A DNA stretch of 64,000 nucleotides from positions 214,288 to 278,287 of the forward strand of contig CADCDA010000001.1 in NCBI GenBank assembly GCA_902800025.1, read 5' to 3'. The notes below the pieces were generated by a model. That model saw nothing but the letters and a program-made list of their open reading frames with translations, ran no database searches and was not told the DNA's origin. Below, piece by piece: positions 1-64,000 of this stretch (position 1 is its first letter; each line of letters opens with the position of its first letter). Position numbers and translations under genes: made by a program. This DNA is from an uncultured Erysipelotrichaceae bacterium (GTDB lineage Bacteria > Bacillota_I > Bacilli_A > RFN20 > CAG-826).

Positions 1-1091
1 TCACTTGCCCATGGATCAACAACTATTGGTTTAATGTCAAATTCATTTAATCTTTTAATAATGTCATCAACTTTTGAATTTCTTGTATCTGGACAATTCT
101 CTTTAAAAGTTAAGCCTAAAATAGCCACCTTTGAATTTTTAGGTGCCTTCCCAGCCAAAATCATTTTCTTAATCGTTGCATCAGCAACATATTTTCCCAT
201 GTTGTCGTTGACAATTCGGCCATTAAGGATGATTTGAGAATGATAGCCAAGTTTTTCTGCCTGATATGTAAAATAATATGGATCTACACCAATACAATGT
301 CCACCAACCAAACCAGGCCTAAAGCCAAGGGCATTCCACTTTGTATTCATACCATCAACAACTTCATTGGTATCAATATTCATTTTGTCAAACACCATAG
401 CTAATTCATTCATAAACGCAATGTTAATATCTCTTTGAGAATTCTCAACAACTTTAATCGCTTCTGCCGTTCTAATGTTTGATACAGGATGAGTGCCAAC
501 TTCAATAACAATGTTATAAACATCTTTAATTTCTTTTAAAGTCTCTTCATCCATCCCAGAAACAATCTTGTGAATATTCTGAAGTCTATGAATTTTATCG
601 CCTGGGTTTATTCTCTCTGGAGAGTAGCCTACTTTAAAATCCACGCCGCATTTTAATCCAGATTCTTTTTCAAGAATTGGAACACAAATATCTTCGGTAC
701 ATCCTGGATAGACTGTTGACTCATAAACAACAATAGAACCTTTTGTTAGATTACGTCCAAGTATTTTAGACGCACCTATTACAGGATTCAAATCCGGCGT
801 ATGATCCGTGTTAACCGGAGTAGGAACGGCTACTATATGGAACTTTGCGCGTTGTAATTCTTTTTCATCAGAAGTAAACATAACAGTTGATTCTTTAATA
901 GCTTTGTCACCAACCTCCTTGGTTGGATCAACACCTTTTTTATATAGCTCGATTTTACTCTTGTTAAGATCAAACCCTATTACAGCAAGCCCTTTTTTTG
1001 CAAATTCCACAGCAATAGGCATACCGACATATCCTAAGCCGACAAGAGAAAGATTTTCTTCTTTCTTTAATAATTTTTCATAAATTGACAT
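1..1091 (-). CDS. Nucleotide-sugar dehydrogenase, TviB/WbpO type (partial, 3' end outside window)
   Basis: The first 363 residues are present; the C-terminus lies beyond base 1. It oxidises C6 of a UDP-N-acetylhexosamine to the uronic acid using 2 NAD+, supplying an acidic sugar for surface polysaccharide. The N-terminal Rossmann motif GLGYVGMPIAVEF is clear, as is the catalytic Cys in GGHCIGVDPYY. The C-terminal NAD/UDP-binding domain starts with LGLTFKENCPDTRNS, which is typical of the TviB/WbpO branch rather than UDP-glucose dehydrogenase. The ATG at 1091 has AAAAAGGAGGT upstream. It is the last visible gene of the polysaccharide operon, 19 bp after the epimerase gene. The substrate assignment is family inference. 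Confidence 0.9.
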   Translation of the reverse strand, partial: MSIYEKLLKKEENLSLVGLGYVGMPIAVEFAKKGLAVIGFDLNKSKIELYKKGVDPTKEVGDKAIKESTVMFTSDEKELQRAKFHIVAVPTPVNTDHTPDLNPVIGASKILGRNLTKGSIVVYESTVYPGCTEDICVPILEKESGLKCGVDFKVGYSPERINPGDKIHRLQNIHKIVSGMDEETLKEIKDVYNIVIEVGTHPVSNIRTAEAIKVVENSQRDINIAFMNELAMVFDKMNIDTNEVVDGMNTKWNALGFRPGLVGGHCIGVDPYYFTYQAEKLGYHSQIILNGRIVNDNMGKYVADATIKKMILAGKAPKNSKVAILGLTFKENCPDTRNSKVDDIIKRLNEFDIKPIVVDPWAS

Positions 1092-1110
1092 AAGTAAAAA
1101 CCTCCTTTTT

Positions 1111-1998
1111 TTAATTCATATGCACTAATGACGCATTTTCTAAACTTATATTTGCAAAACTATCATTTTGACTAATCAACTGGTATTCAAAACCATATTT
1201 GCTCATTTCGGGAACATAATAAAAATCAGCAAACATTTTATTTATGGATTTTAAAAAGGGTGAACTAATATAAACAAAAAGGTTTAACCATTTCCAAACA
1301 TGTAAATTATGACCATTTTGTTTTGCGAAGGATTTTACTATTTCCACAGTATCTGCCAATTCCGCATTTTGTGGATAAAACGTTCCATCTAGTTCTCTCA
1401 ATATGATTTGTTTTACAAACTCGGATAAATTATCAACGAACAACATACTTCTTTTGTTGTGAAAAGCCGGAAAAATTGGTGTAATAGTTCCTAATTTAGC
1501 TAATCGCATAAAATTACCTTTGCAATTAGGCCCATATATCATAGGAGGCCTTAAAATTGCAATTTTAAACGATTTGTCTTCTAATTTATGTAATCCTATT
1601 TCTGCCTGTAATTTGCTGTCTCCATAAAAACCATTTGGATTAGGGACTGTCTCTGGCGTTATTACATTCGCTTTTAATGACTTTGATTCCCTATATACAA
1701 TTCCTGATGACATAAAAATGAAATGTTTCACTCCATGATTTTTTGCATAATTTGCAATTTCAATTGTCAAATCAGTATTAACTTTTCTATATAGTGGCTC
1801 CATTTTTTTCTTTGCATCAACATGGGCAATGCCTGCAACATGAAACACAACATCATATTTTGAGAAGTCAGCCTTTTTCCACTCATCATTAAAAGTCGAA
1901 ACGGTATCTACTTCAAATAATTCAGGATTCTTGAGTAACCATTTCTCGACATTTGTTCCTACATAACTATTTGCACCAGTAATCAAAACTCGTTTCAC
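1111..1998 (-). CDS. NAD-dependent epimerase/dehydratase (extended SDR)
   Basis: A 295-residue extended short-chain dehydrogenase of the UDP-glucose 4-epimerase superfamily. The N-terminal nucleotide-binding motif is TGANSYVGTN and the active-site YxxxK is in FYGDSKLQAE, with SSGIVY supplying the preceding Ser region. Such enzymes epimerise, dehydrate or reduce nucleotide sugars. The GTG start overlaps the stop of the ATP-grasp gene by one base (TAGTG), so the two are translationally coupled. At 295 residues it is slightly shorter than classical GalE, and the C-terminal substrate lobe is divergent, so the sugar cannot be named. Confidence 0.85.
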   Translation of the reverse strand: MKRVLITGANSYVGTNVEKWLLKNPELFEVDTVSTFNDEWKKADFSKYDVVFHVAGIAHVDAKKKMEPLYRKVNTDLTIEIANYAKNHGVKHFIFMSSGIVYRESKSLKANVITPETVPNPNGFYGDSKLQAEIGLHKLEDKSFKIAILRPPMIYGPNCKGNFMRLAKLGTITPIFPAFHNKRSMLFVDNLSEFVKQIILRELDGTFYPQNAELADTVEIVKSFAKQNGHNLHVWKWLNLFVYISSPFLKSINKMFADFYYVPEMSKYGFEYQLISQNDSFANISLENASLVHMN

Positions 1999-3131
1999 TA
2001 TTTAAAATCCTCCCAGTGTTCAAAAAGAACTTTAAATGGTTCTGGATCTTTCTCGTCATAAAAATATGTCCCTTTAGCTTGCTTAAATTCAAGAAGCCAT
2101 TGAGCAAGACTTATTTGACCGCTATCAACACGCTTCCCAAAATCAATAACTTCAGACATATCTGTAAATGGCTCAAAATCCTTTTTTGCGCTTTCGTCAA
2201 TATGCCCATCTATAGTCGATTTTACCCACAAATAAGAAAGAGGCATTCCTGCAATTGATCCGGTATGATTCCATGCAGATGCTCTAAAATTGGTTTCCAA
2301 GAAATAATATGTGTCATCTTGATCAATAAGGAATTCTACTTCGAATATTCCTTCAAAACCAATTTCTTCAAACATTTTCTGAAGTTTAACTTCCATATCC
2401 TTATTTTTAAAAGGAGTAACATCGTGATATGGAGAATAATACCCTTTAATAAGGTATTTCCAAGTTAATGCGGTAACCACCATCATTTCTTTTCCGTGAT
2501 TAACGCAGAACCCTTCTATAGCATATTCGTTCTTTTTATTTACAAATCTTTGAATTAATACCTCTGGACTTGTAATTGTTTTGTATGCCTCTTTTAATTC
2601 GTCTTCGCTATTGCAAATAAAAACATCAGACTTCCAAGAACCAGAGTTTGGAGAAATATCTTTAGTTATAATCGGATAAACTAAGTTTTGTGGAATCTCT
2701 CCTTTTTTTACCACATAAGAATCCAAAACATTGAACCCATATTTTTTGGCGAGCTCTAAGATTTTTTTCTTATCCATAAATTCGTTTATTCTTCCTTGCT
2801 TGCCGGCATTATAAAGAATAAATCTATCCTTTATTTCATCGTAATGTAAATCAAAATAACCAACTGATTTGTCATCAGAGAACAATACTATTGGTCTATG
2901 CTCATAATCATAGTTACCATATTCTTTCAAAAGCAACTTATATCCTTCTTCAACAGAATCAGCACGATAAATCTTTGAGATATATTTACTGTGTGTTGCA
3001 ACTTCTTGTCTACGCTTAATTGAAAAATAGACTGGATTAATTCCATTCTCACCAAGGCTTCTAATTAACCCAAGTGGATTATAATGTTCTAGAGCGAACA
3101 CAATTACTAAATGACCATTAATTGTTTCCAT
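1998..3131 (-). CDS. ATP-grasp ligase of a polysaccharide cluster
   Basis: A 377-residue ATP-grasp protein of the carbamoyl-phosphate-synthase/D-Ala ligase-like fold. An N-terminal Rossmann-like part (LVIVFALEHYNPLGLIRSL) precedes the ATP-grasp lobes, including PIITKDISPNSGSWK, EVLIQRFV and the metal-binding FEVEFLIDQDDTYYFLETN. These enzymes join a carboxylate to an amine or thiol. In a polysaccharide locus the likely job is amidating or aminoacylating a sugar, which is inference. I use the ATG at 3131 (GAGAG upstream, 14-bp overlap with the transferase gene) rather than the in-frame upstream codon at 3173, because homology-like sequence begins at METINGHLVIV. Confidence 0.8.
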   Translation of the reverse strand: METINGHLVIVFALEHYNPLGLIRSLGENGINPVYFSIKRRQEVATHSKYISKIYRADSVEEGYKLLLKEYGNYDYEHRPIVLFSDDKSVGYFDLHYDEIKDRFILYNAGKQGRINEFMDKKKILELAKKYGFNVLDSYVVKKGEIPQNLVYPIITKDISPNSGSWKSDVFICNSEDELKEAYKTITSPEVLIQRFVNKKNEYAIEGFCVNHGKEMMVVTALTWKYLIKGYYSPYHDVTPFKNKDMEVKLQKMFEEIGFEGIFEVEFLIDQDDTYYFLETNFRASAWNHTGSIAGMPLSYLWVKSTIDGHIDESAKKDFEPFTDMSEVIDFGKRVDSGQISLAQWLLEFKQAKGTYFYDEKDPEPFKVLFEHWEDFK

Positions 3132-3789
3132 TAATATTACTCTCTTTTTTATAAACATTCTTTCCAGTAGCAACTGTTTTGATTACTCCAAAAAAAGTTT
3201 TGATATCCAACCCAAAAGACATTTTCTTTGCATAATCGGCATCCATCTTAAATTGAAGGTCTCTCGTTGCTGCTGCTCTATATTTAACATCAACTGTGCA
3301 AAACATTCCAGGTCTTACTTTAAACCGAGGTTCATATTCTTCTTTCGCACATTCTTCATATTCCCATTTTAAAACTGGTCTAGGGCCTATAACCGACATT
3401 TGTCCAAAGAATATATTTATTAATTGTGGCAATTCATCAAGACTTGTTTTTCTTAAAAATCTACCAACTTTTGTGATTCTTAAATCTTCTTCGCTAGATG
3501 CTATTCCACCCATTTCATATGCGTGATCACACATAGTACGAAATTTATATATTATAAATTCTTTTTTGTTTCTTCCAATTCTTTTTTGCTTAAATAACAC
3601 AGGTCCTTTACTATCACATTTGATAATAATAGAAACAATTAGCATTAATGGCCATAACAAAAGCAAAAGAATAATCGAACCTACGATTTCACAAAAGCGC
3701 TTTGCGAATAATTGATAAAAAAATAACACTACTAGAAGCGCAATAAGTAATGAGCCAAAAACTATAAGAAGAATTAGCCACCAATCCAT
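3118..3789 (-). CDS. Sugar transferase (phosphoglycosyl transferase) 2
   Basis: A 223-residue bacterial sugar transferase of the monotopic phosphoglycosyl transferase superfamily. It moves a sugar-1-phosphate from a UDP-sugar to undecaprenyl phosphate, starting lipid-linked glycan assembly at the membrane. Core motifs are FKQKRIGRNKKEF, YKFRTM, the catalytic Asp-Glu in TSLDELPQLINIF, and SVIGPRP. A first hydrophobic segment (about residues 3-25) precedes the usual re-entrant helix (about 36-57), so it has one more membrane segment than PglC. It lies between the deacetylase (2-bp gap) and the ATP-grasp gene. It is the second such enzyme in this operon, and the C-terminus differs from the first copy. 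Confidence 0.9.
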   Translation of the reverse strand: MDWWLILLIVFGSLLIALLVVLFFYQLFAKRFCEIVGSIILLLLLWPLMLIVSIIIKCDSKGPVLFKQKRIGRNKKEFIIYKFRTMCDHAYEMGGIASSEEDLRITKVGRFLRKTSLDELPQLINIFFGQMSVIGPRPVLKWEYEECAKEEYEPRFKVRPGMFCTVDVKYRAAATRDLQFKMDADYAKKMSFGLDIKTFFGVIKTVATGKNVYKKESNINGNN

Positions 3790-3791
3790 CG

Positions 3792-4463
3792 TTATCGTCT
3801 TCTATAAACACATTCAAATGCTTCAGCGTAATTGCATCCAGATTGAGATCCTCTAAAAGCTGCAAGGCCTTTAATTGCTTCTTCACTTCTTGGGTGAGGA
3901 TATTCTCTCATAACACCCTTATACGCTTTTAAAGCATTGAGCTTGATTTCAACTCCGTCTTTACCAATCTCAACAAAATAATTTGGAGTAAATCTATTCA
4001 TGGATGAATCCAAACTCCATTCTGTTGAAGATGGAATCTCCATATAAAGGAATTCCTTTAACGCTGGAATATTTGGCTTTCTTTGGAATAATCTACAAGC
4101 AGCTTGTGCGGCATAAGATGTTTGAACATGGTCATTATTTGTATCAGATGGATGATGAGTAATAATCGCATCAGCGCCAAAGTCTTCGATGCACTTCTCA
4201 ATGAATTGAACTAAATCCAAATGAGGAACTGTATTCATCTTAATGTTTGGAAAGTCTGCAGAATATGTCTTAGTAACTCCAAGAATATTCAACGCTTTCT
4301 TTTGATCTTCTACTAAAGTATCAGAGATATTTGCTCTCGCAGCAGCATGGTTAGCCATAGTTGCAATAGCAACCTTATGGCCTTCTTTGATTAATTTGTG
4401 AATTGTTGCTCCAGCGCCAAGAACTTCGTCATCTGGGTGAGCCACTACTACTAAATAGTTCAT
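3792..4463 (-). CDS. PIG-L/LmbE family N-acetyl-sugar deacetylase
   Basis: A 223-residue zinc-dependent deacetylase of the PIG-L family, which removes acetate from GlcNAc-like sugars. The zinc/catalytic motif is VAHPDDEVLGAGA near the N-terminus, and the second motif ITHHPSDTNNDHV supplies the distal His. Length and motif spacing are normal for the family. Its place between a band-7 protein and a sugar transferase suggests that it acts on a nucleotide sugar or lipid-linked sugar of the polysaccharide, possibly exposing an amine for the ATP-grasp ligase encoded two genes downstream (inference). It is followed after 2 bp by the next gene. Confidence 0.88.
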   Translation of the reverse strand: MNYLVVVAHPDDEVLGAGATIHKLIKEGHKVAIATMANHAAARANISDTLVEDQKKALNILGVTKTYSADFPNIKMNTVPHLDLVQFIEKCIEDFGADAIITHHPSDTNNDHVQTSYAAQAACRLFQRKPNIPALKEFLYMEIPSSTEWSLDSSMNRFTPNYFVEIGKDGVEIKLNALKAYKGVMREYPHPRSEEAIKGLAAFRGSQSGCNYAEAFECVYRRR

Positions 4464-4474
4464 ATATCCAATCC

Positions 4475-5134
4475 TTATTTCTTTCCAAATGGTTCAATAA
4501 AGTTAATCTTAAACTCAGAAACAGTCACTCCGTAGTCATCTGCAACTTTGTTCAGTAACTCAACCAACTTATCAGAACACTTACGATAATCCTTAACAAT
4601 CTCTAATGCATGACCATCGTCTGCATATTCTCTAAGACTATCATTAATCTTTGTGATGATTTCATTTTGATAACTGTCTCTATGTTCAAAGAACTTTTCA
4701 ATACCAGTTACTTTGTATCTCAATGTGTAGTTGATTTTATATAACGCATCTGGTCCGTTATTGATATATAACTTGTCAGAGTTGAATTCTTTCTCATCTA
4801 AGCCAATAACTGCGCCTAAAGAATCTTTAAAAGGTACCATGAAGTATTTTGGCGAATCTTCTTCAATAAGCTTATAAATCTTTCCACCACGAACCACTAC
4901 TTTAACTGTATTTCCGGCAGGCTTTACGATTCTTCTGAGTAAATAAACTGCAATAATTAATAAAACAATGAGTCCAATAACAATATAAAACCACGGACTC
5001 TTGACCATGTTCTTTAAGAACTCAGTAATCTTTTCAGTGGAGCCACTACTGGAACCACTTCCACTACCAGAATCACCTGTATCTGTTCCTGTTCCGGTAC
5101 TGGTAAAAATAAATAAGTTATCAAATAAACTCAT
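4475..5134 (-). CDS. Membrane-anchored SPFH/band-7-like protein
   Basis: A protein of about 219 residues with a short Gly/Ser/Thr/Asp-rich N-terminal stretch (about residues 10-32), one transmembrane helix (WFYIVIGLIVLLIIAVYLL, about 47-65) and a band-7-like domain containing YKINYTLRYKVT. SPFH proteins scaffold membrane complexes, and this one may organise the glycan machinery. The start at 5134 (ATG) is chosen because GAAAGGTG lies 8 nt upstream; an in-frame TTG at 5152 has nothing comparable. It is the first gene after the terminator hairpin behind loaP, so its expression probably depends on read-through. A specific function is not recognisable. Confidence 0.65.
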   Translation of the reverse strand: MSLFDNLFIFTSTGTGTDTGDSGSGSGSSSGSTEKITEFLKNMVKSPWFYIVIGLIVLLIIAVYLLRRIVKPAGNTVKVVVRGGKIYKLIEEDSPKYFMVPFKDSLGAVIGLDEKEFNSDKLYINNGPDALYKINYTLRYKVTGIEKFFEHRDSYQNEIITKINDSLREYADDGHALEIVKDYRKCSDKLVELLNKVADDYGVTVSEFKINFIEPFGKK

Positions 5135-5171
5135 AACAAAAACACCTTTCAAAAAAATCTATCGATATAAA

Positions 5172-5196
5172 AAGTGACTTTAATAATTCGTCACTT
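5172..5196 (-). terminator. Intrinsic-terminator-like hairpin behind loaP
   Basis: On the minus strand AAGTGAC and GTCACTT form a perfect 7-bp stem (5190-5196 with 5172-5178) followed by TTTTTAT. The hairpin overlaps the last codon and TGA stop of the loaP-like gene. It sits inside the operon, before six further polysaccharide genes, which is where a processive antiterminator would be expected to act. Confidence 0.6.
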
Positions 5197-5724
5197 CCTA
5201 ATTTTGTTCGTAATTATATTAATTCCTAGTTGAGCGGTCACCATTCGACCACACATTGAAAATTCCACTACTACAACTTTCTTATGTAAGTTCACTTTCA
5301 CTATTGAACCTAATAAGCCTTCTAATGGTCCATCTAACACTCTTACAATTTCACCTTCATGTACTTCAATATCGCTAATCTCTGTAGTTCTACCAGAATC
5401 GTTTGAGTAAAGGATATCAATCATTCTTGCTTCATCTTCATTTAAAGGTAAGAAGTTTTCTGTATGTCCTTCTCTACCAAGCATCTTGGTAAACTCAGGA
5501 GTCCAATATAACTCAACAAAGAAATCATATGGTTTATCTGTCTCTACAAATAGATATCCAGGGAAACATCTAACAATAACTTCTTTCTCAACACCCTTAA
5601 ACTTTTTGATTACTTTACGATATGGAGCAAATACATCAAAACCAGGACGATTACCAATTTGTCTTTTAATCGCATCAATGGTCTTTTGTTCTTTTCCTGT
5701 TCTTACTTGAATAACGTAATACAT
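5191..5724 (-). CDS. loaP: NusG-family transcription antiterminator, LoaP-like
   Basis: A 177-residue NusG paralogue with an NGN domain (starting MYYVIQVRTGKEQKTIDAIK, about 1-105) and a C-terminal KOW domain (EGEIVRVLDGPLEGLLGSIV, about 125-177). Specialised NusG paralogues of the LoaP/UpxY type ride on RNA polymerase and suppress termination in long polysaccharide or natural-product operons. The ATG at 5724 is preferred because TTTAGGAGAA lies just upstream; the in-frame codon at 5748 lacks this. The gene ends in TGA, direct evidence that UGA is a stop here. It lies third in the operon, after a structured intergenic RNA and before a terminator-like hairpin. LoaP rather than housekeeping NusG is inferred from context. 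Confidence 0.8.
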   Translation of the reverse strand: MYYVIQVRTGKEQKTIDAIKRQIGNRPGFDVFAPYRKVIKKFKGVEKEVIVRCFPGYLFVETDKPYDFFVELYWTPEFTKMLGREGHTENFLPLNEDEARMIDILYSNDSGRTTEISDIEVHEGEIVRVLDGPLEGLLGSIVKVNLHKKVVVVEFSMCGRMVTAQLGINIITNKIRK

Positions 5725-5867
5725 GTGTATTTCTCCTAAAAACCGCAATAGGTCATCTAATAGATATAATGAATATATCTATCGTGTTAGATATGGCCTC
5801 TAAACCCTATGGAGGTGCATCAATGGCTTCGACCTAGTGATTTAGATTGATGTAGTAGATTAGCAAA
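5725..5867 (-). promoter_or_regulatory. Structured RNA region upstream of loaP
   Basis: This 143-bp gap is unusually long for the operon and rich in inverted repeats. ATAGATATA/TATATCTAT form a perfect 9-bp stem with a 5-nt loop (5760-5782). CATCAAT/ATTGATG form a 7-bp stem enclosing about 21 nt (5818-5852). CCTC/GAGG lies between them. No U-tract follows, so it is not a simple terminator. LoaP proteins are known to need an RNA hairpin in the leader of their target, so this could be the loading site or a loaP autoregulatory leader. This role is inference. Confidence 0.5.
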
Positions 5868-6482
5868 CTAACTTTGTTTGCCTTCAATAACATCCTTTTC
5901 GGTTATTGACTTAATAATTGAAGAGAAGACGATTCTAATGTCTAACCAGATGTTAAACTTCTTGAGGTAATAAGTATCTAATTCTACTTTTTCCTCAATT
6001 GTCACATCATCTCTTCCATTACATTGTGCCCAACCAGATAAGCCTGGTCTAATAATATGGACACTGTTATTGGTTCTCCCTTCAATAAGATCTTTTTGGG
6101 ACCATAATGCAGGTCTAGGCCCAATAAAGGACATATGACCAACGAAGATATTGAAGAGTTGTGGTAATTCATCAATTGAGGTTCTTCTGATGAACTTACC
6201 AAATCTAGTGATATATCGTTCTGGATTCTCTAAAAGGTGTGTAGGTACATCTGTAGGTGTATCCTTATGCATGCTTCTAAACTTGAGAATCAAGAACTCC
6301 TTGTTGTTCTTTCCAATTCTTCTTTGTCTAAAGACTGGGAACGCTTTTGTGTCTATCCAAACAATAACACCGACAATTAGTAATAGCCAGGATAGTAACA
6401 AGATAGCAATTAACGAGAACAAGATATCGAATAATCTTTTAAACGGAAGATATATCTTCTGTCGTAACGTTAGTACACTCAT
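5868..6482 (-). CDS. Sugar transferase (phosphoglycosyl transferase) 1
   Basis: A 204-residue PglC/EpsL-type phosphoglycosyl transferase. One re-entrant hydrophobic segment (about residues 17-42) is followed by RQRRIGKNNKEFLILKFRSM, the catalytic Asp-Glu in TSIDELPQLFNIF, and FIGPRP. The C-terminal IRPGLSGWAQCNGR and DTYYLKKFNIWLDIRI are typical of the compact group. It would start lipid-linked oligosaccharide synthesis on undecaprenyl phosphate. The start overlaps the end of the dehydratase gene by 4 bp, so the pair is coupled. Together with a 4,6-dehydratase, a diaminotrideoxyhexose (bacillosamine-like) first sugar is plausible. Confidence 0.9.
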   Translation of the reverse strand: MSVLTLRQKIYLPFKRLFDILFSLIAILLLSWLLLIVGVIVWIDTKAFPVFRQRRIGKNNKEFLILKFRSMHKDTPTDVPTHLLENPERYITRFGKFIRRTSIDELPQLFNIFVGHMSFIGPRPALWSQKDLIEGRTNNSVHIIRPGLSGWAQCNGRDDVTIEEKVELDTYYLKKFNIWLDIRIVFSSIIKSITEKDVIEGKQS

Positions 6483-8362
6483 CGTTTCTTTTTATCCACT
6501 GGAGTGTTTTCAGTGATCGTATAAGTATCAATCACTTGAGATAATAGCTTCTTCACGTCCTTAGTTTGTTCCATATTGAAGACTGCACTTATGGTTTCAA
6601 CATCTTTAATAGCAGAATCTCTACTCTTCTCTCTAAGTTCAATGAAGATCTTTTTATTTTCAGTCTTGACTTGGTGTTCCTTATCAAGAAGTAACTCTTC
6701 ATAAAGTTTTTCACCTGGTCTAAGACCAACCTCAACGATTTCAATATCTTTTCCTGGAACCATACCAGCTTGTCTAATAAGACGTTCCGCTAGGTGCATA
6801 ATCTTTACTGGTTGACCCATGTCAAGAATAAATATCTCTCCACCTTGAGCGAATAATCCGCACTGTAAGATTAAGGATACCGCTTCAGGGATGGTCATAA
6901 AGTAACGAGTAATATTCTTATCAGTAATAGTGACTGGTCCACCAGCTTCAATTTGTTTTTTGAATAAAGGAACAACACTTCCGTTACTTCCTAAGACGTT
7001 ACCAAATCTCACTGCCGCGTAGGCGGTCTTTTTAGAGTGAGATGAATAATATTGAATAATTGTTTCCGCAAATCTTTTAGTGGCCCCCATAACATTAGTA
7101 GGTCTAACAGCCTTATCTGTAGAAACAAGAACCATCTTCTTAACACCATACTTATCAGCGAGTCTAGCGACATTATATGTACCAATAACATTGGTTCTAA
7201 TTGCCTCTGCTGGAGAATCTTCCATAAGAGGGACATGTTTATACGCTGCCGCGTGATAAATATAATCTGGTCGATATTGTTTTAAGATTTGTTCAACTCT
7301 GAAATCGTTATATGTTGAACCGATAAGAGTAACTAAATTGATATCAGTGATATTCTCTTCTCTAATTTTTCTTTTGAGTTCCATTTGAATGTCATAAGTT
7401 GAGTTCTCATAGATATCAAAGAGAATAAGTGTTCTTGGATGAGTCTTGAATATTTGTCTAACAAGTTCACTACCAATTGATCCACCTGCGCCTGTCACCA
7501 TAACAACTTGGTTATGTAACATATTGTTAACTTCATGGTTGTCTAAGATAATAGGATCTCTACTAAGCAAGTCATTTAAGTCAACATCGATGATTCTTGT
7601 ATCATTTGGTCCTTCCATTTCCCCTAAAGTTGGAAGACGTCTAACTCTAACAGGACATCCATCTAATATCGCTAGTATTTCATGAAGTCTTTCTTGAGTG
7701 AGATCGCTAATCGCGATAATCACTTCTTCAACTTCGTAATATTCAATAATGGTTGGTAAGGAAGTTAATGGTCCCTTAACTGGAAGAGTAGCGAATGTTC
7801 CACCAATCTTATTGACATCATCATCGACAAAGGCGACAACGTGATTATGGTTATCTTTGTTACGTCTTGATTCATCAACGACGATCTTTCCAGCGGCACC
7901 TGCTCCAATAACAAGAGTTCTAATTTTGTTTTTCTTAGAGAGCATCGCTCCTAATAAATTGAAACCTCTAAACGCTAAACGTAAGCTTGGAAGAATAAAT
8001 GATAAGGCAATCGCTGATATCGCCCATGTCCAGAAGAAATGGTCTGCGGATGGGAAAACCTTAAGTATTGATAAGACGATAATACCAACGACTTGAACAG
8101 AGAATGTTGCAACCATAATCTTGAAACATTCAAATAGTCCAACATCCTTAACTAAGATTCTGTAGTTTTGAATAAGTAAGAAAACGACAAAGTTCGTCAC
8201 AGCGACAACCGCTGAATAGATAAGGACAGGAGTGAGGTTGTTCCAGATTTCAGGGACATCATAGTACGCTAAAAAGGAAATGAACATCATTCCAAATGTC
8301 ACTAAGATATCAATGATAGCTAATATGTAACCATATGCTGGTTTAAATCTTTGATACTTCAT
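6479..8362 (-). CDS. Membrane UDP-GlcNAc 4,6-dehydratase (PglF/CapD family)
   Basis: A protein of about 627 residues with four transmembrane helices in the first 125 residues, then two Rossmann domains: a CoA-binding-like domain (VIGAGAAGKIVV, about 150) and the catalytic extended SDR domain (VMVTGAGGSIGSELVRQIF, about 285). DKAVRPTNVMGATKR carries the modified Lys region of the PglF/WbpM group. It makes a UDP-4-keto-6-deoxy-HexNAc. The ATG at 8362 is preferred over a TTG at 8386; neither has a strong ribosome-binding site. It is the first gene of the operon, 110 nt from the predicted transcription start. Confidence 0.92.
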   Translation of the reverse strand: MKYQRFKPAYGYILAIIDILVTFGMMFISFLAYYDVPEIWNNLTPVLIYSAVVAVTNFVVFLLIQNYRILVKDVGLFECFKIMVATFSVQVVGIIVLSILKVFPSADHFFWTWAISAIALSFILPSLRLAFRGFNLLGAMLSKKNKIRTLVIGAGAAGKIVVDESRRNKDNHNHVVAFVDDDVNKIGGTFATLPVKGPLTSLPTIIEYYEVEEVIIAISDLTQERLHEILAILDGCPVRVRRLPTLGEMEGPNDTRIIDVDLNDLLSRDPIILDNHEVNNMLHNQVVMVTGAGGSIGSELVRQIFKTHPRTLILFDIYENSTYDIQMELKRKIREENITDINLVTLIGSTYNDFRVEQILKQYRPDYIYHAAAYKHVPLMEDSPAEAIRTNVIGTYNVARLADKYGVKKMVLVSTDKAVRPTNVMGATKRFAETIIQYYSSHSKKTAYAAVRFGNVLGSNGSVVPLFKKQIEAGGPVTITDKNITRYFMTIPEAVSLILQCGLFAQGGEIFILDMGQPVKIMHLAERLIRQAGMVPGKDIEIVEVGLRPGEKLYEELLLDKEHQVKTENKKIFIELREKSRDSAIKDVETISAVFNMEQTKDVKKLLSQVIDTYTITENTPVDKKKR

Positions 8363-8478
8363 ATCCAAGTTCTTATTATAGACCAATATTAATAAAATTT
8401 AAATTTTAATTAATTTTGAAGCCTTTTCTGTTTGTCCCCTAAATACTCCCTACATTTTTTATAAAATGTGCTTGCTAT

Positions 8479-8507
8479 ATTAAAACATAGTAAAGTATGC
8501 CTGTCAA
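8479..8507 (-). promoter_or_regulatory. Sigma-A type promoter of the polysaccharide operon
   Basis: On the minus strand TTGACA (8502-8507) and TTTAAT (8479-8484) are separated by 17 bp. The -35 matches the consensus fully and the -10 in 5 of 6 positions. Predicted transcription starts near 8472, giving a leader of about 110 nt before the dehydratase gene. A second TATAAT-like box (8377-8382) lies just 5' of the ATG but has a poor -35. The rest of 8363-8588 shows no gene. Confidence 0.7.
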
Positions 8508-8546
8508 CCACAAAGAAAAAAGAGGACTATAATATTTATAATATTA

Positions 8547-8558
8547 CCCCCCCCCCCC
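8547..8558. repeat. Homopolymer tract of 12 C (G on the minus strand)
   Basis: Twelve consecutive C on the plus strand, in an AT-rich intergenic stretch. On the minus strand it is a G12 run 39 bp upstream of the -35 of the polysaccharide promoter and just past the end of the Fic gene. Such tracts are prone to slipped-strand length change. They are also places where assemblies go wrong. Confidence 0.9.
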
Positions 8559-8588
8559 GATATTTTTTAGGTTTTGTACATTTTTTTG

Positions 8589-9311
8589 TTATTTTATCCA
8601 ATCTTCAGGTTTTTTTATTGTTTTGATTTTATCTACTGTATGGTTTGTGTATGAATACTTATTTACTTCAAATCCATCAATGGTTTCATATTTCTTATTT
8701 GAAATATTCTTTACACTTGTAGCGTCGCTAACAATACCTAAAATATATTCTGGTTTTGAGTTGCTATATAAAGAGTTTAACACTAAAGCATTTCTAAAAT
8801 ATTTCCCGTTTTTGGAAAGAAAATCACTATTAACATGCAAACCAGCTTTCTTTATTAAAAAACACAATAACATTGCAGTCGTTCTAGTATTGCCTTCTCT
8901 AAAAGGATGAATATGCCAAAACTCCGAAACAAAATAACAAACTTTCTCTATTTTTTCTTTCGAGTTAAGTTTTTTCCAATCAACACTTTGATACTCTTTA
9001 TCTAAATCTTTTAATGCCTGAATAATATATGAAGCAAAAACATAATCAATAGATTTTCCATCAAGAATGGATTCTCCTTTATAAATATCTATTGTTCTTG
9101 GCTGCCCTGCCCACTCATAAAGGTTGGAAAATAAATATTTATGTATTTTAAGGCCATCTAAAATTGAATCGATTTGAAAATCACTCTTTCTCAACCTATT
9201 AGCAGCAAGCCCAGCAAAATCGGATTCTGCTTTATCGAGAGTGTCTCCATCTTTGATATTTAATTTATTAATTAGCACATTAGTGCCTTGATATACATAC
9301 GGATCTTTCAT
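8589..9311 (-). CDS. Fic-domain protein (likely AMP-transferase toxin)
   Basis: A 240-residue Fic protein with the full active-site motif HPFREGNTR at residues 135-143 (catalytic His, phosphate-binding Gly-Asn-x-Arg). Fic enzymes usually transfer AMP from ATP to a hydroxyl of a target protein. I see no [ST]xxxE[GN] inhibitory helix within this protein, so it looks like class I, controlled by a separate antitoxin. The gene overlaps the upstream RelB-like gene by 4 bp (ATGA), as in a toxin-antitoxin pair. No terminator is visible between its stop and the polysaccharide promoter, so read-through into that operon is possible. Confidence 0.88.
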   Translation of the reverse strand: MKDPYVYQGTNVLINKLNIKDGDTLDKAESDFAGLAANRLRKSDFQIDSILDGLKIHKYLFSNLYEWAGQPRTIDIYKGESILDGKSIDYVFASYIIQALKDLDKEYQSVDWKKLNSKEKIEKVCYFVSEFWHIHPFREGNTRTTAMLLCFLIKKAGLHVNSDFLSKNGKYFRNALVLNSLYSNSKPEYILGIVSDATSVKNISNKKYETIDGFEVNKYSYTNHTVDKIKTIKKPEDWIK

Positions 9312-9628
9312 TGTTTATACAACCTTGCAATAGCAAATTCTGCAGTTTCATAATCAATTTCGCCACGAGAATATAGTCTCATGATTTTTTGTGCTTTTTC
9401 AGATGGAGCAACTCCATCAACAGTTGCCAGAGCAGTAGCAAACGCTAAATCACTATCTTCATCGCTAGGAAGTGTTAATTCAAAAGGTAATCCGTTTTTA
9501 TTTACAGAAGCGGTTAAAAAAAGCATAATTGCTTGGCTTGTTGTTAAACCAAGTTTAGAAAAAATCTTATCTGCCTGTTTTTTGATATCGTTTGTTACTC
9601 TAGTATGAACCGTTTCTGTTTTCGCCAT
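9308..9628 (-). CDS. RelB/DinJ-like antitoxin paired with Fic
   Basis: 106 residues. The first ~50 (VHTRVTNDIKKQADKIFSKL, then GLTTSQAIMLFL) are a ribbon-helix-helix of the RelB/DinJ type, which binds operator DNA as a dimer. The last ~40 (VDGVAPSEKAQKIMRLYSRG, then EIDYETAEFAIARLY) look like the helical VbhA-type modules that cap Fic enzymes, although the [ST]xxxE[GN] motif is degenerate here (LATVDG). The ATG at 9628 has GAGGT 9 nt upstream. RelB proteins normally partner with RelE/YafQ RNases; here the partner is Fic. It probably represses its own promoter at the palindrome upstream. Confidence 0.8.
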   Translation of the reverse strand: MAKTETVHTRVTNDIKKQADKIFSKLGLTTSQAIMLFLTASVNKNGLPFELTLPSDEDSDLAFATALATVDGVAPSEKAQKIMRLYSRGEIDYETAEFAIARLYKQ

Positions 9629-9646
9629 TATCCATTACCTCAATAA

Positions 9647-9672
9647 TATTGTATCACGATTGCGACACAATA
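9647..9672 (-). promoter_or_regulatory. Palindromic operator/promoter of the RelB-Fic pair
   Basis: TATTGT and ACAATA form 6-bp outer arms around 14 bp, with further partial symmetry inside (TC/GA). On the minus strand TACAAT inside it is a good -10 (5 of 6), with a weak -35 16 bp upstream. The overlap of palindrome and -10, 19 bp upstream of the ATG, fits autorepression by the ribbon-helix-helix protein. Confidence 0.55.
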
Positions 9673-9770
9673 CAAGTTTAATAATATTACGGTCGAATTA
9701 TTATCGCTATAATTATCAATCTAATCGCTCTTCTATTTATATTTATGATTCACGTAGTTGGAATTAACAA

Positions 9771-10238
9771 TCACAATAGTCTAATGCCTTCCTTTAATAT
9801 TTCTAAAATAATTGGATTGTCACTTTGTAAATCACATAGTCTAAGTAAATCTATCTTTTTACCAAGCGCAGTTCTGATTTCTTCAATTAATCCATAGAAA
9901 GACAAACCAGTAATATCGGTATCAATCAATAAATCAACATCACTATTTTCTTTAGGGTTGCCTTTTGCGTAGCTACCAAATAGATAACAATACTTGATTC
10001 CTTTTGCCACTAAGATTGGAATTAACAATTCTTTTATTCTATCAATAGATAGTATTCCATGTTCTTCATCTATTTTTGTTTTTTCGCTTAATTCAGACAA
10101 AACCATTCGATACTTAAAAGTATTTAAATATGAATCATTCTCTTCATAACGAATATATGTTCGATATGGAATACCCACTAATTCGGCAGCTTGTTTTTGT
10201 GTTAAGTGATTTTGCTTTCTAATTTCTTTTAATGACAT
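9771..10238 (-). CDS. XRE helix-turn-helix fused to a minimal nucleotidyltransferase (MNT)
   Basis: 155 residues from the chosen ATG. Residues 1-50 are an XRE-type helix-turn-helix (MSLKEIRKQNHLTQKQAAEL, then VGIPYRTYIRYE). Residues 65-155 are an MNT-fold nucleotidyltransferase with LFGSYAKGNPKENSDVDLLI, giving the GS motif and the metal-binding Asp pair at about 100 and 102. MntA-type proteins are antitoxins that AMPylate HEPN RNases, but no HEPN gene lies beside this one. The longer start (TTG at 10274) coincides with a TTGACA -35 box and is rejected. The ATG at 10238 begins the HTH; it has little or no Shine-Dalgarno and may be leaderless. Confidence 0.75.
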   Translation of the reverse strand: MSLKEIRKQNHLTQKQAAELVGIPYRTYIRYEENDSYLNTFKYRMVLSELSEKTKIDEEHGILSIDRIKELLIPILVAKGIKYCYLFGSYAKGNPKENSDVDLLIDTDITGLSFYGLIEEIRTALGKKIDLLRLCDLQSDNPIILEILKEGIRLL

Positions 10239-10248
10239 ACGACTATAA

Positions 10249-10298
10249 TTTACCATTTTGGCAAATATTGTCAATTAGAAATTTACCATTTTGGCAAA
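10249..10298 (-). promoter_or_regulatory. Promoter with two identical 17-bp operators
   Basis: The 17-bp sequence TTTACCATTTTGGCAAA occurs exactly twice (10249-10265 and 10282-10298), 33 bp or about three helical turns apart. Each is an imperfect palindrome TTTrCC-N5-GGyAAA. Between them on the minus strand is TTGACA (10270-10275), and TAAATT 16 bp on overlaps the near copy. This arrangement is as expected for cooperative autorepression by the XRE-nucleotidyltransferase protein. The rest of 10299-10467 shows nothing recognisable. Confidence 0.65.
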
Positions 10299-10467
10299 TT
10301 CATCATTTAATTAACTTATCACAGGAATCCCTTGCTTTGTCCTTTTTCATGCTCTTTCAAATCATCTAACTTTGTTTATAAGATTGCACAATAAAAACAA
10401 ACCGTCAATATGTCTCAAATAATATTTTTCTACACTAACGCTTATATAGCTGTTTTACAAAAATAAA

Positions 10468-10485
10468 GGAGCAATTTGATTGCCC
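10468..10485 (-). terminator. Intrinsic terminator after the permease-cytidylyltransferase gene
   Basis: On the minus strand GGGCAAT pairs with ATTGCTCC (one G-U), loop CAA, followed by TTTATTTTT. It lies 2 bp past the stop codon. Confidence 0.7.
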
Positions 10486-10487
10486 TT

Positions 10488-13031
10488 CTACTTATGTTCG
10501 TAATTTGCATAACTTGGATCAATAATCACTAATTCGGAATAATTATCAATCTCAGTAACATATTTCTTTTTACATTCCCTAACTTCAACTTTGAAGTCTT
10601 TCTTACATACGGTTAAAGGAACGTTATCCCAATACTTCTCTTTTCCACCTCTAGAGTTAAATACTTTGACGATATCTTCTCTTAACTTAATGGAATCTTT
10701 TTCATTCCAATAAGAAATACCAATCATATGCCAACAGTTTTCTCCTCCAACAGCAACTCGATCAATATAGTTGCCTTTCTTAAAGAAACACCAGTCATCA
10801 GTTTCAGAAACATACGCTCCTAGATAGTTAGAAGCATATTGATATTTAGTGATTACTTTTGGATTAGAAACAATTAAGTCTGCTTCACAAATATAACACC
10901 TATCGATAATATCTCTAGCCACATACATACTAGATATATTGTTTGATTCGTTATAGATAGGGTTTTCAATAAACTTCAGTGTTGGATACTTTTCAAGCAA
11001 TTGATTAAATTGTTCTTTCTTATATCCCACGACGATTGTGATATTTTTAATATCCTTTGCATATAACGCATCTAATAAAGTATCAATAATTCTTACTCCA
11101 TTAACTTTCACTAATGGTTTAGGAGTATCTAAAGTAACAGGCGCCATTCTTGAACCAAATCCGGCAGCGATAACAATCGCTTTTCTCACTTTATATGGTT
11201 CAAGTAACTTATATCCTTTTTCTGTTAGTTCAATCTTCTTGTCAGAGTGAATGACAATTGCGTCATCTTCAACGAATTGATTGATAAGCTTATTAATAGT
11301 GCCTAGTGACAAAGTCACCCCATCCGCGATTTGTCTTTGAGTAAGCGCTTCGTTATTATGCTCCTCAATATAAGTTAAAAAGTTAAATTGAAAACGTGTT
11401 AATTCCATTTTTTGTTCTCCCTTTCCTTTATTTATTTTTTCAATCAATTTACTAAGGTAATCAAACCCAATCTTAGTAAGTAGATTGATAACTAATATAA
11501 GTGTTGAAATAACCGATTCCATCTCCCAGATGGATTGGTTCTCATAAGTTGTGATAGACACTGCAAGTGGTTGAGTTGCATATGTACATAAGAAACTAAC
11601 TGCGGAAATAGTAATCATGCTATTGATGAATAAATATGAAAACATCTGCACTATAGTGCTAGTGGTATTAGGAATCATCACCTTAAAGAAAAGTGAGACT
11701 CTAGAAATACCTAAGGTATCCGCGACTGTTTCATAATTCTTATTAATCTTTTCAAAAGCGTTTCTTGCCATTAAATATGGACTAGAGAAATAGTGAATCA
11801 AATTAACAACCACTAATATCGCAATAGTGCCTGCAAACCAACCATAAGTATTAACGAACAAAAATACATATCCAATACCTAAAACAAGTCCTGGAACCGC
11901 TAAAGTGGCAATAGAGATAAAGTGTAATGGTTTTCTCATCTTCCCATTAGTCCTAGTGGACGTATAAGCGGAAGTATAAGCAATAATCGTCCCAAATATA
12001 CCAGTTAATAAAGCGATAACTAATGAGTTAATAAGGAAATCAATAATTGAAACACTGCTATATGGAGAGAAAGCGTTAATGTAGTTATCAAAAGTAAAAG
12101 TCATATCACTTGGGAATCGATTCACAAATGAGACAATGATAAAGGCTAAAGAAGGAATAAATAATAGTATTCCAACTAAAATATTGATACATAAACCAAT
12201 AGTGTTAAACGCTTTACTAGGAGCGATATGCTCTTTCCCATAAGCGCAATCCGCGTTCTCTTTATTTAAAATATCAAAGATAAATGCAGCGACCGCTGGT
12301 AATAGTAACACTAAAGAGATTACAACCCCTCTTTCGGTCTTAAACATCGATAATACTTGTTCATATAAATACATAGGAAGAGTCTTTACTTTTCCTGCTA
12401 CTTCCATAGGTAAACCATAGTCTGCAAAGATCAAAGTGAAACTAGCAAAGAATGCTGATATAAGCGCGTTCTTTAGGTATGGTAAAGTGATGCCAAAAAA
12501 GGTCTTAAATCTCGATATCCCTAATGTGTTAGCCGCGTCATAAACACTCCTATCTTCATATATAAGCGCATCATATATAAGTAGGAACGCAATTGGAAAA
12601 GAAAATAATACCGAACCAACAATCAAATCAAAAAATCCTAGACCATCAAAGTTTAAGCCAAACATCTGATCTAAAAATCCATTGACCCCAAATAAAGTTC
12701 TAATTCCTAAACCGATTGAAATAGTTGGGATAAGCATTGGTAAAGTTAATAATAGAACAATCCATCTTTTCCCTTTAATTTTAATGCGGCTTAGGAAATA
12801 GGCCACTACTGTGGCTAATATCGTAGAAATAAGGGTACCCGCTAAAGAATAAAGAACTGAGTTACCAATTGCCTTATAAAAAACATCATCATTAAATACA
12901 TATTCAAGGTCACCACTAGTGACATTAAATAACATATAAATAAGAGGCAAAATCAAAAAGACAAAGAGGATTAAAAATAATCCAATTTGTAATAATAAAG
13001 ACGGCTTTATTTTCTTTAGAAAGGCTTTCAT
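10488..13031 (-). CDS. ABC permease (AEP/iron type, double) in frame with winged-helix cytidylyltransferase
   Basis: 847 residues in one frame. Residues 1-541 are a duplicated binding-protein-dependent permease: two sets of about six helices, each with the EAA-like loop (YDAANTLGISRFKTFF and YETVADTLGISRVSLFFKV) that contacts the ATPase. Residues 542-605 are a MarR-like winged helix (TQRQIADGVTLSLGTINKLI). Residues 613-847 are a nucleotidyltransferase of the LicC/PntC type (VIAAGFGSRMAPVTLDTPKP), which makes CDP-choline or CMP-aminoethylphosphonate. With the ATPase and binding protein upstream, it forms an uptake-plus-activation unit for a phosphonate- or choline-like group. An internal ATG at 11408 with its own ribosome-binding site would give a free 306-residue enzyme. 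Confidence 0.85.
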   Translation of the reverse strand: MKAFLKKIKPSLLLQIGLFLILFVFLILPLIYMLFNVTSGDLEYVFNDDVFYKAIGNSVLYSLAGTLISTILATVVAYFLSRIKIKGKRWIVLLLTLPMLIPTISIGLGIRTLFGVNGFLDQMFGLNFDGLGFFDLIVGSVLFSFPIAFLLIYDALIYEDRSVYDAANTLGISRFKTFFGITLPYLKNALISAFFASFTLIFADYGLPMEVAGKVKTLPMYLYEQVLSMFKTERGVVISLVLLLPAVAAFIFDILNKENADCAYGKEHIAPSKAFNTIGLCINILVGILLFIPSLAFIIVSFVNRFPSDMTFTFDNYINAFSPYSSVSIIDFLINSLVIALLTGIFGTIIAYTSAYTSTRTNGKMRKPLHFISIATLAVPGLVLGIGYVFLFVNTYGWFAGTIAILVVVNLIHYFSSPYLMARNAFEKINKNYETVADTLGISRVSLFFKVMIPNTTSTIVQMFSYLFINSMITISAVSFLCTYATQPLAVSITTYENQSIWEMESVISTLILVINLLTKIGFDYLSKLIEKINKGKGEQKMELTRFQFNFLTYIEEHNNEALTQRQIADGVTLSLGTINKLINQFVEDDAIVIHSDKKIELTEKGYKLLEPYKVRKAIVIAAGFGSRMAPVTLDTPKPLVKVNGVRIIDTLLDALYAKDIKNITIVVGYKKEQFNQLLEKYPTLKFIENPIYNESNNISSMYVARDIIDRCYICEADLIVSNPKVITKYQYASNYLGAYVSETDDWCFFKKGNYIDRVAVGGENCWHMIGISYWNEKDSIKLREDIVKVFNSRGGKEKYWDNVPLTVCKKDFKVEVRECKKKYVTEIDNYSELVIIDPSYANYEHK
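11408..11426 (-). promoter_or_regulatory. Internal ribosome-binding site for a separate cytidylyltransferase
   Basis: Inside the fused gene the minus strand reads GGAAAGGGAGAACAAAA followed by ATG at 11408, exactly in frame with the permease (residue 542) and exactly where the winged-helix domain begins (MELTRFQFNFL). This is a better ribosome-binding site than most in the window. It suggests that the permease and enzyme were originally two genes, that the permease stop was lost, and that both a fusion and a free enzyme may be made. Confidence 0.7.
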
Positions 13032-13033
13032 TT

Positions 13034-13795
13034 TTATTTTGTACTATCTAATATCGCTTTCGCTTTTTCATCCAAATGATTAACGACGAATTTTCTCACA
13101 AATTCATCAGAAGGATTTTTATAGATATTATTCGGTGTATCAAATTGAGCGATGTGACTATCATTCATCACAATTATTCTATCTGACATCGAAAAAGCTT
13201 CTTCTTGATCATGAGTAACATATATCATCGTTTTATTTAATTTCTTTTGGATTTCTTTAATTTCTTTTCTTAAAGACATACGGATATCGGCATCTAATGC
13301 GGACATTGGTTCATCAAAAAGAATGATATCTGGGTTTAAGGCTAAAGTACGAGCAATCGCTACTCTTTGTTGTTGACCACCACTCATCTTAGTTGGCTTT
13401 TTAGTAGCGAATTCACTTAAACCAACAATACTTAAAACATTATCAACAGTCTTTTTGATTTCTTCTTTTGGATATTTATGAGCTTTTAAAGCGTAAGCGA
13501 CATTATTCCATACATTCATATTTGGAAATAAAGCGTAGTTTTGAAACACTAAACCCATTCCTCTACTTGATGGAGTGTTATTTGTAATATCTTGTCCATC
13601 TTTTAAGATGATTCCTGTATCGGCCTTTTCTATTCCAATAAGAATCTTCAAAAGTGTGGTTTTACCACATCCAGAAGCACCTAATATCGAGATAAATTCT
13701 CCTTCTTTAATATCAAAAGAGATATCTTCTAAAATAATTTGTCCATTAAATTTCTTATTAATGTTAATAACACTAATCTTGTTTACATTTTCCAT
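13034..13795 (-). CDS. ABC transporter ATP-binding protein (2-aminoethylphosphonate/Fe3+ type)
   Basis: 253 residues with all ABC ATPase motifs: Walker A GASGCGKTTLL (about 37-47), signature KMSGGQQQRVAIARTL, Walker B DIILFDEPMSALD and the switch His in YVTHDQEEAFSM. It energises import through the fused permease, whose start is 2 bp downstream. Sequence style matches PotA/FbpC/PhnT importers, and no C-terminal regulatory TOBE domain is obvious at this length. It overlaps the binding-protein gene by 13 bp. The transported ligand is inferred from the attached cytidylyltransferase, not from this protein. Confidence 0.9.
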   Translation of the reverse strand: MENVNKISVININKKFNGQIILEDISFDIKEGEFISILGASGCGKTTLLKILIGIEKADTGIILKDGQDITNNTPSSRGMGLVFQNYALFPNMNVWNNVAYALKAHKYPKEEIKKTVDNVLSIVGLSEFATKKPTKMSGGQQQRVAIARTLALNPDIILFDEPMSALDADIRMSLRKEIKEIQKKLNKTMIYVTHDQEEAFSMSDRIIVMNDSHIAQFDTPNNIYKNPSDEFVRKFVVNHLDEKAKAILDSTK

Positions 13796-14823
13796 GCGTC
13801 TAATAACTCATTCTTATAATTTGGATCTAAAAGATTTTTCATATTTGTGTAATCAACTCCATAATCACTAGGAGATTTCCAGTTTTCCACTGTTGGAGTT
13901 AAAGCATATTCAGATTTATAAATAGTTTCAGGAACGATTTGAGAATTATCTAAATAGTTCACATAGCTAAAGAAATAATCATATACTTCTTTAACCGCGC
14001 TATTATTTTGTTTTCCATTAATCATTCCCATTGTATACAAGGTATATGGGGATCCTTCAGAGAAATAAGTAATACCAATATCACTATTTCTATTCGCATA
14101 TTCCACAGCCTGGAAATGCATCCCAAGTCCAACCGCGATTTCTTTTTTATCAACACCTTTAACTGGACCAGAACCACTACTGGACCATTCTTTGATATTC
14201 GTGTCTAAATTATTAAAGTAACTTAAAGCACTATCTTTTCCGTATATACTTGCTAAACCATTATAGAAATAATAACCAGTACCACTAGTTTTTGGATTAG
14301 GCATAATAATTGAATTTTTATATTTGGAATCTAATAAATCATCATAACTTGTTGGGATATTATCACCAACTAAGGATTTAGAATAAACAATACAGCCCGC
14401 TTCTTTATCTTGAATATGATATTTTTTATGACCTTTTCTAACTGTTCCATCCGCTAAAACGGTGTCTTTTTGATATTCTAATACTTCATCCACATAGTGG
14501 GAGGTATCATAATCAGAAAGATCTGCAAATAAGTTTTCATTACCTTTAAGTAAGATTTCGGCATTTGTGATTTCAATACCAACAAAAATATCACAAGTCG
14601 TTCTTGTTCCTTGTGCTTGAAGTTCACTCATTAACGCTCCAGTAGTTTTTGACACTACTTTAATATCGTAATTTGGGAACTTTGATTTAAGTTCTTTATT
14701 AAATAATTGAATACGATTATCTTCGTGAGCGGTAAAAATAAATATTGTTTGTTTTTTATTACATCCGACTAAGGCGGTAACCGCTAAAGCGGCAAGCGGT
14801 AAGAGTTTTAATACTTTGTTCAT
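13783..14823 (-). CDS. Extracellular solute-binding lipoprotein of the same importer
   Basis: 346 residues. The lipoprotein signal peptide has its lipobox in ALVGC, giving Cys at about 21. The mature part (KQTIFIFTAHEDNRIQLFNK) is of the extracellular solute-binding family that includes Fe3+ and 2-aminoethylphosphonate binding proteins. It would capture the ligand outside and hand it to the permease. It is the first gene of a three-gene operon and overlaps the ATPase gene by 13 bp. The ATG has GGAG 8 nt upstream. Ligand-specific residues cannot be assigned by eye. Confidence 0.85.
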   Translation of the reverse strand: MNKVLKLLPLAALAVTALVGCNKKQTIFIFTAHEDNRIQLFNKELKSKFPNYDIKVVSKTTGALMSELQAQGTRTTCDIFVGIEITNAEILLKGNENLFADLSDYDTSHYVDEVLEYQKDTVLADGTVRKGHKKYHIQDKEAGCIVYSKSLVGDNIPTSYDDLLDSKYKNSIIMPNPKTSGTGYYFYNGLASIYGKDSALSYFNNLDTNIKEWSSSGSGPVKGVDKKEIAVGLGMHFQAVEYANRNSDIGITYFSEGSPYTLYTMGMINGKQNNSAVKEVYDYFFSYVNYLDNSQIVPETIYKSEYALTPTVENWKSPSDYGVDYTNMKNLLDPNYKNELLDAWKM

Positions 14824-14839
14824 TCATTTTCTCCAAATT

Positions 14840-14876
14840 TGTTCATCTGAACATCATTATATCAAAAAAATGAACA
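14840..14876 (-). promoter_or_regulatory. Promoter and palindromic operator of the importer operon
   Basis: On the minus strand a perfect TATAAT (14856-14861) is followed by the 14-bp palindrome TGTTCAGATGAACA (14840-14853), and a further TGTTCA half-site lies upstream (14871-14876). The palindrome covers the expected transcription start, ideal for repression. The winged-helix domain encoded at the end of the operon is a candidate regulator (inference). The -35 is weak (TTTTCA). Confidence 0.55.
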
Positions 14877-14989
14877 TTGAAAAGCATTTATTATTTAGAT
14901 TAAAAAAATATTCATTGTCATACTTTTTCAATAGATGTATGCCAATTTGTCATAGTTAAACAAAATTTATATGCCAATTTACATAAAAA

Positions 14990-15019
14990 TAAAAAAAATA
15001 GATATTTTAAATATCTATT
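14990..15019 (-). terminator. Terminator of the tRNA cluster
   Basis: On the minus strand ATAGATATTT and AAATATCTAT pair (up to 10 bp around a tiny loop) directly after tRNA-Leu, followed by eight T. The region 14854-14990 otherwise holds only A/T-rich sequence. Confidence 0.75.
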
Positions 15020-15021
15020 AT

Positions 15022-15106
15022 TGGTGCGGCTAACAGGAATCGAACCTGCATGAGTCTCCTCACTAGATCCTAAGTCTAGCGCGTCTGCCAGTTCCGCCAT
15101 AGCCGC
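15022..15106 (-). tRNA. tRNA-Leu (anticodon UAG)
   Basis: 85 nt including encoded CCA. The acceptor stem GCGGCTA/TAGCCGC is perfect. The anticodon stem CTAGA/TCTAG encloses CTTAGGA, giving anticodon TAG (reads CUA/CUN). A long variable arm is present, as in class II tRNA, and GGTTCGATTCC forms the T arm. Confidence 0.95.
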
Positions 15107-15114
15107 AAATTAAT

Positions 15115-15138
15115 AAAAACCCTTTTTGCGGGGTTTTT
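15115..15138 (-). terminator. Terminator-like hairpin between tRNA-Thr and tRNA-Leu
   Basis: AAAAACCC and GGGTTTTT form a perfect 8-bp stem with an 8-nt loop. The stem ends in T5 on both strands, so it could work in either direction. It may separate tRNA-Leu from the upstream tRNAs or mark a processing point. Confidence 0.55.
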
Positions 15139-15151
15139 ATAAGTCAATCAA

Positions 15152-15227
15152 TGGTGCCGTCTATCGGAATCGAACCAACAACCTATCGATTACAAATCGA
15201 TTGCTCTGCCAATTGAGCTAAGACGGC
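15152..15227 (-). tRNA. tRNA-Thr (anticodon UGU)
   Basis: 76 nt with encoded CCA. Acceptor GCCGTCT/AGACGGC is perfect. The anticodon stem ATCGA/TCGAT encloses TTTGTAA, giving anticodon TGT (reads ACA). D and T arms are normal. Confidence 0.95.
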
Positions 15228-15234
15228 ATATGTG

Positions 15235-15309
15235 TGGTGGACACTACAGGGATCGAACCTGTGACCTCTTCCGTGTGAAGGAAGCGTTCTCCCGCTGAAC
15301 TAAGTGTCC
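15235..15309 (-). tRNA. tRNA-Val (anticodon CAC)
   Basis: 75 nt with encoded CCA. Acceptor GGACACT/AGTGTCC is perfect. The anticodon stem CTTCC/GGAAG encloses TTCACAC, giving anticodon CAC, which reads only GUG. A dedicated GUG reader is uncommon in small AT-rich genomes, which usually manage with the UAC isoacceptor. Confidence 0.93.
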
Positions 15310-15332
15310 CTATAGTGTTCTTTATTTAATTA

Positions 15333-15353
15333 AAGCCCTACTTTTAAGGGCTT
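15333..15353 (-). terminator. Hairpin between tRNA-Ile and tRNA-Val
   Basis: AAGCCCT and AGGGCTT form a 7-bp stem. On the minus strand it is followed by TAATTAAATAAAG, a poor U-tract, so this is a weak terminator or a processing signal. Confidence 0.35.
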
Positions 15354-15366
15354 AGGACGCAAATTC

Positions 15367-15443
<77 letters not shown>

Positions 15444-15509
15444 GAATACGCGCTTAAATAATATATAATAAGAAGAAATATTTATCAACAATAAATTGAA
15501 TAAAACAAA

Positions 15510-15533
15510 AAGGAAGCCAGCATCGACTTCCTT
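15510..15533 (-). terminator. Terminator after rpsI
   Basis: On the minus strand AAGGAAG pairs with CTTCCTT around a 10-nt loop and is followed by TTTTGTTTT, separating the r-protein pair from the tRNA cluster. Confidence 0.75.
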
Positions 15534-15578
15534 AATTTGTTTTGTTTCATTACTGATATCAAAGATATCAAATAAAGA

Positions 15579-15977
15579 TTAACGCTTGGAGAATTGTGGA
15601 GCTTTTCTCGCAGCCTTGAGACCGTATTTCTTTCTTTCCTTTTTACGAGGATCTCTAGTAATAAGTCCAGCGACTTTAAGAGTTTTACGATCGCATCCAG
15701 CTTCTAACAAAGCGCGTGTAATGCCTAATCTGATAGCACCGGCTTGACCTGTAAATCCACCACCCTTAACTTCAGCCTTGATATCATATTTTCCTTCAGT
15801 GCCTGTTAAGGTTAATGGTTGTTTTAAGTCCATTACTAATGTCGCATATGGCATATATTCATTGACATCACGACCGTTAATTGTAATGTTGCCTTTTCCT
15901 TCGACGACGTAAACACGTGCAATAGATGATTTTCTTCTACCAGTACCGTAATATTGGAGACTTTCTTTCTTAGCCAT
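15579..15977 (-). CDS. rpsI: Ribosomal protein S9
   Basis: 132 residues, normal length. It opens with [17 protein letters not shown] and ends with the diagnostic RKAPQFSKR, whose basic tail reaches the P-site tRNA in the small subunit. It follows rplM with a 13-bp gap, the standard L13-S9 pair. Confidence 0.98.
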
Positions 15978-15990
15978 TATTTACATCCTC

Positions 15991-16431
15991 CTAGAATTTA
16001 AGCTCAAGAACTTCTGGTTTTTGAGCTTCGTGCTTGTGATCTGGTCCAGCGTAGACAAATAATTTCTTTTCAATTTGTCTTCCTAAGCGTCCTTTTGGCA
16101 CCATACCGTGAACACTTCTCTCAATCATTTCACATGGGAATTCTTTGAGCATTGTGCCCGCAGTTCTTGTTCTAAGACCGCCATCATAACCAGAGACGTT
16201 ATAATATTTTTTGTTGTGGATTTTATCTCCAGATAAGCTCACTTTTTCAGCGTTGATAATGATGACATAATCACCACAGTCAACATTTGGTGTCCATGTT
16301 GGTTTCACCTTACCTGTTAAAACTTGAGCAACTTGGGAGACTAATCGACCTAATGGTTTGTCAGTGGCATCAACGACATACCATTTTCTTTGGATTTCAT
16401 TTGCTTTTGCAATAGTAGTTTGACGTTGCAT
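15991..16431 (-). CDS. rplM: Ribosomal protein L13
   Basis: 146 residues of normal length with WYVVDATDKPLGRLVSQVAQ at the N-terminus and MVPKGRLGRQIEKKLFVY in the middle. It is an early-assembly large-subunit protein. The gene has AAAGGAGGATT before the ATG and heads the rplM-rpsI operon. In relatives this pair follows truA directly; here yebC and a lipoprotein gene lie between. Confidence 0.98.
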   Translation of the reverse strand: MQRQTTIAKANEIQRKWYVVDATDKPLGRLVSQVAQVLTGKVKPTWTPNVDCGDYVIIINAEKVSLSGDKIHNKKYYNVSGYDGGLRTRTAGTMLKEFPCEMIERSVHGMVPKGRLGRQIEKKLFVYAGPDHKHEAQKPEVLELKF

Positions 16432-16535
16432 ACAATTAATCCTCCTTTACCAAACTAACTTATTCCTTACCGGGGACTTCATTATTTTTGGCTTGTGCCG
16501 AGTTAAATAATATTATTTTTACTAAACTAAATCAA
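16432..16535 (-). promoter_or_regulatory. rplM promoter and leader
   Basis: On the minus strand TTGATT (16530-16535) and TATTAT (16507-16512) are 17 bp apart, placing the start near 16500. The leader of about 68 nt contains CTCGGCACAAGCC and GAAGTCCCCGGTAAGGAAT before the Shine-Dalgarno. Many Firmicutes carry an L13-binding leader here, and this may be one, but I could not fold it to a known model. The rest of the gap to 16580 is A/T-rich. Confidence 0.5.
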
Positions 16536-16580
16536 TTAAATGTTTAATTAATTTATATTCTAACCTTCAAACAATATAAA

Positions 16581-16599
16581 AAGAACCCAAAGGGTTCTT
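16581..16599 (-). terminator. Terminator after yebC-family gene
   Basis: AAGAACCC/GGGTTCTT form a perfect 8-bp stem with a 3-4 nt loop, followed by TTTTTATA on the minus strand, 12 bp past the stop codon. Confidence 0.85.
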
Positions 16600-16610
16600 A
16601 TTATTATTTT

Positions 16611-17315
16611 TTACTTAACGTTATGATAGACGTTTTGAACATCTTGAAGTTCATCAAGCATATCACAGAGTTCATTGAATTTTCTTAAATCTTCTGGATC
16701 GGTGATTTCAATTGGATCATTCGCTAAGAAAGTAATTTCAGCAGTTTCAAACTCAGTAATACCCATGCCATTAAGGACTTCTCTTGCTTGAGCGAATGCG
16801 GCTGGTTCAACAAGAACTTCGATAATACCATCTTCTTCAGTGACTTCTCTAACATCAACATCGCTTAAGATTAATGTTTCTTCAACTTCATCTCTATTTG
16901 TACCAGCGAAATCAAAGACACCAGTTTCTGTGAAATTAAAGATAACAGAACCTAAGTGACCACCTTTCTTAGTAATTGTGGTTCTAACTTCGACTAACGC
17001 TCTATTGGTGTTATCGGTAAGTGTATCAATAATGAATAAGCTTCCACCAGGACCAAAAGCTTCATAACGTCCTTCTTCATAAGATTCAGCAGAACCACCT
17101 TTAGCCTTTTGAATAGCTCTTTCAATAACATCCTTAGTAACGTGTTGGCTCTTCCATTTTTCAATTGCGGAACGTAACGCTAAGTTGCTATCTGGATCAG
17201 GGACTCCACTTTTTGCAGCCATATAAATTTCTTTACTGGCTCTCATAAATAATGCACTTCTTGCAGCAGCGGTTGCTGCCATAGCTTTTGCTCTTACTTC
17301 ATGTGCTCTTCCCAT
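16611..17315 (-). CDS. YebC/PmpR family protein
   Basis: 234 residues. YebC/PmpR proteins were first described as transcriptional regulators and are now linked to rescue of ribosomes stalled on polyproline. This one opens with MGRAHEVRAKAMAATAAARS in place of the GHSKWxNI of YebC, as in mollicute and YeeI-like versions. The conserved core ASKEIYMAAKSGVPDPDSN and YEEGRYEAFGPGGSLFIIDT is intact. It is transcribed alone, with a terminator on its 3' side. An ATG with ACGAGG upstream marks the start. Confidence 0.92.
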   Translation of the reverse strand: MGRAHEVRAKAMAATAAARSALFMRASKEIYMAAKSGVPDPDSNLALRSAIEKWKSQHVTKDVIERAIQKAKGGSAESYEEGRYEAFGPGGSLFIIDTLTDNTNRALVEVRTTITKKGGHLGSVIFNFTETGVFDFAGTNRDEVEETLILSDVDVREVTEEDGIIEVLVEPAAFAQAREVLNGMGITEFETAEITFLANDPIEITDPEDLRKFNELCDMLDELQDVQNVYHNVK

Positions 17316-17397
17316 ATTAATACCTCGTTTTTAACTAAAAAATATTATCACACTGCTATAGTAAATAAAATATTTTCTTGTTGAAAACGAAGAAAAA

Positions 17398-17422
17398 GGA
17401 GTCCCAAACTTGTAGGAACTCC
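17398..17422 (-). terminator. Terminator after the large lipoprotein gene
   Basis: On the minus strand GGAGTTCC pairs with GGGACTCC (one G-U) around a 9-nt loop, followed by TTTTTCTTCG. Confidence 0.75.
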
Positions 17423-17443
17423 CTTATTTTGAATTTTTAAGTA

Positions 17444-20050
17444 TTATGCAGCTTTGGCAATTGGGTTATTACTTCCATCAAAGAAACAATATTCTGTTCC
17501 AAATGGAGTTTGAGACTTAATTGCTAAATGTCCTTCGTAATAGGCCGCAAAGAATGATGGTCCAAACATCGCACCATTTTTCTTACTTCTAATACTAATA
17601 GCACCACTAGCGAAATAAGATTCTAATGTGAACTTAGTGTTTTCATCTTGAATAAATTCAACACCTTTATAGTTCGCTAATTTTGCATCTCTATCAGTGT
17701 AATTAACAACTGCACCAGAATTGCTTGTGCTTGTGAGAGAAACACTACCATCATTGCCTAATGTTGCAACGATTGTATAAGTAGCGGTTTTAATTGTGGT
17801 AACATTTTCAACCTTTTCAACTGATTTAATTGTTTGTTTTAAGTTATTAACATAAATAAGGTTTTCAGTGAAGAAGATTGTATTAGAATTACCATCACCA
17901 TAAGCACCTCTTAATTCGAAGAGTCGATCATCAATATAGAATAATGGATTGTTTGGCATATTTAACACTAAAGCGTAATCAACTTTGTTGAATGGAACAT
18001 TAACTGTAACTGTGCCTTGGTTAACAATCGCATTAATGACATAGTTCTTATTAGTGCTGTCATATGAGAATGAATAGTTATATTGAACTGGGACTAATTG
18101 TCCTGACTCGTTTTCTGTATCCATATATAACTTTCCTTCATCAGTGAATTGGATATGTTCAACAGCACCACTACTATTAAGAAGTGAATATGTTCCCTTA
18201 AATGAATCAAAGACTGTTTTATTGATATAAACTGCTTCTAAAAGTAATCCAGTAGATGAGGTTTTGGAATAAACAGAGATTGTTCCATTAAAGTCTGGAA
18301 CATAAATCTTGCTTCCAACTTCAAGAGCTGGGTTAACACTACTAGAGGAAGAAACATAAGTTAATTGGAATTGAGTTTCTTGTCCATTAATGTATAACTT
18401 GCCTTCTTCGTATTTAACAGTGTTAGTTCCATCAGATGTATATGTACCAGCTAATGCTTTAAACATTTTGTTATTAAACAATAAAGTTAATGATGTACCA
18501 GACACTAAACCATAGATACCAGTGGTTGGGCTTAAACCAACAACGCTTTTACTACCATAATTAAGCATAACTGTGTCAAGTTCTTCATCATAAACAAGTT
18601 TACCTTGAACTGCGGTCGCACCATTTTCTGAGACTTTGAAATCTTCAATTTCTAAAGAGAGATTCGCTGGTGGATTACTTAAATCAACATTAAATGTTGT
18701 GTCAAATGTATCTTTATCAAAAGCGTATTCTTCAACTCCATCAACGATAAATTGTCCTAAAGCAGAAGAGAACTTCTTAATTTTGATATCTTTTCCATCA
18801 GCGGTAAAAGAGAACGTCGCTCTTCCATCATCGTCAGCGATGAGCTTAATGTTTGCAATATCTTGATTGTTATATTTATAAACTTCGATATCTTCCCAGG
18901 TATCCCAGTCTAAATCCATAACCATGTAGAATTCTTTGGAGAAATCCCCTGACACTAAGGTTGTACCAACATAGTTGAGTTCATAGCCTGTGCATTTTGG
19001 AGCGTATTTATGAACTGTTCCATCAGGAAGAGTGTATTCATATTTACCTACTGAAGAAGTAACTTCGATTGAAGTGTTGTCATCAAAGGTGAATGTGAAT
19101 TTAAGACCAGCATTGGTTCTTCTCTTTGAGAAGGCTGCTTCTTTTCCATCGATTGTGGCTTTGATACCAATAGCTTCAAAAGTATCCCAGTCATATTCGA
19201 CTTCATAACTATTAGTGATAGAATCACCTGCTTCATTAACAATTGCGTTTAAGTACATTGTTGGATCAGCATAATAGCTCTTGTAATAGATATCACCAAT
19301 GATTTCATATAAGTTTCCATCTCTATTCGCATCGAGAATGAAATCATAGAATTCTCCATCACTAACATCTAAGAAGTCAGCGACTGTGATATAAGTATCA
19401 TTGTCCTTATCTAAAAGATAAAAACCAGTAACTAATCTATTAGTGCTATTTTGGAGAACTCCATAACCAGCTGAATAAACTTCGACATCATATCCTAAAT
19501 ATAAATCATTTGCTTTAGTTAATTGATCGCCAATAACATAAACCATGTTAGATGGTCCTAAATCAAATTCAGAATATCCGTTGTACGCGCCAGAATATTG
19601 AGGAGCGGATGGGGTGAAATAAGATTGATCAACGTATTTGCCATCTACTTTCTTTTGAAGAACTAATCTCTTCAATTCGGTTGGAGTAAATGTAATACGG
19701 TAATCCGCGTCATTTCTTTGAGTTCCATAATAGACAGTAAGAATCTCTTCTGTAATAGTCACAGCGATTTCTTCAAATTGTTCATCATATCTTGTTGCTT
19801 CATAAGAAATGGTTTCTTTTTGAATATCAGTTGGATATAGTTTTGTGACTAATTCACCTTGAGTAATGGTTGTGTAATCTTTGGTAAACACTAGTTCACC
19901 TGCTGTTCCCATAAGTTCGCCAAGATCCATAAGGTCCATTAAATATCCATAATCTTCATCAGTATAAGTTGGTGGTACATATTTTGGAGTACAACCCGCT
20001 AAAGTGATAACAGAAAGTAGGAATACTGGCATTATTTTTGTTTTTTTCAT
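17444..20050 (-). CDS. Large surface lipoprotein with internal repeats, function unknown
   Basis: 868 residues. A lipoprotein signal ends with the lipobox in ITLAGC (Cys about 20). The mature protein is acidic, Asp/Thr/Tyr-rich and probably all beta, with no catalytic motif that I recognise. Two copies of a DWDTxExI motif occur (YDWDTFEAIGIKATI, LDWDTWEDIEVYKY). The C-terminal half carries at least three modules of about 90 residues built on GTY/GAY...LY(I/M)/IYVN (AGTYTSDGTNTVKYEEGKLY, KGTYSLLNSSGAVEHIQF, RGAYGDGNSNTIFF). This suggests tandem beta domains exposed on the cell surface. It has its own promoter overlapping the truA terminator. Confidence 0.75.
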   Translation of the reverse strand: MKKTKIMPVFLLSVITLAGCTPKYVPPTYTDEDYGYLMDLMDLGELMGTAGELVFTKDYTTITQGELVTKLYPTDIQKETISYEATRYDEQFEEIAVTITEEILTVYYGTQRNDADYRITFTPTELKRLVLQKKVDGKYVDQSYFTPSAPQYSGAYNGYSEFDLGPSNMVYVIGDQLTKANDLYLGYDVEVYSAGYGVLQNSTNRLVTGFYLLDKDNDTYITVADFLDVSDGEFYDFILDANRDGNLYEIIGDIYYKSYYADPTMYLNAIVNEAGDSITNSYEVEYDWDTFEAIGIKATIDGKEAAFSKRRTNAGLKFTFTFDDNTSIEVTSSVGKYEYTLPDGTVHKYAPKCTGYELNYVGTTLVSGDFSKEFYMVMDLDWDTWEDIEVYKYNNQDIANIKLIADDDGRATFSFTADGKDIKIKKFSSALGQFIVDGVEEYAFDKDTFDTTFNVDLSNPPANLSLEIEDFKVSENGATAVQGKLVYDEELDTVMLNYGSKSVVGLSPTTGIYGLVSGTSLTLLFNNKMFKALAGTYTSDGTNTVKYEEGKLYINGQETQFQLTYVSSSSSVNPALEVGSKIYVPDFNGTISVYSKTSSTGLLLEAVYINKTVFDSFKGTYSLLNSSGAVEHIQFTDEGKLYMDTENESGQLVPVQYNYSFSYDSTNKNYVINAIVNQGTVTVNVPFNKVDYALVLNMPNNPLFYIDDRLFELRGAYGDGNSNTIFFTENLIYVNNLKQTIKSVEKVENVTTIKTATYTIVATLGNDGSVSLTSTSNSGAVVNYTDRDAKLANYKGVEFIQDENTKFTLESYFASGAISIRSKKNGAMFGPSFFAAYYEGHLAIKSQTPFGTEYCFFDGSNNPIAKAA

Positions 20051-20099
20051 ACACTTTCCTTCCTAACATAGTTCAATACCTATGCTCATGTGCGTGACA

Positions 20100-20128
20100 A
20101 TATTAACTTTATAAATATAAAAAGTCAA
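20100..20128 (-). promoter_or_regulatory. Promoter of the large lipoprotein gene
   Basis: On the minus strand TTGACT (20123-20128) and TAATAT (20100-20105) are 17 bp apart. The -35 lies in the 3' arm and U-tract of the truA terminator, so terminator and promoter overlap. Confidence 0.5.
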
Positions 20129-20155
20129 ACAATAAGAATGAATGTGTCTGACTTT
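20121..20155 (-). terminator. Terminator after truA
   Basis: On the minus strand AAGTCAGACA pairs with TGTTTGACTT (10 bp, one G-U) around about 13 nt, followed by TTTTATA. It closes the sigH-ecf-truA transcription unit. Confidence 0.7.
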
Positions 20156-20172
20156 TATTTGATTACATCTTT

Positions 20173-20910
20173 TTAATATAAAACATCCACAAGTGTGAGC
20201 CCACACGCAGGAGCTTTATATGGAGTAACTTCACGAGGGGAATTCTCATTTAACATTTCTACAACCATAGCAGGGTCCAAATCTTTTTCACAAATTCTTA
20301 AAGCAGTACCCACCATCATACGAATCATATATCTCATAAATCCTTCGCCAGTAAATGTGATATAGATTAAATCAACATTCCTATCAACGTTGATGGAGTA
20401 GATTTCTCTAACAAAATTATTATCATCTTCTTCTTTTGATGTGAAGTTTTTAAAGTTATGAGTACCGACAAAGTAGTTTAATACTTCTTTTAATTTATCA
20501 ATATCAATTTTTTCTGGATGAAAGTACACTGTATCATATAAAAACGGGTCTTTAGATTGCTCTAAAATCGTATAAGTATACATCTTGCTTTTAGCAGAAA
20601 ATCTCGCATGGAATGATTCTTCAACTTCTTCAATATCATCGATTTTTATATCAGGAGGAAGCATTTGATTAACCGAATATAGAAGTCGATCTAAATCAAT
20701 TTCGGTGTCTTCAATATCGAAGTGGAATTTTTGTCCAAAAGCATGAACTCCAGCGTCGGTTCTTCCCGCTCCATAAATGTTAATTGGTTGGTTTCCAAAA
20801 AACTTCGAAAGAGCGTTTTCAATTGTCTCTTCCACAGTCTTAACATTTGGCTGCTTTTGCCAGCCATAATAGTTCGTTCCTTTATAATAACAACTTGCAA
20901 ATAGTCTCAT
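20173..20910 (-). CDS. truA: tRNA pseudouridine(38-40) synthase TruA
   Basis: 245 residues, normal length. It isomerises U38-U40 in the anticodon arm of many tRNAs. The catalytic Asp lies in YGAGRTDAGVHAFGQ (about 48-62), the N-terminal motif is YYKGTNYYGWQKQPN, and the C-terminal part has FMRYMIRMMVG. It follows ecfT after 9 bp, the conserved Firmicutes order ecfA1-ecfA2-ecfT-truA. Confidence 0.97.
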   Translation of the reverse strand: MRLFASCYYKGTNYYGWQKQPNVKTVEETIENALSKFFGNQPINIYGAGRTDAGVHAFGQKFHFDIEDTEIDLDRLLYSVNQMLPPDIKIDDIEEVEESFHARFSAKSKMYTYTILEQSKDPFLYDTVYFHPEKIDIDKLKEVLNYFVGTHNFKNFTSKEEDDNNFVREIYSINVDRNVDLIYITFTGEGFMRYMIRMMVGTALRICEKDLDPAMVVEMLNENSPREVTPYKAPACGLTLVDVLY

Positions 20911-20919
20911 AATTCTCCA

Positions 20920-21804
20920 TTAAAATAGGGGTTTTGCACCAAAAATTAAATAAATAATATCAATTTTCATAAAATTAGCATCAATGATTTTAGCGGCTAA
21001 CATGCCACCGAAAACTGCTAGAATAATAATAAATCCTAATAGGTCATTCCAGCCAAACCTTAAAACCCTATATCTACTCCTTTTTCCATATGGATCATAG
21101 CCTCTAGCTTCCATCGCATTAGAGAGTTCTTCACTTCTTCCAATCGCAGATACGAATAGAGGAATAATTAAAGAAATAAGCGCTCCGATTCTTTTAAATA
21201 AGCCACCTCTATTAAAGTCAACGCCTCTAGAAGCTTGTGCTTTCATAATACGCTGAGTTTCATCTAATAAAGTTGGAATAAATCGTAAAGCGATGCTTAA
21301 AGTCATAGCGACGATATGGCTTGGGAATTTTAATAATGTAAGAGGAGTTAAATACCATTCAATTGCATAGGTTAAATCCATAGGCTTAGTGGTCGATGTT
21401 AGTAGCATCGTAATCATTAACATTAAAATAAGCCTAAAGATAATATAACCACTTTGATAAAAGGCATCATAATTAACTCCATAAGTTCCTATATAAAATG
21501 CAATGTGAGTTGGATCATATGTAGGGTTTGGAATAAATATATAAATGATTAATAGGAACAATATAAATACCCACATTGCTCCCATGCTTTTAAATAATTG
21601 AATAAAACTTACTTTAGAAATAATCATTAAAATGATTAAGAACAAGAAAATGACTCCAGTAAATATTAACGCAGTTGACCATGTATCCACTCTTAAAAAG
21701 ATTGATACGAGTAAAAGCACCATCATTAGAATCTTGTTACGCGGATCAAGACGATGGACACAAGTATTATAAGGAGCGTATCTACCGAACGTTAAACTAT
21801 CCAT
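20920..21804 (-). CDS. ecfT: Energy-coupling factor transporter transmembrane protein EcfT
   Basis: 294 residues with about five to six membrane helices. The two cytoplasmic coupling motifs that dock onto the ATPases are present (KAQASRGVDFNRG and AMEARGYDPYG, each with an Ala/Ser-Arg-Gly core). It couples EcfA1/EcfA2 ATP hydrolysis to vitamin or metal-specific S subunits encoded elsewhere. The start overlaps ecfA2 by 8 bp. Confidence 0.96.
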   Translation of the reverse strand: MDSLTFGRYAPYNTCVHRLDPRNKILMMVLLLVSIFLRVDTWSTALIFTGVIFLFLIILMIISKVSFIQLFKSMGAMWVFILFLLIIYIFIPNPTYDPTHIAFYIGTYGVNYDAFYQSGYIIFRLILMLMITMLLTSTTKPMDLTYAIEWYLTPLTLLKFPSHIVAMTLSIALRFIPTLLDETQRIMKAQASRGVDFNRGGLFKRIGALISLIIPLFVSAIGRSEELSNAMEARGYDPYGKRSRYRVLRFGWNDLLGFIIILAVFGGMLAAKIIDANFMKIDIIYLIFGAKPLF

Positions 21805-22645
21805 GGCGGCTCCTTAATTGATCAACTAAATCATCAATTGTTCTTATTTTATCAATATCGATTTTGACATTATGACTTTCAAGCAATTTACAGAACTTAA
21901 ATAACTGAGGGATTTCAATAGAGTAATTAGAAACATCATCGCTAAAGAGCCTTGATGGTTTTCCTTCAAAAGCAATCGCTCCATCATTAATTACGATAAC
22001 ATGGTCCGCGTGATTTAAAACAATATCCATGTCATGAGTGACTAAAATGATTGTTTTTCCATTTTTATTAAGTTCAAAAATGAGATCTAAAATGATTTTG
22101 CTACCCACTGGATCTAGTCCGGCGGTTGGCTCATCTAAAATTAAAACCTCTGGGTCAATTGCAAGGATTCCTGCAATCGCAACACGACGTTTTTCTCCTC
22201 CAGAAAGTTCAAATGGAGAGCGTTTATAAAATGATTCATCAATGCCAACTTTCGCTAAAGCTTCATGAGCTTTTTCAATTGCTTCATTTTCTTTAAAACC
22301 ATAATTTTTCAGACCAAAAGCGACATCTTTTTCAACAGTTTCTTCAAATAATTGATATTCTGGGAATTGGAAAACAATCGAAATATGCTTTCTTAATTCC
22401 TTAATTCTTTTGTTCTTTTTCTCTTTATTAGTGATCACAAAATCTTTAAATTCGATCGTTCCACTTGTTGGAGTAATAAGTCCATTTAATGTTTGAATAA
22501 GTGTGGATTTACCACTACCAGTGTGACCAACAATCGCGGTGATTTTGTTTTCAGGTATTTCTAAAGAGACATTATGTAAAGCTTCTACTTCATTCGGTGT
22601 CTTTTTTAAATATGTATAGGAAAGATTTTTTATTTGGATTGCCAT
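21797..22645 (-). CDS. ecfA2: Energy-coupling factor ATPase EcfA2
   Basis: 282 residues. ABC ATPase with Walker A GHTGSGKSTLIQTL, signature FELSGGEKRRVAIAGIL and Walker B VLILDEPTAGLDP. As the second ATPase of the pair it forms a heterodimer with EcfA1. It overlaps both neighbours (8 and 16 bp), so translation of the three ecf genes is coupled. Confidence 0.95.
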   Translation of the reverse strand: MAIQIKNLSYTYLKKTPNEVEALHNVSLEIPENKITAIVGHTGSGKSTLIQTLNGLITPTSGTIEFKDFVITNKEKKNKRIKELRKHISIVFQFPEYQLFEETVEKDVAFGLKNYGFKENEAIEKAHEALAKVGIDESFYKRSPFELSGGEKRRVAIAGILAIDPEVLILDEPTAGLDPVGSKIILDLIFELNKNGKTIILVTHDMDIVLNHADHVIVINDGAIAFEGKPSRLFSDDVSNYSIEIPQLFKFCKLLESHNVKIDIDKIRTIDDLVDQLRSRHG

Positions 22646-23451
22646 ATCATCTCTCCTAATTCTTCAACTGTGTTCTTATCTTTCACATTATAGCCAAGTT
22701 CTTCACATTTCTTTTTAAGCTCAACTACAAAAGGAACCGATAAGTTATATTTATTGATAATCTCTGTGTTATTGAATAATTCACTTGGTAAGCAGCTTAA
22801 AACAATTTCACCTTCATGAAGAAGAACGATTCTATCGCTTCCATATGCTTCTTCGATATCGTGGGTAATAGAAATAATGGTGAGTTTAGGATTTTCCTCT
22901 CTCATTTTGTTAATGAGACGGTGAATTTCTTCTTTTCCGCTTGGATCAAGCATGCTTGTTGCTTCGTCCAAGATTAAAACATCTGGATGTCTCACTAAAG
23001 AATCGGCGATCGCCACTCTTTGCTTTTGCCCACCAGAAAGATAGCCAGGTTCTTTAGTTAAGAAATTCTCCATACCCACTTTTGTTGCGTATTCTTTTAC
23101 TAAAGACACCATTTGGTCTCTTGGAACATTATCATTTTCTAAAGAAAATGCAATATCGTCCTCTACTGTTGCACCGATAAATTGGTTGTCTGGATTTTGG
23201 AAGACAATCGCTACTTTCTTTCTAATAGCCTGTAAATTATCTTTATTAAGTTCAAGACCATTAACGAAGATGTCACCACTATCTTTAACTAATAATCCAA
23301 TAATGAGCTTACATAAAGTAGACTTACCACATCCGTTATGTCCAACAATAGATACGTATTCGCCTTCTTCAACAGATAGATTAACTCCCTTAAGAACTGG
23401 AGTTGAATCAACATATGAATAAGTTAGGTTTTTAATCTCGACGCTTTTCAC
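22630..23451 (-). CDS. ecfA1: Energy-coupling factor ATPase EcfA1
   Basis: 273 residues. Walker A GHNGCGKSTLCKLI, Q-loop FQNPDNQFIGATVEDDIAF (the EcfA1-type Q loop), signature YLSGGQKQRVAIADSL and Walker B VLILDEATSMLDP. It is the first of the ecf genes. The gap to sigH is only 27 bp with no terminator, so the ecf-truA genes are probably cotranscribed with sigH. Confidence 0.95.
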   Translation of the reverse strand: MKSVEIKNLTYSYVDSTPVLKGVNLSVEEGEYVSIVGHNGCGKSTLCKLIIGLLVKDSGDIFVNGLELNKDNLQAIRKKVAIVFQNPDNQFIGATVEDDIAFSLENDNVPRDQMVSLVKEYATKVGMENFLTKEPGYLSGGQKQRVAIADSLVRHPDVLILDEATSMLDPSGKEEIHRLINKMREENPKLTIISITHDIEEAYGSDRIVLLHEGEIVLSCLPSELFNNTEIINKYNLSVPFVVELKKKCEELGYNVKDKNTVEELGEMIWQSK

Positions 23452-23478
23452 GCCGAATATTATACACGATATTTTGGC

Positions 23479-24099
23479 TTATTTTATAAAATTAGCTAAA
23501 ATATCTTTTAATTTTTTCCTAACTCGTTCAATTTTCGCTCTGATAGTGAAATATTGTTTACCAGTCATCTCTACTAATTGGTTAATACTTTTACGCTCAA
23601 AATAGTAAAGAATAAAGAATCTGATTTCGTCATGTTTCATTCCGTTTTCCTTATAGTTTTTAAGCGTTGAGACTATTAATTCAATTAGATTATTGTTAGC
23701 GACACTTTGACTAATATCATCATCACATGCAATATATCGTTCATTTTCTTCAGTTAATCCTTCAATCCTTGTTTTAATCATTGTTCTTTCGTCATAAAAC
23801 ATCGTTGAGCATCTTCTAATTTCATCAAACATCTCGTTTCTTGCAAGTTTTTGCCAATAAGTGAAAACTGATCCTTTGAAATCATAACTATTGATAACTT
23901 GATTTAACGCGATGATTCCTATTTGCACAAGATCATCAAATTCCGCAGTTGAAACATCACGATACATTCTTATCAAAGCGCCAGCTTCTTTCTTTGAGGA
24001 ATTATAAAAACGTCTAATTAGTTCATCTAAAGCGTGTTTATCATCTAAACGCGCAAGAACTAATAGATTTTCATTGTTGTATAGACGATATTCATCCAT
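23479..24099 (-). CDS. sigH: Sigma-70-family factor, SigH-like
   Basis: About 206 residues with sigma region 2 (FDDLVQIGIIALNQVINSYD, then FKGSVFTYWQKLARNEMFDE) and a region 4 helix-turn-helix (ERKSINQLVEMTGKQYFTIR). Position after cysS-rlmB matches SigH of Bacillus, which drives stationary-phase and competence genes; no sporulation genes appear here, so the regulon is unknown. The ATG at 24099 is preferred because AGGAGG lies 7 nt upstream; an in-frame ATG at 24129 lacks a good site. That AGGAGG is buried in a 7-bp hairpin, suggesting translational or terminator control. Confidence 0.8.
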   Translation of the reverse strand: MDEYRLYNNENLLVLARLDDKHALDELIRRFYNSSKKEAGALIRMYRDVSTAEFDDLVQIGIIALNQVINSYDFKGSVFTYWQKLARNEMFDEIRRCSTMFYDERTMIKTRIEGLTEENERYIACDDDISQSVANNNLIELIVSTLKNYKENGMKHDEIRFFILYYFERKSINQLVEMTGKQYFTIRAKIERVRKKLKDILANFIK

Positions 24100-24104
24100 A
24101 AAAA

Positions 24105-24126
24105 AGCCTCCTTTTACCTGGAGGCT
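24105..24126 (-). promoter_or_regulatory. Hairpin sequestering the sigH ribosome-binding site
   Basis: On the minus strand AGCCTCC and GGAGGCT form a perfect GC-rich 7-bp stem with an 8-nt loop, immediately followed by TTTTTT and then the sigH ATG. The AGGAGG Shine-Dalgarno overlaps the 3' arm. By form it is an intrinsic terminator between rlmB and sigH as well as an anti-Shine-Dalgarno lock. Confidence 0.65.
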
Positions 24127-24146
24127 CATATTAATGGGTGGGTAAA

Positions 24147-24878
24147 TTAACTTCTTATTCTGGAAAGCAGTATTCCAGCAGCAACTGACGCATTAAGCGA
24201 ATTGACATGACCATATTGAGGAATTTTCACAACATAGTCAGAATTCTTAATAACAAGTTGGGACACGCCTTTCCCTTCGCTGCCAATAACTAACGCAACA
24301 GGGAAATCATAAGTTAATTTTGAGTAGTCGATAGTCGCACTTCCGTCGGTGGAAACAATCCAAAACCCGTTATCTTTAAGTATTTGTAGTGTTTGATTAA
24401 TACTTCCGATCTGACAAACAGGAACGTAATTTATCGCACCAGCGCTCGACTTCGCAACTGTAGCATTAAGTGGGACTTGATTATGTTTTGAAATCAAGAC
24501 TCCAGTAACATCAAACACATCACAGCTTCTTAAAATTGCACCTAGATTATGTGTGTCTTCTATACCATCTAAAATAACAATTACTGGTAGTTTGACTTTG
24601 CGACTTCGTCTCAATATTTCCTCTAAATCAATATATTCATAAGGTTTAATCTCAGCGACTATTCCTTGGTGGACTCCACCTTTTGATTTATTGTCTAATT
24701 CACTTTGAGGAACGACCTTGATATAAGGATTCTTTTCTTCAAAAAGTAAGTTAATCTCTTTATCAAAGAAATTAGAAGTAATGAATACCTTTAAGACTTT
24801 ATTCGCTCTTAATGCTTCCTTAACTGGGTTCCTCCCAAAAATGAGATTAGTAACCTCAGTTTTGCCCACGTTCCTCAT
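24147..24878 (-). CDS. rlmB: 23S rRNA (guanosine-2'-O-)-methyltransferase RlmB (SpoU family)
   Basis: 243 residues. N-terminal substrate-binding domain (LIFGRNPVKEALRANKVLK) and SpoU/TrmH domain with the trefoil-knot motifs ILDGIEDTHNLGAILRSCDV, VIGSEGKGVS and SLNASVAAGILLSRI. It methylates a conserved guanosine in 23S rRNA with SAM. The start lies immediately beside the cysS stop, as in Bacilli, where mrnC usually intervenes but is absent here. Confidence 0.93.
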   Translation of the reverse strand: MRNVGKTEVTNLIFGRNPVKEALRANKVLKVFITSNFFDKEINLLFEEKNPYIKVVPQSELDNKSKGGVHQGIVAEIKPYEYIDLEEILRRSRKVKLPVIVILDGIEDTHNLGAILRSCDVFDVTGVLISKHNQVPLNATVAKSSAGAINYVPVCQIGSINQTLQILKDNGFWIVSTDGSATIDYSKLTYDFPVALVIGSEGKGVSQLVIKNSDYVVKIPQYGHVNSLNASVAAGILLSRIRS

Positions 24879-26216
24879 CTACATTATTCCTCTTTCAATT
24901 AGCTCTTTTCTGAGCATATCAGATTTTTCAAAATCTTTATTTTCTTTGGAATTAAGGTAGTTTTGATACAAATTTTTATCATTTTCGCTTAGTTTTACGA
25001 AAGGGATCTCAATTCCTAAGATGCTTAACATATCACGCAACGATTTAAAGAGATCATTAAGCTTTTGATAGTCCACATCTCTTGAACGCAACTCTTGGTT
25101 ACTAAGTTTGATGATGTTATAGATTTCAGTTAAAGCATTCGCAGTATTTAAATCGTCTGCAAGCGCTTCAAGGAAATTGCCTATGTAGGTTGGCTTACCT
25201 AATTCAATATTATATGGACTAGTCTGAATTTTCAACGACATTTGTTTGATGACCATTGTCATCTTATTCACTTCTTGAATCGCTGCATTTACTGTCTCAT
25301 CAGTGAAGTTAACTGGTTGACGATAATGAGCGCTTAAAATCACTAAACGAGTAACTGCACCACCAAATTTTTCAATCATATCTTTCGCATAAACGACATT
25401 GCCTAAACTCTTAGACATCTTTTCATTTCCAAAATTAATGAAAGCATTATGCATCCAATATTTAGCGATTTTATTTCCATGTGTGGCTTCGCTTTGAGCA
25501 ATCTCATTTTCATGATGTGGGAACTTTAAATCATATCCACCACCATGGATATCAATAAAATGATTTGGGAAGATCGTGTCAATCATGACGCAGCATTCTG
25601 TGTGCCAGCCTGGTCGACCATTTCCCCATGGAGAAGGCCAATTAATTCCTTCTGAAGTCTTTTTCCATAACGCAAAATCAAGTGGAGATTCTTTCGCAGA
25701 GTTTTCTTCAATTCTCGCTCCGACGATTAAATCATCGATATTAATTCCGCTTAAGCTGCCATAATCTTTGATTTTATTAACTCTAAAATAAACGTCTCCA
25801 TCAACGACATAGGCCGCTCCGATTTTCACTAGATTATCAACATAATTAATAATCTTTTGGATATATTCAGTCACTTTTGGGGTAATAGTAGGGATATCAC
25901 TACCAATCGCTTTCGTGGCTTTCTTAAATTCTTGAATATAGAACTCTGTAAGTTCTTTTTCAGTCTTATTTTCTAATTTTGCTTGTTTGATGATTTTATC
26001 ATCAACGTCAGTGAAGTTACTGACATATATGACTTTGTATCCAATATAAGTTAAAAACTTCCTTAAAACGTCAAAAACGACGACTGGTCTCATGTTTCCA
26101 ATATGTGGGTAGTTGTAGACTGTTGGTCCGCAGACATACATTGAGACTTCGCCTTCTTTTTGAGTCACAAATGGTTCGACTTTATTTGTTAATGAATTGT
26201 ATACTTTTACTTCCAT
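24879..26216 (-). CDS. cysS: Cysteinyl-tRNA synthetase
   Basis: 445 residues, normal length. Class I motifs: HIGN in YNYPHIGNMRP (about 33-43) and KMSKSLGN. Zinc ligands include the Cys of MYVCGPTVYN, the Cys of WHTECCVMI and the HHENE of PHHENEIAQSEA. It charges tRNA-Cys. It heads the operon cysS-rlmB-sigH, with GGTGA before the ATG and an extended -10 promoter upstream. Confidence 0.97.
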   Translation of the reverse strand: MEVKVYNSLTNKVEPFVTQKEGEVSMYVCGPTVYNYPHIGNMRPVVVFDVLRKFLTYIGYKVIYVSNFTDVDDKIIKQAKLENKTEKELTEFYIQEFKKATKAIGSDIPTITPKVTEYIQKIINYVDNLVKIGAAYVVDGDVYFRVNKIKDYGSLSGINIDDLIVGARIEENSAKESPLDFALWKKTSEGINWPSPWGNGRPGWHTECCVMIDTIFPNHFIDIHGGGYDLKFPHHENEIAQSEATHGNKIAKYWMHNAFINFGNEKMSKSLGNVVYAKDMIEKFGGAVTRLVILSAHYRQPVNFTDETVNAAIQEVNKMTMVIKQMSLKIQTSPYNIELGKPTYIGNFLEALADDLNTANALTEIYNIIKLSNQELRSRDVDYQKLNDLFKSLRDMLSILGIEIPFVKLSENDKNLYQNYLNSKENKDFEKSDMLRKELIERGIM

Positions 26217-26233
26217 AATTTCACCGCGAAAAA

Positions 26234-26242
26234 ATTATACCA
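26234..26242 (-). promoter_or_regulatory. Extended -10 promoter of cysS
   Basis: The minus strand reads TGGTATAAT, a perfect TATAAT with the TGn extension, 17 bp upstream of the cysS ATG. No clear -35 is present. I looked for a T-box leader before cysS and found no room for one. Confidence 0.6.
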
Positions 26243-26336
26243 TAATTTTATAAAATAACTGACAATTTTGCCAATCTTGAAATGTCGTTATCGGTTTTAT
26301 AACGCATAACGAAAAACAAATTTTATGAAATTCGGG

Positions 26337-26418
26337 TATTGTGCTACCTATAATTATTATATTCTATATAAAATTTTTCATATTTTAGGTAGTACAATAC
26401 TCTTTTTCGTGTATAATT
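26337..26418 (+). promoter_or_regulatory. Promoter and long inverted repeat before the DUF3990 module
   Basis: GTATTGTgCTACCTA (26337-26351) and TAGGTAGtACAATAC (26387-26401) are inverted repeats with 15-bp arms and one mismatch, 35 bp apart. A perfect TATAAT (26413-26418) follows the right arm, which occupies the -35 region, and GAGGT precedes the ATG at 26434. This fits two opposed binding sites for the HTH protein encoded in the operon, with looping or repression. Confidence 0.65.
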
Positions 26419-26433
26419 GTAGTGAGGTAATTT

Positions 26434-27078
26434 ATGGTTTTATATTATGGATCTGCAACCCTATTTACAAAGCCTACATTCGGAGTTGGTAACTCCAGCA
26501 ACGATTATGGTCGAGGTTTTTATATGACTCCAGATAAGAAAATTGCGGATTTATGGGCATCCAAATTCCCGCATGGCGGTTATAATTTAAAATTTAAGAT
26601 TGATTTAAATAAATTAAGAATATTGTATTTAAACACCGCTACTGAAAAAGATGTTATCTCTTGGATTACTTTACTTGTCACCCATAGATTCGATAAAGAC
26701 GAATATGAAAAATCTAAAGAAACAATAGAGTGGCTAAAAAGACACTACAATTTAAATATTGATGACTACGATATGATTATCGGTTATCGAGCGGATGATA
26801 GCTATTTTAATTATTCGAGTGAATTTGTTCAAAACAATCTATCATTAGAAGCATTATCAATGTCTATGAAGTTAGGAAAACTTGGATTGCAATATGCTTT
26901 AATAAGCAAGAAAGCCTTCCAATTACTCGAATTTGTGTCTTATACAGTTGTTGAACACAGTGATGAATATGAGACATTTAGATTAAAAACCCTAAATGAA
27001 TTTAGAGAAATCAAAAAGCAAGATAATGTTAACAATACATTCATTAGAGACATTATAAGAAGGTATCCACATGATTAA
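26434..27078 (+). CDS. DUF3990 protein, predicted ADP-ribosyltransferase-fold toxin
   Basis: 214 residues. It matches the DUF3990 pattern: LYYGSATLF near the N-terminus (in place of LYHGS), NDYGRGFYMTPDKKIADLWA and YDMIIGYRADDSYF. DUF3990 proteins resemble the ADP-ribosyltransferase fold and are usually found in small toxin-like operons. Catalytic activity is not proven. The gene starts a two-gene plus-strand operon in an otherwise minus-strand region and overlaps the next gene by 8 bp. Its promoter carries a long inverted repeat. Confidence 0.8.
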   Translation: MVLYYGSATLFTKPTFGVGNSSNDYGRGFYMTPDKKIADLWASKFPHGGYNLKFKIDLNKLRILYLNTATEKDVISWITLLVTHRFDKDEYEKSKETIEWLKRHYNLNIDDYDMIIGYRADDSYFNYSSEFVQNNLSLEALSMSMKLGKLGLQYALISKKAFQLLEFVSYTVVEHSDEYETFRLKTLNEFREIKKQDNVNNTFIRDIIRRYPHD

Positions 27079-27955
27079 GTTTATTGATACATATGCTCTA
27101 AAAAAGAAGTTTGCTACTTTTTTATCTCAAAGTTATTATTCTGGTTTTTTAACTTTACAGCAAATTAACGAAGCAATGATTTTTGATAAAAGAATGAACT
27201 TTTTAGAAGACGAAAACATTGAATGGTTTATGAACACTCAAATTGACTCTTTAGAAAGCGACTTGTTTGGAATTGATTTATTTTTTGTTACCAACGACAC
27301 AAACCCAGTATACTGGGCAGGACTTCAATACATCTCAATATCACTAAACGGAAATATACCACTAAACCAACTATTTCTTCTTTGCCCATTAGATGAGATG
27401 GTTTCTCATTATAATATCTACCATGAAATGAACACTATTCTGCTATATGAAGAGTTTATTAGCAACGAATATCAAAGAAGCATTGTTAAAAGAGTAAGAG
27501 AAGAAAGAAATCTAACTGTAAAAGAATTATCCCTTTTAACCAATATTTCAATAAACACTCTAAAGTATTATGAGAAATCAAATAAGAATTTATTCAATTC
27601 AACAATGAACAACATCAGCTCTTTAGCGTTTTCACTAAAAGTTGATATTTCTCTTTTAAAACAGGAGTCGAATTTTATTCCTTTATCTTTGTTCCTTTGC
27701 AATGATAAAGATTTTTTAAACAATTTATCTATTGATTTAAGTAAATTGCTGAATTTAGATTCTATAAGCATAAAGCAAATAATAAACAAAGATGAGATAA
27801 ATATGGAACCAAACACTTTATACATAGGATCAATTAACGTTATATCAATCAATCAAAAGAAATACTATATCGACGATTTAAAACTAATAAGTATTATTAA
27901 AAACTCCATTAAGAAAATAGTTAAAGAGAATAAAGATAATCAGCTATACTATTGA
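27071..27955 (+). CDS. XRE helix-turn-helix protein partner of DUF3990 (candidate antitoxin)
   Basis: 294 residues in three parts. Residues 1-130 are an unassigned N-terminal domain. Residues 139-198 are an XRE helix-turn-helix (RVREERNLTVKELSLLTNIS, then INTLKYYE). Residues 200-294 are an unassigned lysine-rich C-terminal region. The 8-bp overlap with DUF3990 and the shared operator suggest an antitoxin and autorepressor. It is much larger than usual HTH antitoxins, so the N- and C-terminal parts may bind or neutralise the partner. Base composition is A/T-richer than the neighbouring housekeeping genes, consistent with transfer. Confidence 0.7.
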   Translation: MIKFIDTYALKKKFATFLSQSYYSGFLTLQQINEAMIFDKRMNFLEDENIEWFMNTQIDSLESDLFGIDLFFVTNDTNPVYWAGLQYISISLNGNIPLNQLFLLCPLDEMVSHYNIYHEMNTILLYEEFISNEYQRSIVKRVREERNLTVKELSLLTNISINTLKYYEKSNKNLFNSTMNNISSLAFSLKVDISLLKQESNFIPLSLFLCNDKDFLNNLSIDLSKLLNLDSISIKQIINKDEINMEPNTLYIGSINVISINQKKYYIDDLKLISIIKNSIKKIVKENKDNQLYY

Positions 27956-27957
27956 AA

Positions 27958-27987
27958 AATCTAGCCAATCACACAATTGGCTAGATT
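27958..27987. terminator. Bidirectional terminator between the DUF3990 module and hydA
   Basis: AATCTAGCCAAT and ATTGGCTAGATT form a perfect 12-bp stem with loop CACACA. The plus strand continues CTTTTTTTATTTT and the minus strand TTTTTC, so it ends both converging transcripts. Confidence 0.9.
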
Positions 27988-28006
27988 CTTTTTTTATTTT
28001 ATAAAA

Positions 28007-29767
28007 CTATTTGTTTGGGAATCTCTCACGATCGCTCACATAAGAGGTATGTAAGAGTTCTTCAGCAAGTTCACTACCAGGTTTTCCTAAGAAATCCTTA
28101 TAGAGTTTTTGAATGTCTTTATTGTTATGAGATTGTCTCACGGATTGTTTGACATCTTCGCTATATAAGACCTTCGCACGTTTTGCTCTATAGGTTTCTA
28201 AGATATCATCATCTTCGTTTTGTAAGAATAATGGTTTAACAAATGGTTGCCCACCACCATTGATACATCCACCTGGGCAGCACATGATTTCGATAAAGGC
28301 ATATGGAGATTTGCCAGCTTTAACTTCTTCAAGTAACGCTTTAGCGTTCTTCATACCAGAGCAGACTGCAACTCTAACAGTTGTTCCGTTAATATCTAAG
28401 GCTGCTTCTTTAACGCCTTCTAAGCCTCTAACAGCTTCAAAATCAATCTTCTCGTGTTCTTTACCAGTTAACCAGAAGTAAGCAGTTCTTAAGGCTGCTT
28501 CCATAACTCCACCAGTAACACCGAAGATAACTCCAGCGCCAGTGTATTCACCAAGTAAGTCTTGGTCGAACTCTTCATCTGGTAATCTTTGCCAGTTAAT
28601 ACCACTACGTTTGATGAGTTTTGCTAATTCTCTTGTTGTTAAGACAGCGTCGACATCATTTGGCATTTCTGCTCTTTGACGTTCATACTTTTTAGCAACA
28701 CAAGGCATAATTGAAACAACAAAGATATCCTTTGGATCAATCTCATGCTTCTTGGCAAAGTATGTCTTAATAATGGCACCCAACATCATATGTGGGGATT
28801 TACAAGTAGAGACATGTGGAATAACTTCTGGATAATAGTATTCAAGATAGTTAATCCATCCTGGTGAACAGGAAGTGATTTGAGGAAGAACGCCCTTGTG
28901 TTGAATTCTTTCGAGTAATTCATGAGCTTCTTCCATAATAGTTAAGTCCGCACCGAAGTTGGTGTCAAAGACACGGTAGAAACCAAGTCTATGTAAAGCG
29001 GCGACCATTTTGCCTGTACCAGTTGTTCCAATTGGCTCGCCAAATTCTTCAGCGATAGCCGCTCTAACTGCTGGAGCAGTTTGAACGATAACTTTCTTAC
29101 CAGCTTTAAACGCTGCATCGACTTTGTCGATTTCGGAATGTTCCATTAAGGCACCAGTTGGACAGACGTTGACACATTGACCACATTGTAAACATGGAGA
29201 ATTGGCGAAACTTCTGTTTTGAACTGGGGAAACAATTGTTTTAAATCCACGGTTTTCAAATCCTAAGATCGAAATACCTTGAGCTTGTTTACATCTTTCG
29301 ATACATCTTCCACAAAGGATACATTTAGATGTATCTCTGATAAGACCTGGAGCTAATTCATCGAGTGTAGCAGGTGTTTGTTCACCTTCATACATTCCAT
29401 CTCTAGCGCCGACCATTTCAGCGACTTTTAAGAGTTCACAATGTCCGTTTTTATCACATTGTAAACAGTTTTTGTGGTGATTTGAGAGGATGAGTTCAAC
29501 ACTCGCTCTTCTCGCTTCCACGGCTTTTTGTGAGGAAATTGTGATTTCCATGCCTTCAGCGACAGGATAGACACAGGAAGCCACTAAGCCTCTAGCGCCT
29601 TTAACTTCAACTAAGCAAACTCTACAGCTTGCTCTTGAACATTCGCCATGGTTGAAAGCACATAATGAAGGAATAACGAATCCGCATTTTCTTGCAGCTT
29701 CTAAGATGGTTAAGCCAGCTTCAACTTGATAAGCTTGGCCATCAATTTTGATATTTACTAATCCCAT
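28007..29767 (-). CDS. hydA: [FeFe] hydrogenase catalytic subunit HydA (bifurcating type)
   Basis: 586 residues. N-terminal [2Fe-2S] domain (SLCAFNHGECSRASCRVCL), His-ligated [4Fe-4S] (HHKNCLQCDKNGHC) and two [4Fe-4S] clusters (CILCGRCIERC, CLQCGQCVNVCP). The H-cluster motifs are intact: L1 TSCSPGW, L2 MPCVAKKYE and L3 EIMCCPGGCINGGGQP. It reduces protons to H2. The ATG at 29767 is preferred because GGAGGG lies just upstream; the ATG at 29782 is part of that sequence and overlaps the hydB stop. With HydB and HydC it should oxidise NADH and ferredoxin together. Confidence 0.95.
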   Translation of the reverse strand: MGLVNIKIDGQAYQVEAGLTILEAARKCGFVIPSLCAFNHGECSRASCRVCLVEVKGARGLVASCVYPVAEGMEITISSQKAVEARRASVELILSNHHKNCLQCDKNGHCELLKVAEMVGARDGMYEGEQTPATLDELAPGLIRDTSKCILCGRCIERCKQAQGISILGFENRGFKTIVSPVQNRSFANSPCLQCGQCVNVCPTGALMEHSEIDKVDAAFKAGKKVIVQTAPAVRAAIAEEFGEPIGTTGTGKMVAALHRLGFYRVFDTNFGADLTIMEEAHELLERIQHKGVLPQITSCSPGWINYLEYYYPEVIPHVSTCKSPHMMLGAIIKTYFAKKHEIDPKDIFVVSIMPCVAKKYERQRAEMPNDVDAVLTTRELAKLIKRSGINWQRLPDEEFDQDLLGEYTGAGVIFGVTGGVMEAALRTAYFWLTGKEHEKIDFEAVRGLEGVKEAALDINGTTVRVAVCSGMKNAKALLEEVKAGKSPYAFIEIMCCPGGCINGGGQPFVKPLFLQNEDDDILETYRAKRAKVLYSEDVKQSVRQSHNNKDIQKLYKDFLGKPGSELAEELLHTSYVSDRERFPNK

Positions 29768-29781
29768 TTTACGACCCTCCA

Positions 29782-31686
29782 TTAATCCTTAATAATTGCA
29801 CCGAATCGGCAGTTTGCTTGACATAAGCCACACTTCACACACTTACTAGCATCGATTCTATGTACTCTGAGTGGGAGAGTTGGTGCTCTACCAGCAGGAA
29901 CGATATCAGTCTTTTCAATTGCGTTAGCAGGACAGTTACGTGCACATAAGCCACATCCAGCACATTTATCTTCAATAATCTTATATTGCATTAAGCTCTT
30001 ACAAACGTGAGCTGGGCACTTCTTATCAACGATATGAGCGACATATTCATCATAGAAAGCGTTCATGGTTGAAAGAATTGGGTTTGGAGCGGTTTGTCCT
30101 AAACCACATAATGAATTACTCTTAATGACATTAGCGAGGCTCTTGAGTTCTTCAAGGTCTTCCATTGTGCCTTTACCTTCGGTAATTTTGTTAAGTAATT
30201 CTAAACATCTCTTGGTGCCGATACGACATGGAGAACATTTACCACATGATTCGTCGCAGATAAATGTCATATAGAACTTCGCAACGTCAACCATACAGTT
30301 GTCTTCATCCATAACAATCGCTCCACCAGATCCCATCATGGATCCAGCAGCGATTAAGTTATCGTAATCGATTGGAGTATCTAAGTCTTTTTCGGTTAAG
30401 CATCCTCCGGAAGGACCACCAGTTTGAATGGCCTTAAATTTCTTTCCGTTTGGAATACCACCACCGATATCAAAGATTAATTGTCTTAAAGTAATTCCCA
30501 TTGGAACTTCAACAAGTCCAACGTTATTGACTTTTCCACCTAACGCGAAGACTTTTGTACCTTTACTCTTTTCAGTACCAATAGAAGCATATGCTTCAGC
30601 GCCATGTAAAAGAATAAATGGAACGTTTGCTAAAGTTTCAACGTTATTAATAACGGATGGTTTTCCCCATAAACCTTTAACGGCTGGGAAAGGTGGACGA
30701 GGTCTTGGCATACCTCTTTGTCCTTCGATGGAGTTAAGTAAGGCAGTCTCTTCTCCACAAACGAAGGCACCAGCGCCTAATCTAATATGACAGCGGAATG
30801 AGAAGTCGGTTCCTAAGATGTGTTCACCTAATAAACCCATCTCTTCACATTGTTTAATCGCATTTCTTAATCTATTAACAGCGATTGGATATTCTGCTCT
30901 GATATAGAAGTAACCGTTTTTAGCTCCGATAGCGTAGCCTTCAATCATCATACCTTCGATAACGTTAATTGGGTTACCTTCGATGATTGAACGATCCATG
31001 AACGCACCTGGGTCACCTTCGTCACCATTACAGACAACGTATTTTTCATCGCTTTGAACATCATACGCAAATTGCCACTTTCTTCCAGTTGGGAAGCCAG
31101 CGCCACCACGTCCACGAAGTCCACTATTAAGAACTTCGGTGATGACTTCTTGTTGACTCATATGTAAGGCTTTATTGAGTGCTAAGAAGGCGCCTTGTCC
31201 AATTGCTTCTTCGATATCTTCTGGGTTGATTTCAGCATTACCCTTTAAAGCGATATCTCTTTTTTGTAATTTATAGAAGTTAATTTCGTGTTGCTTTGCA
31301 ACTCTGGCTTTTGATTGAGGATCAACGAATAATAATCTTTCGACGATTTCTCCACCGATGATATCTTTTTCAATGATTTCATCTGCGTCAGCAACTTTAA
31401 CTTTTGTGTATAAAGTTTCTTCTGGGAAAATCTTAACGAATGGTCCTTGTGAACAGAAACCGAAACATCCAACGATATTTGCGGTAACTTTATCTTGTAA
31501 GCCTTTTTCTTTAATGAGTTCTTGTAATCTCGCTAATAAATCAGCGGAATCAGAAGATAAACATCCTGTACCACCACAGACAACGATTGCTCTTTTGCCT
31601 TCTTCGCAGTGGAACTTTTTATCTAAGCAAGACGCTAAGTGTTCGTGTGATTTAATTAAATCTTCACTAGTTTTAATTTTTAACAT
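29782..31686 (-). CDS. hydB: Bifurcating hydrogenase subunit HydB (NuoF-like)
   Basis: 634 residues. N-terminal thioredoxin-like [2Fe-2S] domain (VCGGTGCLSSDS, VGCFGFCSQGP), then the NuoF core with NADH site GRGGAGFPTGRKW, FMN region GAFVCGEETALLNSIEG and the [4Fe-4S] motif ESCGKCSPCRIGTKRCLELL. The C-terminal 2[4Fe-4S] ferredoxin domain has CAGCGLCARNCP and CVKCGLCQANC. This domain order is that of the bifurcating hydrogenases (HydB/HndC) rather than respiratory complex I. It carries the flavin thought to split electrons between NADH and ferredoxin. Confidence 0.95.
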   Translation of the reverse strand: MLKIKTSEDLIKSHEHLASCLDKKFHCEEGKRAIVVCGGTGCLSSDSADLLARLQELIKEKGLQDKVTANIVGCFGFCSQGPFVKIFPEETLYTKVKVADADEIIEKDIIGGEIVERLLFVDPQSKARVAKQHEINFYKLQKRDIALKGNAEINPEDIEEAIGQGAFLALNKALHMSQQEVITEVLNSGLRGRGGAGFPTGRKWQFAYDVQSDEKYVVCNGDEGDPGAFMDRSIIEGNPINVIEGMMIEGYAIGAKNGYFYIRAEYPIAVNRLRNAIKQCEEMGLLGEHILGTDFSFRCHIRLGAGAFVCGEETALLNSIEGQRGMPRPRPPFPAVKGLWGKPSVINNVETLANVPFILLHGAEAYASIGTEKSKGTKVFALGGKVNNVGLVEVPMGITLRQLIFDIGGGIPNGKKFKAIQTGGPSGGCLTEKDLDTPIDYDNLIAAGSMMGSGGAIVMDEDNCMVDVAKFYMTFICDESCGKCSPCRIGTKRCLELLNKITEGKGTMEDLEELKSLANVIKSNSLCGLGQTAPNPILSTMNAFYDEYVAHIVDKKCPAHVCKSLMQYKIIEDKCAGCGLCARNCPANAIEKTDIVPAGRAPTLPLRVHRIDASKCVKCGLCQANCRFGAIIKD

Positions 31687-31688
31687 AA

Positions 31689-32174
31689 CTAGTTAGCCTC
31701 CTTGCTTCTATATTCTTTGATAATGCTTTCGACTTGTCCGACTTGGACCATTGGATAGACCTTGCCATTAATACTAACAGCAGGTGCAATCGCGCAGGCA
31801 CCAACGCAACGTAACGCGTCTAATGTGAATAAACCATCCGCGCTTGTTTCGCCTGGTTTGATACTAAGTAATTCTTCAAATTTGTCTAAGACTAATTGAG
31901 AACCCTTGACGTAACACGCTGTACCTAAGCAGACGCCGATAACATATTTTCCTTTTGGGGTCAGTGAGAAGAATGAGTAGAAGGTGACAACACCATAAAT
32001 TTCACTCACTGGAATTCCAGTTAAACTGGAGACTAGTTCTTGAACTTCAAGAGGGATATAACCATATTCCTTTTGAATATCAGAGAGAATCATCATAAGT
32101 GGTGTGCCTTCACCCTTATAACGGTTGACAATCTCAGTGATTTGTTCAACAGCTTGGCTTTGTAAACGGGCCAT
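31689..32174 (-). CDS. hydC: Bifurcating hydrogenase subunit HydC (NuoE-like)
   Basis: 161 residues with the thioredoxin-like [2Fe-2S] domain: CLGTACYVKGSQLVLDKFEE and LRCVGACAIAPAVSIN give the four Cys ligands. The N-terminal helical domain (EYGYIPLEVQELVSSLTGIP) is typical. It passes electrons to HydB. First gene of hydCBA, with AAGGAGGAAG before the ATG and a TATAAT about 50 bp upstream. Confidence 0.95.
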   Translation of the reverse strand: MARLQSQAVEQITEIVNRYKGEGTPLMMILSDIQKEYGYIPLEVQELVSSLTGIPVSEIYGVVTFYSFFSLTPKGKYVIGVCLGTACYVKGSQLVLDKFEELLSIKPGETSADGLFTLDALRCVGACAIAPAVSINGKVYPMVQVGQVESIIKEYRSKEAN

Positions 32175-32190
32175 AAACTTCCTCCTTGAG

Positions 32191-32245
32191 TTATTACACT
32201 AAGTAATAATTAAGCGATTATATTTTAATTCCTTTACACGCGTGT
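32191..32245 (-). promoter_or_regulatory. hydCBA promoter region with two palindromes
   Basis: On the minus strand the -10 TATAAT lies in AAAATATAATCGC (about 32219-32224). The palindrome ACACGCGTGT (32236-32245) lies at the -35 position. TTATTAC-N5-GTAATAA (32191-32209) lies between the -10 and the ribosome-binding site. Neither matches the Rex consensus. The -35 is weak, so control by a regulator is likely. The rest of 32246-32351 shows nothing further. Confidence 0.5.
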
Positions 32246-32351
32246 ATTCAATAAGAAAAAGAACGGAAAATAGAAAAATTATCAAATTTTTCACTACTGA
32301 GATATCAATTTTATTATCAAAATATGCCAATACCTACAAATTAACAAAAAA

Positions 32352-32383
32352 ACCAGGCGATTATGTAGTCTAATTCGCCCGGT
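32352..32383 (-). terminator. Terminator after preA
   Basis: On the minus strand ACCGGGCGA pairs with TCGCCTGGT (one G-U), followed by TTTTTTTG, 17 bp past the preA stop. Confidence 0.85.
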
Positions 32384-32399
32384 CATTTAATAAAATTAA

Positions 32400-33647
32400 T
32401 TAAAGTCTAATATCTTTAATTTTTCTACCCGGTTTAGCGGTCTTTTTAAAGACAATTTCACCTTGTGTAATCGCGCCTACTGGACAGACGTGTCCACATA
32501 ATAAGCAGCCAACACATTTGTCATGATTACAGTTTGGACGACGTGTTTCTTCGTTCCATTCCATCGCTTGGTGAGCACCATCATAACAAGAGATATAGCA
32601 TCTACCACAACCGACACACTTATCGTTATCGATTTGTGGATAAACGATATAGTCTCTATCGAGTTCTTCAGCAGGAATGATATTTCTATTAGCAAGACCA
32701 ACGAGTTGTTCTAAGTGATCAACTTTTTGCTCTTCCATATAATGCATTAAACCGTTGCACATATCTTCAACAATACGGTAACCGTATTGCATGATACCTG
32801 TAGTAACTTGAATGGTCTTGGCACCGACTAAAAGGAATTCGGCGGCGTCTTCCCAAGTTTCACATCCACCGATACCAGAGATTTCCACTCCTGGAATAGC
32901 AACTCTCATTTGTTGGATGAATCTTAAAGCGACTGGTTTAACAGCCTTTCCGGAATAACCGGAAATAGAAGATTTTCCATTAACGATTGGCATACCAATC
33001 TTCTTTTGAAGATCAATATTACAAATTGATTTAATGGTGTTAATCGCGGCAATGCCATCTGCTCCACCTTCTAAACAAGCTTTTGCAACTTCCACCATAT
33101 CGGTGATATTTGGTGTCATCTTCGCCATCATTGGAAGTTTACTTCCACGTTTAACAGCTTGACAATACTTCTTACAAAGTTCTGGGTTACTACCAACATC
33201 ACTACCCATCGCGTGAGATGTCATTTGAGGACATGATAAGTTCATTTCAATCATATCCGCACCGGCTTCTGTAACTTTTCTAGCGAGATCTTCCCAAGTT
33301 TCTTCATCGTTACCCATAATGGAAGCGATTAAAACTCTATCTGGATATTCTTTCTTTAATCTTGCTAAATCAGCGAGGTTTTCTTCAAGTGAATGCTCAG
33401 CGATTTGTTCCATGTTTTTGAAACCGACAAATGGTTCGGCTTCTTTATCTAATTTATCGAATCTTGGTGAGACTTCGTTAATGACATAGGATTTAGGACC
33501 AATTGTCTTAAAGACAATGCCACCCCAACCGACATCATATGCTTTCTTACACATATCATAGTCGTTACCGACTGGTGAAGATGATAAGCAGAAAGGATTA
33601 GGGAATTTAACACCTAAGAAGGTAATACTTAAATCTTTCTTAACCAT
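32400..33647 (-). CDS. preA: PreA-like dihydropyrimidine dehydrogenase subunit (FMN/Fe-S)
   Basis: 415 residues: an FMN-binding TIM barrel of the dihydroorotate/dihydropyrimidine dehydrogenase type ([31 protein letters not shown]) and a C-terminal 2[4Fe-4S] ferredoxin domain ([30 protein letters not shown]). In PreTA enzymes it interconverts uracil/thymine and the dihydro forms with NADH. In mammalian enzymes the loop after NLSCP ends in a catalytic Cys (..MGLACG..); here it reads MGSDVG, so the substrate may differ. It follows preT after 2 bp. Confidence 0.85.
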
Positions 33648-33649
33648 GA

Positions 33650-34858
33650 TTATTTACCTCCTAAATATTTCTTAACAGCATAAGCAACTTCTTTAGCGCT
33701 TCTAACGGCGTAGACAACAGTCTTTTCTCCACCTGGCGCAATATCACCACAAACAAAGACATTTCCTTTTGCGTTAGTGGCTTCTTGAAGTTTATTAACT
33801 TCAAATCCTAAGAGGCCTGCTTCTGTATATTGACCAACCGCAAGAATGATTAAATCCGCTTTAACTTCTAATTTAGAAGGAACAAAGCGATGTTGGAAGA
33901 CAACTTTCTTTCCTTTTAATGCGACTGGGACAAAACCATCGATAATTGAAACATTTTGTTCTTGGGCGTTTTGAAGTTCTTTCTTACTCGCTTTGAATTC
34001 ATCAAATGTTTCATAAACGACATCTGTTACTTGTTTAACGCCTAATAGTCTTAAGGTTGTAACGGTGTCCATAGCGACGTCACCACCACCGATAACAAGA
34101 ACGTTTTCAGGAACTTTGATATTTCCTTTTCTTCTTTTGGCTTCGTGGAGGAAATCAACTGCAGTCTTAACAAATCTCTTACCCGCGAATAATGGTAAGA
34201 CTTTGCCTTTAGAATGACCGACAGCGACGATAACCGCGTCATATTCTTTCTTTAGTTTTTCAACATCTTCAACTGGGGAGTTAAGTAAAATTTCCACTCC
34301 GAGTTTTTGAATGCGCTTGATTTCTTTATCAACGACTTCAGTTGGTAAACGATATTCAGGAATACCATATCTTAAATATCCACCAGCCTTAGCTTCTTTT
34401 TCAAAGATTGTGACTTTATAACCATCTTGCGCTAAGATACCCGCTACTGATAAACCAGCAGGACCACTACCAATAACAGCGACTTTCTTGCCGTTTAATG
34501 GCTTGGTTTCTAAGATATTCATCTTGAAAGCGTCTTCACTATCGGTGACGTATCTTTGGATTCTACCAATATCAATTGGCTTATCAATGCCACTTCTAGA
34601 ACAGCCTTGTTGGCAATATCTTTCTGTTGGACAAACTCTTGCGCAGATAGCACCTAAAATATTATTGATTCTAACTGTTTCTGCAGCGCCTTTAACATTT
34701 CTAAAACGCACAGAACGAATAAATTTAGCTGGATCTGTTCCAGCTGGACAGGCTTTTGAACATGGAGCGTCATGACATAAAAGGCATCTACTTGCCTCTT
34801 CCATTACAAGTTTTGGTGTATATCCCGCTTCATATTCTTTCATGTACTTTTCGGACAT
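33650..34858 (-). CDS. preT: PreT-like NAD(P)H/FAD oxidoreductase (GltD family)
   Basis: 402 residues. N-terminal helical domain with two [4Fe-4S] clusters ([31 protein letters not shown]), then FAD-binding [13 protein letters not shown] (about 128-140) and NAD(P)-binding [19 protein letters not shown]. The C-terminal FAD motif is [15 protein letters not shown]. It feeds electrons from NAD(P)H to PreA. It resembles the small subunit of glutamate synthase, but the adjacent preA rather than gltB makes PreT the better call. AAGGAGGATA lies before the ATG. Confidence 0.88.
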
Positions 34859-34959
34859 TAAATATCCTCCTTATTCAGTATAGAAAAGAATTTAGTTACC
34901 TATATTTTATAATAAATATATTGTTTATTCATTGATTATTTATAACTTGCAGAAAAACT

Positions 34960-35004
34960 GGGGTTAAAAAGGGGGTTAGCAAAGGGGTTAATACACTGTA
35001 TAAT
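34960..35004 (+). promoter_or_regulatory. Promoter with three phased GGGGTTA repeats
   Basis: GGGGTTA occurs at 34960, 34972 and 34984, exactly 12 bp apart. TTAGCA (34976-34981) and a perfect TATAAT (34999-35004) are 17 bp apart, so the second and third repeats overlap the -35 and spacer. This is a complete plus-strand promoter with operator, but it reads into the end of an insertion element after a few codons. Confidence 0.65.
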
Positions 35005-35010
35005 GAGGCC

Positions 35011-35037
35011 ATGGAAAAAGTATACCTAGACCAAATA
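35011..35037 (+). pseudogene. 5' remnant of the gene cut by the insertion element
   Basis: An ATG 7 bp behind the TATAAT box opens a frame starting MEKVYLDQI, which runs into the IS end and stops. It is the likely original start of the interrupted plus-strand operon. Whether it belonged to the HipA-like gene on the far side cannot be settled from sequence alone, since the fragment is too short to identify. Confidence 0.35.
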
Positions 35038-35049
35038 ATTGAAGTGAAC

Positions 35050-36495
35050 TTACTCGGCAATTGAATAACCGAGCATCTTGGTTATGGATTGATTAATTAA
35101 ATTAACCAACTCATATCCTGTTGGGTAGTTCCTACCCGATATCCCTACATTCCCAGCTTTACCATTCCAATTAATGTAATCTTCATTTAAAAACTGGTTT
35201 GTTACAGGAATATATTCTCTAGTTGGATTTGAGAGACCTTTAAGTGGGGTTTCGAATATATTTCCACTTATTTGTCTATAGACTCTCATAATGTTATAAG
35301 CTCCAACCGAATCCGCGTTAAAAATATAGTTATGACACTTCATTAAGCCTCTTTTAACTCGATATGTTTTATTAGCGCATCTAGCTGACACTTCTTTACT
35401 ATTAGGAAGACAAGAAGAAGTATAAGCTTCATTTACCTTAATTAACTCAATACCATTTAATTGAAGCTTATAAGAGAGTAAGCTATAAATCTTATTGAAA
35501 CAAACAACTCGAATATTTTGGTTATAGCGATGTTTCTCATCGTTATTGACAAATACTTTTTTAACATTAAGTAATCCAGAAAGATCTCCAACAATAACTC
35601 TTGAAATATCATTAGATAAACAATAATCAACAATCATTTTAGTCGCGCGGTGGAGAGTCAAATTTATTCTTCTATTTTTTAAGTTAAATAAATGTTTAAT
35701 CCTTTTAGTGGTTTCTCCTTTCTTGTGATTTGGATAACATTTATCAAACTTAGACTGATAATAAGCAATCTTTTTGAAAAAGTAATAATTGGTGTTCAAC
35801 AAAGATTGACCTGAGACAATAAAAGAATTTCCCTTATTGTCATAGACTGTTAACAGGTTCTTTGTACCAATATCGATGCTTATATAATGCTTATTATCTT
35901 TTTTAATATTTGCCTGTTGTTTTTCATAGATTACATATACCTTGAATCTATTTTTATTCACGTATGAAAATTCAATTTGTTTAATCTTATCAAATCCTCT
36001 TTTGAGTTTAATGTAATAATATGGCTCGTCAATTTGATACTTTTCTTTGAGGTGTTCTTTAAGTTTTTTTGGTATAGAAAGGCGAATTTTGTTATCGATA
36101 ATTTTGAATTGTCCGACGAGGTATTTGATGTTCATGTGATACCCATCTTTTTTATAATAAGGAGCTTGTGGTTCTCCTTCATATTCTTTTAAGTGTCCTT
36201 TCTCTTTCCTATATTCATATCTACTTTTAAGAGCAAAATAGCTCTTCCAAGATTCATTTAATCGAGCAAGAACATCTTGAGAAGTTTGACTAGGAAGAGA
36301 TTTATACCAGAAAGAATCTTTAAGTCTTTTCTTTTGATCATACCAATCAGGCATCTTCTCAAATCCCAAAGACTTATATTCCTTTCTTTCATAATTACCA
36401 ACATTAAACAACTTACTAGCCGCGTAGCAAAGATGACCCAAAATTATGGATGTCTTTTCATCTACATTTAGTTCAAATTGGTAAGTTAGTAACAT
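35050..36495 (-). CDS. tnpB: TnpB, RNA-guided nuclease of the IS element
   Basis: 481 residues. TnpB is a Cas12 ancestor guided by an RNA from the element's right end. RuvC-I Asp is in ISIDIGTKNLLTVYD and RuvC-III Asp in FNADSVGAYNIM. The usual RuvC-II Glu (xxEDL) is replaced: the sequence reads VIVGDLSGLLNV. The C-terminal zinc ribbon is degenerate (SSCLPNSKEVSARC but no normal CxxC pairs). This matches the TnpB branch with GDL and NADxxGAYNI motifs, so it is either a rearranged active site or a weakened enzyme. The last codons lie in the right-end hairpin, where the guide RNA scaffold would be encoded. Confidence 0.9.
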   Translation of the reverse strand: MLLTYQFELNVDEKTSIILGHLCYAASKLFNVGNYERKEYKSLGFEKMPDWYDQKKRLKDSFWYKSLPSQTSQDVLARLNESWKSYFALKSRYEYRKEKGHLKEYEGEPQAPYYKKDGYHMNIKYLVGQFKIIDNKIRLSIPKKLKEHLKEKYQIDEPYYYIKLKRGFDKIKQIEFSYVNKNRFKVYVIYEKQQANIKKDNKHYISIDIGTKNLLTVYDNKGNSFIVSGQSLLNTNYYFFKKIAYYQSKFDKCYPNHKKGETTKRIKHLFNLKNRRINLTLHRATKMIVDYCLSNDISRVIVGDLSGLLNVKKVFVNNDEKHRYNQNIRVVCFNKIYSLLSYKLQLNGIELIKVNEAYTSSCLPNSKEVSARCANKTYRVKRGLMKCHNYIFNADSVGAYNIMRVYRQISGNIFETPLKGLSNPTREYIPVTNQFLNEDYINWNGKAGNVGISGRNYPTGYELVNLINQSITKMLGYSIAE

Positions 36496-36497
36496 CT

Positions 36498-36902
36498 TTA
36501 CTCCTTTTCTTGTTCTTGAATATATTTTCTAATTGCTTCTTCAGATATAGAACCAATTGTTTCTACATAATATGAAGGATTCCATAATTCTCCATTCCAT
36601 AACTCTTTACTTATTTCAGGAAATTCTTTTAATAACAATCTTCCCGATATTCCTTTCATCATCTTAGCGATATAAGAGATCGATATTTTTGGAATAGCAG
36701 AAACAAACACGTGAACATGATCTTTAGTGACTACTTCAATTTTGGCAATTTCAAATCCTTTTTCATTTCCAACATTAATCAATATTTCTTTTAATCTATC
36801 TTCTATTTTTGGAGTCAAAACCTTTCTTCTATATTTAGTAGACCAAACAATATGATAGTTAATGTTAAAAACGCATGTGCGTCCATGCTTCAATTCACCC
36901 AT
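36498..36902 (-). CDS. tnpA: TnpA, IS200/IS605 Y1 transposase
   Basis: 134 residues from the ATG at 36902 (AGAGGA upstream); a longer frame to 36986 is non-coding left-end sequence. The HUH metal site is in KDHVHVFVSAIP, and the catalytic Tyr is in the C-terminal part near NPSYYVETIG. It excises and inserts the single-stranded element by a Tyr-DNA intermediate at the subterminal hairpins. The length is normal for a complete IS200-type transposase. It ends 2 bp before tnpB starts, so the two are cotranscribed. Confidence 0.93.
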   Translation of the reverse strand: MGELKHGRTCVFNINYHIVWSTKYRRKVLTPKIEDRLKEILINVGNEKGFEIAKIEVVTKDHVHVFVSAIPKISISYIAKMMKGISGRLLLKEFPEISKELWNGELWNPSYYVETIGSISEEAIRKYIQEQEKE

Positions 36903-36933
36903 ATCCAATTCCTCTACATATAGTATATCAAAA

Positions 36934-36952
36934 AAGTGGATATAACTCCACT
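36934..36952 (-). terminator. Terminator hairpin between the IS left end and tnpA
   Basis: On the minus strand AAGTGGA and TCCACTT form a 7-bp stem with loop GTTATA, followed by TTTTGA. It sits 32 bp upstream of the tnpA start and would block transcription entering from outside, as described for IS200. Confidence 0.6.
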
Positions 36953-37051
36953 TAATATTTATATTATTTTTATCTATTATTTTCACGTATAGTGATGATT
37001 ATTATCTTAATAGTTGATATTCACTTTCATCTCGGCAGTTGAACAACCGAG

Positions 37052-37550
37052 GATTCCTGTTTATATTCCTAAAAGGTATAACGATGAGTCGGTCTATCAA
37101 TATTTAATAAGATGTTCTAGATTGCTTGGAATCAAAAACGCAGAAATAAACTTCAATAAAATGATTCTTGTCGATTATTTGATCGCCAATGAAGACCGAC
37201 ATCTCAATAATTTTGGTTTCATACGCGATGTCAAATCACTAAAGTTTATCGGTTTTGCACCAATCTTTGACAGCGGCTCGTCTTTTGGGTTTGACAAAAT
37301 AAACGAAGATATCAAACCGTTTAATGATATCTTGTGTAAACCGTTTAAAAGTACTCATCAAGAACAGCTCACATTGATTAAAGACTTTTCCTTTATAAAT
37401 ATAAAAGAATTAGACAAAATACCAGATATTGCCTATCAAACATTTAAGAAATATAAATCAATATATTTAAATGAAGCGCGTATAGTCGCAATTATCGGTT
37501 CACTAAAAAAGAGAATCGCTTATCTTAAGGACTATATTAATTCACTTTAG
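37052..37550 (+). pseudogene. HipA-like kinase, C-terminal fragment
   Basis: About 165 codons of the HipA C-terminal kinase lobe. LVDYLIANEDRHLNNFGFIR carries the catalytic NxDRHxxN motif and APIFDSGSSFGFD the metal-binding Asp. The N-lobe with its P-loop is missing, and the frame emerges directly from the IS left end. A start codon in the element (TTG at 37014) gives an apparent longer protein but is artefactual. HipA kinases are persistence toxins. Loss of the N-lobe implies inactivity. It overlaps the convergent glycosyltransferase gene by 4 bp. Confidence 0.75.
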
Positions 37551-39493
37551 ATTCTCTTTTTGCCTGGGTTTAATTCTTGATATATTCCTGCAATCTTCTT
37601 AGCCCATTTATCTGGATAATACTGTTTCATTGTATTTTTCGCAGCGTCGACAATCTTTTTATTGTTTTTAAATAACGCTTTTTCAATTCTTTCAACCCAT
37701 TGATAGAAATCTTCATAAATATAAGCGTTAACACCATCTTCAAAGACTCCTTCAATTGCTTTATCTTTCTTCGCTAGGATTAAGGTTCCACAGTTTGCGG
37801 CTTCAAAATATGTTAATCCTTGAGTTTCAAAGTTAGAAGCAGTCACAAAGACATCGAATAATGAATAGTAACATTTAAGCTTGGTATTTTCGACTTCACC
37901 AACAAAGATAACGTTATCTTCAATATCAAGTTTCTTAATGGTTTTCTTTAAGAGTTTAACCGCATCACCTAATCCGACAATCATGAAGACAATATTTGGT
38001 ATTTCAGATTTGATTTGAGCGATATTTTCTAAGGTTTCCACAATGTTCTTTTCAGTGCTTACACGACCAACATAGCCAAGAACCTTCTTGTCTTTGAGAT
38101 TATATTTTTCTTTTAAAGCCTTAACTTCTTCTAAATCAGCACGGGTCATTTTAAAGCGATCTGGTTCAATAGAACTTGGGATAATTCTCACATCTTTTGC
38201 TCCGCTATCGGCGGTCAAAATCTCATAGCTCTTATATGAAGGAACAATAATTGTTGGGCATTCTTTATAAACTTTAGAGAAGAATAATTCTTTAGCGGCG
38301 CTATAAGTGATATCGCCAGCGAATTTTCCAAACTTTTGTTCGTAATATAATTTCCATAAGGTGTGATAGGTGTACACCATTTTGATATCTGTATATTTCG
38401 CTAATAATAAAGCGATTTGGCTCATTGAATATTCAGTGTGTAAATGTAAATAATCAAAACCAAATGTTGATAACATTTTTGCGTTTTTTTGATAAGCAAA
38501 ACTCTTCAAAATATGGAGATCTTTATTTACTTTAACAAAACGGAATGGTGTTCCAATAACTGGAATATAGTCATTAGGAAGTTTATTAATATCTTCTTTC
38601 TTATCCCATAAGGCAACGATATATGTTTCAAAGCCTAACTTATTAAGTTCATTCTTTAATAAATTAACAACTGTTGAAACCCCGTTAGTGAATAATGGGA
38701 AGACATCAGTTAATAAGGCAACACGTTTAGGAAGTGGCTTATCTTCAAGAATGGTGAATAAATGGCTATAGAATAAAGAGTTATATTCCACTTCATCAGG
38801 AGTGTAACTAACAAATGATTTATTATTACTTCCTAATAAAGGATCTGCACCACTCTTACGGACTTCTTTATCAACTTCTAAGGATAAAGTCTTCTTATAG
38901 TAAAGATAATGACCATTAATTCCATAAGTAGAGAAAGTAACTTTGTTATTATTCTTTCCTTTTTCAAACATCGCAAAACGAGAATCGATATTGACGATTG
39001 AATCGTTTTGACCAAAGAAGATAAAGGTTGGAATCTTAAAATGATCAATTTCTTTAGAAATTGTGTACTCGTCTTTATATTTATTAATTGGAGAAATAAG
39101 GAGCATCTTAGTAATGCCTTTTAATTTGCTACTTTGCATGTGGCTCACTAAATAAGCTCCAACTCCAAATCCCATTAAAATAATGGATTCATTTTTAATC
39201 ACTTTACGGGTGATACATTCAGTGATTAATTTATTCAATACTTTAGAATAGTAATTTAAAAATAGCACCCTATCGCCATAATTAAGTAGACTAATGGTCA
39301 CGACATGATATCCTTTTTCAAGAATTGGATTTAATAAATCAATATATCTTGAATCACCTTCGTAATGGAAAATAGGAAAAATAATGACCTTACCATATCC
39401 AGATGTATTGTTATAAGAACGGATAACATATGGATTATGATCGACGTCTAAGGTGAATTCTTTTGGTGATTTTTTAATCTTTCTGATGTTCAT
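37547..39493 (-). CDS. GT4 glycosyltransferase with N-terminal alpha/beta-hydrolase-like domain
   Basis: 648 residues. Residues 257-648 are a GT4 glycosyltransferase resembling diacylglycerol glucosyltransferases: acceptor-domain DVFPLFTNGVSTVVNLL, hinge VLGYVGRVSTEKN and the EX7E motif in SNFETQGLTYFEA. Residues 30-215 look like an alpha/beta hydrolase, but the nucleophile elbow reads MGFGVGAY with Gly (residue 110) in place of Ser, while an Asp (FGQNDSIV) and a His (NGHYLYY) remain. The hydrolase part is probably catalytically dead and may bind a lipid. A TATAAT lies 13 bp before the ATG. A glycolipid or lipoteichoic-anchor role is inference. Confidence 0.82.
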   Translation of the reverse strand: MNIRKIKKSPKEFTLDVDHNPYVIRSYNNTSGYGKVIIFPIFHYEGDSRYIDLLNPILEKGYHVVTISLLNYGDRVLFLNYYSKVLNKLITECITRKVIKNESIILMGFGVGAYLVSHMQSSKLKGITKMLLISPINKYKDEYTISKEIDHFKIPTFIFFGQNDSIVNIDSRFAMFEKGKNNNKVTFSTYGINGHYLYYKKTLSLEVDKEVRKSGADPLLGSNNKSFVSYTPDEVEYNSLFYSHLFTILEDKPLPKRVALLTDVFPLFTNGVSTVVNLLKNELNKLGFETYIVALWDKKEDINKLPNDYIPVIGTPFRFVKVNKDLHILKSFAYQKNAKMLSTFGFDYLHLHTEYSMSQIALLLAKYTDIKMVYTYHTLWKLYYEQKFGKFAGDITYSAAKELFFSKVYKECPTIIVPSYKSYEILTADSGAKDVRIIPSSIEPDRFKMTRADLEEVKALKEKYNLKDKKVLGYVGRVSTEKNIVETLENIAQIKSEIPNIVFMIVGLGDAVKLLKKTIKKLDIEDNVIFVGEVENTKLKCYYSLFDVFVTASNFETQGLTYFEAANCGTLILAKKDKAIEGVFEDGVNAYIYEDFYQWVERIEKALFKNNKKIVDAAKNTMKQYYPDKWAKKIAGIYQELNPGKKRI

Positions 39494-39544
39494 AATAATA
39501 TAGATATTATACTTGATAACTAAAATAAATAAACCCTTATGAGA

Positions 39545-39681
39545 TTAAAACTTGTATTCCATATTCTGAGTTGCGTTTATCGCTTTAAAGAATGATTTGT
39601 GCCATTTCAAGATAAAAAACAAGATATAGCCTACAATCATTCGCCTAAAACTTCAGTTTCTTGTTTCTTTTTTTCTTCCAT
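39545..39681 (-). other. Two tiny overlapping ORFs in the gap after the IMPase gene
   Basis: On the minus strand a 14-codon ORF (39681-39637, MEEKKKQETEVLGE) overlaps by ATGA a 31-codon ORF (39640-39545) that starts MIVGYILFFILKWHKSFF and contains one hydrophobic helix. They may be a real micro-protein pair, a frameshifted small membrane protein, or chance. The ribosome-binding sites are weak. Nothing else is visible in this 187-bp gap. Confidence 0.2.
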
Positions 39682-40451
39682 TATTTAAAAAATTTACTCG
39701 CGTGTTTTATTAATTCTAATTGATTTTCTTTAGTGTTAGCCGCTACAACAGTGGTTGGTCTTTCTAAAGGTAAAGTATTTACATCTAAACAAGAGATATA
39801 TCCACCAGCCTCTTTAATAATTAAAGACGCTGCTGCGTAATCCCAAGGATATAATTTCAATTCAAAGAACATATCTCCTCTACCACATGCGACATTACAA
39901 AGTTCACATGCTGCAGAGCCTGTTCTTCTTAAATCATTAATATATGGAAGGATATCTTCCGCAAACATAAATGTTGAATGAGAATATTCTTTTTCATACA
40001 TACTAAAGGCAGTATATAATAATGCACTCCTAAAAGGAGTATCACTAACGTGGATCTTTTCTCCGTTAAGATATGCTCCTTCGCCCTTTTGAGCGGTAAA
40101 TAAGGCATTTTGATAAGGATTATAGACCACTCCGATAATTATTTCGTGTTTATACTCTAACGCCACGGAAATCGCGCATACGGTAATGTGTCTAGCGTAA
40201 TTCGCTGTCCCATCAATTGGATCAATGATCCAAACATAATCTTTTGATGTATCTCTTACATCTCCTTCTTCACATAAGAAGGAACTATTCGGTAATAACT
40301 TTTCTAATTCTTTTTGTAAGAAAGCTTGCACTCTTACATCATTCGTGGTAACTAGATTAGAGGCACTACCTTTTTCATTAATATGAAAGTGTGTGTCATC
40401 TAACATAATTTTTGAAGCTTCTTTAACGATGCCTATAATCTTATTTAACAT
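39681..40451 (-). CDS. Inositol-monophosphatase-family phosphatase
   Basis: 256 residues. Metal-binding motifs of the family are intact: CEEGD (about 60-64), WIIDPIDGTANYARH (about 83-97) and WDYAAASLIIKEAGG near the C-terminus. These Mg-dependent enzymes dephosphorylate inositol-1-phosphate, fructose bisphosphate or PAP; the substrate cannot be set from motifs. It sits alone between a lipoprotein gene on the other strand and the glycosyltransferase gene, and lipid or sugar phosphate turnover would fit the context. Confidence 0.9.
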   Translation of the reverse strand: MLNKIIGIVKEASKIMLDDTHFHINEKGSASNLVTTNDVRVQAFLQKELEKLLPNSSFLCEEGDVRDTSKDYVWIIDPIDGTANYARHITVCAISVALEYKHEIIIGVVYNPYQNALFTAQKGEGAYLNGEKIHVSDTPFRSALLYTAFSMYEKEYSHSTFMFAEDILPYINDLRRTGSAACELCNVACGRGDMFFELKLYPWDYAAASLIIKEAGGYISCLDVNTLPLERPTTVVAANTKENQLELIKHASKFFK

Positions 40452-40529
40452 ATTCTTTTACCTACCGCTATTATACTCCTTTTTTATTTAAAAAAGATTA
40501 TATTATGAAATGATGTCTTAGATATTTAT

Positions 40530-40559
40530 TTGATATCTTTTTTAAAAGGAATATATAAT
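40530..40559 (+). promoter_or_regulatory. Promoter of the small lipoprotein gene
   Basis: TTGATA (40530-40535) and a perfect TATAAT (40554-40559), 18 bp apart, 26 bp upstream of the ATG, with AAGGAGAAG as ribosome-binding site. Confidence 0.7.
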
Positions 40560-40585
40560 AATATCTACAAGGAGAAGACTTTAAA

Positions 40586-41173
40586 ATGAAATTAAGATTT
40601 ACAGCATTAGCTACAACATTATTTGCGCTTGTCGCTTGTGGTGCAAAAGGTCCATCAACAATTAGTTATTCTGAATATAGAGCAAAATTGCTTGCTTCCG
40701 AACCAGCTACTTGGGCAAGAGCACAACTTGTTTATGTCGAAAAAGAAACAGGCAAAGAAGATACCAGAATTGAAGCCACATTCAATTATAATGAATCCAC
40801 TGGCTGGGTTGCTGAAGATTCACAATACCAAAAAGCAGCACAATATTTCATGACTGCTAAAGAATATGGCTCAAGCCTTCCTGAACAAGAAAAAACACCA
40901 ACATTGCCAGAAGGTAGTTCATATGTTGTTAACTACTACGCAGACTTATCCATGTATTCCAAAGTTTCCTATTCTCAATCTAGACAAGGCATTACAATGA
41001 GCGTAGAAATGGAAGGAAAATATGAATTTGCTCAAGGCGCTTGGATGACTCACTATTACTTTTCAGAGAGCAATACCTTTTCTGGATTAACCCCAGAAAT
41101 GGAAGAAGCAACAGGAATGAAAAACGGTACAGAAGCACATTCAGCCGAAGTTACCATTAACTATTACAATTAA
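40586..41173 (+). CDS. Small lipoprotein of unknown function
   Basis: 195 residues. The signal peptide ends in lipobox LVAC with Cys at about 18. The mature part has no motif I recognise. It is Tyr/Ser/Glu-rich, and its strand-like pattern (VNYYADLSMYSKVSYSQSRQ) alternates hydrophobic residues, suggesting a beta-sheet domain exposed on the cell surface. It is monocistronic, with its own promoter and a strong terminator, and lies isolated on the plus strand between minus-strand units. Confidence 0.75.
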   Translation: MKLRFTALATTLFALVACGAKGPSTISYSEYRAKLLASEPATWARAQLVYVEKETGKEDTRIEATFNYNESTGWVAEDSQYQKAAQYFMTAKEYGSSLPEQEKTPTLPEGSSYVVNYYADLSMYSKVSYSQSRQGITMSVEMEGKYEFAQGAWMTHYYFSESNTFSGLTPEMEEATGMKNGTEAHSAEVTINYYN

Positions 41174-41188
41174 TCTAAACCAAAAAAG

Positions 41189-41211
41189 ACCTTCTAACTT
41201 TGTTAGGAGGT
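41189..41211 (+). terminator. Terminator of the small lipoprotein gene
   Basis: ACCTTCTAAC and GTTAGGAGGT pair over 10 bp (one G-U), with loop TTT and a trailing run of T. Confidence 0.9.
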
Positions 41212-41231
41212 TTTTTTATTACGCAAAATAA

Positions 41232-41255
41232 AACCCCTAGAAAATTCTAGAGGTT
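41232..41255 (-). terminator. Terminator of the ribosomal protein operon
   Basis: On the minus strand AACCTCTAGAA pairs with TTCTAGGGGTT (one mismatch or wobble) and is followed by TTATTTTG, 13 bp after the rplQ stop. Confidence 0.8.
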
Positions 41256-41267
41256 ATATTTATTAAT

Positions 41268-41669
41268 TTAGTCGACCCAAGTAACTAAGACCACTGGAGC
41301 GTCATCACCACGTCTATTTTCAAGTTTTAATCTACGGGTGTAACCTCCGTTACGGCCTTTCATCTTTGGTCCGATAACGTTGAAGAGCTTATCGAGTGCG
41401 GCAACACCTTCATTAACGTCGATATTTCTAACGAATCTAGCAGCTTGTCTTTTCGCATTCATAACATCTTCTTTTTTAGTTAAAGTAACAAGTCTATCTG
41501 CTTCTTTAACAACGTCGCGAGCGACGGCTTCAGTAACTTTTACGGATTCATGAATGATTAAATCGGTAACGACATTACGAAGCATGTTTTCATATTTACT
41601 TTTGGTGTACGCGGCTTTAAATCTTACGCCGGTCTTACCATGTACATTTTTACGACCTTGTGCTGGCAT
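41268..41669 (-). CDS. rplQ: Ribosomal protein L17
   Basis: 133 residues. The ending (GRNGGYTRRLKLENRRGDDA) and the central MLRNVVTDLIIHESVKVTEA are diagnostic. It is the last gene of the operon. In many Firmicutes ecfA1-ecfA2-ecfT-truA follow here, but in this genome those genes lie 20 kb away. Confidence 0.97.
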   Translation of the reverse strand: MPAQGRKNVHGKTGVRFKAAYTKSKYENMLRNVVTDLIIHESVKVTEAVARDVVKEADRLVTLTKKEDVMNAKRQAARFVRNIDVNEGVAALDKLFNVIGPKMKGRNGGYTRRLKLENRRGDDAPVVLVTWVD

Positions 41670-41687
41670 AATACATTTCCTCCTAAA

Positions 41688-42653
41688 TTATTCGAAATCC
41701 TTGAATGATAAACCGATTCCAGCAAGTTTTTCCTTAATTTCTTTAAGGGATTTCTTACCGAGGTTCTTGACTTTCATCATGTCTTCTTCACTCTTCTCAG
41801 TTAATTCAAGAACAGTGGAGATTTGTGCTCTCTTTAAGCAGTTATAGCTTCTAACAGATAAGTCGAGATCTTCAATAGTGATATTCTCATATTTGTTTTC
41901 TTCGACTTTTTCTTCTTCTTTTTCGATATTGATATCTTGAGTGACTTCCGCAAGGTTGAGGAATTTTTCTAAGTGCTTAATTAATAATTCAGCAGCCCAG
42001 ACCACCGCTTCTTGTGGGAGAATGGAACCATCGGTCCAAACTTCAAGAGTGAGTTTATCGAATTTAGAATCGTGACCAACACGGGTGTTGTCAACGATGT
42101 AGTTAGTTTTTCTAACTGGGGAGTAGTTGCTATCAGTAGCGATAACTCCGACAGGGAAATTTGGATGAAGAGCCTTATTTTGTTCACCAGTGACATAGCC
42201 TCTACCATTACGAGCGTGTAAGACAACATTTAATTTGCCGCCTTCAGCGATATGGGCGAGTTCAACGTCTTTATTAACAACGGTGACACCAGTTGGGCAG
42301 ACGATATCTGCACCGGTAACTGTCTTTGGTCCTTCGACATTGATTTCAAGTCTTTTATTGGAATTGTCTTCGTCATCAATTTTTAAGACTAAGTCTTTTA
42401 AATTGAGAATGATGTTTGTCACATCTTCTTCAACTCCAGGGAGAGAAGAGAATTCGTGTTGTGCACCTTCGACTTCAATTGCATAAACAGAAGCACCTGG
42501 TAAGGCGGAAAGGAGCACTCTTCTTAAAGCATTACCAAGAGTTAAACCAAATCCTCTTTCGAGTGGTTCGATAATGAAACGACCATAATTTTCGTTTCCA
42601 TCATAGTCTGCTTGGGTGATGCCAAATCTTTCAAAAGGATTAGCGATTTTCAT
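41688..42653 (-). CDS. rpoA: RNA polymerase alpha subunit
   Basis: 321 residues. N-terminal dimerisation domain (FIIEPLERGFGLTLGNALRR) and C-terminal DNA-binding domain (DLDLSVRSYNCLKRAQISTV, KNLGKKSLKEIKEKL) joined by an acidic Glu/Lys linker near residue 240. It assembles core RNA polymerase and contacts UP elements and activators. It lies between S11 and L17, the standard place. Confidence 0.98.
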   Translation of the reverse strand: MKIANPFERFGITQADYDGNENYGRFIIEPLERGFGLTLGNALRRVLLSALPGASVYAIEVEGAQHEFSSLPGVEEDVTNIILNLKDLVLKIDDEDNSNKRLEINVEGPKTVTGADIVCPTGVTVVNKDVELAHIAEGGKLNVVLHARNGRGYVTGEQNKALHPNFPVGVIATDSNYSPVRKTNYIVDNTRVGHDSKFDKLTLEVWTDGSILPQEAVVWAAELLIKHLEKFLNLAEVTQDINIEKEEEKVEENKYENITIEDLDLSVRSYNCLKRAQISTVLELTEKSEEDMMKVKNLGKKSLKEIKEKLAGIGLSFKDFE

Positions 42654-42673
42654 TTTCTTTTCCTCCTATATTA

Positions 42674-43057
42674 TTATCCACGTGGGCGTTTTGGTGGACG
42701 GCAACCATTGTGTGGAATTGGGGTAGTATCAACAATACTTAATACTTGTAAGCCACTGACAGCGAGGGAGCGGATTGCACCTTCTCTACCTGGGCCTGGA
42801 CCCTTGACATCAACATCAACTTGACGAATGCCTTGTTCGTAAGCACTCTTAGCAGCAGCTTCAGCAGCTTGTTGAGCCGCAAATGGGGTGGATTTTTTCG
42901 CACCCTTGAAGCCTAATGCGCCAGCGCTACTCCAGGCGATTGCGTTACCATCGGCGTCGGTGATAGTAATAATTGTGTTATTGAAAGTGGAATGAATGTG
43001 AGCAACGCCTTTCGTATATGAACGTTTAACTTTCTTTTTACGTACAGTTCTAGCCAT
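42674..43057 (-). CDS. rpsK: Ribosomal protein S11
   Basis: 127 residues with [20 protein letters not shown] and the C-terminal [16 protein letters not shown], both diagnostic. It sits on the 30S platform near the mRNA exit. The gap to S13 is 18 bp. Confidence 0.98.
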
Positions 43058-43075
43058 ATTATTATTCTCCTTTCA

Positions 43076-43453
43076 TTAACCTTGTGGAGCACTCTTCTTA
43101 TTGGCGATTGTCTTACGTGGACCTTTACGTGTACGGGCGTTAGTCTTGGTTCTTTGACCACGGACTGGTAAGCCTTTCTTATGTCTTTGTCCACGATAGC
43201 AGCCAATTTCAGTGAGTCTCTTGATGTTTAAAGCGACTTCTCTACGAAGATCACCTTCGACTTTAAGTTTGCTAACTTCGTTTCTGATCGCGTTCATTTG
43301 ATCATCTGAGAGATCTTTAACGCGGAGTGAAGCATCGACTTTCGCGTCTTCACAAATTTTTCTAGCAGTTGTTCTACCGATACCATAAATATAAGTAAGG
43401 GAGAAGGCAACTGGCTTATCGTTTGGAATATCAACACCAACAATACGTGCCAT
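43076..43453 (-). CDS. rpsM: Ribosomal protein S13
   Basis: 125 residues with [20 protein letters not shown] and the C-terminal [20 protein letters not shown] tail that contacts A- and P-site tRNAs. Normal length and position after L36. Confidence 0.98.
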
Positions 43454-43470
43454 ATTCTATTTCCTCCTTA

Positions 43471-43584
43471 TTAACCTTGTCTTTGCTTGTGCTTTGGATC
43501 AGAGCAAATGACCATGACTTTGCCATGTCTTTTGATGACTCTGCACTTTGAGCAAATTGGTTTGACTGAAGGTCTGACTTTCAT
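43471..43584 (-). CDS. rpmJ: Ribosomal protein L36
   Basis: A 37-residue gene in the gap between infA and rps[21 protein letters not shown] then [17 protein letters not shown]. The zinc ligands Cys, Cys, Cys, His (CSKC, ICSDPKH) are all present, so this is the zinc-binding form. AGGAGGTA precedes the ATG. Confidence 0.97.
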
Positions 43585-43619
43585 AAAATATACCTCCTAA
43601 AATAGTTTTGTTCTTAGGA

Positions 43620-43838
43620 CTATTTGAACCTAAATGTTATTCGGCCCCGTGTTAAATCATAAGGCGAGATTTCTACGGTAACTTTATCACCTGGAAGAAT
43701 GCGAATGTAATTCATTCGGATTTTGCCAGAAACGGTAGCCAAGATTACCATGTCGTTTTCTAATTTTACGCGGAACATTGCGTTTGGTAATGTTTCCACT
43801 ACGACCGCCTGAACTTCGATGACATCTGCTTTTGACAT
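43620..43838 (-). CDS. infA: Translation initiation factor IF-1
   Basis: 72 residues, the exact usual length, with the OB-fold sequence [20 protein letters not shown] and [20 protein letters not shown]. It blocks the ribosomal A site during initiation. It starts directly at the end of map (no gap). Confidence 0.98.
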
Positions 43839-44600
43839 TTATTCTTCTCCTTCGTACATCGTGATTATTTCATAACCACTTTCAGTCACTATCACTGTGT
43901 TTTCATAATGGGCAGTTAATTTGCCATCACGGCTTTTAACAGTCCACCCATCTGGAAGCACTCTAGTATCCTTTCTACCTTCGAGCACCATTGGTTCGAT
44001 ACACAAAGCCATACCTGGCTCGATTCTAACACCGATCCCTTCTTTTCCATAATTTGGAATCGCAGGATCTTCGTGCATATCTCTTCCAATTCCGTGTCCG
44101 GTATATTCTCTACAAACGTTATATCCGTTACTTTCCACATATTTTTGGACGGTACTAGAGACATCCCCAATGTGGTTACCAACTTTTATAGCTTTAAGAG
44201 CTTCAAAGAATGCTTGCTTGGTGACATTTACTAATCTCTCGGCTCTTTCGGAGATGCGGCCAACCTTGAAGGTTCGGCACGCATCCGCCATATAGCCGTT
44301 ATAGTTTGCCACTATATCTACACTGACAATATCGCCTTCTTTAAGAATAATCTTATTAGAAGGAATACCGTGTATAAGCGTATCATTGACACTAACGCAT
44401 GCGCTAGCAGGATAGCCATAATAACCTTTTTCAGCAGGAATACACTTGTTATCAAGCATTGTCTTTTCAACAATCTGATCGATATCAAGCGTTGACATCC
44501 CTGGCTTAATACTTTCTTCAAGAGTTTTGAAGACCAAGCCAACGACTCTTCCGGCTTCTTTCATTAATGTTATTTCACGTGCAGATTTAATGTTTACCAT
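43839..44600 (-). CDS. map: Methionine aminopeptidase, type I
   Basis: 253 residues. Metal ligands in VNDTLIHGIP and GDIVSVDIVANYNGYMADAC (two Asp), HGIGRDMHEDP (His), IEPMVLEG (Glu) and TAHYENTVIVTE (Glu). It removes the initiator Met from nascent proteins. No N-terminal zinc extension. It starts 3 bp after adk ends. Confidence 0.97.
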   Translation of the reverse strand: MVNIKSAREITLMKEAGRVVGLVFKTLEESIKPGMSTLDIDQIVEKTMLDNKCIPAEKGYYGYPASACVSVNDTLIHGIPSNKIILKEGDIVSVDIVANYNGYMADACRTFKVGRISERAERLVNVTKQAFFEALKAIKVGNHIGDVSSTVQKYVESNGYNVCREYTGHGIGRDMHEDPAIPNYGKEGIGVRIEPGMALCIEPMVLEGRKDTRVLPDGWTVKSRDGKLTAHYENTVIVTESGYEIITMYEGEE

Positions 44601-44602
44601 AA

Positions 44603-45253
44603 TTATTTTCTGAGATATGAAGAAACTTCATCGAATAATGCTTCTTTACCAGTTAATGAATTAAATGATTCAAGTAATCCAAGATTAGCGTAATAGTCTA
44701 ATAATGGTTTGGTTTCAGAAACATAATGTCCTAAACGAACTTTAAGTGACTCTTCATTGTCATCTTTTCTTTGATAGAGTGGTCCTCCACATAAATCACA
44801 AACACCTTCCACTTTTGGTTTCATAGATTGAATGTGATATGGAGCGCCACAATTCTTACAAACGCGACGACCAGAGATACGTCTGACAAGTTCGTCATTG
44901 TCGCAATCGAGATTGATTACGACGTCAATTTCACGAGAGATTTCCTTGGTGAGTTCGCTAAGAGCTTCTGCTTGTGGTAGAGTTCTTGGGAATCCATCGA
45001 GAAGGAATCCATCAGCACAATCTTTTTGGCTGAGTCTCTCTTTGACTAACCCAATTGTTACTTCATCTGGGACAAGATGTCCTTCGTTGATGTAATTTTG
45101 AGCGAGTTTACCGAGTTCTGTTTGCGCTTTAATCGCATCTCTGAACATATCTCCTGTGGAAATATGAACGAGATTGAACTCTTCTTTAAGTTGTTTTGCA
45201 AGGGTTCCCTTGCCAGCCCCTGGTGGGCCCATTAAGATGATGTTCTTTTTCAT
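44603..45253 (-). CDS. adk: Adenylate kinase (zinc-binding lid form)
   Basis: 216 residues. P-loop MGPPGAGKGTLAKQL, DGFPRTLPQAEAL and a lid with four zinc Cys (CKNCGAPY and CDLCGG), typical of Gram-positive enzymes. It catalyses AMP + ATP to 2 ADP. The conserved order secY-adk-map-infA is kept. Confidence 0.98.
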   Translation of the reverse strand: MKKNIILMGPPGAGKGTLAKQLKEEFNLVHISTGDMFRDAIKAQTELGKLAQNYINEGHLVPDEVTIGLVKERLSQKDCADGFLLDGFPRTLPQAEALSELTKEISREIDVVINLDCDNDELVRRISGRRVCKNCGAPYHIQSMKPKVEGVCDLCGGPLYQRKDDNEESLKVRLGHYVSETKPLLDYYANLGLLESFNSLTGKEALFDEVSSYLRK

Positions 45254-45258
45254 AATGA

Positions 45259-46632
45259 TTAATGACCTCCTGAAGCAACAACTTCATCGAATGATTTACC
45301 AGCGAGTAAACCATCGATTTGATTATTAAGTTCAAGACACACACCGACGACGATGATCATTCCAGTTCCACCAAGAACTAAGGAATTATCTCCACCAAAG
45401 ACTCCGCTTAATGTGAGGATTGATGGGAGTGAAGCAATGATTACGAGTGCAAATGCACCGATACAAGTCACTCTATTAAGAACGCGTCTAATGTATCTTT
45501 CGGTTTCAATACCAGGTTTAACCCCTGGAATATAGGAACCATTCTTTTGGAAATTCTCCGCCATTTGTTGCGGATCAATTTGCAAGTTCGCATAGAAGAA
45601 AGTGAAGGCAACTGTGAGGACAATATAGATTAATAATCCCCAAGGCATTGACCAACTTCCCATGTCATACATTTCGCTCGTTGAGAAGATCTTGAGCCAA
45701 TAAGCATCACTAGCGTTGCTATCAACGAAGGCTGCGATGACACTTGGTGCCATCATTAATGAGCTTGCGAAGATAACTGGGATAACTCCAGCGCTATTGA
45801 TCTTAATTGGTAAGAAGCTTGCTCTAGCCATACTTTGAGTTTGTCCACCGCTCTTTCCACTATGTTGAATAGGGATTTTACGTTGTGATAACTCAACGAA
45901 TGTAACGAAGGCGATAATGACGAGATATGCTAGGACATACAGTATAAATTTGAATACGCCAGCAATAACTAAGTTCTCTGGGCTACCAGCGGTAGTAGAG
46001 ATATAAGTTGTAAATGCGTGGGCGAATTGATTTGGTAAGGAACAGACGATACCAGCAAAGATGATCATTGAGATACCGTTTCCAATACCCTTAACTGAAA
46101 TTTGGTCGCCTAGCCACATCACAATCATAGTACCAGCGAGCATAACGATGATGATATAGAGATAACCTAACCATTCAGCGTTATTTGCTTTTAAGGCATC
46201 CATGAGTGGGAATTCAACTTCCGCGGATGTGTTTTCGATTGTTTTGATAATACCATACGCTTGTACCGCACCTAATAATAAGGTAAGGTAACGTGTCGCG
46301 TATTCCATTTTCTTTCTTCCGTATTGTCCTTGACGTCTGAGCTCTGCTAGAGCAGGAAGGACATCCGTTGATAATAACTGAACAATAATTTGCGCAGTGA
46401 TGTACGGAGAGACGCCAAGAGCGAAGATGGAGAACGTTTGAAGTGTTCCACCACCTAACATATTCATGAGTGATAAGGCAGAACCAGAGTTGAGGTAGTC
46501 TTCTAATCCCCCTGGATTAACACCTGGGACTGTTATCTGTGCTCCGATACGGAAGATAAAGAGAATGAGAACCGTGAACAAAATACGGTTCATGATTTCT
46601 TTATTTTTAAGAATCGAAGCAATCTTTTTCAT
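45259..46632 (-). CDS. secY: Protein translocase subunit SecY
   Basis: 457 residues with about ten transmembrane helices. ITVPGVNPGGLEDYLNSGSA shows the plug region and QLLSTDVLPALAELRRQGQY the second helix region; GNGISMIIFAGIV and the C-terminal GTGMIIVVGVCLELNNQID are also characteristic. It forms the channel for protein export. Confidence 0.98.
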   Translation of the reverse strand: MKKIASILKNKEIMNRILFTVLILFIFRIGAQITVPGVNPGGLEDYLNSGSALSLMNMLGGGTLQTFSIFALGVSPYITAQIIVQLLSTDVLPALAELRRQGQYGRKKMEYATRYLTLLLGAVQAYGIIKTIENTSAEVEFPLMDALKANNAEWLGYLYIIIVMLAGTMIVMWLGDQISVKGIGNGISMIIFAGIVCSLPNQFAHAFTTYISTTAGSPENLVIAGVFKFILYVLAYLVIIAFVTFVELSQRKIPIQHSGKSGGQTQSMARASFLPIKINSAGVIPVIFASSLMMAPSVIAAFVDSNASDAYWLKIFSTSEMYDMGSWSMPWGLLIYIVLTVAFTFFYANLQIDPQQMAENFQKNGSYIPGVKPGIETERYIRRVLNRVTCIGAFALVIIASLPSILTLSGVFGGDNSLVLGGTGMIIVVGVCLELNNQIDGLLAGKSFDEVVASGGH

Positions 46633-46633
46633 A

Positions 46634-47074
46634 TTAGATTACCTCAGCTGTACCACCAGCGTTTTTAATCGCTTCTTCAGCACTCTTAGAGAACTTAGCG
46701 GCTTGAACAGTTAATTTCTTTTCAAGTTTGCCAGCACCTAAGACTTTGACACCATGGAATTCTTTTCCGATGAGTCCGACTTCTTTTAATAACGCTGGGG
46801 TGACTAATGTACCTTCATCAAATCTGTTTAAATCGTTCACATTGACGACAGCATATTCAACGCGGTTGACGTTCTTGAAGCCTCTTTTTGGAAGTCTTCT
46901 CCATAATGGCATTTGTCCACCTTCAAAGCCGATAGCGACTCCGCCACCACTACGGGCGTTTTGTCCCTTATGACCTTTACCAGCGGTTTTACCATTACCA
47001 GAGCCAATACCTCTACCTCTACGGTAGTCGTTTTGTCTACTGCCTTCTGTGTATTGAAGTTCATGTAATTTCAT
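46634..47074 (-). CDS. rplO: Ribosomal protein L15
   Basis: 146 residues with [20 protein letters not shown] and the Gly-rich [20 protein letters not shown] that threads through 23S rRNA. Its C-terminus has [20 protein letters not shown]. It follows S5 after 30 bp, with no rpmD (L30) gene between them. Confidence 0.98.
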
Positions 47075-47104
47075 TTGTGCACCTCCTTAAACTTTAGTGT
47101 TTGA

Positions 47105-47734
47105 TTATTCTTTGGAACGTAATTCCTTCATGGTCTTGTAGCTCTTAAGGTTATTTAAACCTTGATTTGTCGCTCTAATGATATTGATTGGAGCGCGGCT
47201 ACCATAGACTTTGGAACAGACGTTTTGCACACCTGCAAGTTCAAGAATCGCTCTGACTGGGCCACCAGCGATAATACCAGTACCTTCAGGAGCAGGTTTC
47301 AAGTAAACATTACAAGCACCATACTTACCAACGATTTCGTGGGAGATGGTATTTCCTTTCACTAAGTGAATGGAATATAATTTCTTTCTTGCAGCTTCAC
47401 TAGCCTTTTTGATGGCATCTGGGACTTCAGCGGCTTTCGCTAATGCGAATCCGTATTGTCCTTTGTGATCACCAACGACAACTAAGGCTGTGAATTTCAT
47501 ACGACGTCCACCTTTGACGGTTTTGGAAACACGATTGATGAAGACCACTCTTTCTTCCATATCGTCTTTTGGTTCACGTCTTTCTTTTCTATCGCCACCT
47601 TTACGATCTGGTCTACCGCCTTTGCGGTCACCATGTGGGCGACGATCACCACGAGGGGCTCTTTCTTCTTTTGGAGCTTCATTTGCTGGAGCTTCTGCTT
47701 TTGCTTCTTGAGCAACAACTTTTTCTTCTGCCAT
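47105..47734 (-). CDS. rpsE: Ribosomal protein S5 with N-terminal extension
   Basis: 209 residues, about 40 more than usual. The first ~55 are a low-complexity Ala/Glu then Arg/Gly/Asp/Lys-rich tail ([20 protein letters not shown]). The normal S5 domain begins near [20 protein letters not shown] and continues with [20 protein letters not shown]. The tail resembles those on L22, L5, L3 and S17 in this operon. S5 functions in decoding fidelity. Confidence 0.97.
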
Positions 47735-47749
47735 GATTATTCTCCTTTA

Positions 47750-48106
47750 TTAGAATTCTAAGCCAGCTTCTCTAGCGGCTTCTGCAAGTGCTTTGACACG
47801 TCCGTGATAAATATATCCGGATCTATCAAAGACAATCTTTGTGATTTTCTTTGCTTGAGCTTTCTTAGCGATATCAGCGCCGACTTTTGTCGCAGCTTCA
47901 ATATTGCTACCATTTTCAAGCTTTAAGCTCATGGATGAGGAAGCGACTAATGTCACTTTGTTTAAATCATCGATTAATTGAGCTTCGATATTTTTGTTAG
48001 AACGATAGACACATAATCTTGGGCATTCTGGTGTGCCAGAAATTTTACTTCTAACACGAGCATGTCTTCTAACTCTAGAAATGTTTTTACTTTCTTTAGA
48101 AATCAT
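47750..48106 (-). CDS. rplR: Ribosomal protein L18
   Basis: 118 residues with [35 protein letters not shown] and [20 protein letters not shown]. It binds 5S rRNA with L5. Normal length. Confidence 0.98.
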
Positions 48107-48126
48107 CTTATATATCTCCTTTCTAA

Positions 48127-48672
48127 CTATTTCTTACCGCCAGCGCGTTTACCTTCTTTAAGAGCAACGTGTTCAGTTTTGTAACGAATACCTTTTCCTA
48201 AATATGGTTCTGGTGGACGGACTTCTCTGATACGAGCAGCGGTTTGACCAACTGCTTGCTTGTCAATACCTTCAACAACGATTTCAGTTGGGGAAGGTAA
48301 TGTCACCTTAACGCCAGTGTTTGGTTTAATGGTGATGGTGTGGCTATATCCAGCCCATAAGACAACGTCGTTGCCTTGGAGTTGTGCTTTATAACCAATA
48401 CCTCTCATTTCGAGTTCCTTTTTATAACCTTGAGAAACTCCAACGATGGCGTTATGGATATTAGCACGGGTTGTTCCGTGGTTTTGTTTTGTTTGTTTTT
48501 GTTCGTTAGCTCTCTTACAAACTAAGGTAGTTCCTTCAATTTCAACGGTAATACCGTGATTGACTGGGACAACTAAGTTGCCTTTAGGACCACTGACCTT
48601 GACGGTAGAGCCTTCGACTGTCGCTGTAACGCCAGCAGGAATTTCAATGTGTTTATTACCAATACGTGACAT
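48127..48672 (-). CDS. rplF: Ribosomal protein L6
   Basis: 181 residues, two RNA-binding repeats: [20 protein letters not shown] at the start and the C-terminal [20 protein letters not shown]. Normal length. Confidence 0.98.
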
Positions 48673-48685
48673 ATTGAACTACCTC

Positions 48686-49078
48686 CTACCAGACATAAGC
48701 GATTACTTCACCACCGATGCCTAAGGTTCTTGCTTTTGCATCAGTCATAACACCTTGTGAAGTAGAAATGATCGCGATACCTAAACCTTTTAAAACTCTT
48801 GGGAGTTTGTCGCAGCCAACGTTAACACGTAAGCCTGGTTTAGAAATCTTCTTTAAGCCGGAGATGACGCGTGTGCCATCAGCAGCGTACTTTAAGGAAA
48901 GTGTTAATTCCTTTTTGGTTGCACCTTTAACTTTATAGTCAACGATGAAGCCTTCTTCTTTTAAAATCTTTGCGATTTCAACTTTCATCTTGCTAGAAGG
49001 CATTTTGACTTGTTCGTATTTTAATGCGTTTGCATTTCTAATGCGGGTAAGCATATCCGCAATTGGATCTGTCATCAT
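48686..49078 (-). CDS. rpsH: Ribosomal protein S8
   Basis: 130 residues with [20 protein letters not shown] and the C-terminal [28 protein letters not shown]. Two ATG codons are adjacent at the start. AGGAGG lies 11 nt from the first, which I take, though the second (49075) is possible. Confidence 0.97.
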
Positions 49079-49096
49079 ATTACGTTTTTCCTCCTA

Positions 49097-49282
49097 TTAC
49101 CAAGATGATTTCTTTAAGCCTGGGATTTCACCCTTGTATGCGAGTTCACGGATACAAATACGGCATAAATGGAATTTTGAATAGACAGCGTGAGGACGTC
49201 CGCAACGTTCACAACGAGTATATTCTCTGACTTTGTACTTTTGTGGTCTCGCGCAGCGGACCTTAGCACTTGTTTTTGCCAT
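49097..49282 (-). CDS. rpsN: Ribosomal protein S14, zinc-binding (type Z)
   Basis: 61 residues, the short zinc form, with [20 protein letters not shown] supplying two CxxC pairs. The start is [20 protein letters not shown]. Normal length for type Z. Confidence 0.98.
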
Positions 49283-49302
49283 GACTATTTCGGACTCCTT
49301 TC

Positions 49303-50382
49303 TTATCTACTAAATGGCATACCTAATAATTCTAATAATGTGTATGCTTCTTTATCTGTTTTTGCGGTAGTGACGATAACAACGTCCATACCTCTAACCT
49401 TCGCCACCTTATCGTAATCGATTTCTGGGAAGATTAATTGTTCTTTGACACCTAAGGTGTAGTTACCACGGCCATCGAAGGCGTTTTTGCTAACACCACG
49501 GAAGTCACGAACACGTGGGAGAGCGATAGAGACGAGCTTATCGTAGAAATCCCACATTCTGACGCCTCTAAGAGTGACTTTACAGCCGATGGCTTGTCCT
49601 TCTCTTAATTTGAAGGTTGCGATTGATTTCTTCGCATGTGTAATGATTGGTTTTTGACCAGTGATTTGTGCGAGTTCCGCAACAGCTTCTTCAAGTTTCT
49701 TTGCGTCTTGGGTTGCTTCGCCAACACCGATGTTGACGACGATTTTAGCTAAGCCTGGAATTTCCATAGAAGACTTGTAATTGAACTTGTCTTGTAAGGC
49801 TTTTCTGATTTCAGTTTCGTATTTTTCCTTTAAACGAGGAGTAATAGCGGCCTTTTTATTTCCAGTGCCTTTTTTAGCTTCTTTTTTAGCAGGAGCTTTC
49901 TTGGCTTCAGCCTTTGGAGCTTCTGCTTTTTCTTCTTTAGCTTTTGGAGCAGCAGCTTTCTTTTCGGCTTTTGGGGCTTCTTCTTTAGCTTCCGCTTTTG
50001 GAGCTTCCTCTTCTTCTGGTAAGACGACTTCTGCATCTTGAGAATTCTTGACGACAGAAGCAACACCATTCTTGCAAGCGGCTAAAGTTGTATAGCCTTC
50101 AGAAGCGAGAACGTTTTGTCCATTTGCGGCTTGAAGTCTGAAACGGAATTCACCAGCTTTGTCGGTATAGATGACAAACTTTGGATTTTTCTTTTCTTCA
50201 ACTTCAGCGGCGGTTGTGTCTTCGATTTCTGCAACAGGAGCGACAGTCTTAATGGACTCAACACCTGCTAAAGCAGATTTTAAAGACTTATAGACTTGAG
50301 AGCTGCCAACTGGTTGTCCGTTAGTGGCAACGAGAAGGAAGTTATAACCAGTTTCGGTTTTCTTAACTGTAAATTTTCCCAT
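49303..50382 (-). CDS. rplE: Ribosomal protein L5 fused to two N-terminal DUF1508 domains
   Basis: 359 residues, twice the normal length. Residues 180-359 are ordinary L5 ([60 protein letters not shown]), which binds 5S rRNA and contacts P-site tRNA. Residues 1-50 ([20 protein letters not shown]) and 66-118 ([20 protein letters not shown]) are two copies of the DUF1508/YegP-like fold. They are joined to L5 by a 60-residue Ala/Lys/Glu/Pro linker. AAGGAGGGC precedes the ATG at 50382 and no internal start was found, so a fusion is made. I know of no role for DUF1508 on ribosomes. Confidence 0.95.
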
Positions 50383-50396
50383 TTTTAGCGCCCTCC

Positions 50397-50702
50397 TTAT
50401 AACTCAGTGCCACTCTTAAGAGCGACTCTGACTTTCTTTCCTTTAACAACCTTGTGGCCAATACGAGTTGGCTTTTTGGTTTTTGGATCGACAAGCATAA
50501 CGTTAGAGGCATCGATTGGAGCATAAATCTCAACGATACTTCCTTCTGGATTTGCTTGTGTTGGTTTTTTGTGTTTTTTACGGAGGTTGACACCTTCGAC
50601 GACGACACGATTATTTTTTGGATCAACCTTTTGGATTGCACCAGTCTTACCCTTGTCTTTGCCGGCGATGACGATAACCTTATCACCTTTAATTAAGTTC
50701 AT
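50397..50702 (-). CDS. rplX: Ribosomal protein L24
   Basis: 101 residues with the KOW motif [20 protein letters not shown] and [20 protein letters not shown]. It initiates assembly of the large subunit. Normal length. Confidence 0.98.
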
Positions 50703-50715
50703 GACGGTCTCCTCC

Positions 50716-51093
50716 TTATAACACTTCTGGTGCTAAGGAAACAATTTTCATGAATCCTTCAATACCAGTTTCTCTTAACTCACGAGCGACAGGTCCGAAG
50801 ACACGTGTGCCGATTGGAGCATTATCATCATTAATGATAACAACTGCGTTGTCATCAAAGGCGATTGTGCTACCATCTGCTCTTTGAGTTGGTTTTTTAC
50901 ATCTAACGATGACACATCTCACAACGTCACCTTTTTTCACTTTTCCATTTGGAATAGCTTCTTTAACGGAACATTTGATGATGTCACCAATGTATGATGT
51001 TTTTCTTTTACTTCCTCCGTAGAGGGTGAAAGCGCGAACTTTACGAGCGCCACTATTGTCTGCGACAACAAGGTTCGTTTCCTTTTGGATCAT
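50716..51093 (-). CDS. rplN: Ribosomal protein L14
   Basis: 125 residues with [20 protein letters not shown] and [20 protein letters not shown]. Located at the subunit interface. Normal length; AAAGGAGGCC precedes the ATG. Confidence 0.98.
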
Positions 51094-51095
51094 AA

Positions 51096-51488
51096 TTATT
51101 CGGCCTCCTTTTCTTTTTTAACTTCTTCAGCTACTTCTTTCTCTGCCGCAGGTTTCTTTTCGACTTCTTCGACAGCAATTTCACCAGTTAAAATTTCTTC
51201 TTTTAATTCTTTTTCTGCTTCCTTAACGGATAATTCAGCATTCTTATCGATGCTAACAAGTCTGAATCTCTTTGTAGCGGATAACTTACGTGTTTCCATA
51301 ATAGTCACTGTATCGCCAGGTTTAGCTTCATTGTTTTCATCGTGCGCGTAATACTTCTTTCTATATTTAACGCGCTTTCCATATTTTGTGTGTTTCTTGT
51401 GAGTTTCAACAAGGACAACAATGGTCTTGTCGTTCTTATTGCTAACAACCACACCTTGAATGGAACGTCTTAAATTTCTTTCTTCCAT
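51096..51488 (-). CDS. rpsQ: Ribosomal protein S17 with acidic C-terminal extension
   Basis: 130 residues, where about 85 is usual. Residues 1-85 are S17 ([40 protein letters not shown]). The remaining ~45 are Glu/Lys/Ala/Val-rich ([20 protein letters not shown]), with no counterpart in normal S17. It binds 16S rRNA early in 30S assembly. Confidence 0.96.
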
Positions 51489-51502
51489 TTCTCATGTTCT
51501 CC

Positions 51503-51700
51503 TTATTTGCTTTCGAGTTCTCTTTCGCGTAACACCATGTTGACGCGGGCGATGTCTCTTCTCACAGTAATGACATCTTCACCTCTTTCGAGTGTACCGA
51601 CGGCTTTTTTACGTCTTAACTCAAAGAGTTGTTCTTTAAGCGAGTAGAGCTTTTCTTTAAGCTCGCTTGTAGACATTTCACGGACTTCACTAATTTTCAT
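51503..51700 (-). CDS. rpmC: Ribosomal protein L29
   Basis: 65 residues, two helices (REMSTSELKEKLYSLKEQLF, RRDIARVNMVLRERELESK). It sits at the polypeptide exit, a docking site for targeting factors. Normal length. Confidence 0.97.
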   Translation of the reverse strand: MKISEVREMSTSELKEKLYSLKEQLFELRRKKAVGTLERGEDVITVRRDIARVNMVLRERELESK

Positions 51701-51705
51701 AGCTC

Positions 51706-52116
51706 TTACTCTCCTTTTCCGACAACTTTACATTTGAGTGGGAGTTTGTACGCTGCAAGTCTTAACGCTTCACGAGCGATTTCAGGAGCGACACCTCCGA
51801 TTTCAAACATAACTCTGCCTTCTTGAACGACTGCAACCCAATCCTCTGGTGAACCTTTACCGGAACCCATACGGACTTCTGCAGGCTTTTTGGTTTTTGC
51901 TAAGTGAGGGAAAATTCTAATCCAAATTTGTCCTCCACGTTTTGTGTATCTTGATAAAACGATACGAGCGGCTTCGATTTGTCTGGTTGTAACCCAAGCA
52001 CCTTCAAGAGCTTGTAAGCCAAATTCACCAAAGCTGATTTCTGTTCCGCCTTTGGAGTGACCTTCGTATCTTAAGATATGAGGACGGCGATATTTAACAC
52101 GTTTTGGTTGTAACAT
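51706..52116 (-). CDS. rplP: Ribosomal protein L16
   Basis: 136 residues from the ATG at 52116, preceded by AAAGGAGAAT. A longer frame to 52179 overlaps rpsC and is not homologous to L16. Begins [20 protein letters not shown] and contains [20 protein letters not shown] and [20 protein letters not shown]. It positions A-site tRNA. Confidence 0.97.
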
Positions 52117-52121
52117 GTGGC

Positions 52122-52793
52122 TTATTCTCCTTTCTCTTTTTTGGCGAGTTCTGGGCGGATTTCTCCACGACAGATCCAAACCTTAACACCTAAGCGGCCA
52201 TATTGAGTGGCGGCTTCGGTATGAGCATAGTCAATATCGCTACGTAAGGTATGTAGAGGAATAATTCCTTCCTTGTAGCCTTCTGCTCTAGCGATATCAG
52301 CACCACCAAGACGTCCACCGACAACGGTACGGCATCCTTTGGCGCCAGCTTTTCTAACTCTTTGAATCGCTTTCTTTTGAACGGTTCTGAAGCTTGCTCT
52401 TTCTTCTAATTGTTTAGCGATTGATTGAGCGACGATGTTCGCATCTAAATCTGGGTTTTTAACTTCGATAACGTCAACTCTTAAGTTGTTGTTCTTTGTT
52501 AATTTCACTAATGCTTCTTTAACAGCGAGGATGTTTTTACCATCGGTACCGATGACAACACCTGGACGAGCAACGAATAATTTGACGACGATGGAGTTAC
52601 CTTTATCGCTTTTGGTTCTTTCAATTTCGATGTGAGATAATAAAGCTTCTTTTAAGGAACCTTCGAGATATTTACGAATTTTGATGTCTTCGTTTAAATA
52701 AACAGGGAATTCTTTATCTGCAGCGTACCAACGAGAATTCCAATCTCTGTTGACACCGATACGCATTCCTACTGGATTAACCTTGTGACCCAT
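52122..52793 (-). CDS. rpsC: Ribosomal protein S3
   Basis: 223 residues with [20 protein letters not shown], the KH-domain motif [20 protein letters not shown] and the C-terminal [20 protein letters not shown]. It lines the mRNA entry channel. Normal length. Confidence 0.98.
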
Positions 52794-52809
52794 GTAACTA
52801 TCTCCTTTC

Positions 52810-53289
52810 TTATCTCATTTTGACCACAACTGTGATGTGGCTATTTCTTTTCACTAAACCACTAGCGGAACCTTTCGCTCTTGGTAAGTATCTTCTCATT
52901 TTTAAGCCGTCATTAGCATAGATTTGAGCGATATATAATCTTTCTTCATCAAAACCGAAATTGTTGATGGCGTTAGCAGCAGCGGACTTGATGACTTTTG
53001 TAACAGGCTCGCTCGCCGCGCGATTAATATTCTTTAATAAACCTAATGCGACTTTGACGTCTTTACCCCTGACTTGATCGATGACAAGTCTTACTTTTCT
53101 AGGAGTAACTCTTACATTGTAAGCTGTTGCTCTTGCTTCAGTTGGGGTTGGTTTCTTTGGAGCTTCTTCAACTTTAGAAGCTTTCTTAGCTTTCTTAGGA
53201 GCTTCAGCTTTTGGGGCTTCTTCTTTAACTTCAGCAACTTCAGCTTTTTTGGAAGCTTTCTTTGCTGGGGCTTTCTTTTCTTCTGCCAT
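52810..53289 (-). CDS. rplV: Ribosomal protein L22 with N-terminal extension
   Basis: 159 residues, about 45 longer than usual. Residues 1-50 are Lys/Ala/Glu/Pro-rich ([20 protein letters not shown]). The L22 domain begins at [20 protein letters not shown] and includes [20 protein letters not shown]. The ATG at 53289 (AGGAGG 8 nt upstream) is preferred to the GTG directly before it. L22 lines the peptide exit tunnel; its N-terminus faces the solvent side, so the tail may project outward. Confidence 0.96.
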
Positions 53290-53304
53290 CACGCTTACCT
53301 CCTA

Positions 53305-53598
53305 TTACTTGCCAGCCGCAGCTGCTTTATCTTCAGCAGTGTGGCCTGTGTGACCGGTGTATTTTCTGGTTGGAGAGAATTCACCGAGTTTATGTCCGAC
53401 CATATCATCTGTGACATACACAGAGATGTGTTCTCTTCCGTTATAGACCGCGAAGGTGTGTCCGACGAAAGATGGATAAATTGTTGAACGGCGGGACCAT
53501 GTCTTAATGACTTCTTTTTTGCCAGCAGCGTTTAAAGCTTCGACTTTTTTCATTAAATGGTCATCAACGAATGCGCCTTTTTTCAAACTTCTTGCCAT
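53305..53598 (-). CDS. rpsS: Ribosomal protein S19
   Basis: 97 residues with [20 protein letters not shown] and TYPxF-like [20 protein letters not shown]. The ending [19 protein letters not shown] is Ala/Lys-rich, slightly modified from normal. It sits in the 30S head beside S13. Confidence 0.98.
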
Positions 53599-53610
53599 TG
53601 TTCGCTCCTC

Positions 53611-54444
53611 CTATTTCGCGTTACGTCTACGGACGATTAATTTGGTAGACTTTTTCTTGTTGTTTCTGGTCTTAACGCCTAATGCACGTTTGCCCCAAGG
53701 AGTTCTTGGTGCGTCACGTCCAACAGGACATTTACCTTCACCACCACCATGTGGGTGGTCATTTGGGTTCATAACAGAACCACGGACTGTTGGTCTAACA
53801 CCGTACCAACGGGTTTTACCAGCTTTACCTAAATTGATTAAGTTCCAGTCTTCGTTACCGACAGCACCGATGGTGGCGCGGCATTCCGCTAAAACTTTTC
53901 TCATTTCGCCGCTTTGTAAACGAAGCATAACATATTTACCTTCGCTACCAAGCACTTGTGCGGCAGCACCAGCTGCTCTACACATTTGTCCACCCTTACC
54001 TGGAACTAATTCCACGTTGTGGACGAATGTACCTTCAGGAATACTCTTGAGGGCCATCGCGTTTCCTACTTTAATATCGCAGGCAACGCCAGATATGATT
54101 TTATCCCCGACTTTGAGATCTTTTGGTGCGAGAATGTATCTCTTTTCACCATCTGCGTATGCGACTAAGCAAATATTCGCATTACGGTTTGGATCGTACT
54201 CAACAGTCTTTACAACAGCAGGGATATTGTCCTTATTACGTTTGAAGTCAACTAAACGGTATTTTCTTTTGTGACCTCCACCAATGTGACGGCAGGTGAT
54301 AACGCCTTGGTTATTTCTTCCGCCACTCTTTGATAAAGTGACTAATAAACTTTTTTCAGGAGTGCTAGTTGTAATTTCTTCGAATGTCGAGTTTGTCATG
54401 TTTCGTCTACTTGCTGAAGTAGGCTTGTAAGTTCTAATTGACAT
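53611..54444 (-). CDS. rplB: Ribosomal protein L2
   Basis: 277 residues. RNA-binding core [20 protein letters not shown] and the C-terminal [20 protein letters not shown], including the conserved His-Pro-His-Gly-Gly-Gly near the peptidyl transferase centre. Normal length. Confidence 0.98.
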
Positions 54445-54481
54445 TACTTTTTCCTCCTATATTTAAGAATAACGAACTAAA

Positions 54482-54832
54482 TTATTCTTTGAATAAGTCG
54501 ATTGCTTCACCTTCATGAATGGTGACAATCGCTTTCTTATAACCTTGGATACTGCCTTGATAGCGAGTTCCTCTGGTTGTTGCTTTTGCGTGAACGTTCA
54601 CGATTCTGACATCGTCAACCTTGACTTGGAAGATTCTTTCAAATGCAAGTTTAACTTCAGTTCTGTTACTTGTTGGCGCAACTCTAACTGTGACTTTGTT
54701 TTCGTTTTGCATCTTTGCCATACTCTTTTCAGTGATAATTGGCTTAGAGATGACGGCAAAGTCTTTTTCAGTTGCTTTTGGGAAGCCTGCTTTCTTTGCT
54801 GGTGCCGCTTCAACTTTCTTTTTGGCTGCCAT
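54482..54832 (-). CDS. rplW: Ribosomal protein L23
   Basis: 116 residues. A ~22-residue Lys/Ala-rich lead (KKKVEAAPAKKAGFPKATEK) precedes the normal start VISKPIITEKSMAKMQNENK. The loop RGTRYQGSIQGYKKAIVTIH is present. L23 lies at the tunnel exit and binds trigger factor and SRP. Confidence 0.97.
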   Translation of the reverse strand: MAAKKKVEAAPAKKAGFPKATEKDFAVISKPIITEKSMAKMQNENKVTVRVAPTSNRTEVKLAFERIFQVKVDDVRIVNVHAKATTRGTRYQGSIQGYKKAIVTIHEGEAIDLFKE

Positions 54833-54833
54833 A

Positions 54834-55472
54834 TTACTTCAACGCCTCCTCAATCTTCTTAATAGCGGATTCACTTGCCACTAACTTTTCAGCGTTTAAT
54901 AAGTCATAAACGGAAACGTTATCGGTTGTGACCACTTTTGCGTAAGCGACGTTACGGACGCTTGCGAATAAGTTTTCATCAATTTCTTCGACGACGACTA
55001 AGGTCTTAACTTCGCTCTTGAGAACTTGTAACATCTTGACGAATTCTTTTGTTTTCTTGTCAGCAAACTTGATTTCATCAACGACCACTAAGTTGTCTGG
55101 GGTCTTAAGAGATAAAGCACTTCTTAAGGCTAATTGATGTTCTTTCCTGTTTTGGGATAAGGTGTAGTTTTGGGTACCAACTGGTCCAAAGACTGTTCCA
55201 CCACCAACCCACACTGGTGATCTGGAGCTACCCGCACGGGCTCTACCAGTACCTTTTTGTCTCCATGGTTTCTTACCACCACCGGAAACTTCATGTCTCA
55301 CCTTTGTCTTAGCAGTGGCTTGACGTGAATTTGCTTGTTCTACTTGGACAGCGTTGAACATTGCTTGTTTGTGAGGTTCAACGGCGAAGACAGAAGCAGC
55401 AAGATTGATTTTTTTGACTTCGGCGCCAGCCATGTTAAGAACTTTGACGCTGACGGATTTCTTTTCTGCCAT
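54834..55472 (-). CDS. rplD: Ribosomal protein L4
   Basis: 212 residues. Tunnel loop motif SGGGKKPWRQKGTGRARAGS RSPVW and the C-terminal Rossmann-like part (ARNVAYAKVVTT-like SVRNVAYAKVVTTDNVSVYD). In several bacteria L4 represses its own operon through the S10 leader; a structured leader exists here upstream of rpsJ. Confidence 0.98.
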   Translation of the reverse strand: MAEKKSVSVKVLNMAGAEVKKINLAASVFAVEPHKQAMFNAVQVEQANSRQATAKTKVRHEVSGGGKKPWRQKGTGRARAGSSRSPVWVGGGTVFGPVGTQNYTLSQNRKEHQLALRSALSLKTPDNLVVVDEIKFADKKTKEFVKMLQVLKSEVKTLVVVEEIDENLFASVRNVAYAKVVTTDNVSVYDLLNAEKLVASESAIKKIEEALK

Positions 55473-55494
55473 GATTTTCTATCTCCTTTCGAAC

Positions 55495-56220
55495 TTATTC
55501 AGCCTTGGCTTCTTCAGCTGGGGCTGGTGTTTCTTCAGCAACTGGAGCTGGTGCTCTGTTAACTAAAGTTTTAACACTTTCCTTATTTTTGACTGTCTTA
55601 ACTGCGGAGCGAACTGTGACGATGCTCTTCTTAGCACCTGGGAGTCCACCTTTAATTAAGATGTAGCCTTTTTCGGCATCAACTTTGACCACTAATAAGT
55701 TTAATAATGTAGCGGATTTGTTGCCGTGATGTCCGGACATGTGTTTTCCTGGCATAACACCGTGGTTATAACGACCATTGTTTGCGAAGGAACCTTGTCC
55801 TCTATGATATCCAGAACCATGACCCTTTGGTCCGATGTGCATATGCCATCTCTTGATTGTTCCTGAATAACCGTGACCTTTGCTTGTTCCGATAACGTCA
55901 ACGATGTCACCATCTTTGAATAAATCGGCTTTGATTTGGTCACCTAATTGGTAAGCACCCATTTCATCACCACGTAATTCTTTTGAAACATAATGTGGAA
56001 CGGTGTTTGCCTTCTTGGCGATACCCTTTTCAGCTTTGTTAGCACGAGATTCTTTCTTTTCTTCGTAACCAACTTGAACTGCGACATAACCATCTTTTTC
56101 AAGTGTTTTGACTTGGGTAACGACGTTTGGTAAGACTTCGACGACTGTGACTGGGTATAATGTACCATCTTCAGCGAAGACAGAAGTCATGCCCATTTTA
56201 CGACCTAAAATTGCTTTCAT
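55495..56220 (-). CDS. rplC: Ribosomal protein L3 with C-terminal extension
   Basis: 241 residues. MKAILGRKMGMTSVFAEDGT at the start, SKGHGYSGTIKRWHMHIGPK and GKHMSGHHGNKSATLLNLLV in the core. After the normal end near residue 215 comes an Ala/Pro/Glu tail (NRAPAPVAEETPAPAEEAKA), one of several low-complexity tails in this operon. Confidence 0.97.
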   Translation of the reverse strand: MKAILGRKMGMTSVFAEDGTLYPVTVVEVLPNVVTQVKTLEKDGYVAVQVGYEEKKESRANKAEKGIAKKANTVPHYVSKELRGDEMGAYQLGDQIKADLFKDGDIVDVIGTSKGHGYSGTIKRWHMHIGPKGHGSGYHRGQGSFANNGRYNHGVMPGKHMSGHHGNKSATLLNLLVVKVDAEKGYILIKGGLPGAKKSIVTVRSAVKTVKNKESVKTLVNRAPAPVAEETPAPAEEAKAE

Positions 56221-56234
56221 TGTGTCTTACCTCC

Positions 56235-56546
56235 TTAAAGTTTGATTTCGATATCAACTCCTGATGGAAGATCGAGGTTCTTGAGAGCATCGAGTGTTTC
56301 CTTCTTTGGATTAGTAATATCGATAATACGTTTGTGTGTTCTGATTTCGAATTGTTCACGAGAATCTTTGTACTTGTGAACCGCTCTTAAAATCGTGAAT
56401 ACTTGTTTTTCTGTTGGTAATGGGATTGGGCCCACAACAGTAGCCCCAGAGTTCTTCGCTACTTGAACGATTCTCTCAGCGCTTTGATCAAGATTGACGT
56501 GATCGTAAGCTTTGAGGCGAACTCTAATCTTAGTAGTTTTTGCCAT
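56235..56546 (-). CDS. rpsJ: Ribosomal protein S10
   Basis: 103 residues from the ATG at 56546 with AGGAGGAAA upstream; a longer frame to 56591 reads through leader [23 protein letters not shown] and [20 protein letters not shown] are diagnostic. It opens the operon and also serves in NusB-S10 antitermination. Confidence 0.98.
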
Positions 56547-56709
56547 GAAATTTCCTCCTATATCACTTTCAGGCTTTGACTCATATCTCACTCAATGCGA
56601 ATTACCGAACATACCTTCATGACAACGCCTGTGGGTGTGTCCGCAACCTCGCACATCAACGCGAGCAGTCAACGTTCAAATACTACTCTTATACGCATAT
56701 ACATGTCAA
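56547..56709 (-). promoter_or_regulatory. S10 operon promoter and structured leader
   Basis: On the minus strand TTGACA (56704-56709) and TAGTAT (56680-56685) are 18 bp apart. The leader of about 125 nt is GC-richer than its surroundings and can pair, for example CTCGC/GCGAG (around 56649-56666) and GGACA/TGTC farther on. Its position and composition fit an L4-responsive autoregulatory leader as in other S10 operons, which is inference. The A/T-rich stretch 56710-56845 holds nothing else. Confidence 0.55.
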
Positions 56710-56845
56710 TAAATTATTAAAATATTTTTTTATAGATAGAAAACGGGCATAAAAAAGACTGAAAAAAATTTTGTATTTTTACTCATTTTTGGAAAATTTT
56801 AGGATTTTAGATGCCACATTTTTGGTTTTTTAGGGGTAGAAAAAA

Positions 56846-56861
56846 GCCGGTTCGATCCGGC
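56846..56861 (-). terminator. Terminator of the zinc-ribbon membrane protein gene
   Basis: On the minus strand GCCGG and CCGGC form a 5-bp GC stem with loop ATCGAA, followed by TTTTTT. Confidence 0.7.
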
Positions 56862-56898
56862 CAATTAAGTATTTTCGATAATCAAATGATTAGATAGA

Positions 56899-57441
56899 CT
56901 ATGAAACCATCGCAATGAATCCCTGAACCGCAAAAATAACAGCTGGGATAGAAATTCCTAAATCAACAAGCGCTAAAATCGCAGGTATCCAATTAACAAA
57001 TCCATCATATGGTTTGGCCTTAGCAATCTTAATTTGTGCTTGTATCCAGAAAATCAAAAATCCAAACAAGCCAAAGAATCCACAGGCAGCACCAAAGGCG
57101 ACAAGAAATGAGCCATCCTTGTTCGCGGGATCAGATGCTAATATTCCAAGAATCAAGCCAATAGTAGCAAACACAATCGCAATCGACATTGATATAATAG
57201 TGCTCTTGTACAATTTCTTTGGATCCATAGCAGGTTGAGCACTGCCCATGCCACCCTTCATATTTATTGTCGATCCGCTCCCACCACTAACTGGTTGAGA
57301 AAAAGCACCAGTGTATGTTGTTTGATGTGCTGGATCATCAAATACATCAGGTATAGTTTGTTTTTCTGGAATAACTACTCCACAAAAAGAACAGAATCTT
57401 GATCCGTCTGGAATTTCTTTACCACAGCTAGGACATCTCAT
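56899..57441 (-). CDS. Zinc-ribbon membrane protein, function unknown
   Basis: 180 residues. N-terminal zinc ribbon (MRCPSCGKEIPDGSRFCSFC, two CxxC pairs), a Gly/Ser-rich linker (about 45-70), then three hydrophobic helices (about 80-100, 112-133, 147-170). This is the common layout of small Gram-positive membrane proteins with an N-terminal cytoplasmic zinc finger. No enzymatic motif. It is monocistronic with its own terminator. Confidence 0.75.
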   Translation of the reverse strand: MRCPSCGKEIPDGSRFCSFCGVVIPEKQTIPDVFDDPAHQTTYTGAFSQPVSGGSGSTINMKGGMGSAQPAMDPKKLYKSTIISMSIAIVFATIGLILGILASDPANKDGSFLVAFGAACGFFGLFGFLIFWIQAQIKIAKAKPYDGFVNWIPAILALVDLGISIPAVIFAVQGFIAMVS

Positions 57442-57488
57442 ATGATAATCCTCCTATCATAACTATTTTATGATAATGCAAGAAAAAA

Positions 57489-57505
57489 AGCACTTTATTT
57501 GTGCT
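57489..57505 (-). terminator. Terminator of the queuosine operon
   Basis: On the minus strand AGCAC and GTGCT pair around a 7-nt loop that contains the queH stop codon, followed by TTTTTTTC. Confidence 0.65.
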
Positions 57506-58130
57506 CTATTTTCTTTTGGTATGCTTCGTAAGAATATTTGCATCCACAATATTCTTGGAAATACATCTCATGTTCTTTAATAATAATCAATGATTTTTCA
57601 TAGCCATCATTCTTTTTAAAATCAGCGTATAACCACTTAACAGTAGGATAATCTTTTTGAAGAGATTCACCTATTTTATTTATGTCTTGGGCGTTCTTAT
57701 ATCTTGAAATTGTCATTACTGTTCCAAAGTATTCATAGCCATTTTTAGAAGCATATTCAAAGCCTTCTTTTAAACGTTTTCTAAAACAGATTCTGCAACG
57801 CTCATGTCCCTCTTTATCGCCCGCTCTTGGCTCGAGATCAAGATTATATTTTTCATTATCATATTCAGTCTCAATTACACGAATGCCAACACCTATATCC
57901 TTAAGGTATTTTTTGAGCTCCGCCAAACGTCTATCATGTTCTTCTTTTGGGTAGATGTTTGAGTTGTTATATAAAATCGTTATATCAAAGTGTTCCTTTA
58001 ATATTTCATGAGGAATAGTAAAGCAAGGACCACAACAAGCATGGAGCAATAATTTCGGTTCTTTTCCTGCAATTTCAAGGTTTTTCAACTCGTTTTGCAG
58101 TAATTTTTGATAATTCTTGTTATTTTCCAT
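57495..58130 (-). CDS. queH: Epoxyqueuosine reductase QueH
   Basis: 211 residues. It reduces epoxyqueuosine to queuosine in tRNA, the last step of the pathway, in place of cobalamin-dependent QueG. The N-terminal motif LLHACCGPC and the later RCRICFRKRL provide the Cys residues for Fe-S and metal binding; YFQEYCGCKYSYEAY closes the family signature. The ATG at 58130 lies inside the end of queA; an upstream TTG at 58151 is less likely. No strong ribosome-binding site, consistent with coupling to queA. Confidence 0.93.
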   Translation of the reverse strand: MENNKNYQKLLQNELKNLEIAGKEPKLLLHACCGPCFTIPHEILKEHFDITILYNNSNIYPKEEHDRRLAELKKYLKDIGVGIRVIETEYDNEKYNLDLEPRAGDKEGHERCRICFRKRLKEGFEYASKNGYEYFGTVMTISRYKNAQDINKIGESLQKDYPTVKWLYADFKKNDGYEKSLIIIKEHEMYFQEYCGCKYSYEAYQKKIEHK

Positions 58131-59151
58131 AAATAAACATTGAGTCGCCAAAACTAAAGAAATGGTACTCTTTCTCTACTGCGTGTTGGTAGACTTCCAA
58201 AGTGAATTCTCTACCCATAAAAGCACTCACTAACATGATGAGTGTACTCTTAGGTAAATGGAAGTTTGTAATAAGACAATCAATCGCTTTAAATTCATAA
58301 CCTGGAGTGATAAAAATATTCGTGTCTTTCTTAGCTGGTGTGAACACTCCATATTCTTTGATATTAGACTCTAAAGTTCTGACCGAAGTTGTTCCAATAG
58401 CGATAATTCTTCTATGTTCTTGTTTTGCTTTATTTAAAGCGTCACATGCTTCTTTTGTAATTTCATATTCCTCGGAATGCATAACGTGATTATCGGTGTC
58501 TTCAACCTTGACAGGTCTAAATGTTCCTAAACCAATGTGTAGTGTAACGTCAACAACCTCAATTCCTTTGGCTTTAATCTTTTCAAACAGTTCTTCTGTA
58601 AAGTGAAATCCTGCGGTTGGAGCAGCTGCACTGCCAGTGTATTTCGCGTACACAGTTTGGTATCGATCGTTCCCACATAATTGCTTTTTAATATATGGAG
58701 GAAGAGGCATCTTGCCCAATGAATCAAGGACTTCTAAAAAGATTCCTTCATAATGGAATTTGATATTTCTAAGTCCTTCTTCTTTTTCTTCGATGACTTC
58801 ACCAATTAGCTTTCCGTCTCCATAATTGATTCTCGCACCTACTTTTAAAGATTTAGCAGGCTTTGTTAAACATTCCCAAACATCATCTTTAATTTGTTTC
58901 AGTAAAAGGGTTTCACAATGTGCACCCGTTATTTCTTTAATTCCAATTAATCGAGCAGGAATAACTTTAGTGTTATTTCTAACTAAAACATCACCGGGTC
59001 TAAGATAATCGATGATGTCATAAAACATCTTATCTTCATAGGTGTGATTATCTTTATTTATCGCTAAAAGGCGAGAATGATCTCGCTTTTCAGATGGTTT
59101 TTGGGCTATTAGTTCTTCAGGGAGATTAAAGTCAAACAAATTTATATTCAT
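58120..59151 (-). CDS. queA: SAM:tRNA ribosyltransferase-isomerase QueA
   Basis: 343 residues from the ATG at 59151 (AGAGGATTC upstream). It transfers and isomerises the ribose of SAM to make epoxyqueuosine. Motifs: FDFNLPEELIAQKPSEKRDH, TGSAAAPTAGFHFTEELFE and FITPGYEFKAIDCLITNFHL. It overlaps both tgt (by a few codons' distance) and queH by 11 bp. Confidence 0.97.
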   Translation of the reverse strand: MNINLFDFNLPEELIAQKPSEKRDHSRLLAINKDNHTYEDKMFYDIIDYLRPGDVLVRNNTKVIPARLIGIKEITGAHCETLLLKQIKDDVWECLTKPAKSLKVGARINYGDGKLIGEVIEEKEEGLRNIKFHYEGIFLEVLDSLGKMPLPPYIKKQLCGNDRYQTVYAKYTGSAAAPTAGFHFTEELFEKIKAKGIEVVDVTLHIGLGTFRPVKVEDTDNHVMHSEEYEITKEACDALNKAKQEHRRIIAIGTTSVRTLESNIKEYGVFTPAKKDTNIFITPGYEFKAIDCLITNFHLPKSTLIMLVSAFMGREFTLEVYQHAVEKEYHFFSFGDSMFIYGK

Positions 59152-59155
59152 AAAT

Positions 59156-60630
<1,475 letters not shown>

Positions 60631-60642
60631 ATTGTTTTCCTC

Positions 60643-61545
60643 CTATAACTCTATGAGTTCCGAAATATCGGTAATATGTATTTCTTTTGGTAATCTTCTT
60701 TCAATCGTGTTAGTAACAACGATATCATCAAGTGGTGATTCTAATAATCGATTAAGACTATTTGGAGAGAAGACACCATGAGAAGCAGCAACAAGCACTG
60801 ATTTAGCGCCACTTCTAATTAATAAGTCCGCTGCTGACACAAGTGTTCCACCTGTATCAATAATGTCATCGATAATAATACAAATCTTATCTTTAACTTC
60901 ATCAACATTGACTTCAAGATGTTCGGCAAGATTTGGTTTTGGTCTTCTCTTATCAAGAATGACTTTCTTAGTTCCTTCAAATTCTTTAGACAATAATTCT
61001 GCACGAGTATTGCTTCCGTGGTCTGGAGAAATGATGACGACATCTTTAGTGTCAATATGATGCTCAGCGAAATATTTTTTATAATAATCGACAAATAGTT
61101 TTGTTGTACTCAAGCTTCTGAATGGAGTTTTGAAAAAGTTTTCAATAATAGGATGGTGTAAATCGAAGGTTAATATTTCATCTACTTCAGCGGTATCAAG
61201 AATTTTCGCTACAACTTCACATGATACTGGTTCATTAAACCAAGACACTCTTTCTTGTCTTGAATAGCCAAAATAAGGAACATAAAGTTTTACCGATCTT
61301 GCTCCACTTCTTTTTACAGAGTCGATTAATAGCAATAATTGGAATAAAATCTCATGCGCATTTTTAGCGGTTGATTCAATAATTGTGACATCCTTTCCTT
61401 TGACATCACTAAGCGATTTGACGAGGACTTCACCATCAGCAAAATTATCAATCGAAACAACACCTAGTTCGGCATTAAATTTCTTAGCCACTTTTTCAGC
61501 GACCGCTTGATTAGATTGAAGCGAGAATACAATGTTCTTTTTCAT
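60643..61545 (-). CDS. prs: Ribose-phosphate pyrophosphokinase
   Basis: 300 residues. Makes PRPP from ribose-5-phosphate and ATP for purine, pyrimidine, His and Trp synthesis. PRPP-binding loop CIIIDDIIDTGGTLVSAADL, ATP-region VPYFGYSRQERVSWFNEP and DLHHPIIENFF. It is somewhat shorter and more divergent than Bacillus Prs (about 317), so a class distinct from the canonical one is possible. It follows the kinase-like gene after 3 bp. Confidence 0.93.
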   Translation of the reverse strand: MKKNIVFSLQSNQAVAEKVAKKFNAELGVVSIDNFADGEVLVKSLSDVKGKDVTIIESTAKNAHEILFQLLLLIDSVKRSGARSVKLYVPYFGYSRQERVSWFNEPVSCEVVAKILDTAEVDEILTFDLHHPIIENFFKTPFRSLSTTKLFVDYYKKYFAEHHIDTKDVVIISPDHGSNTRAELLSKEFEGTKKVILDKRRPKPNLAEHLEVNVDEVKDKICIIIDDIIDTGGTLVSAADLLIRSGAKSVLVAASHGVFSPNSLNRLLESPLDDIVVTNTIERRLPKEIHITDISELIEL

Positions 61546-61548
61546 AAC

Positions 61549-62130
61549 TTACCTATAATACTTACAAGTCATTAAAACTATTTCTTTATTTGTGGAAAAA
61601 TCATCTTTTAAGCGTGATTTATCGTAATTTTTACCTTTTTCTGCTAAGTATTTTGCTAATTCCTTAGTGTTGAACCAGAGCCTGAGATAGCGATCAACTA
61701 GGTCCTTTTCTTTCTGATAACGAATGGTCATTGGAGAGAGATAAACTAGCTCATTATTTACAATCATCCAATTCTCTGGATCATACTCTAATGTGAGGTT
61801 TGACATCCTTGCAAAATAAGCGGTTTTGTATAGATTCTCATAATGCTTTTCTTCAAGATCTTTTTCCGATAAATAATCACTCACTAATTGGCCCTCTAAA
61901 TACTCATTAACAATGTAGCCAGCTTTATCGTCAATCCAATATAGTTTTGGGATTTTGACTCCGCTTGTAGATAGCCTTCTAACAGAATACGTTAATTCAT
62001 ATCCTTCTTGGGTTTTTGGAGTGTATTTTCTCGCGAAATACTTCTTTCCTTTTCTTTCTAACAAGAAAGAACTTTCAGATAAAGTATCCAGAACCTCAAA
62101 ATCACGATGCTTAATTCTTAATGTTTCCAT
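61549..62130 (-). CDS. Degenerate kinase-fold protein (possible pseudokinase)
   Basis: 193 residues. It looks like a minimal eukaryotic-type/RIO-like kinase: GKKYFARKYTPK carries the ATP-binding Lys (about 35), YIVNEYLEGQLV the hinge, and LEYDPENWMIVNN the catalytic loop with the conserved Asn (120). The usual catalytic Asp aligns with Glu, and the DFG Asp is missing (LVYLSP), so phosphotransfer is doubtful. No family name can be given. It heads an operon with prs, a zinc-ribbon protein and queuosine genes. Confidence 0.55.
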   Translation of the reverse strand: METLRIKHRDFEVLDTLSESSFLLERKGKKYFARKYTPKTQEGYELTYSVRRLSTSGVKIPKLYWIDDKAGYIVNEYLEGQLVSDYLSEKDLEEKHYENLYKTAYFARMSNLTLEYDPENWMIVNNELVYLSPMTIRYQKEKDLVDRYLRLWFNTKELAKYLAEKGKNYDKSRLKDDFSTNKEIVLMTCKYYR

Positions 62131-62160
62131 CTTGTTAATTATACTTTAATTATTAAATTA

Positions 62161-62188
62161 AGTATATAAAACATATTTTTGTCGTCAA
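62161..62188 (-). promoter_or_regulatory. Promoter of the kinase-like/prs/tgt operon
   Basis: On the minus strand TTGACG (62183-62188) and TATACT (62161-62166) are 16 bp apart, each 5 of 6, about 30 bp before the ATG. A perfect TATAAT nearer the ATG (62141-62146) is an alternative with no good -35. Confidence 0.55.
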
Positions 62189-62249
62189 TTTTTGATTCAA
62201 CAAAAATACTGATTTGTAGGTCAATTTGAACATTGTAATAAAAACTTGC

Positions 62250-62281
62250 AATACATTCGCAAAATGTATTTGTGATATACT
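62250..62281 (+). promoter_or_regulatory. Extended -10 promoter and palindrome before pepT
   Basis: AATACATT and AATGTATT (62250-62257, 62263-62270) form a perfect 8-bp inverted repeat with a 5-bp centre, directly in front of the extended -10 TGATATACT (62273-62281). The palindrome covers the -35 area, so a repressor or activator site is likely. Confidence 0.55.
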
Positions 62282-62329
62282 CTATTTGGAAGCCTCAAAG
62301 GCGGTATTAAACTGGAAGATTTTATAAAA

Positions 62330-63517
62330 ATGGATAACTTAAGTAGATTTGTAAATTACGTCAAAATTGACACCCAATCAGACGACACAACCGGGACTAC
62401 ACCAAGTACTGAAAAGCAAAAGAATCTCGGTCTTTTATTAGTGCACGAACTCCTTGAATTAGGATTAGACGACGCTCATATGGATGAGTTTGGTAATGTT
62501 TATGGACATCTACCTGGCAAAGGTTCAAGAATTGGCCTTAACGCTCATATGGACACAGCTTTAGAAGTTACTGGTGAAAACGTTAAGCCTCATTTAATTA
62601 GAAAATACGCCGGTGGCACTATCGTTTTAGCAAATGGTCTTAGGATGGATCCAAAAGAATTCCCAGTTTTAAATAAACACATTGGACACGACTTAGTGGT
62701 TACTGATGGTAACACCTTATTAGGTGCTGATGATAAAGCAGGTATTGCCATCATCATGAACGCTCTTCAATATTACAAAAATCATCCAGAAGAAAAACAT
62801 AGCACTATCTGTGTTTGTTTCACAGTCGACGAAGAAATCGGTGAAGGACCACTACATTTTAATTATCGTAAGATGAACGCGAAATACGCATACACAATAG
62901 ATGGAAGTAGCATCGATAAAATTGAATGCGAAAACTTCAATGCTTATTCTGCAACCGTTAACTTTAAAGGTGTCTCTATCCATCCAGGTGAAGGAAAAGG
63001 CAAATTAATTAACGCCCTCAATTTAGCGAGCGAGTTCGTTTCTATGCTTCCAAAAGAAACACCATATGAAAGCGAAGATAAAGAAGGATTCTATCACCTT
63101 ACAGGTATTGAAGGAACATGTGAATTAGCAAAGCTAACAATGATTATTAGAGACTTCAAAGACAAAGGTATGAATAAGAGAATTGATACAATTAACGAAG
63201 TGGTTAAGAAGTTAAATAAACTCTATCCAACCGCTAATATTGAAGTGTCATTTAAAAAGCAATATGTCAACATGAGGAAATATGTTGATAAAAAGCCAAT
63301 GGCTATCCGTCGAGCAAAAGAAGCTCTTAAAAATAATGGCATCGAACCATCATTAGGAGCAATCAGAGGCGGAACAGATGGAGCGACATTCTCAAAATGT
63401 GGTCTTATTACACCAAATTTAGGAACTGGAAGTTATAACCATCATGGCCGTTATGAGTTCTTAGACGTCCAAGAATTTGAGAAGATGATATCAGTCGTCA
63501 TCGATTTAGTTAAATAG
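62330..63517 (+). CDS. pepT: Peptidase T (tripeptide aminopeptidase, M20)
   Basis: 395 residues. Zinc-site motifs of M20B: NAHMDTALEVTG (His), TLLGADDKAGIAIIM (bridging Asp), FTVDEEIGEGPLHF (catalytic Glu pair), AYTIDGSSIDKIE, and the C-terminal LGTGSYNHHGRYEFL. Removes the N-terminal residue of tripeptides in the cytoplasm. It is monocistronic, with its own promoter, operator-like palindrome and terminator. The ribosome-binding site (GGAAG) is rather far from the ATG. Confidence 0.95.
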   Translation: MDNLSRFVNYVKIDTQSDDTTGTTPSTEKQKNLGLLLVHELLELGLDDAHMDEFGNVYGHLPGKGSRIGLNAHMDTALEVTGENVKPHLIRKYAGGTIVLANGLRMDPKEFPVLNKHIGHDLVVTDGNTLLGADDKAGIAIIMNALQYYKNHPEEKHSTICVCFTVDEEIGEGPLHFNYRKMNAKYAYTIDGSSIDKIECENFNAYSATVNFKGVSIHPGEGKGKLINALNLASEFVSMLPKETPYESEDKEGFYHLTGIEGTCELAKLTMIIRDFKDKGMNKRIDTINEVVKKLNKLYPTANIEVSFKKQYVNMRKYVDKKPMAIRRAKEALKNNGIEPSLGAIRGGTDGATFSKCGLITPNLGTGSYNHHGRYEFLDVQEFEKMISVVIDLVK

Positions 63518-63539
63518 CAAAATTCAATGTAATTGAACG

Positions 63540-63559
63540 CACCCTTTAATATGAGGGTG
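63540..63559 (+). terminator. Terminator of pepT
   Basis: CACCCT and AGGGTG form a 6-bp stem with an 8-nt loop, followed by TTTTC, 22 bp after the stop codon. Confidence 0.7.
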
Positions 63560-63656
63560 TTTTCTAACCTTCATGCACAAGTCAATAATAAATTAAAGCA
63601 CAAATATTAATAATTTGGACACTGTCTAAAGTTAACTAAATATTTATATTTTTTTA

Positions 63657-63685
63657 TTGCATACGCTGTAATATTCAATTAGTAT
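63657..63685 (+). promoter_or_regulatory. Candidate promoter of the ribonucleotide reductase gene
   Basis: TTGCAT and TAGTAT (63680-63685) lie 17 bp apart, giving a leader of about 70 nt. I searched the region 63560-63758 for a paired NrdR-box and did not see one. Confidence 0.4.
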
Positions 63686-63758
63686 TTACACACTCGCATT
63701 TCGAGATTAGCAACAATTAATCATATTTTAATACGCAAAAGCATAAGGGGGATTTAAT

Positions 63759-64000
63759 ATGCTTAGCATTAGAAAAAGAGACGGAGCTCTAGAAGAGTTC
63801 GATTTAACAAAAGTTTCAAAGGCCATCGAGAAGGCCTTTATGGCAGAACACAAATTCTATAATGATGACATTATTAATATGTTATCTCTTAGAGTGACTG
63901 CCACTATGAATTCAAAAATTCGTAATGATATTATCGACATTGAAGATGTTCAAGATTCTGTCGAAGTTACCTTAATTCAAGCCGGATATGTTGATGTCGC
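63759..64000 (+). CDS. nrdD: Ribonucleotide reductase, probably anaerobic class III (partial, 5' end)
   Basis: The first 80 codons are in the window. They form an ATP-cone regulatory domain (MLSIRKRDGALEEFDLTKVS, then KAIEKAFMAEH) and the sequence IEDVQDSVEVTLIQAGYVDV, as at the start of NrdD. ATP-cones also open class I and II enzymes, so class III is favoured only by this pattern and the anaerobic context. AAGGGGGATT precedes the ATG at 63759. The catalytic part and glycyl-radical site lie outside the window. Confidence 0.7.
   Translation, partial: MLSIRKRDGALEEFDLTKVSKAIEKAFMAEHKFYNDDIINMLSLRVTATMNSKIRNDIIDIEDVQDSVEVTLIQAGYVDV

Follow-up and report, generated by a model that had tools for sequence, protein, structure and literature searches.

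Our analysis of a 64,000-nucleotide stretch of the genome of an uncultured Erysipelotrichaceae bacterium (the window) revealed a gene that joins three parts in one frame: a PhnU2-type double permease, a winged-helix domain (wHTH) and a cytidylyltransferase of the LicC/PntC type. Inside the gene, where the free homologues of the enzyme begin, lies a second start that, by comparison among fused species, is under selection. We think it probable that the operon encodes an importer for 2-aminoethylphosphonate (AEP) with a tethered enzyme, and that the internal start yields a diffusible enzyme-repressor of the same operon. The features to which we refer are as follows.

10488-13031 (-): fused gene, 847 aa, PhnU2-type double permease plus wHTH plus LicC/PntC-type cytidylyltransferase
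11409-13031 (-): permease part, residues 1 to 541, with the TIGR03262 match at residues 14 to 531
11193-11408 (-): winged-helix domain, residues 542 to 613 (MarR_2 match in 46 of 50 family members; helices and wing in the model)
11289-11309 (-): presumed recognition helix, motif SLGTINK, from the family pattern
10488-11192 (-): cytidylyltransferase domain, residues 614 to 847, nearest solved structures LicC and PntC
11417-11424 (-): internal Shine-Dalgarno (SD) core AAAGGGAG, pairing energy -9.3 kcal/mol, kept in 13 of 18 fusions
11406-11408 (-): internal ATG, in frame, where free homologues start
13034-13795 (-): ABC ATPase, PhnT2-like (TIGR03265, 340 bits)
13783-14823 (-): substrate-binding lipoprotein, PhnS2-like (TIGR03261, 128 bits)
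14841-14875 (-): operator-like site GTTCA-N25-TGAAC (35 bp) over the operon promoter, from promoter comparison and motif counts
14818-14852 (-): second GTTCA-N25-TGAAC, overlapping the first and reaching the lipoprotein start codon; shared with L061, L062, G190 and G189
14856-14883 (-): sigma-70-like promoter TTTTCA-16-TATAAT (10 of 12 consensus positions; shuffled versions of the region also yield about 2 matches)
1111-8386 (-): surface-polysaccharide genes (sugar transferases, epimerase/dehydratase, de-N-acetylase) bordering the operon, context only

The frame lies on the minus strand, opens with ATG and runs without a stop. Its length of 847 codons had been stated in an earlier sequence-only reading of this DNA, which named no strand; that reading was also correct in giving the enzyme part 306 residues. 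The permease part holds two BPD_transp_1 stretches, and the NTP_transferase and NTP_transf_3 matches begin at residue 617; an HTH_45 match at residues 563 to 614 is weak and below its cut-off. Lipoprotein, ATPase and double permease stand together in one operon (13031-14823), as in PhnS2T2U2 importers, and PhnS2, PhnT2 and PhnU2 are the best NCBIfam matches of the respective proteins. All three scores lie below the equivalog cut-offs (330.6 bits against 593 for the fused protein, 340 against 458 for the ATPase, 128 against 393 for the lipoprotein); hence, the importer is related to PhnS2T2U2 but is not filed as a member. Solved relatives of the lipoprotein include AfuA and PhnS. AfuA, of the sugar-phosphate importer AfuABC, has the binding residues His205, Asp206 and Glu229 (PMC4546632); in a pairwise alignment read by eye, the lipoprotein has the His and the Glu, and Phe replaces Asp206, unlike the AfuA site. 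The full-length model (pLDDT 80, built from 11 sequences only) has a long helix at residues 502 to 537 and then a low-confidence hinge at 536 to 542, exactly at the internal start. The free 306-residue form was modeled with a pLDDT of 95.6. Just upstream of the operon are four tRNA genes (Leu, Thr, Val, and Ile; 15022-15443).

Is the fusion real? The window comes from a draft assembly of 26 contigs, in which an assembly or sequencing error might have removed the stop between two genes. However, 17 other species, one of them represented by an isolate genome, have the same in-frame fusion, which rules out an assembly error and leaves this explanation with virtually no probability. In a survey of 224 genomes of the window's family, 8 have the full-length fusion, the seven besides the window's at 50 to 82% identity; in another genome (G153), the permease and enzyme genes overlap but are not fused, and in G034 they lie on different contigs. 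The sequence-only reading had named a stop or frameshift between the two parts in close relatives as evidence against it; we saw a separation of this kind only in G034 and in more distant unfused homologues, whereas the seven family relatives are fully fused. Scanning GTDB genomes, we obtained 80 enzyme loci: 12 are fused, 30 have the permease directly upstream, 7 have the enzyme first and then the transporter, and 31 have no permease nearby; because the loci were picked by similarity to the enzyme, these proportions, including the 49 of 80 loci in which the same type of transporter adjoins the enzyme, are not a census.

Overall, we found 18 distinct fused species, among them the isolate Beduini massiliensis. 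The tree of the enzyme part groups 17 of the fusions in a single clade (support, 1.0), with Beduini placed outside it; two fusion events are therefore enough. The permease of G034 is placed among the fusions in the permease tree, from which we conclude that this genome probably lost its fused enzyme. In a wider enzyme tree, enzymes of choline-kinase operons fall among the fusions with low support (0.79). The unfused operons illustrate a ready route to fusion, since the enzyme starts at most 30 nt from the permease stop in 25 of 29 of them and overlaps the permease gene in 15.

At the junction, GGAAAGGGAGAAC, the ATG (11408-11406) comes 8 nt after the SD core (11424-11417), which bears out the strong SD and in-frame start noted from the sequence alone. 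This ATG has the best anti-SD pairing among the 17 internal ATGs of the gene (next best, -6.4 kcal/mol). In the window's sequence by itself, the SD is not significant, as 42% of synonymous shuffles are equal or better (0.42), and the case against a chance SD is a comparative one, drawn from the 18 fused species. An in-frame ATG with an SD at the position where free homologues start is kept in 13 of them, and the remaining five (G119, L063, L064, L065, and L071) have no start codon at the junction. The junction is the best internal ATG by anti-SD pairing in 12 of the 13 start-keeping fusions and the second best in Beduini. The linker residues differ among fusions (GKGEQK, RKVEKD, KEDESV, and IKEDTI), and conserved four-fold-degenerate residues have matching third positions in only 17 to 48% of cases, which shows that silent sites are saturated. 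The mean SD energy across fusions is nevertheless -10.4 kcal/mol, compared with -5.8 kcal/mol in synonymous shuffles, and was matched in 0 of 20,000 shuffles, also when only one sequence per sublineage was used. On this comparative evidence, the internal start is under selection.

A comparison of promoters of close relatives showed a common palindrome beside the -10 box, and other groups, including PEP-mutase operons, have the same half-sites spaced wider. The tight palindrome TGTTCANNTGAACA was rejected as the family operator, as it occurs only in the window's close relatives and the general form has a 25-bp spacer. We counted the pattern GTTCA-N(2-30)-TGAAC upstream of the first gene and found it at 26 of 32 transporter-first operons (dinucleotide-shuffle expectation, 0.27) and at 19 of 38 enzyme-first operons (expectation, 0.41), the latter including 13 of the 15 PEP-mutase operons, compared with 11 hits among 560 regions upstream of other genes; the motif was discovered on part of the counted set, so these counts are not independent. 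The spacer bias was not built in: in 977 kb, the spacer is 25 bp in 39 cases, 26 in 12 and 24 in 4, and other lengths occur about once each, except for 7 cases with no spacer. Some enzyme-first operons without an exact match carry GTTCC instead of GTTCA. The window's genome (1.57 Mb) contains the 25/26-spaced form three times, two of them overlapping at this promoter; our search for further genes under the operator in this genome gave one site (C1:6058), which is not above the control rate. The -10 box lies within the upper site (14841-14875), which suggests repression.

The winged helix itself looks like that of a DNA-binding autorepressor. Most of the free and fused members compared have a recognition helix of the pattern S-[LV]-G-x-x-N-[KR]. 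It is intact in 12 of the 13 fusions that keep the internal start (two of them end the motif with Ala or Glu) and degenerate in all five that lack it (SVSALSR, SLSNAAR, TLGGAAK, TLDNTSK, and TLPHTAK). In four of these five genomes, a separate gene encodes a free wHTH-enzyme whose helix is intact (SLGTVNR, SLGTVNR, SLGGVNR, and SVGSVNR); in one of the four, L071, no operator was found near the transporter genes, and the free gene is preceded by a site with one mismatch. The fifth genome (G119) has neither a free copy nor an operator. No free copy was found in the window's close fused relatives G017, G022, G154, G189, and G190. The exception among the start-keeping fusions is L067, the sister of G119, which has an internal start, a degenerate helix and no recognizable operator. 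Its enzyme part (7001-7909) retains the ATG with a weaker SD, and it is apparently a fusion midway to losing the regulatory role. The joint loss of helix and internal start, which rests on about two independent events, together with the intact free copies, is what would be expected if repression fell to the free form and catalysis to the tethered one. The sequence-only reading had proposed that two products, a membrane-tethered and a free cytidylyltransferase, couple uptake to CMP activation of a scavenged compound. Our data agree with its fusion and internal start and make the coupling and the scavenging plausible, but the free product is probably a DNA-binding autoregulator and not merely a free cytidylyltransferase.

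Two simpler accounts of the same gene have to be weighed against this proposal. The internal start could be a relic, left over from the old ribosome-binding site when the permease stop was lost, with only the full-length protein being of importance; after all, the free gene ancestrally started at this ATG, and five fusions manage without it. We regard a relic as highly improbable: the fusion is old and its silent sites are saturated, yet the SD was kept in 12 descendants, and loss of the start goes with decay of the recognition helix and usually with the presence of a free copy. Conversely, the free wHTH-enzyme could be the main product and its link to the permease neutral, the wHTH serving only structure or dimerization and the operator belonging to an unrelated regulator. 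Unfused operons do work with two overlapping or adjacent genes. However, none of the 17 descendants of one fusion has closed the linker or shifted its frame, an indication that the full-length product is also in use, and in five of them this gene cannot yield the free form. Moreover, helix and operator occur in the same operons whatever the neighboring pathway, and we consider a neutral link improbable too.

What does the importer carry? In a comparison with solved structures, the enzyme domain is nearest to LicC (Z score, 31.2; 29% identity) and then to PntC (Z score, 26.0), with other nucleotidyltransferases at 22.6 or below. The E-A-D motif with the catalytic metal Asp (Asp107 in LicC) is invariant in the fusions. 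At the position of LicC Asp105 and Tde-PntC Glu104, every fusion has Glu, as do all 15 PEP-mutase-linked enzymes that have no permease close by; at the position of LicC Asp192 and PntC Glu196, the window's enzyme has Asp, as in LicC, and the same 15 enzymes all have Glu. The wHTH-enzyme family stands beside PEP mutase in 17 of the 80 loci, two of which (L115 and L126) also hold a transporter. One of these, in Treponema socranskii (L126:3672-12202), has the order lipoprotein, ATPase, permease, wHTH-enzyme, PEP mutase, phosphonopyruvate decarboxylase, and PntC-AEPT homologue, with the operator in front of the whole run; the last protein matches the characterized 6pd1 with an E value of 1e-276. 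Likewise, the spirochaete MS499-28 has AEP synthesis genes inside the transporter operon. The sequence-only reading had noted that phosphonate synthesis genes are absent nearby, and indeed PEP mutase was not found anywhere in the window's assembly (95% complete), nor in the seven other fused family genomes except for a subthreshold match in G214; four of the more distantly related fusion genomes (G262, G263, G267, and G270) do have it. Breakdown of AEP by phosphonatase was rejected, as none of 13 fusion genomes has a match above the cut-off of TIGR01422, a profile with many weak matches (all 14 control genomes also match only below the cut-off). AEP requires no kinase ahead of CMP activation, and the operon has none. 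Given this, the missing PEP mutase and the linkage of the family to PEP mutase, scavenged AEP is the likely substrate and our best guess.

A different substrate would nevertheless fit some of the evidence. The operon could import phosphocholine or phosphoethanolamine, from which a LicC-type enzyme would make CDP-choline or CDP-ethanolamine to decorate the surface: among solved structures LicC is the closest, the aromatic-box residues and Asp192 match it, LicD genes adjoin two fused operons, and close homologues occur in choline-kinase operons of relatives. Against this stand the linkage of the wHTH-enzyme family to PEP mutase, with a shared operator, and the PntC-like Glu in all fusions. The free choline-kinase-like gene of the genome is unlinked to the operon and is found in 19 of 19 genus members with or without this enzyme. 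A choline route via an enzyme-fused kinase was rejected, because that kinase belongs with a different cytidylyltransferase subfamily (CTk, with Ser at the Asp105 position). We therefore consider a LicC-type substrate unlikely. Of the ligands suggested from the sequence alone, a phosphonate is favored over phosphocholine by gene context, which is not proof, and iron is unlikely beside a cytidylyltransferase. Relatives also encode wHTH-cytidylyltransferase-choline kinase proteins with an adjoining amidohydrolase (L033:8328-11012, L034:8420-11107, and L035 to L039), two of them fused to a second cytidylyltransferase (895 aa); these look like a related pathway of multi-domain proteins with no evident name.

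The surface-polysaccharide genes bordering the operon are, from their position, a possible source of the acceptor for activated AEP. The corresponding operon in G214 neighbors a flippase, a glycerophosphotransferase and a polysaccharide gene. No dedicated transferase for the activated product was identified in the window's genome. LicD was rejected as a linked acceptor enzyme, since it adjoins the fused operon only in L067 and L070 and the window's genome (G000) has only a weak, unlinked homologue that is common in the genus. About 5.4 to 9.5 kb past the low end of the window (L028:8769-12874, contig C1), there is a row of genes for a HAD phosphatase, a 240-aa nucleotidyltransferase, an iron-type alcohol dehydrogenase, and a CDP-glycerol glycerophosphotransferase, which we take to resemble a teichoic-type pathway based on CDP-glycerol (Gtp1-3-like). 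The interval that separates the fusion operon from the polysaccharide genes (8589-10274) holds a RelB-like antitoxin beside a Fic-domain protein, and a protein with an HTH and an MntA-like nucleotidyltransferase; these are possibly toxin-antitoxin genes.

We hypothesize that a phosphonate, most likely AEP, enters through the importer encoded by the operon PhnS2-PhnT2-(PhnU2::wHTH-cytidylyltransferase) and that it would be activated with CTP and then transferred to a glycan of the cell surface. The full-length protein of 847 residues would be the membrane subunit of the importer with the cytidylyltransferase on its cytosolic end. Any benefit of tethering may then lie in the incoming substrate meeting the activating enzyme, so that it would be activated on entry and hence trapped. 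The internal SD and ATG would yield a second, soluble wHTH-cytidylyltransferase of 306 residues, which may bind GTTCA-N25-TGAAC over the operon promoter and repress it. Repression would presumably be set by what occupies the active site of the free form.

Each module of this system is already known. PntC (Tde1415 and Ari1348; PDB 6pd1 and 6pd2; PMC6697681) resembles the window's enzyme in its fold (Z score, 26) and in the Glu at the AEP-side position, and its setting resembles that of the family members beside PEP mutase. However, its fusion partner is AEP transaminase or PEP mutase, it lacks a wHTH and a permease, and it serves synthesis rather than uptake. LicC (phosphocholine cytidylyltransferase; PDB 1jyk) has the nearest fold and the same aromatic box, but has Asp at position 105, where the window's enzyme has Glu, and no wHTH. 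LicC acts after choline kinase. The putative AEP importer PhnS2T2U2 (TIGR03261, TIGR03262, and TIGR03265), the best match of all three window proteins at scores below the equivalog cut-offs, differs in that only the window's permease carries an enzyme; it is presumably of the same type as AepXVW (PMC8316502). In IPCT-DIPPS of Archaeoglobus fulgidus (PDB 4mnd), a cytidylyltransferase is likewise tethered to a membrane protein. Its partner there is a CDP-alcohol phosphotransferase and not a transporter. The nearest functional analogue would be NadR, a nucleotidyltransferase with an N-terminal DNA-binding domain that, with PnuC, traps an imported compound and represses uptake or synthesis genes (PMC7221760). 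The wHTH-enzyme family appears to share with NadR a DNA-binding-type domain on a nucleotidyltransferase and an operator-like site at its own or linked operons. However, enzyme and transporter are unrelated to those of NadR/PnuC, NadR is not fused to the transporter and their direct contact is unproven, and we do not claim common descent. For the permease fusion, the second start, the wHTH-enzyme as a regulator, and the operator, no description was found in the open-licence literature.

More tentatively, we propose a new class of regulated importer, in which a permease carries a substrate-activating nucleotidyltransferase and the same gene also makes an enzyme-repressor; the wHTH-cytidylyltransferase family may then regulate phosphonate surface decoration in many Firmicutes and spirochaetes via GTTCA-N25-TGAAC. 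The gene is a natural experiment in which a conserved internal start would turn one gene into a tethered enzyme and a free repressor, and the lineages without that start show where the second job went. The family also offers a testable regulator and operator for both synthesis and scavenging operons. Our work suggests that even bacteria that do not synthesize phosphonates can acquire them by scavenging and present them at the cell surface; phosphonate-decorated glycans would then be expected in a wider range of organisms than has been assumed.
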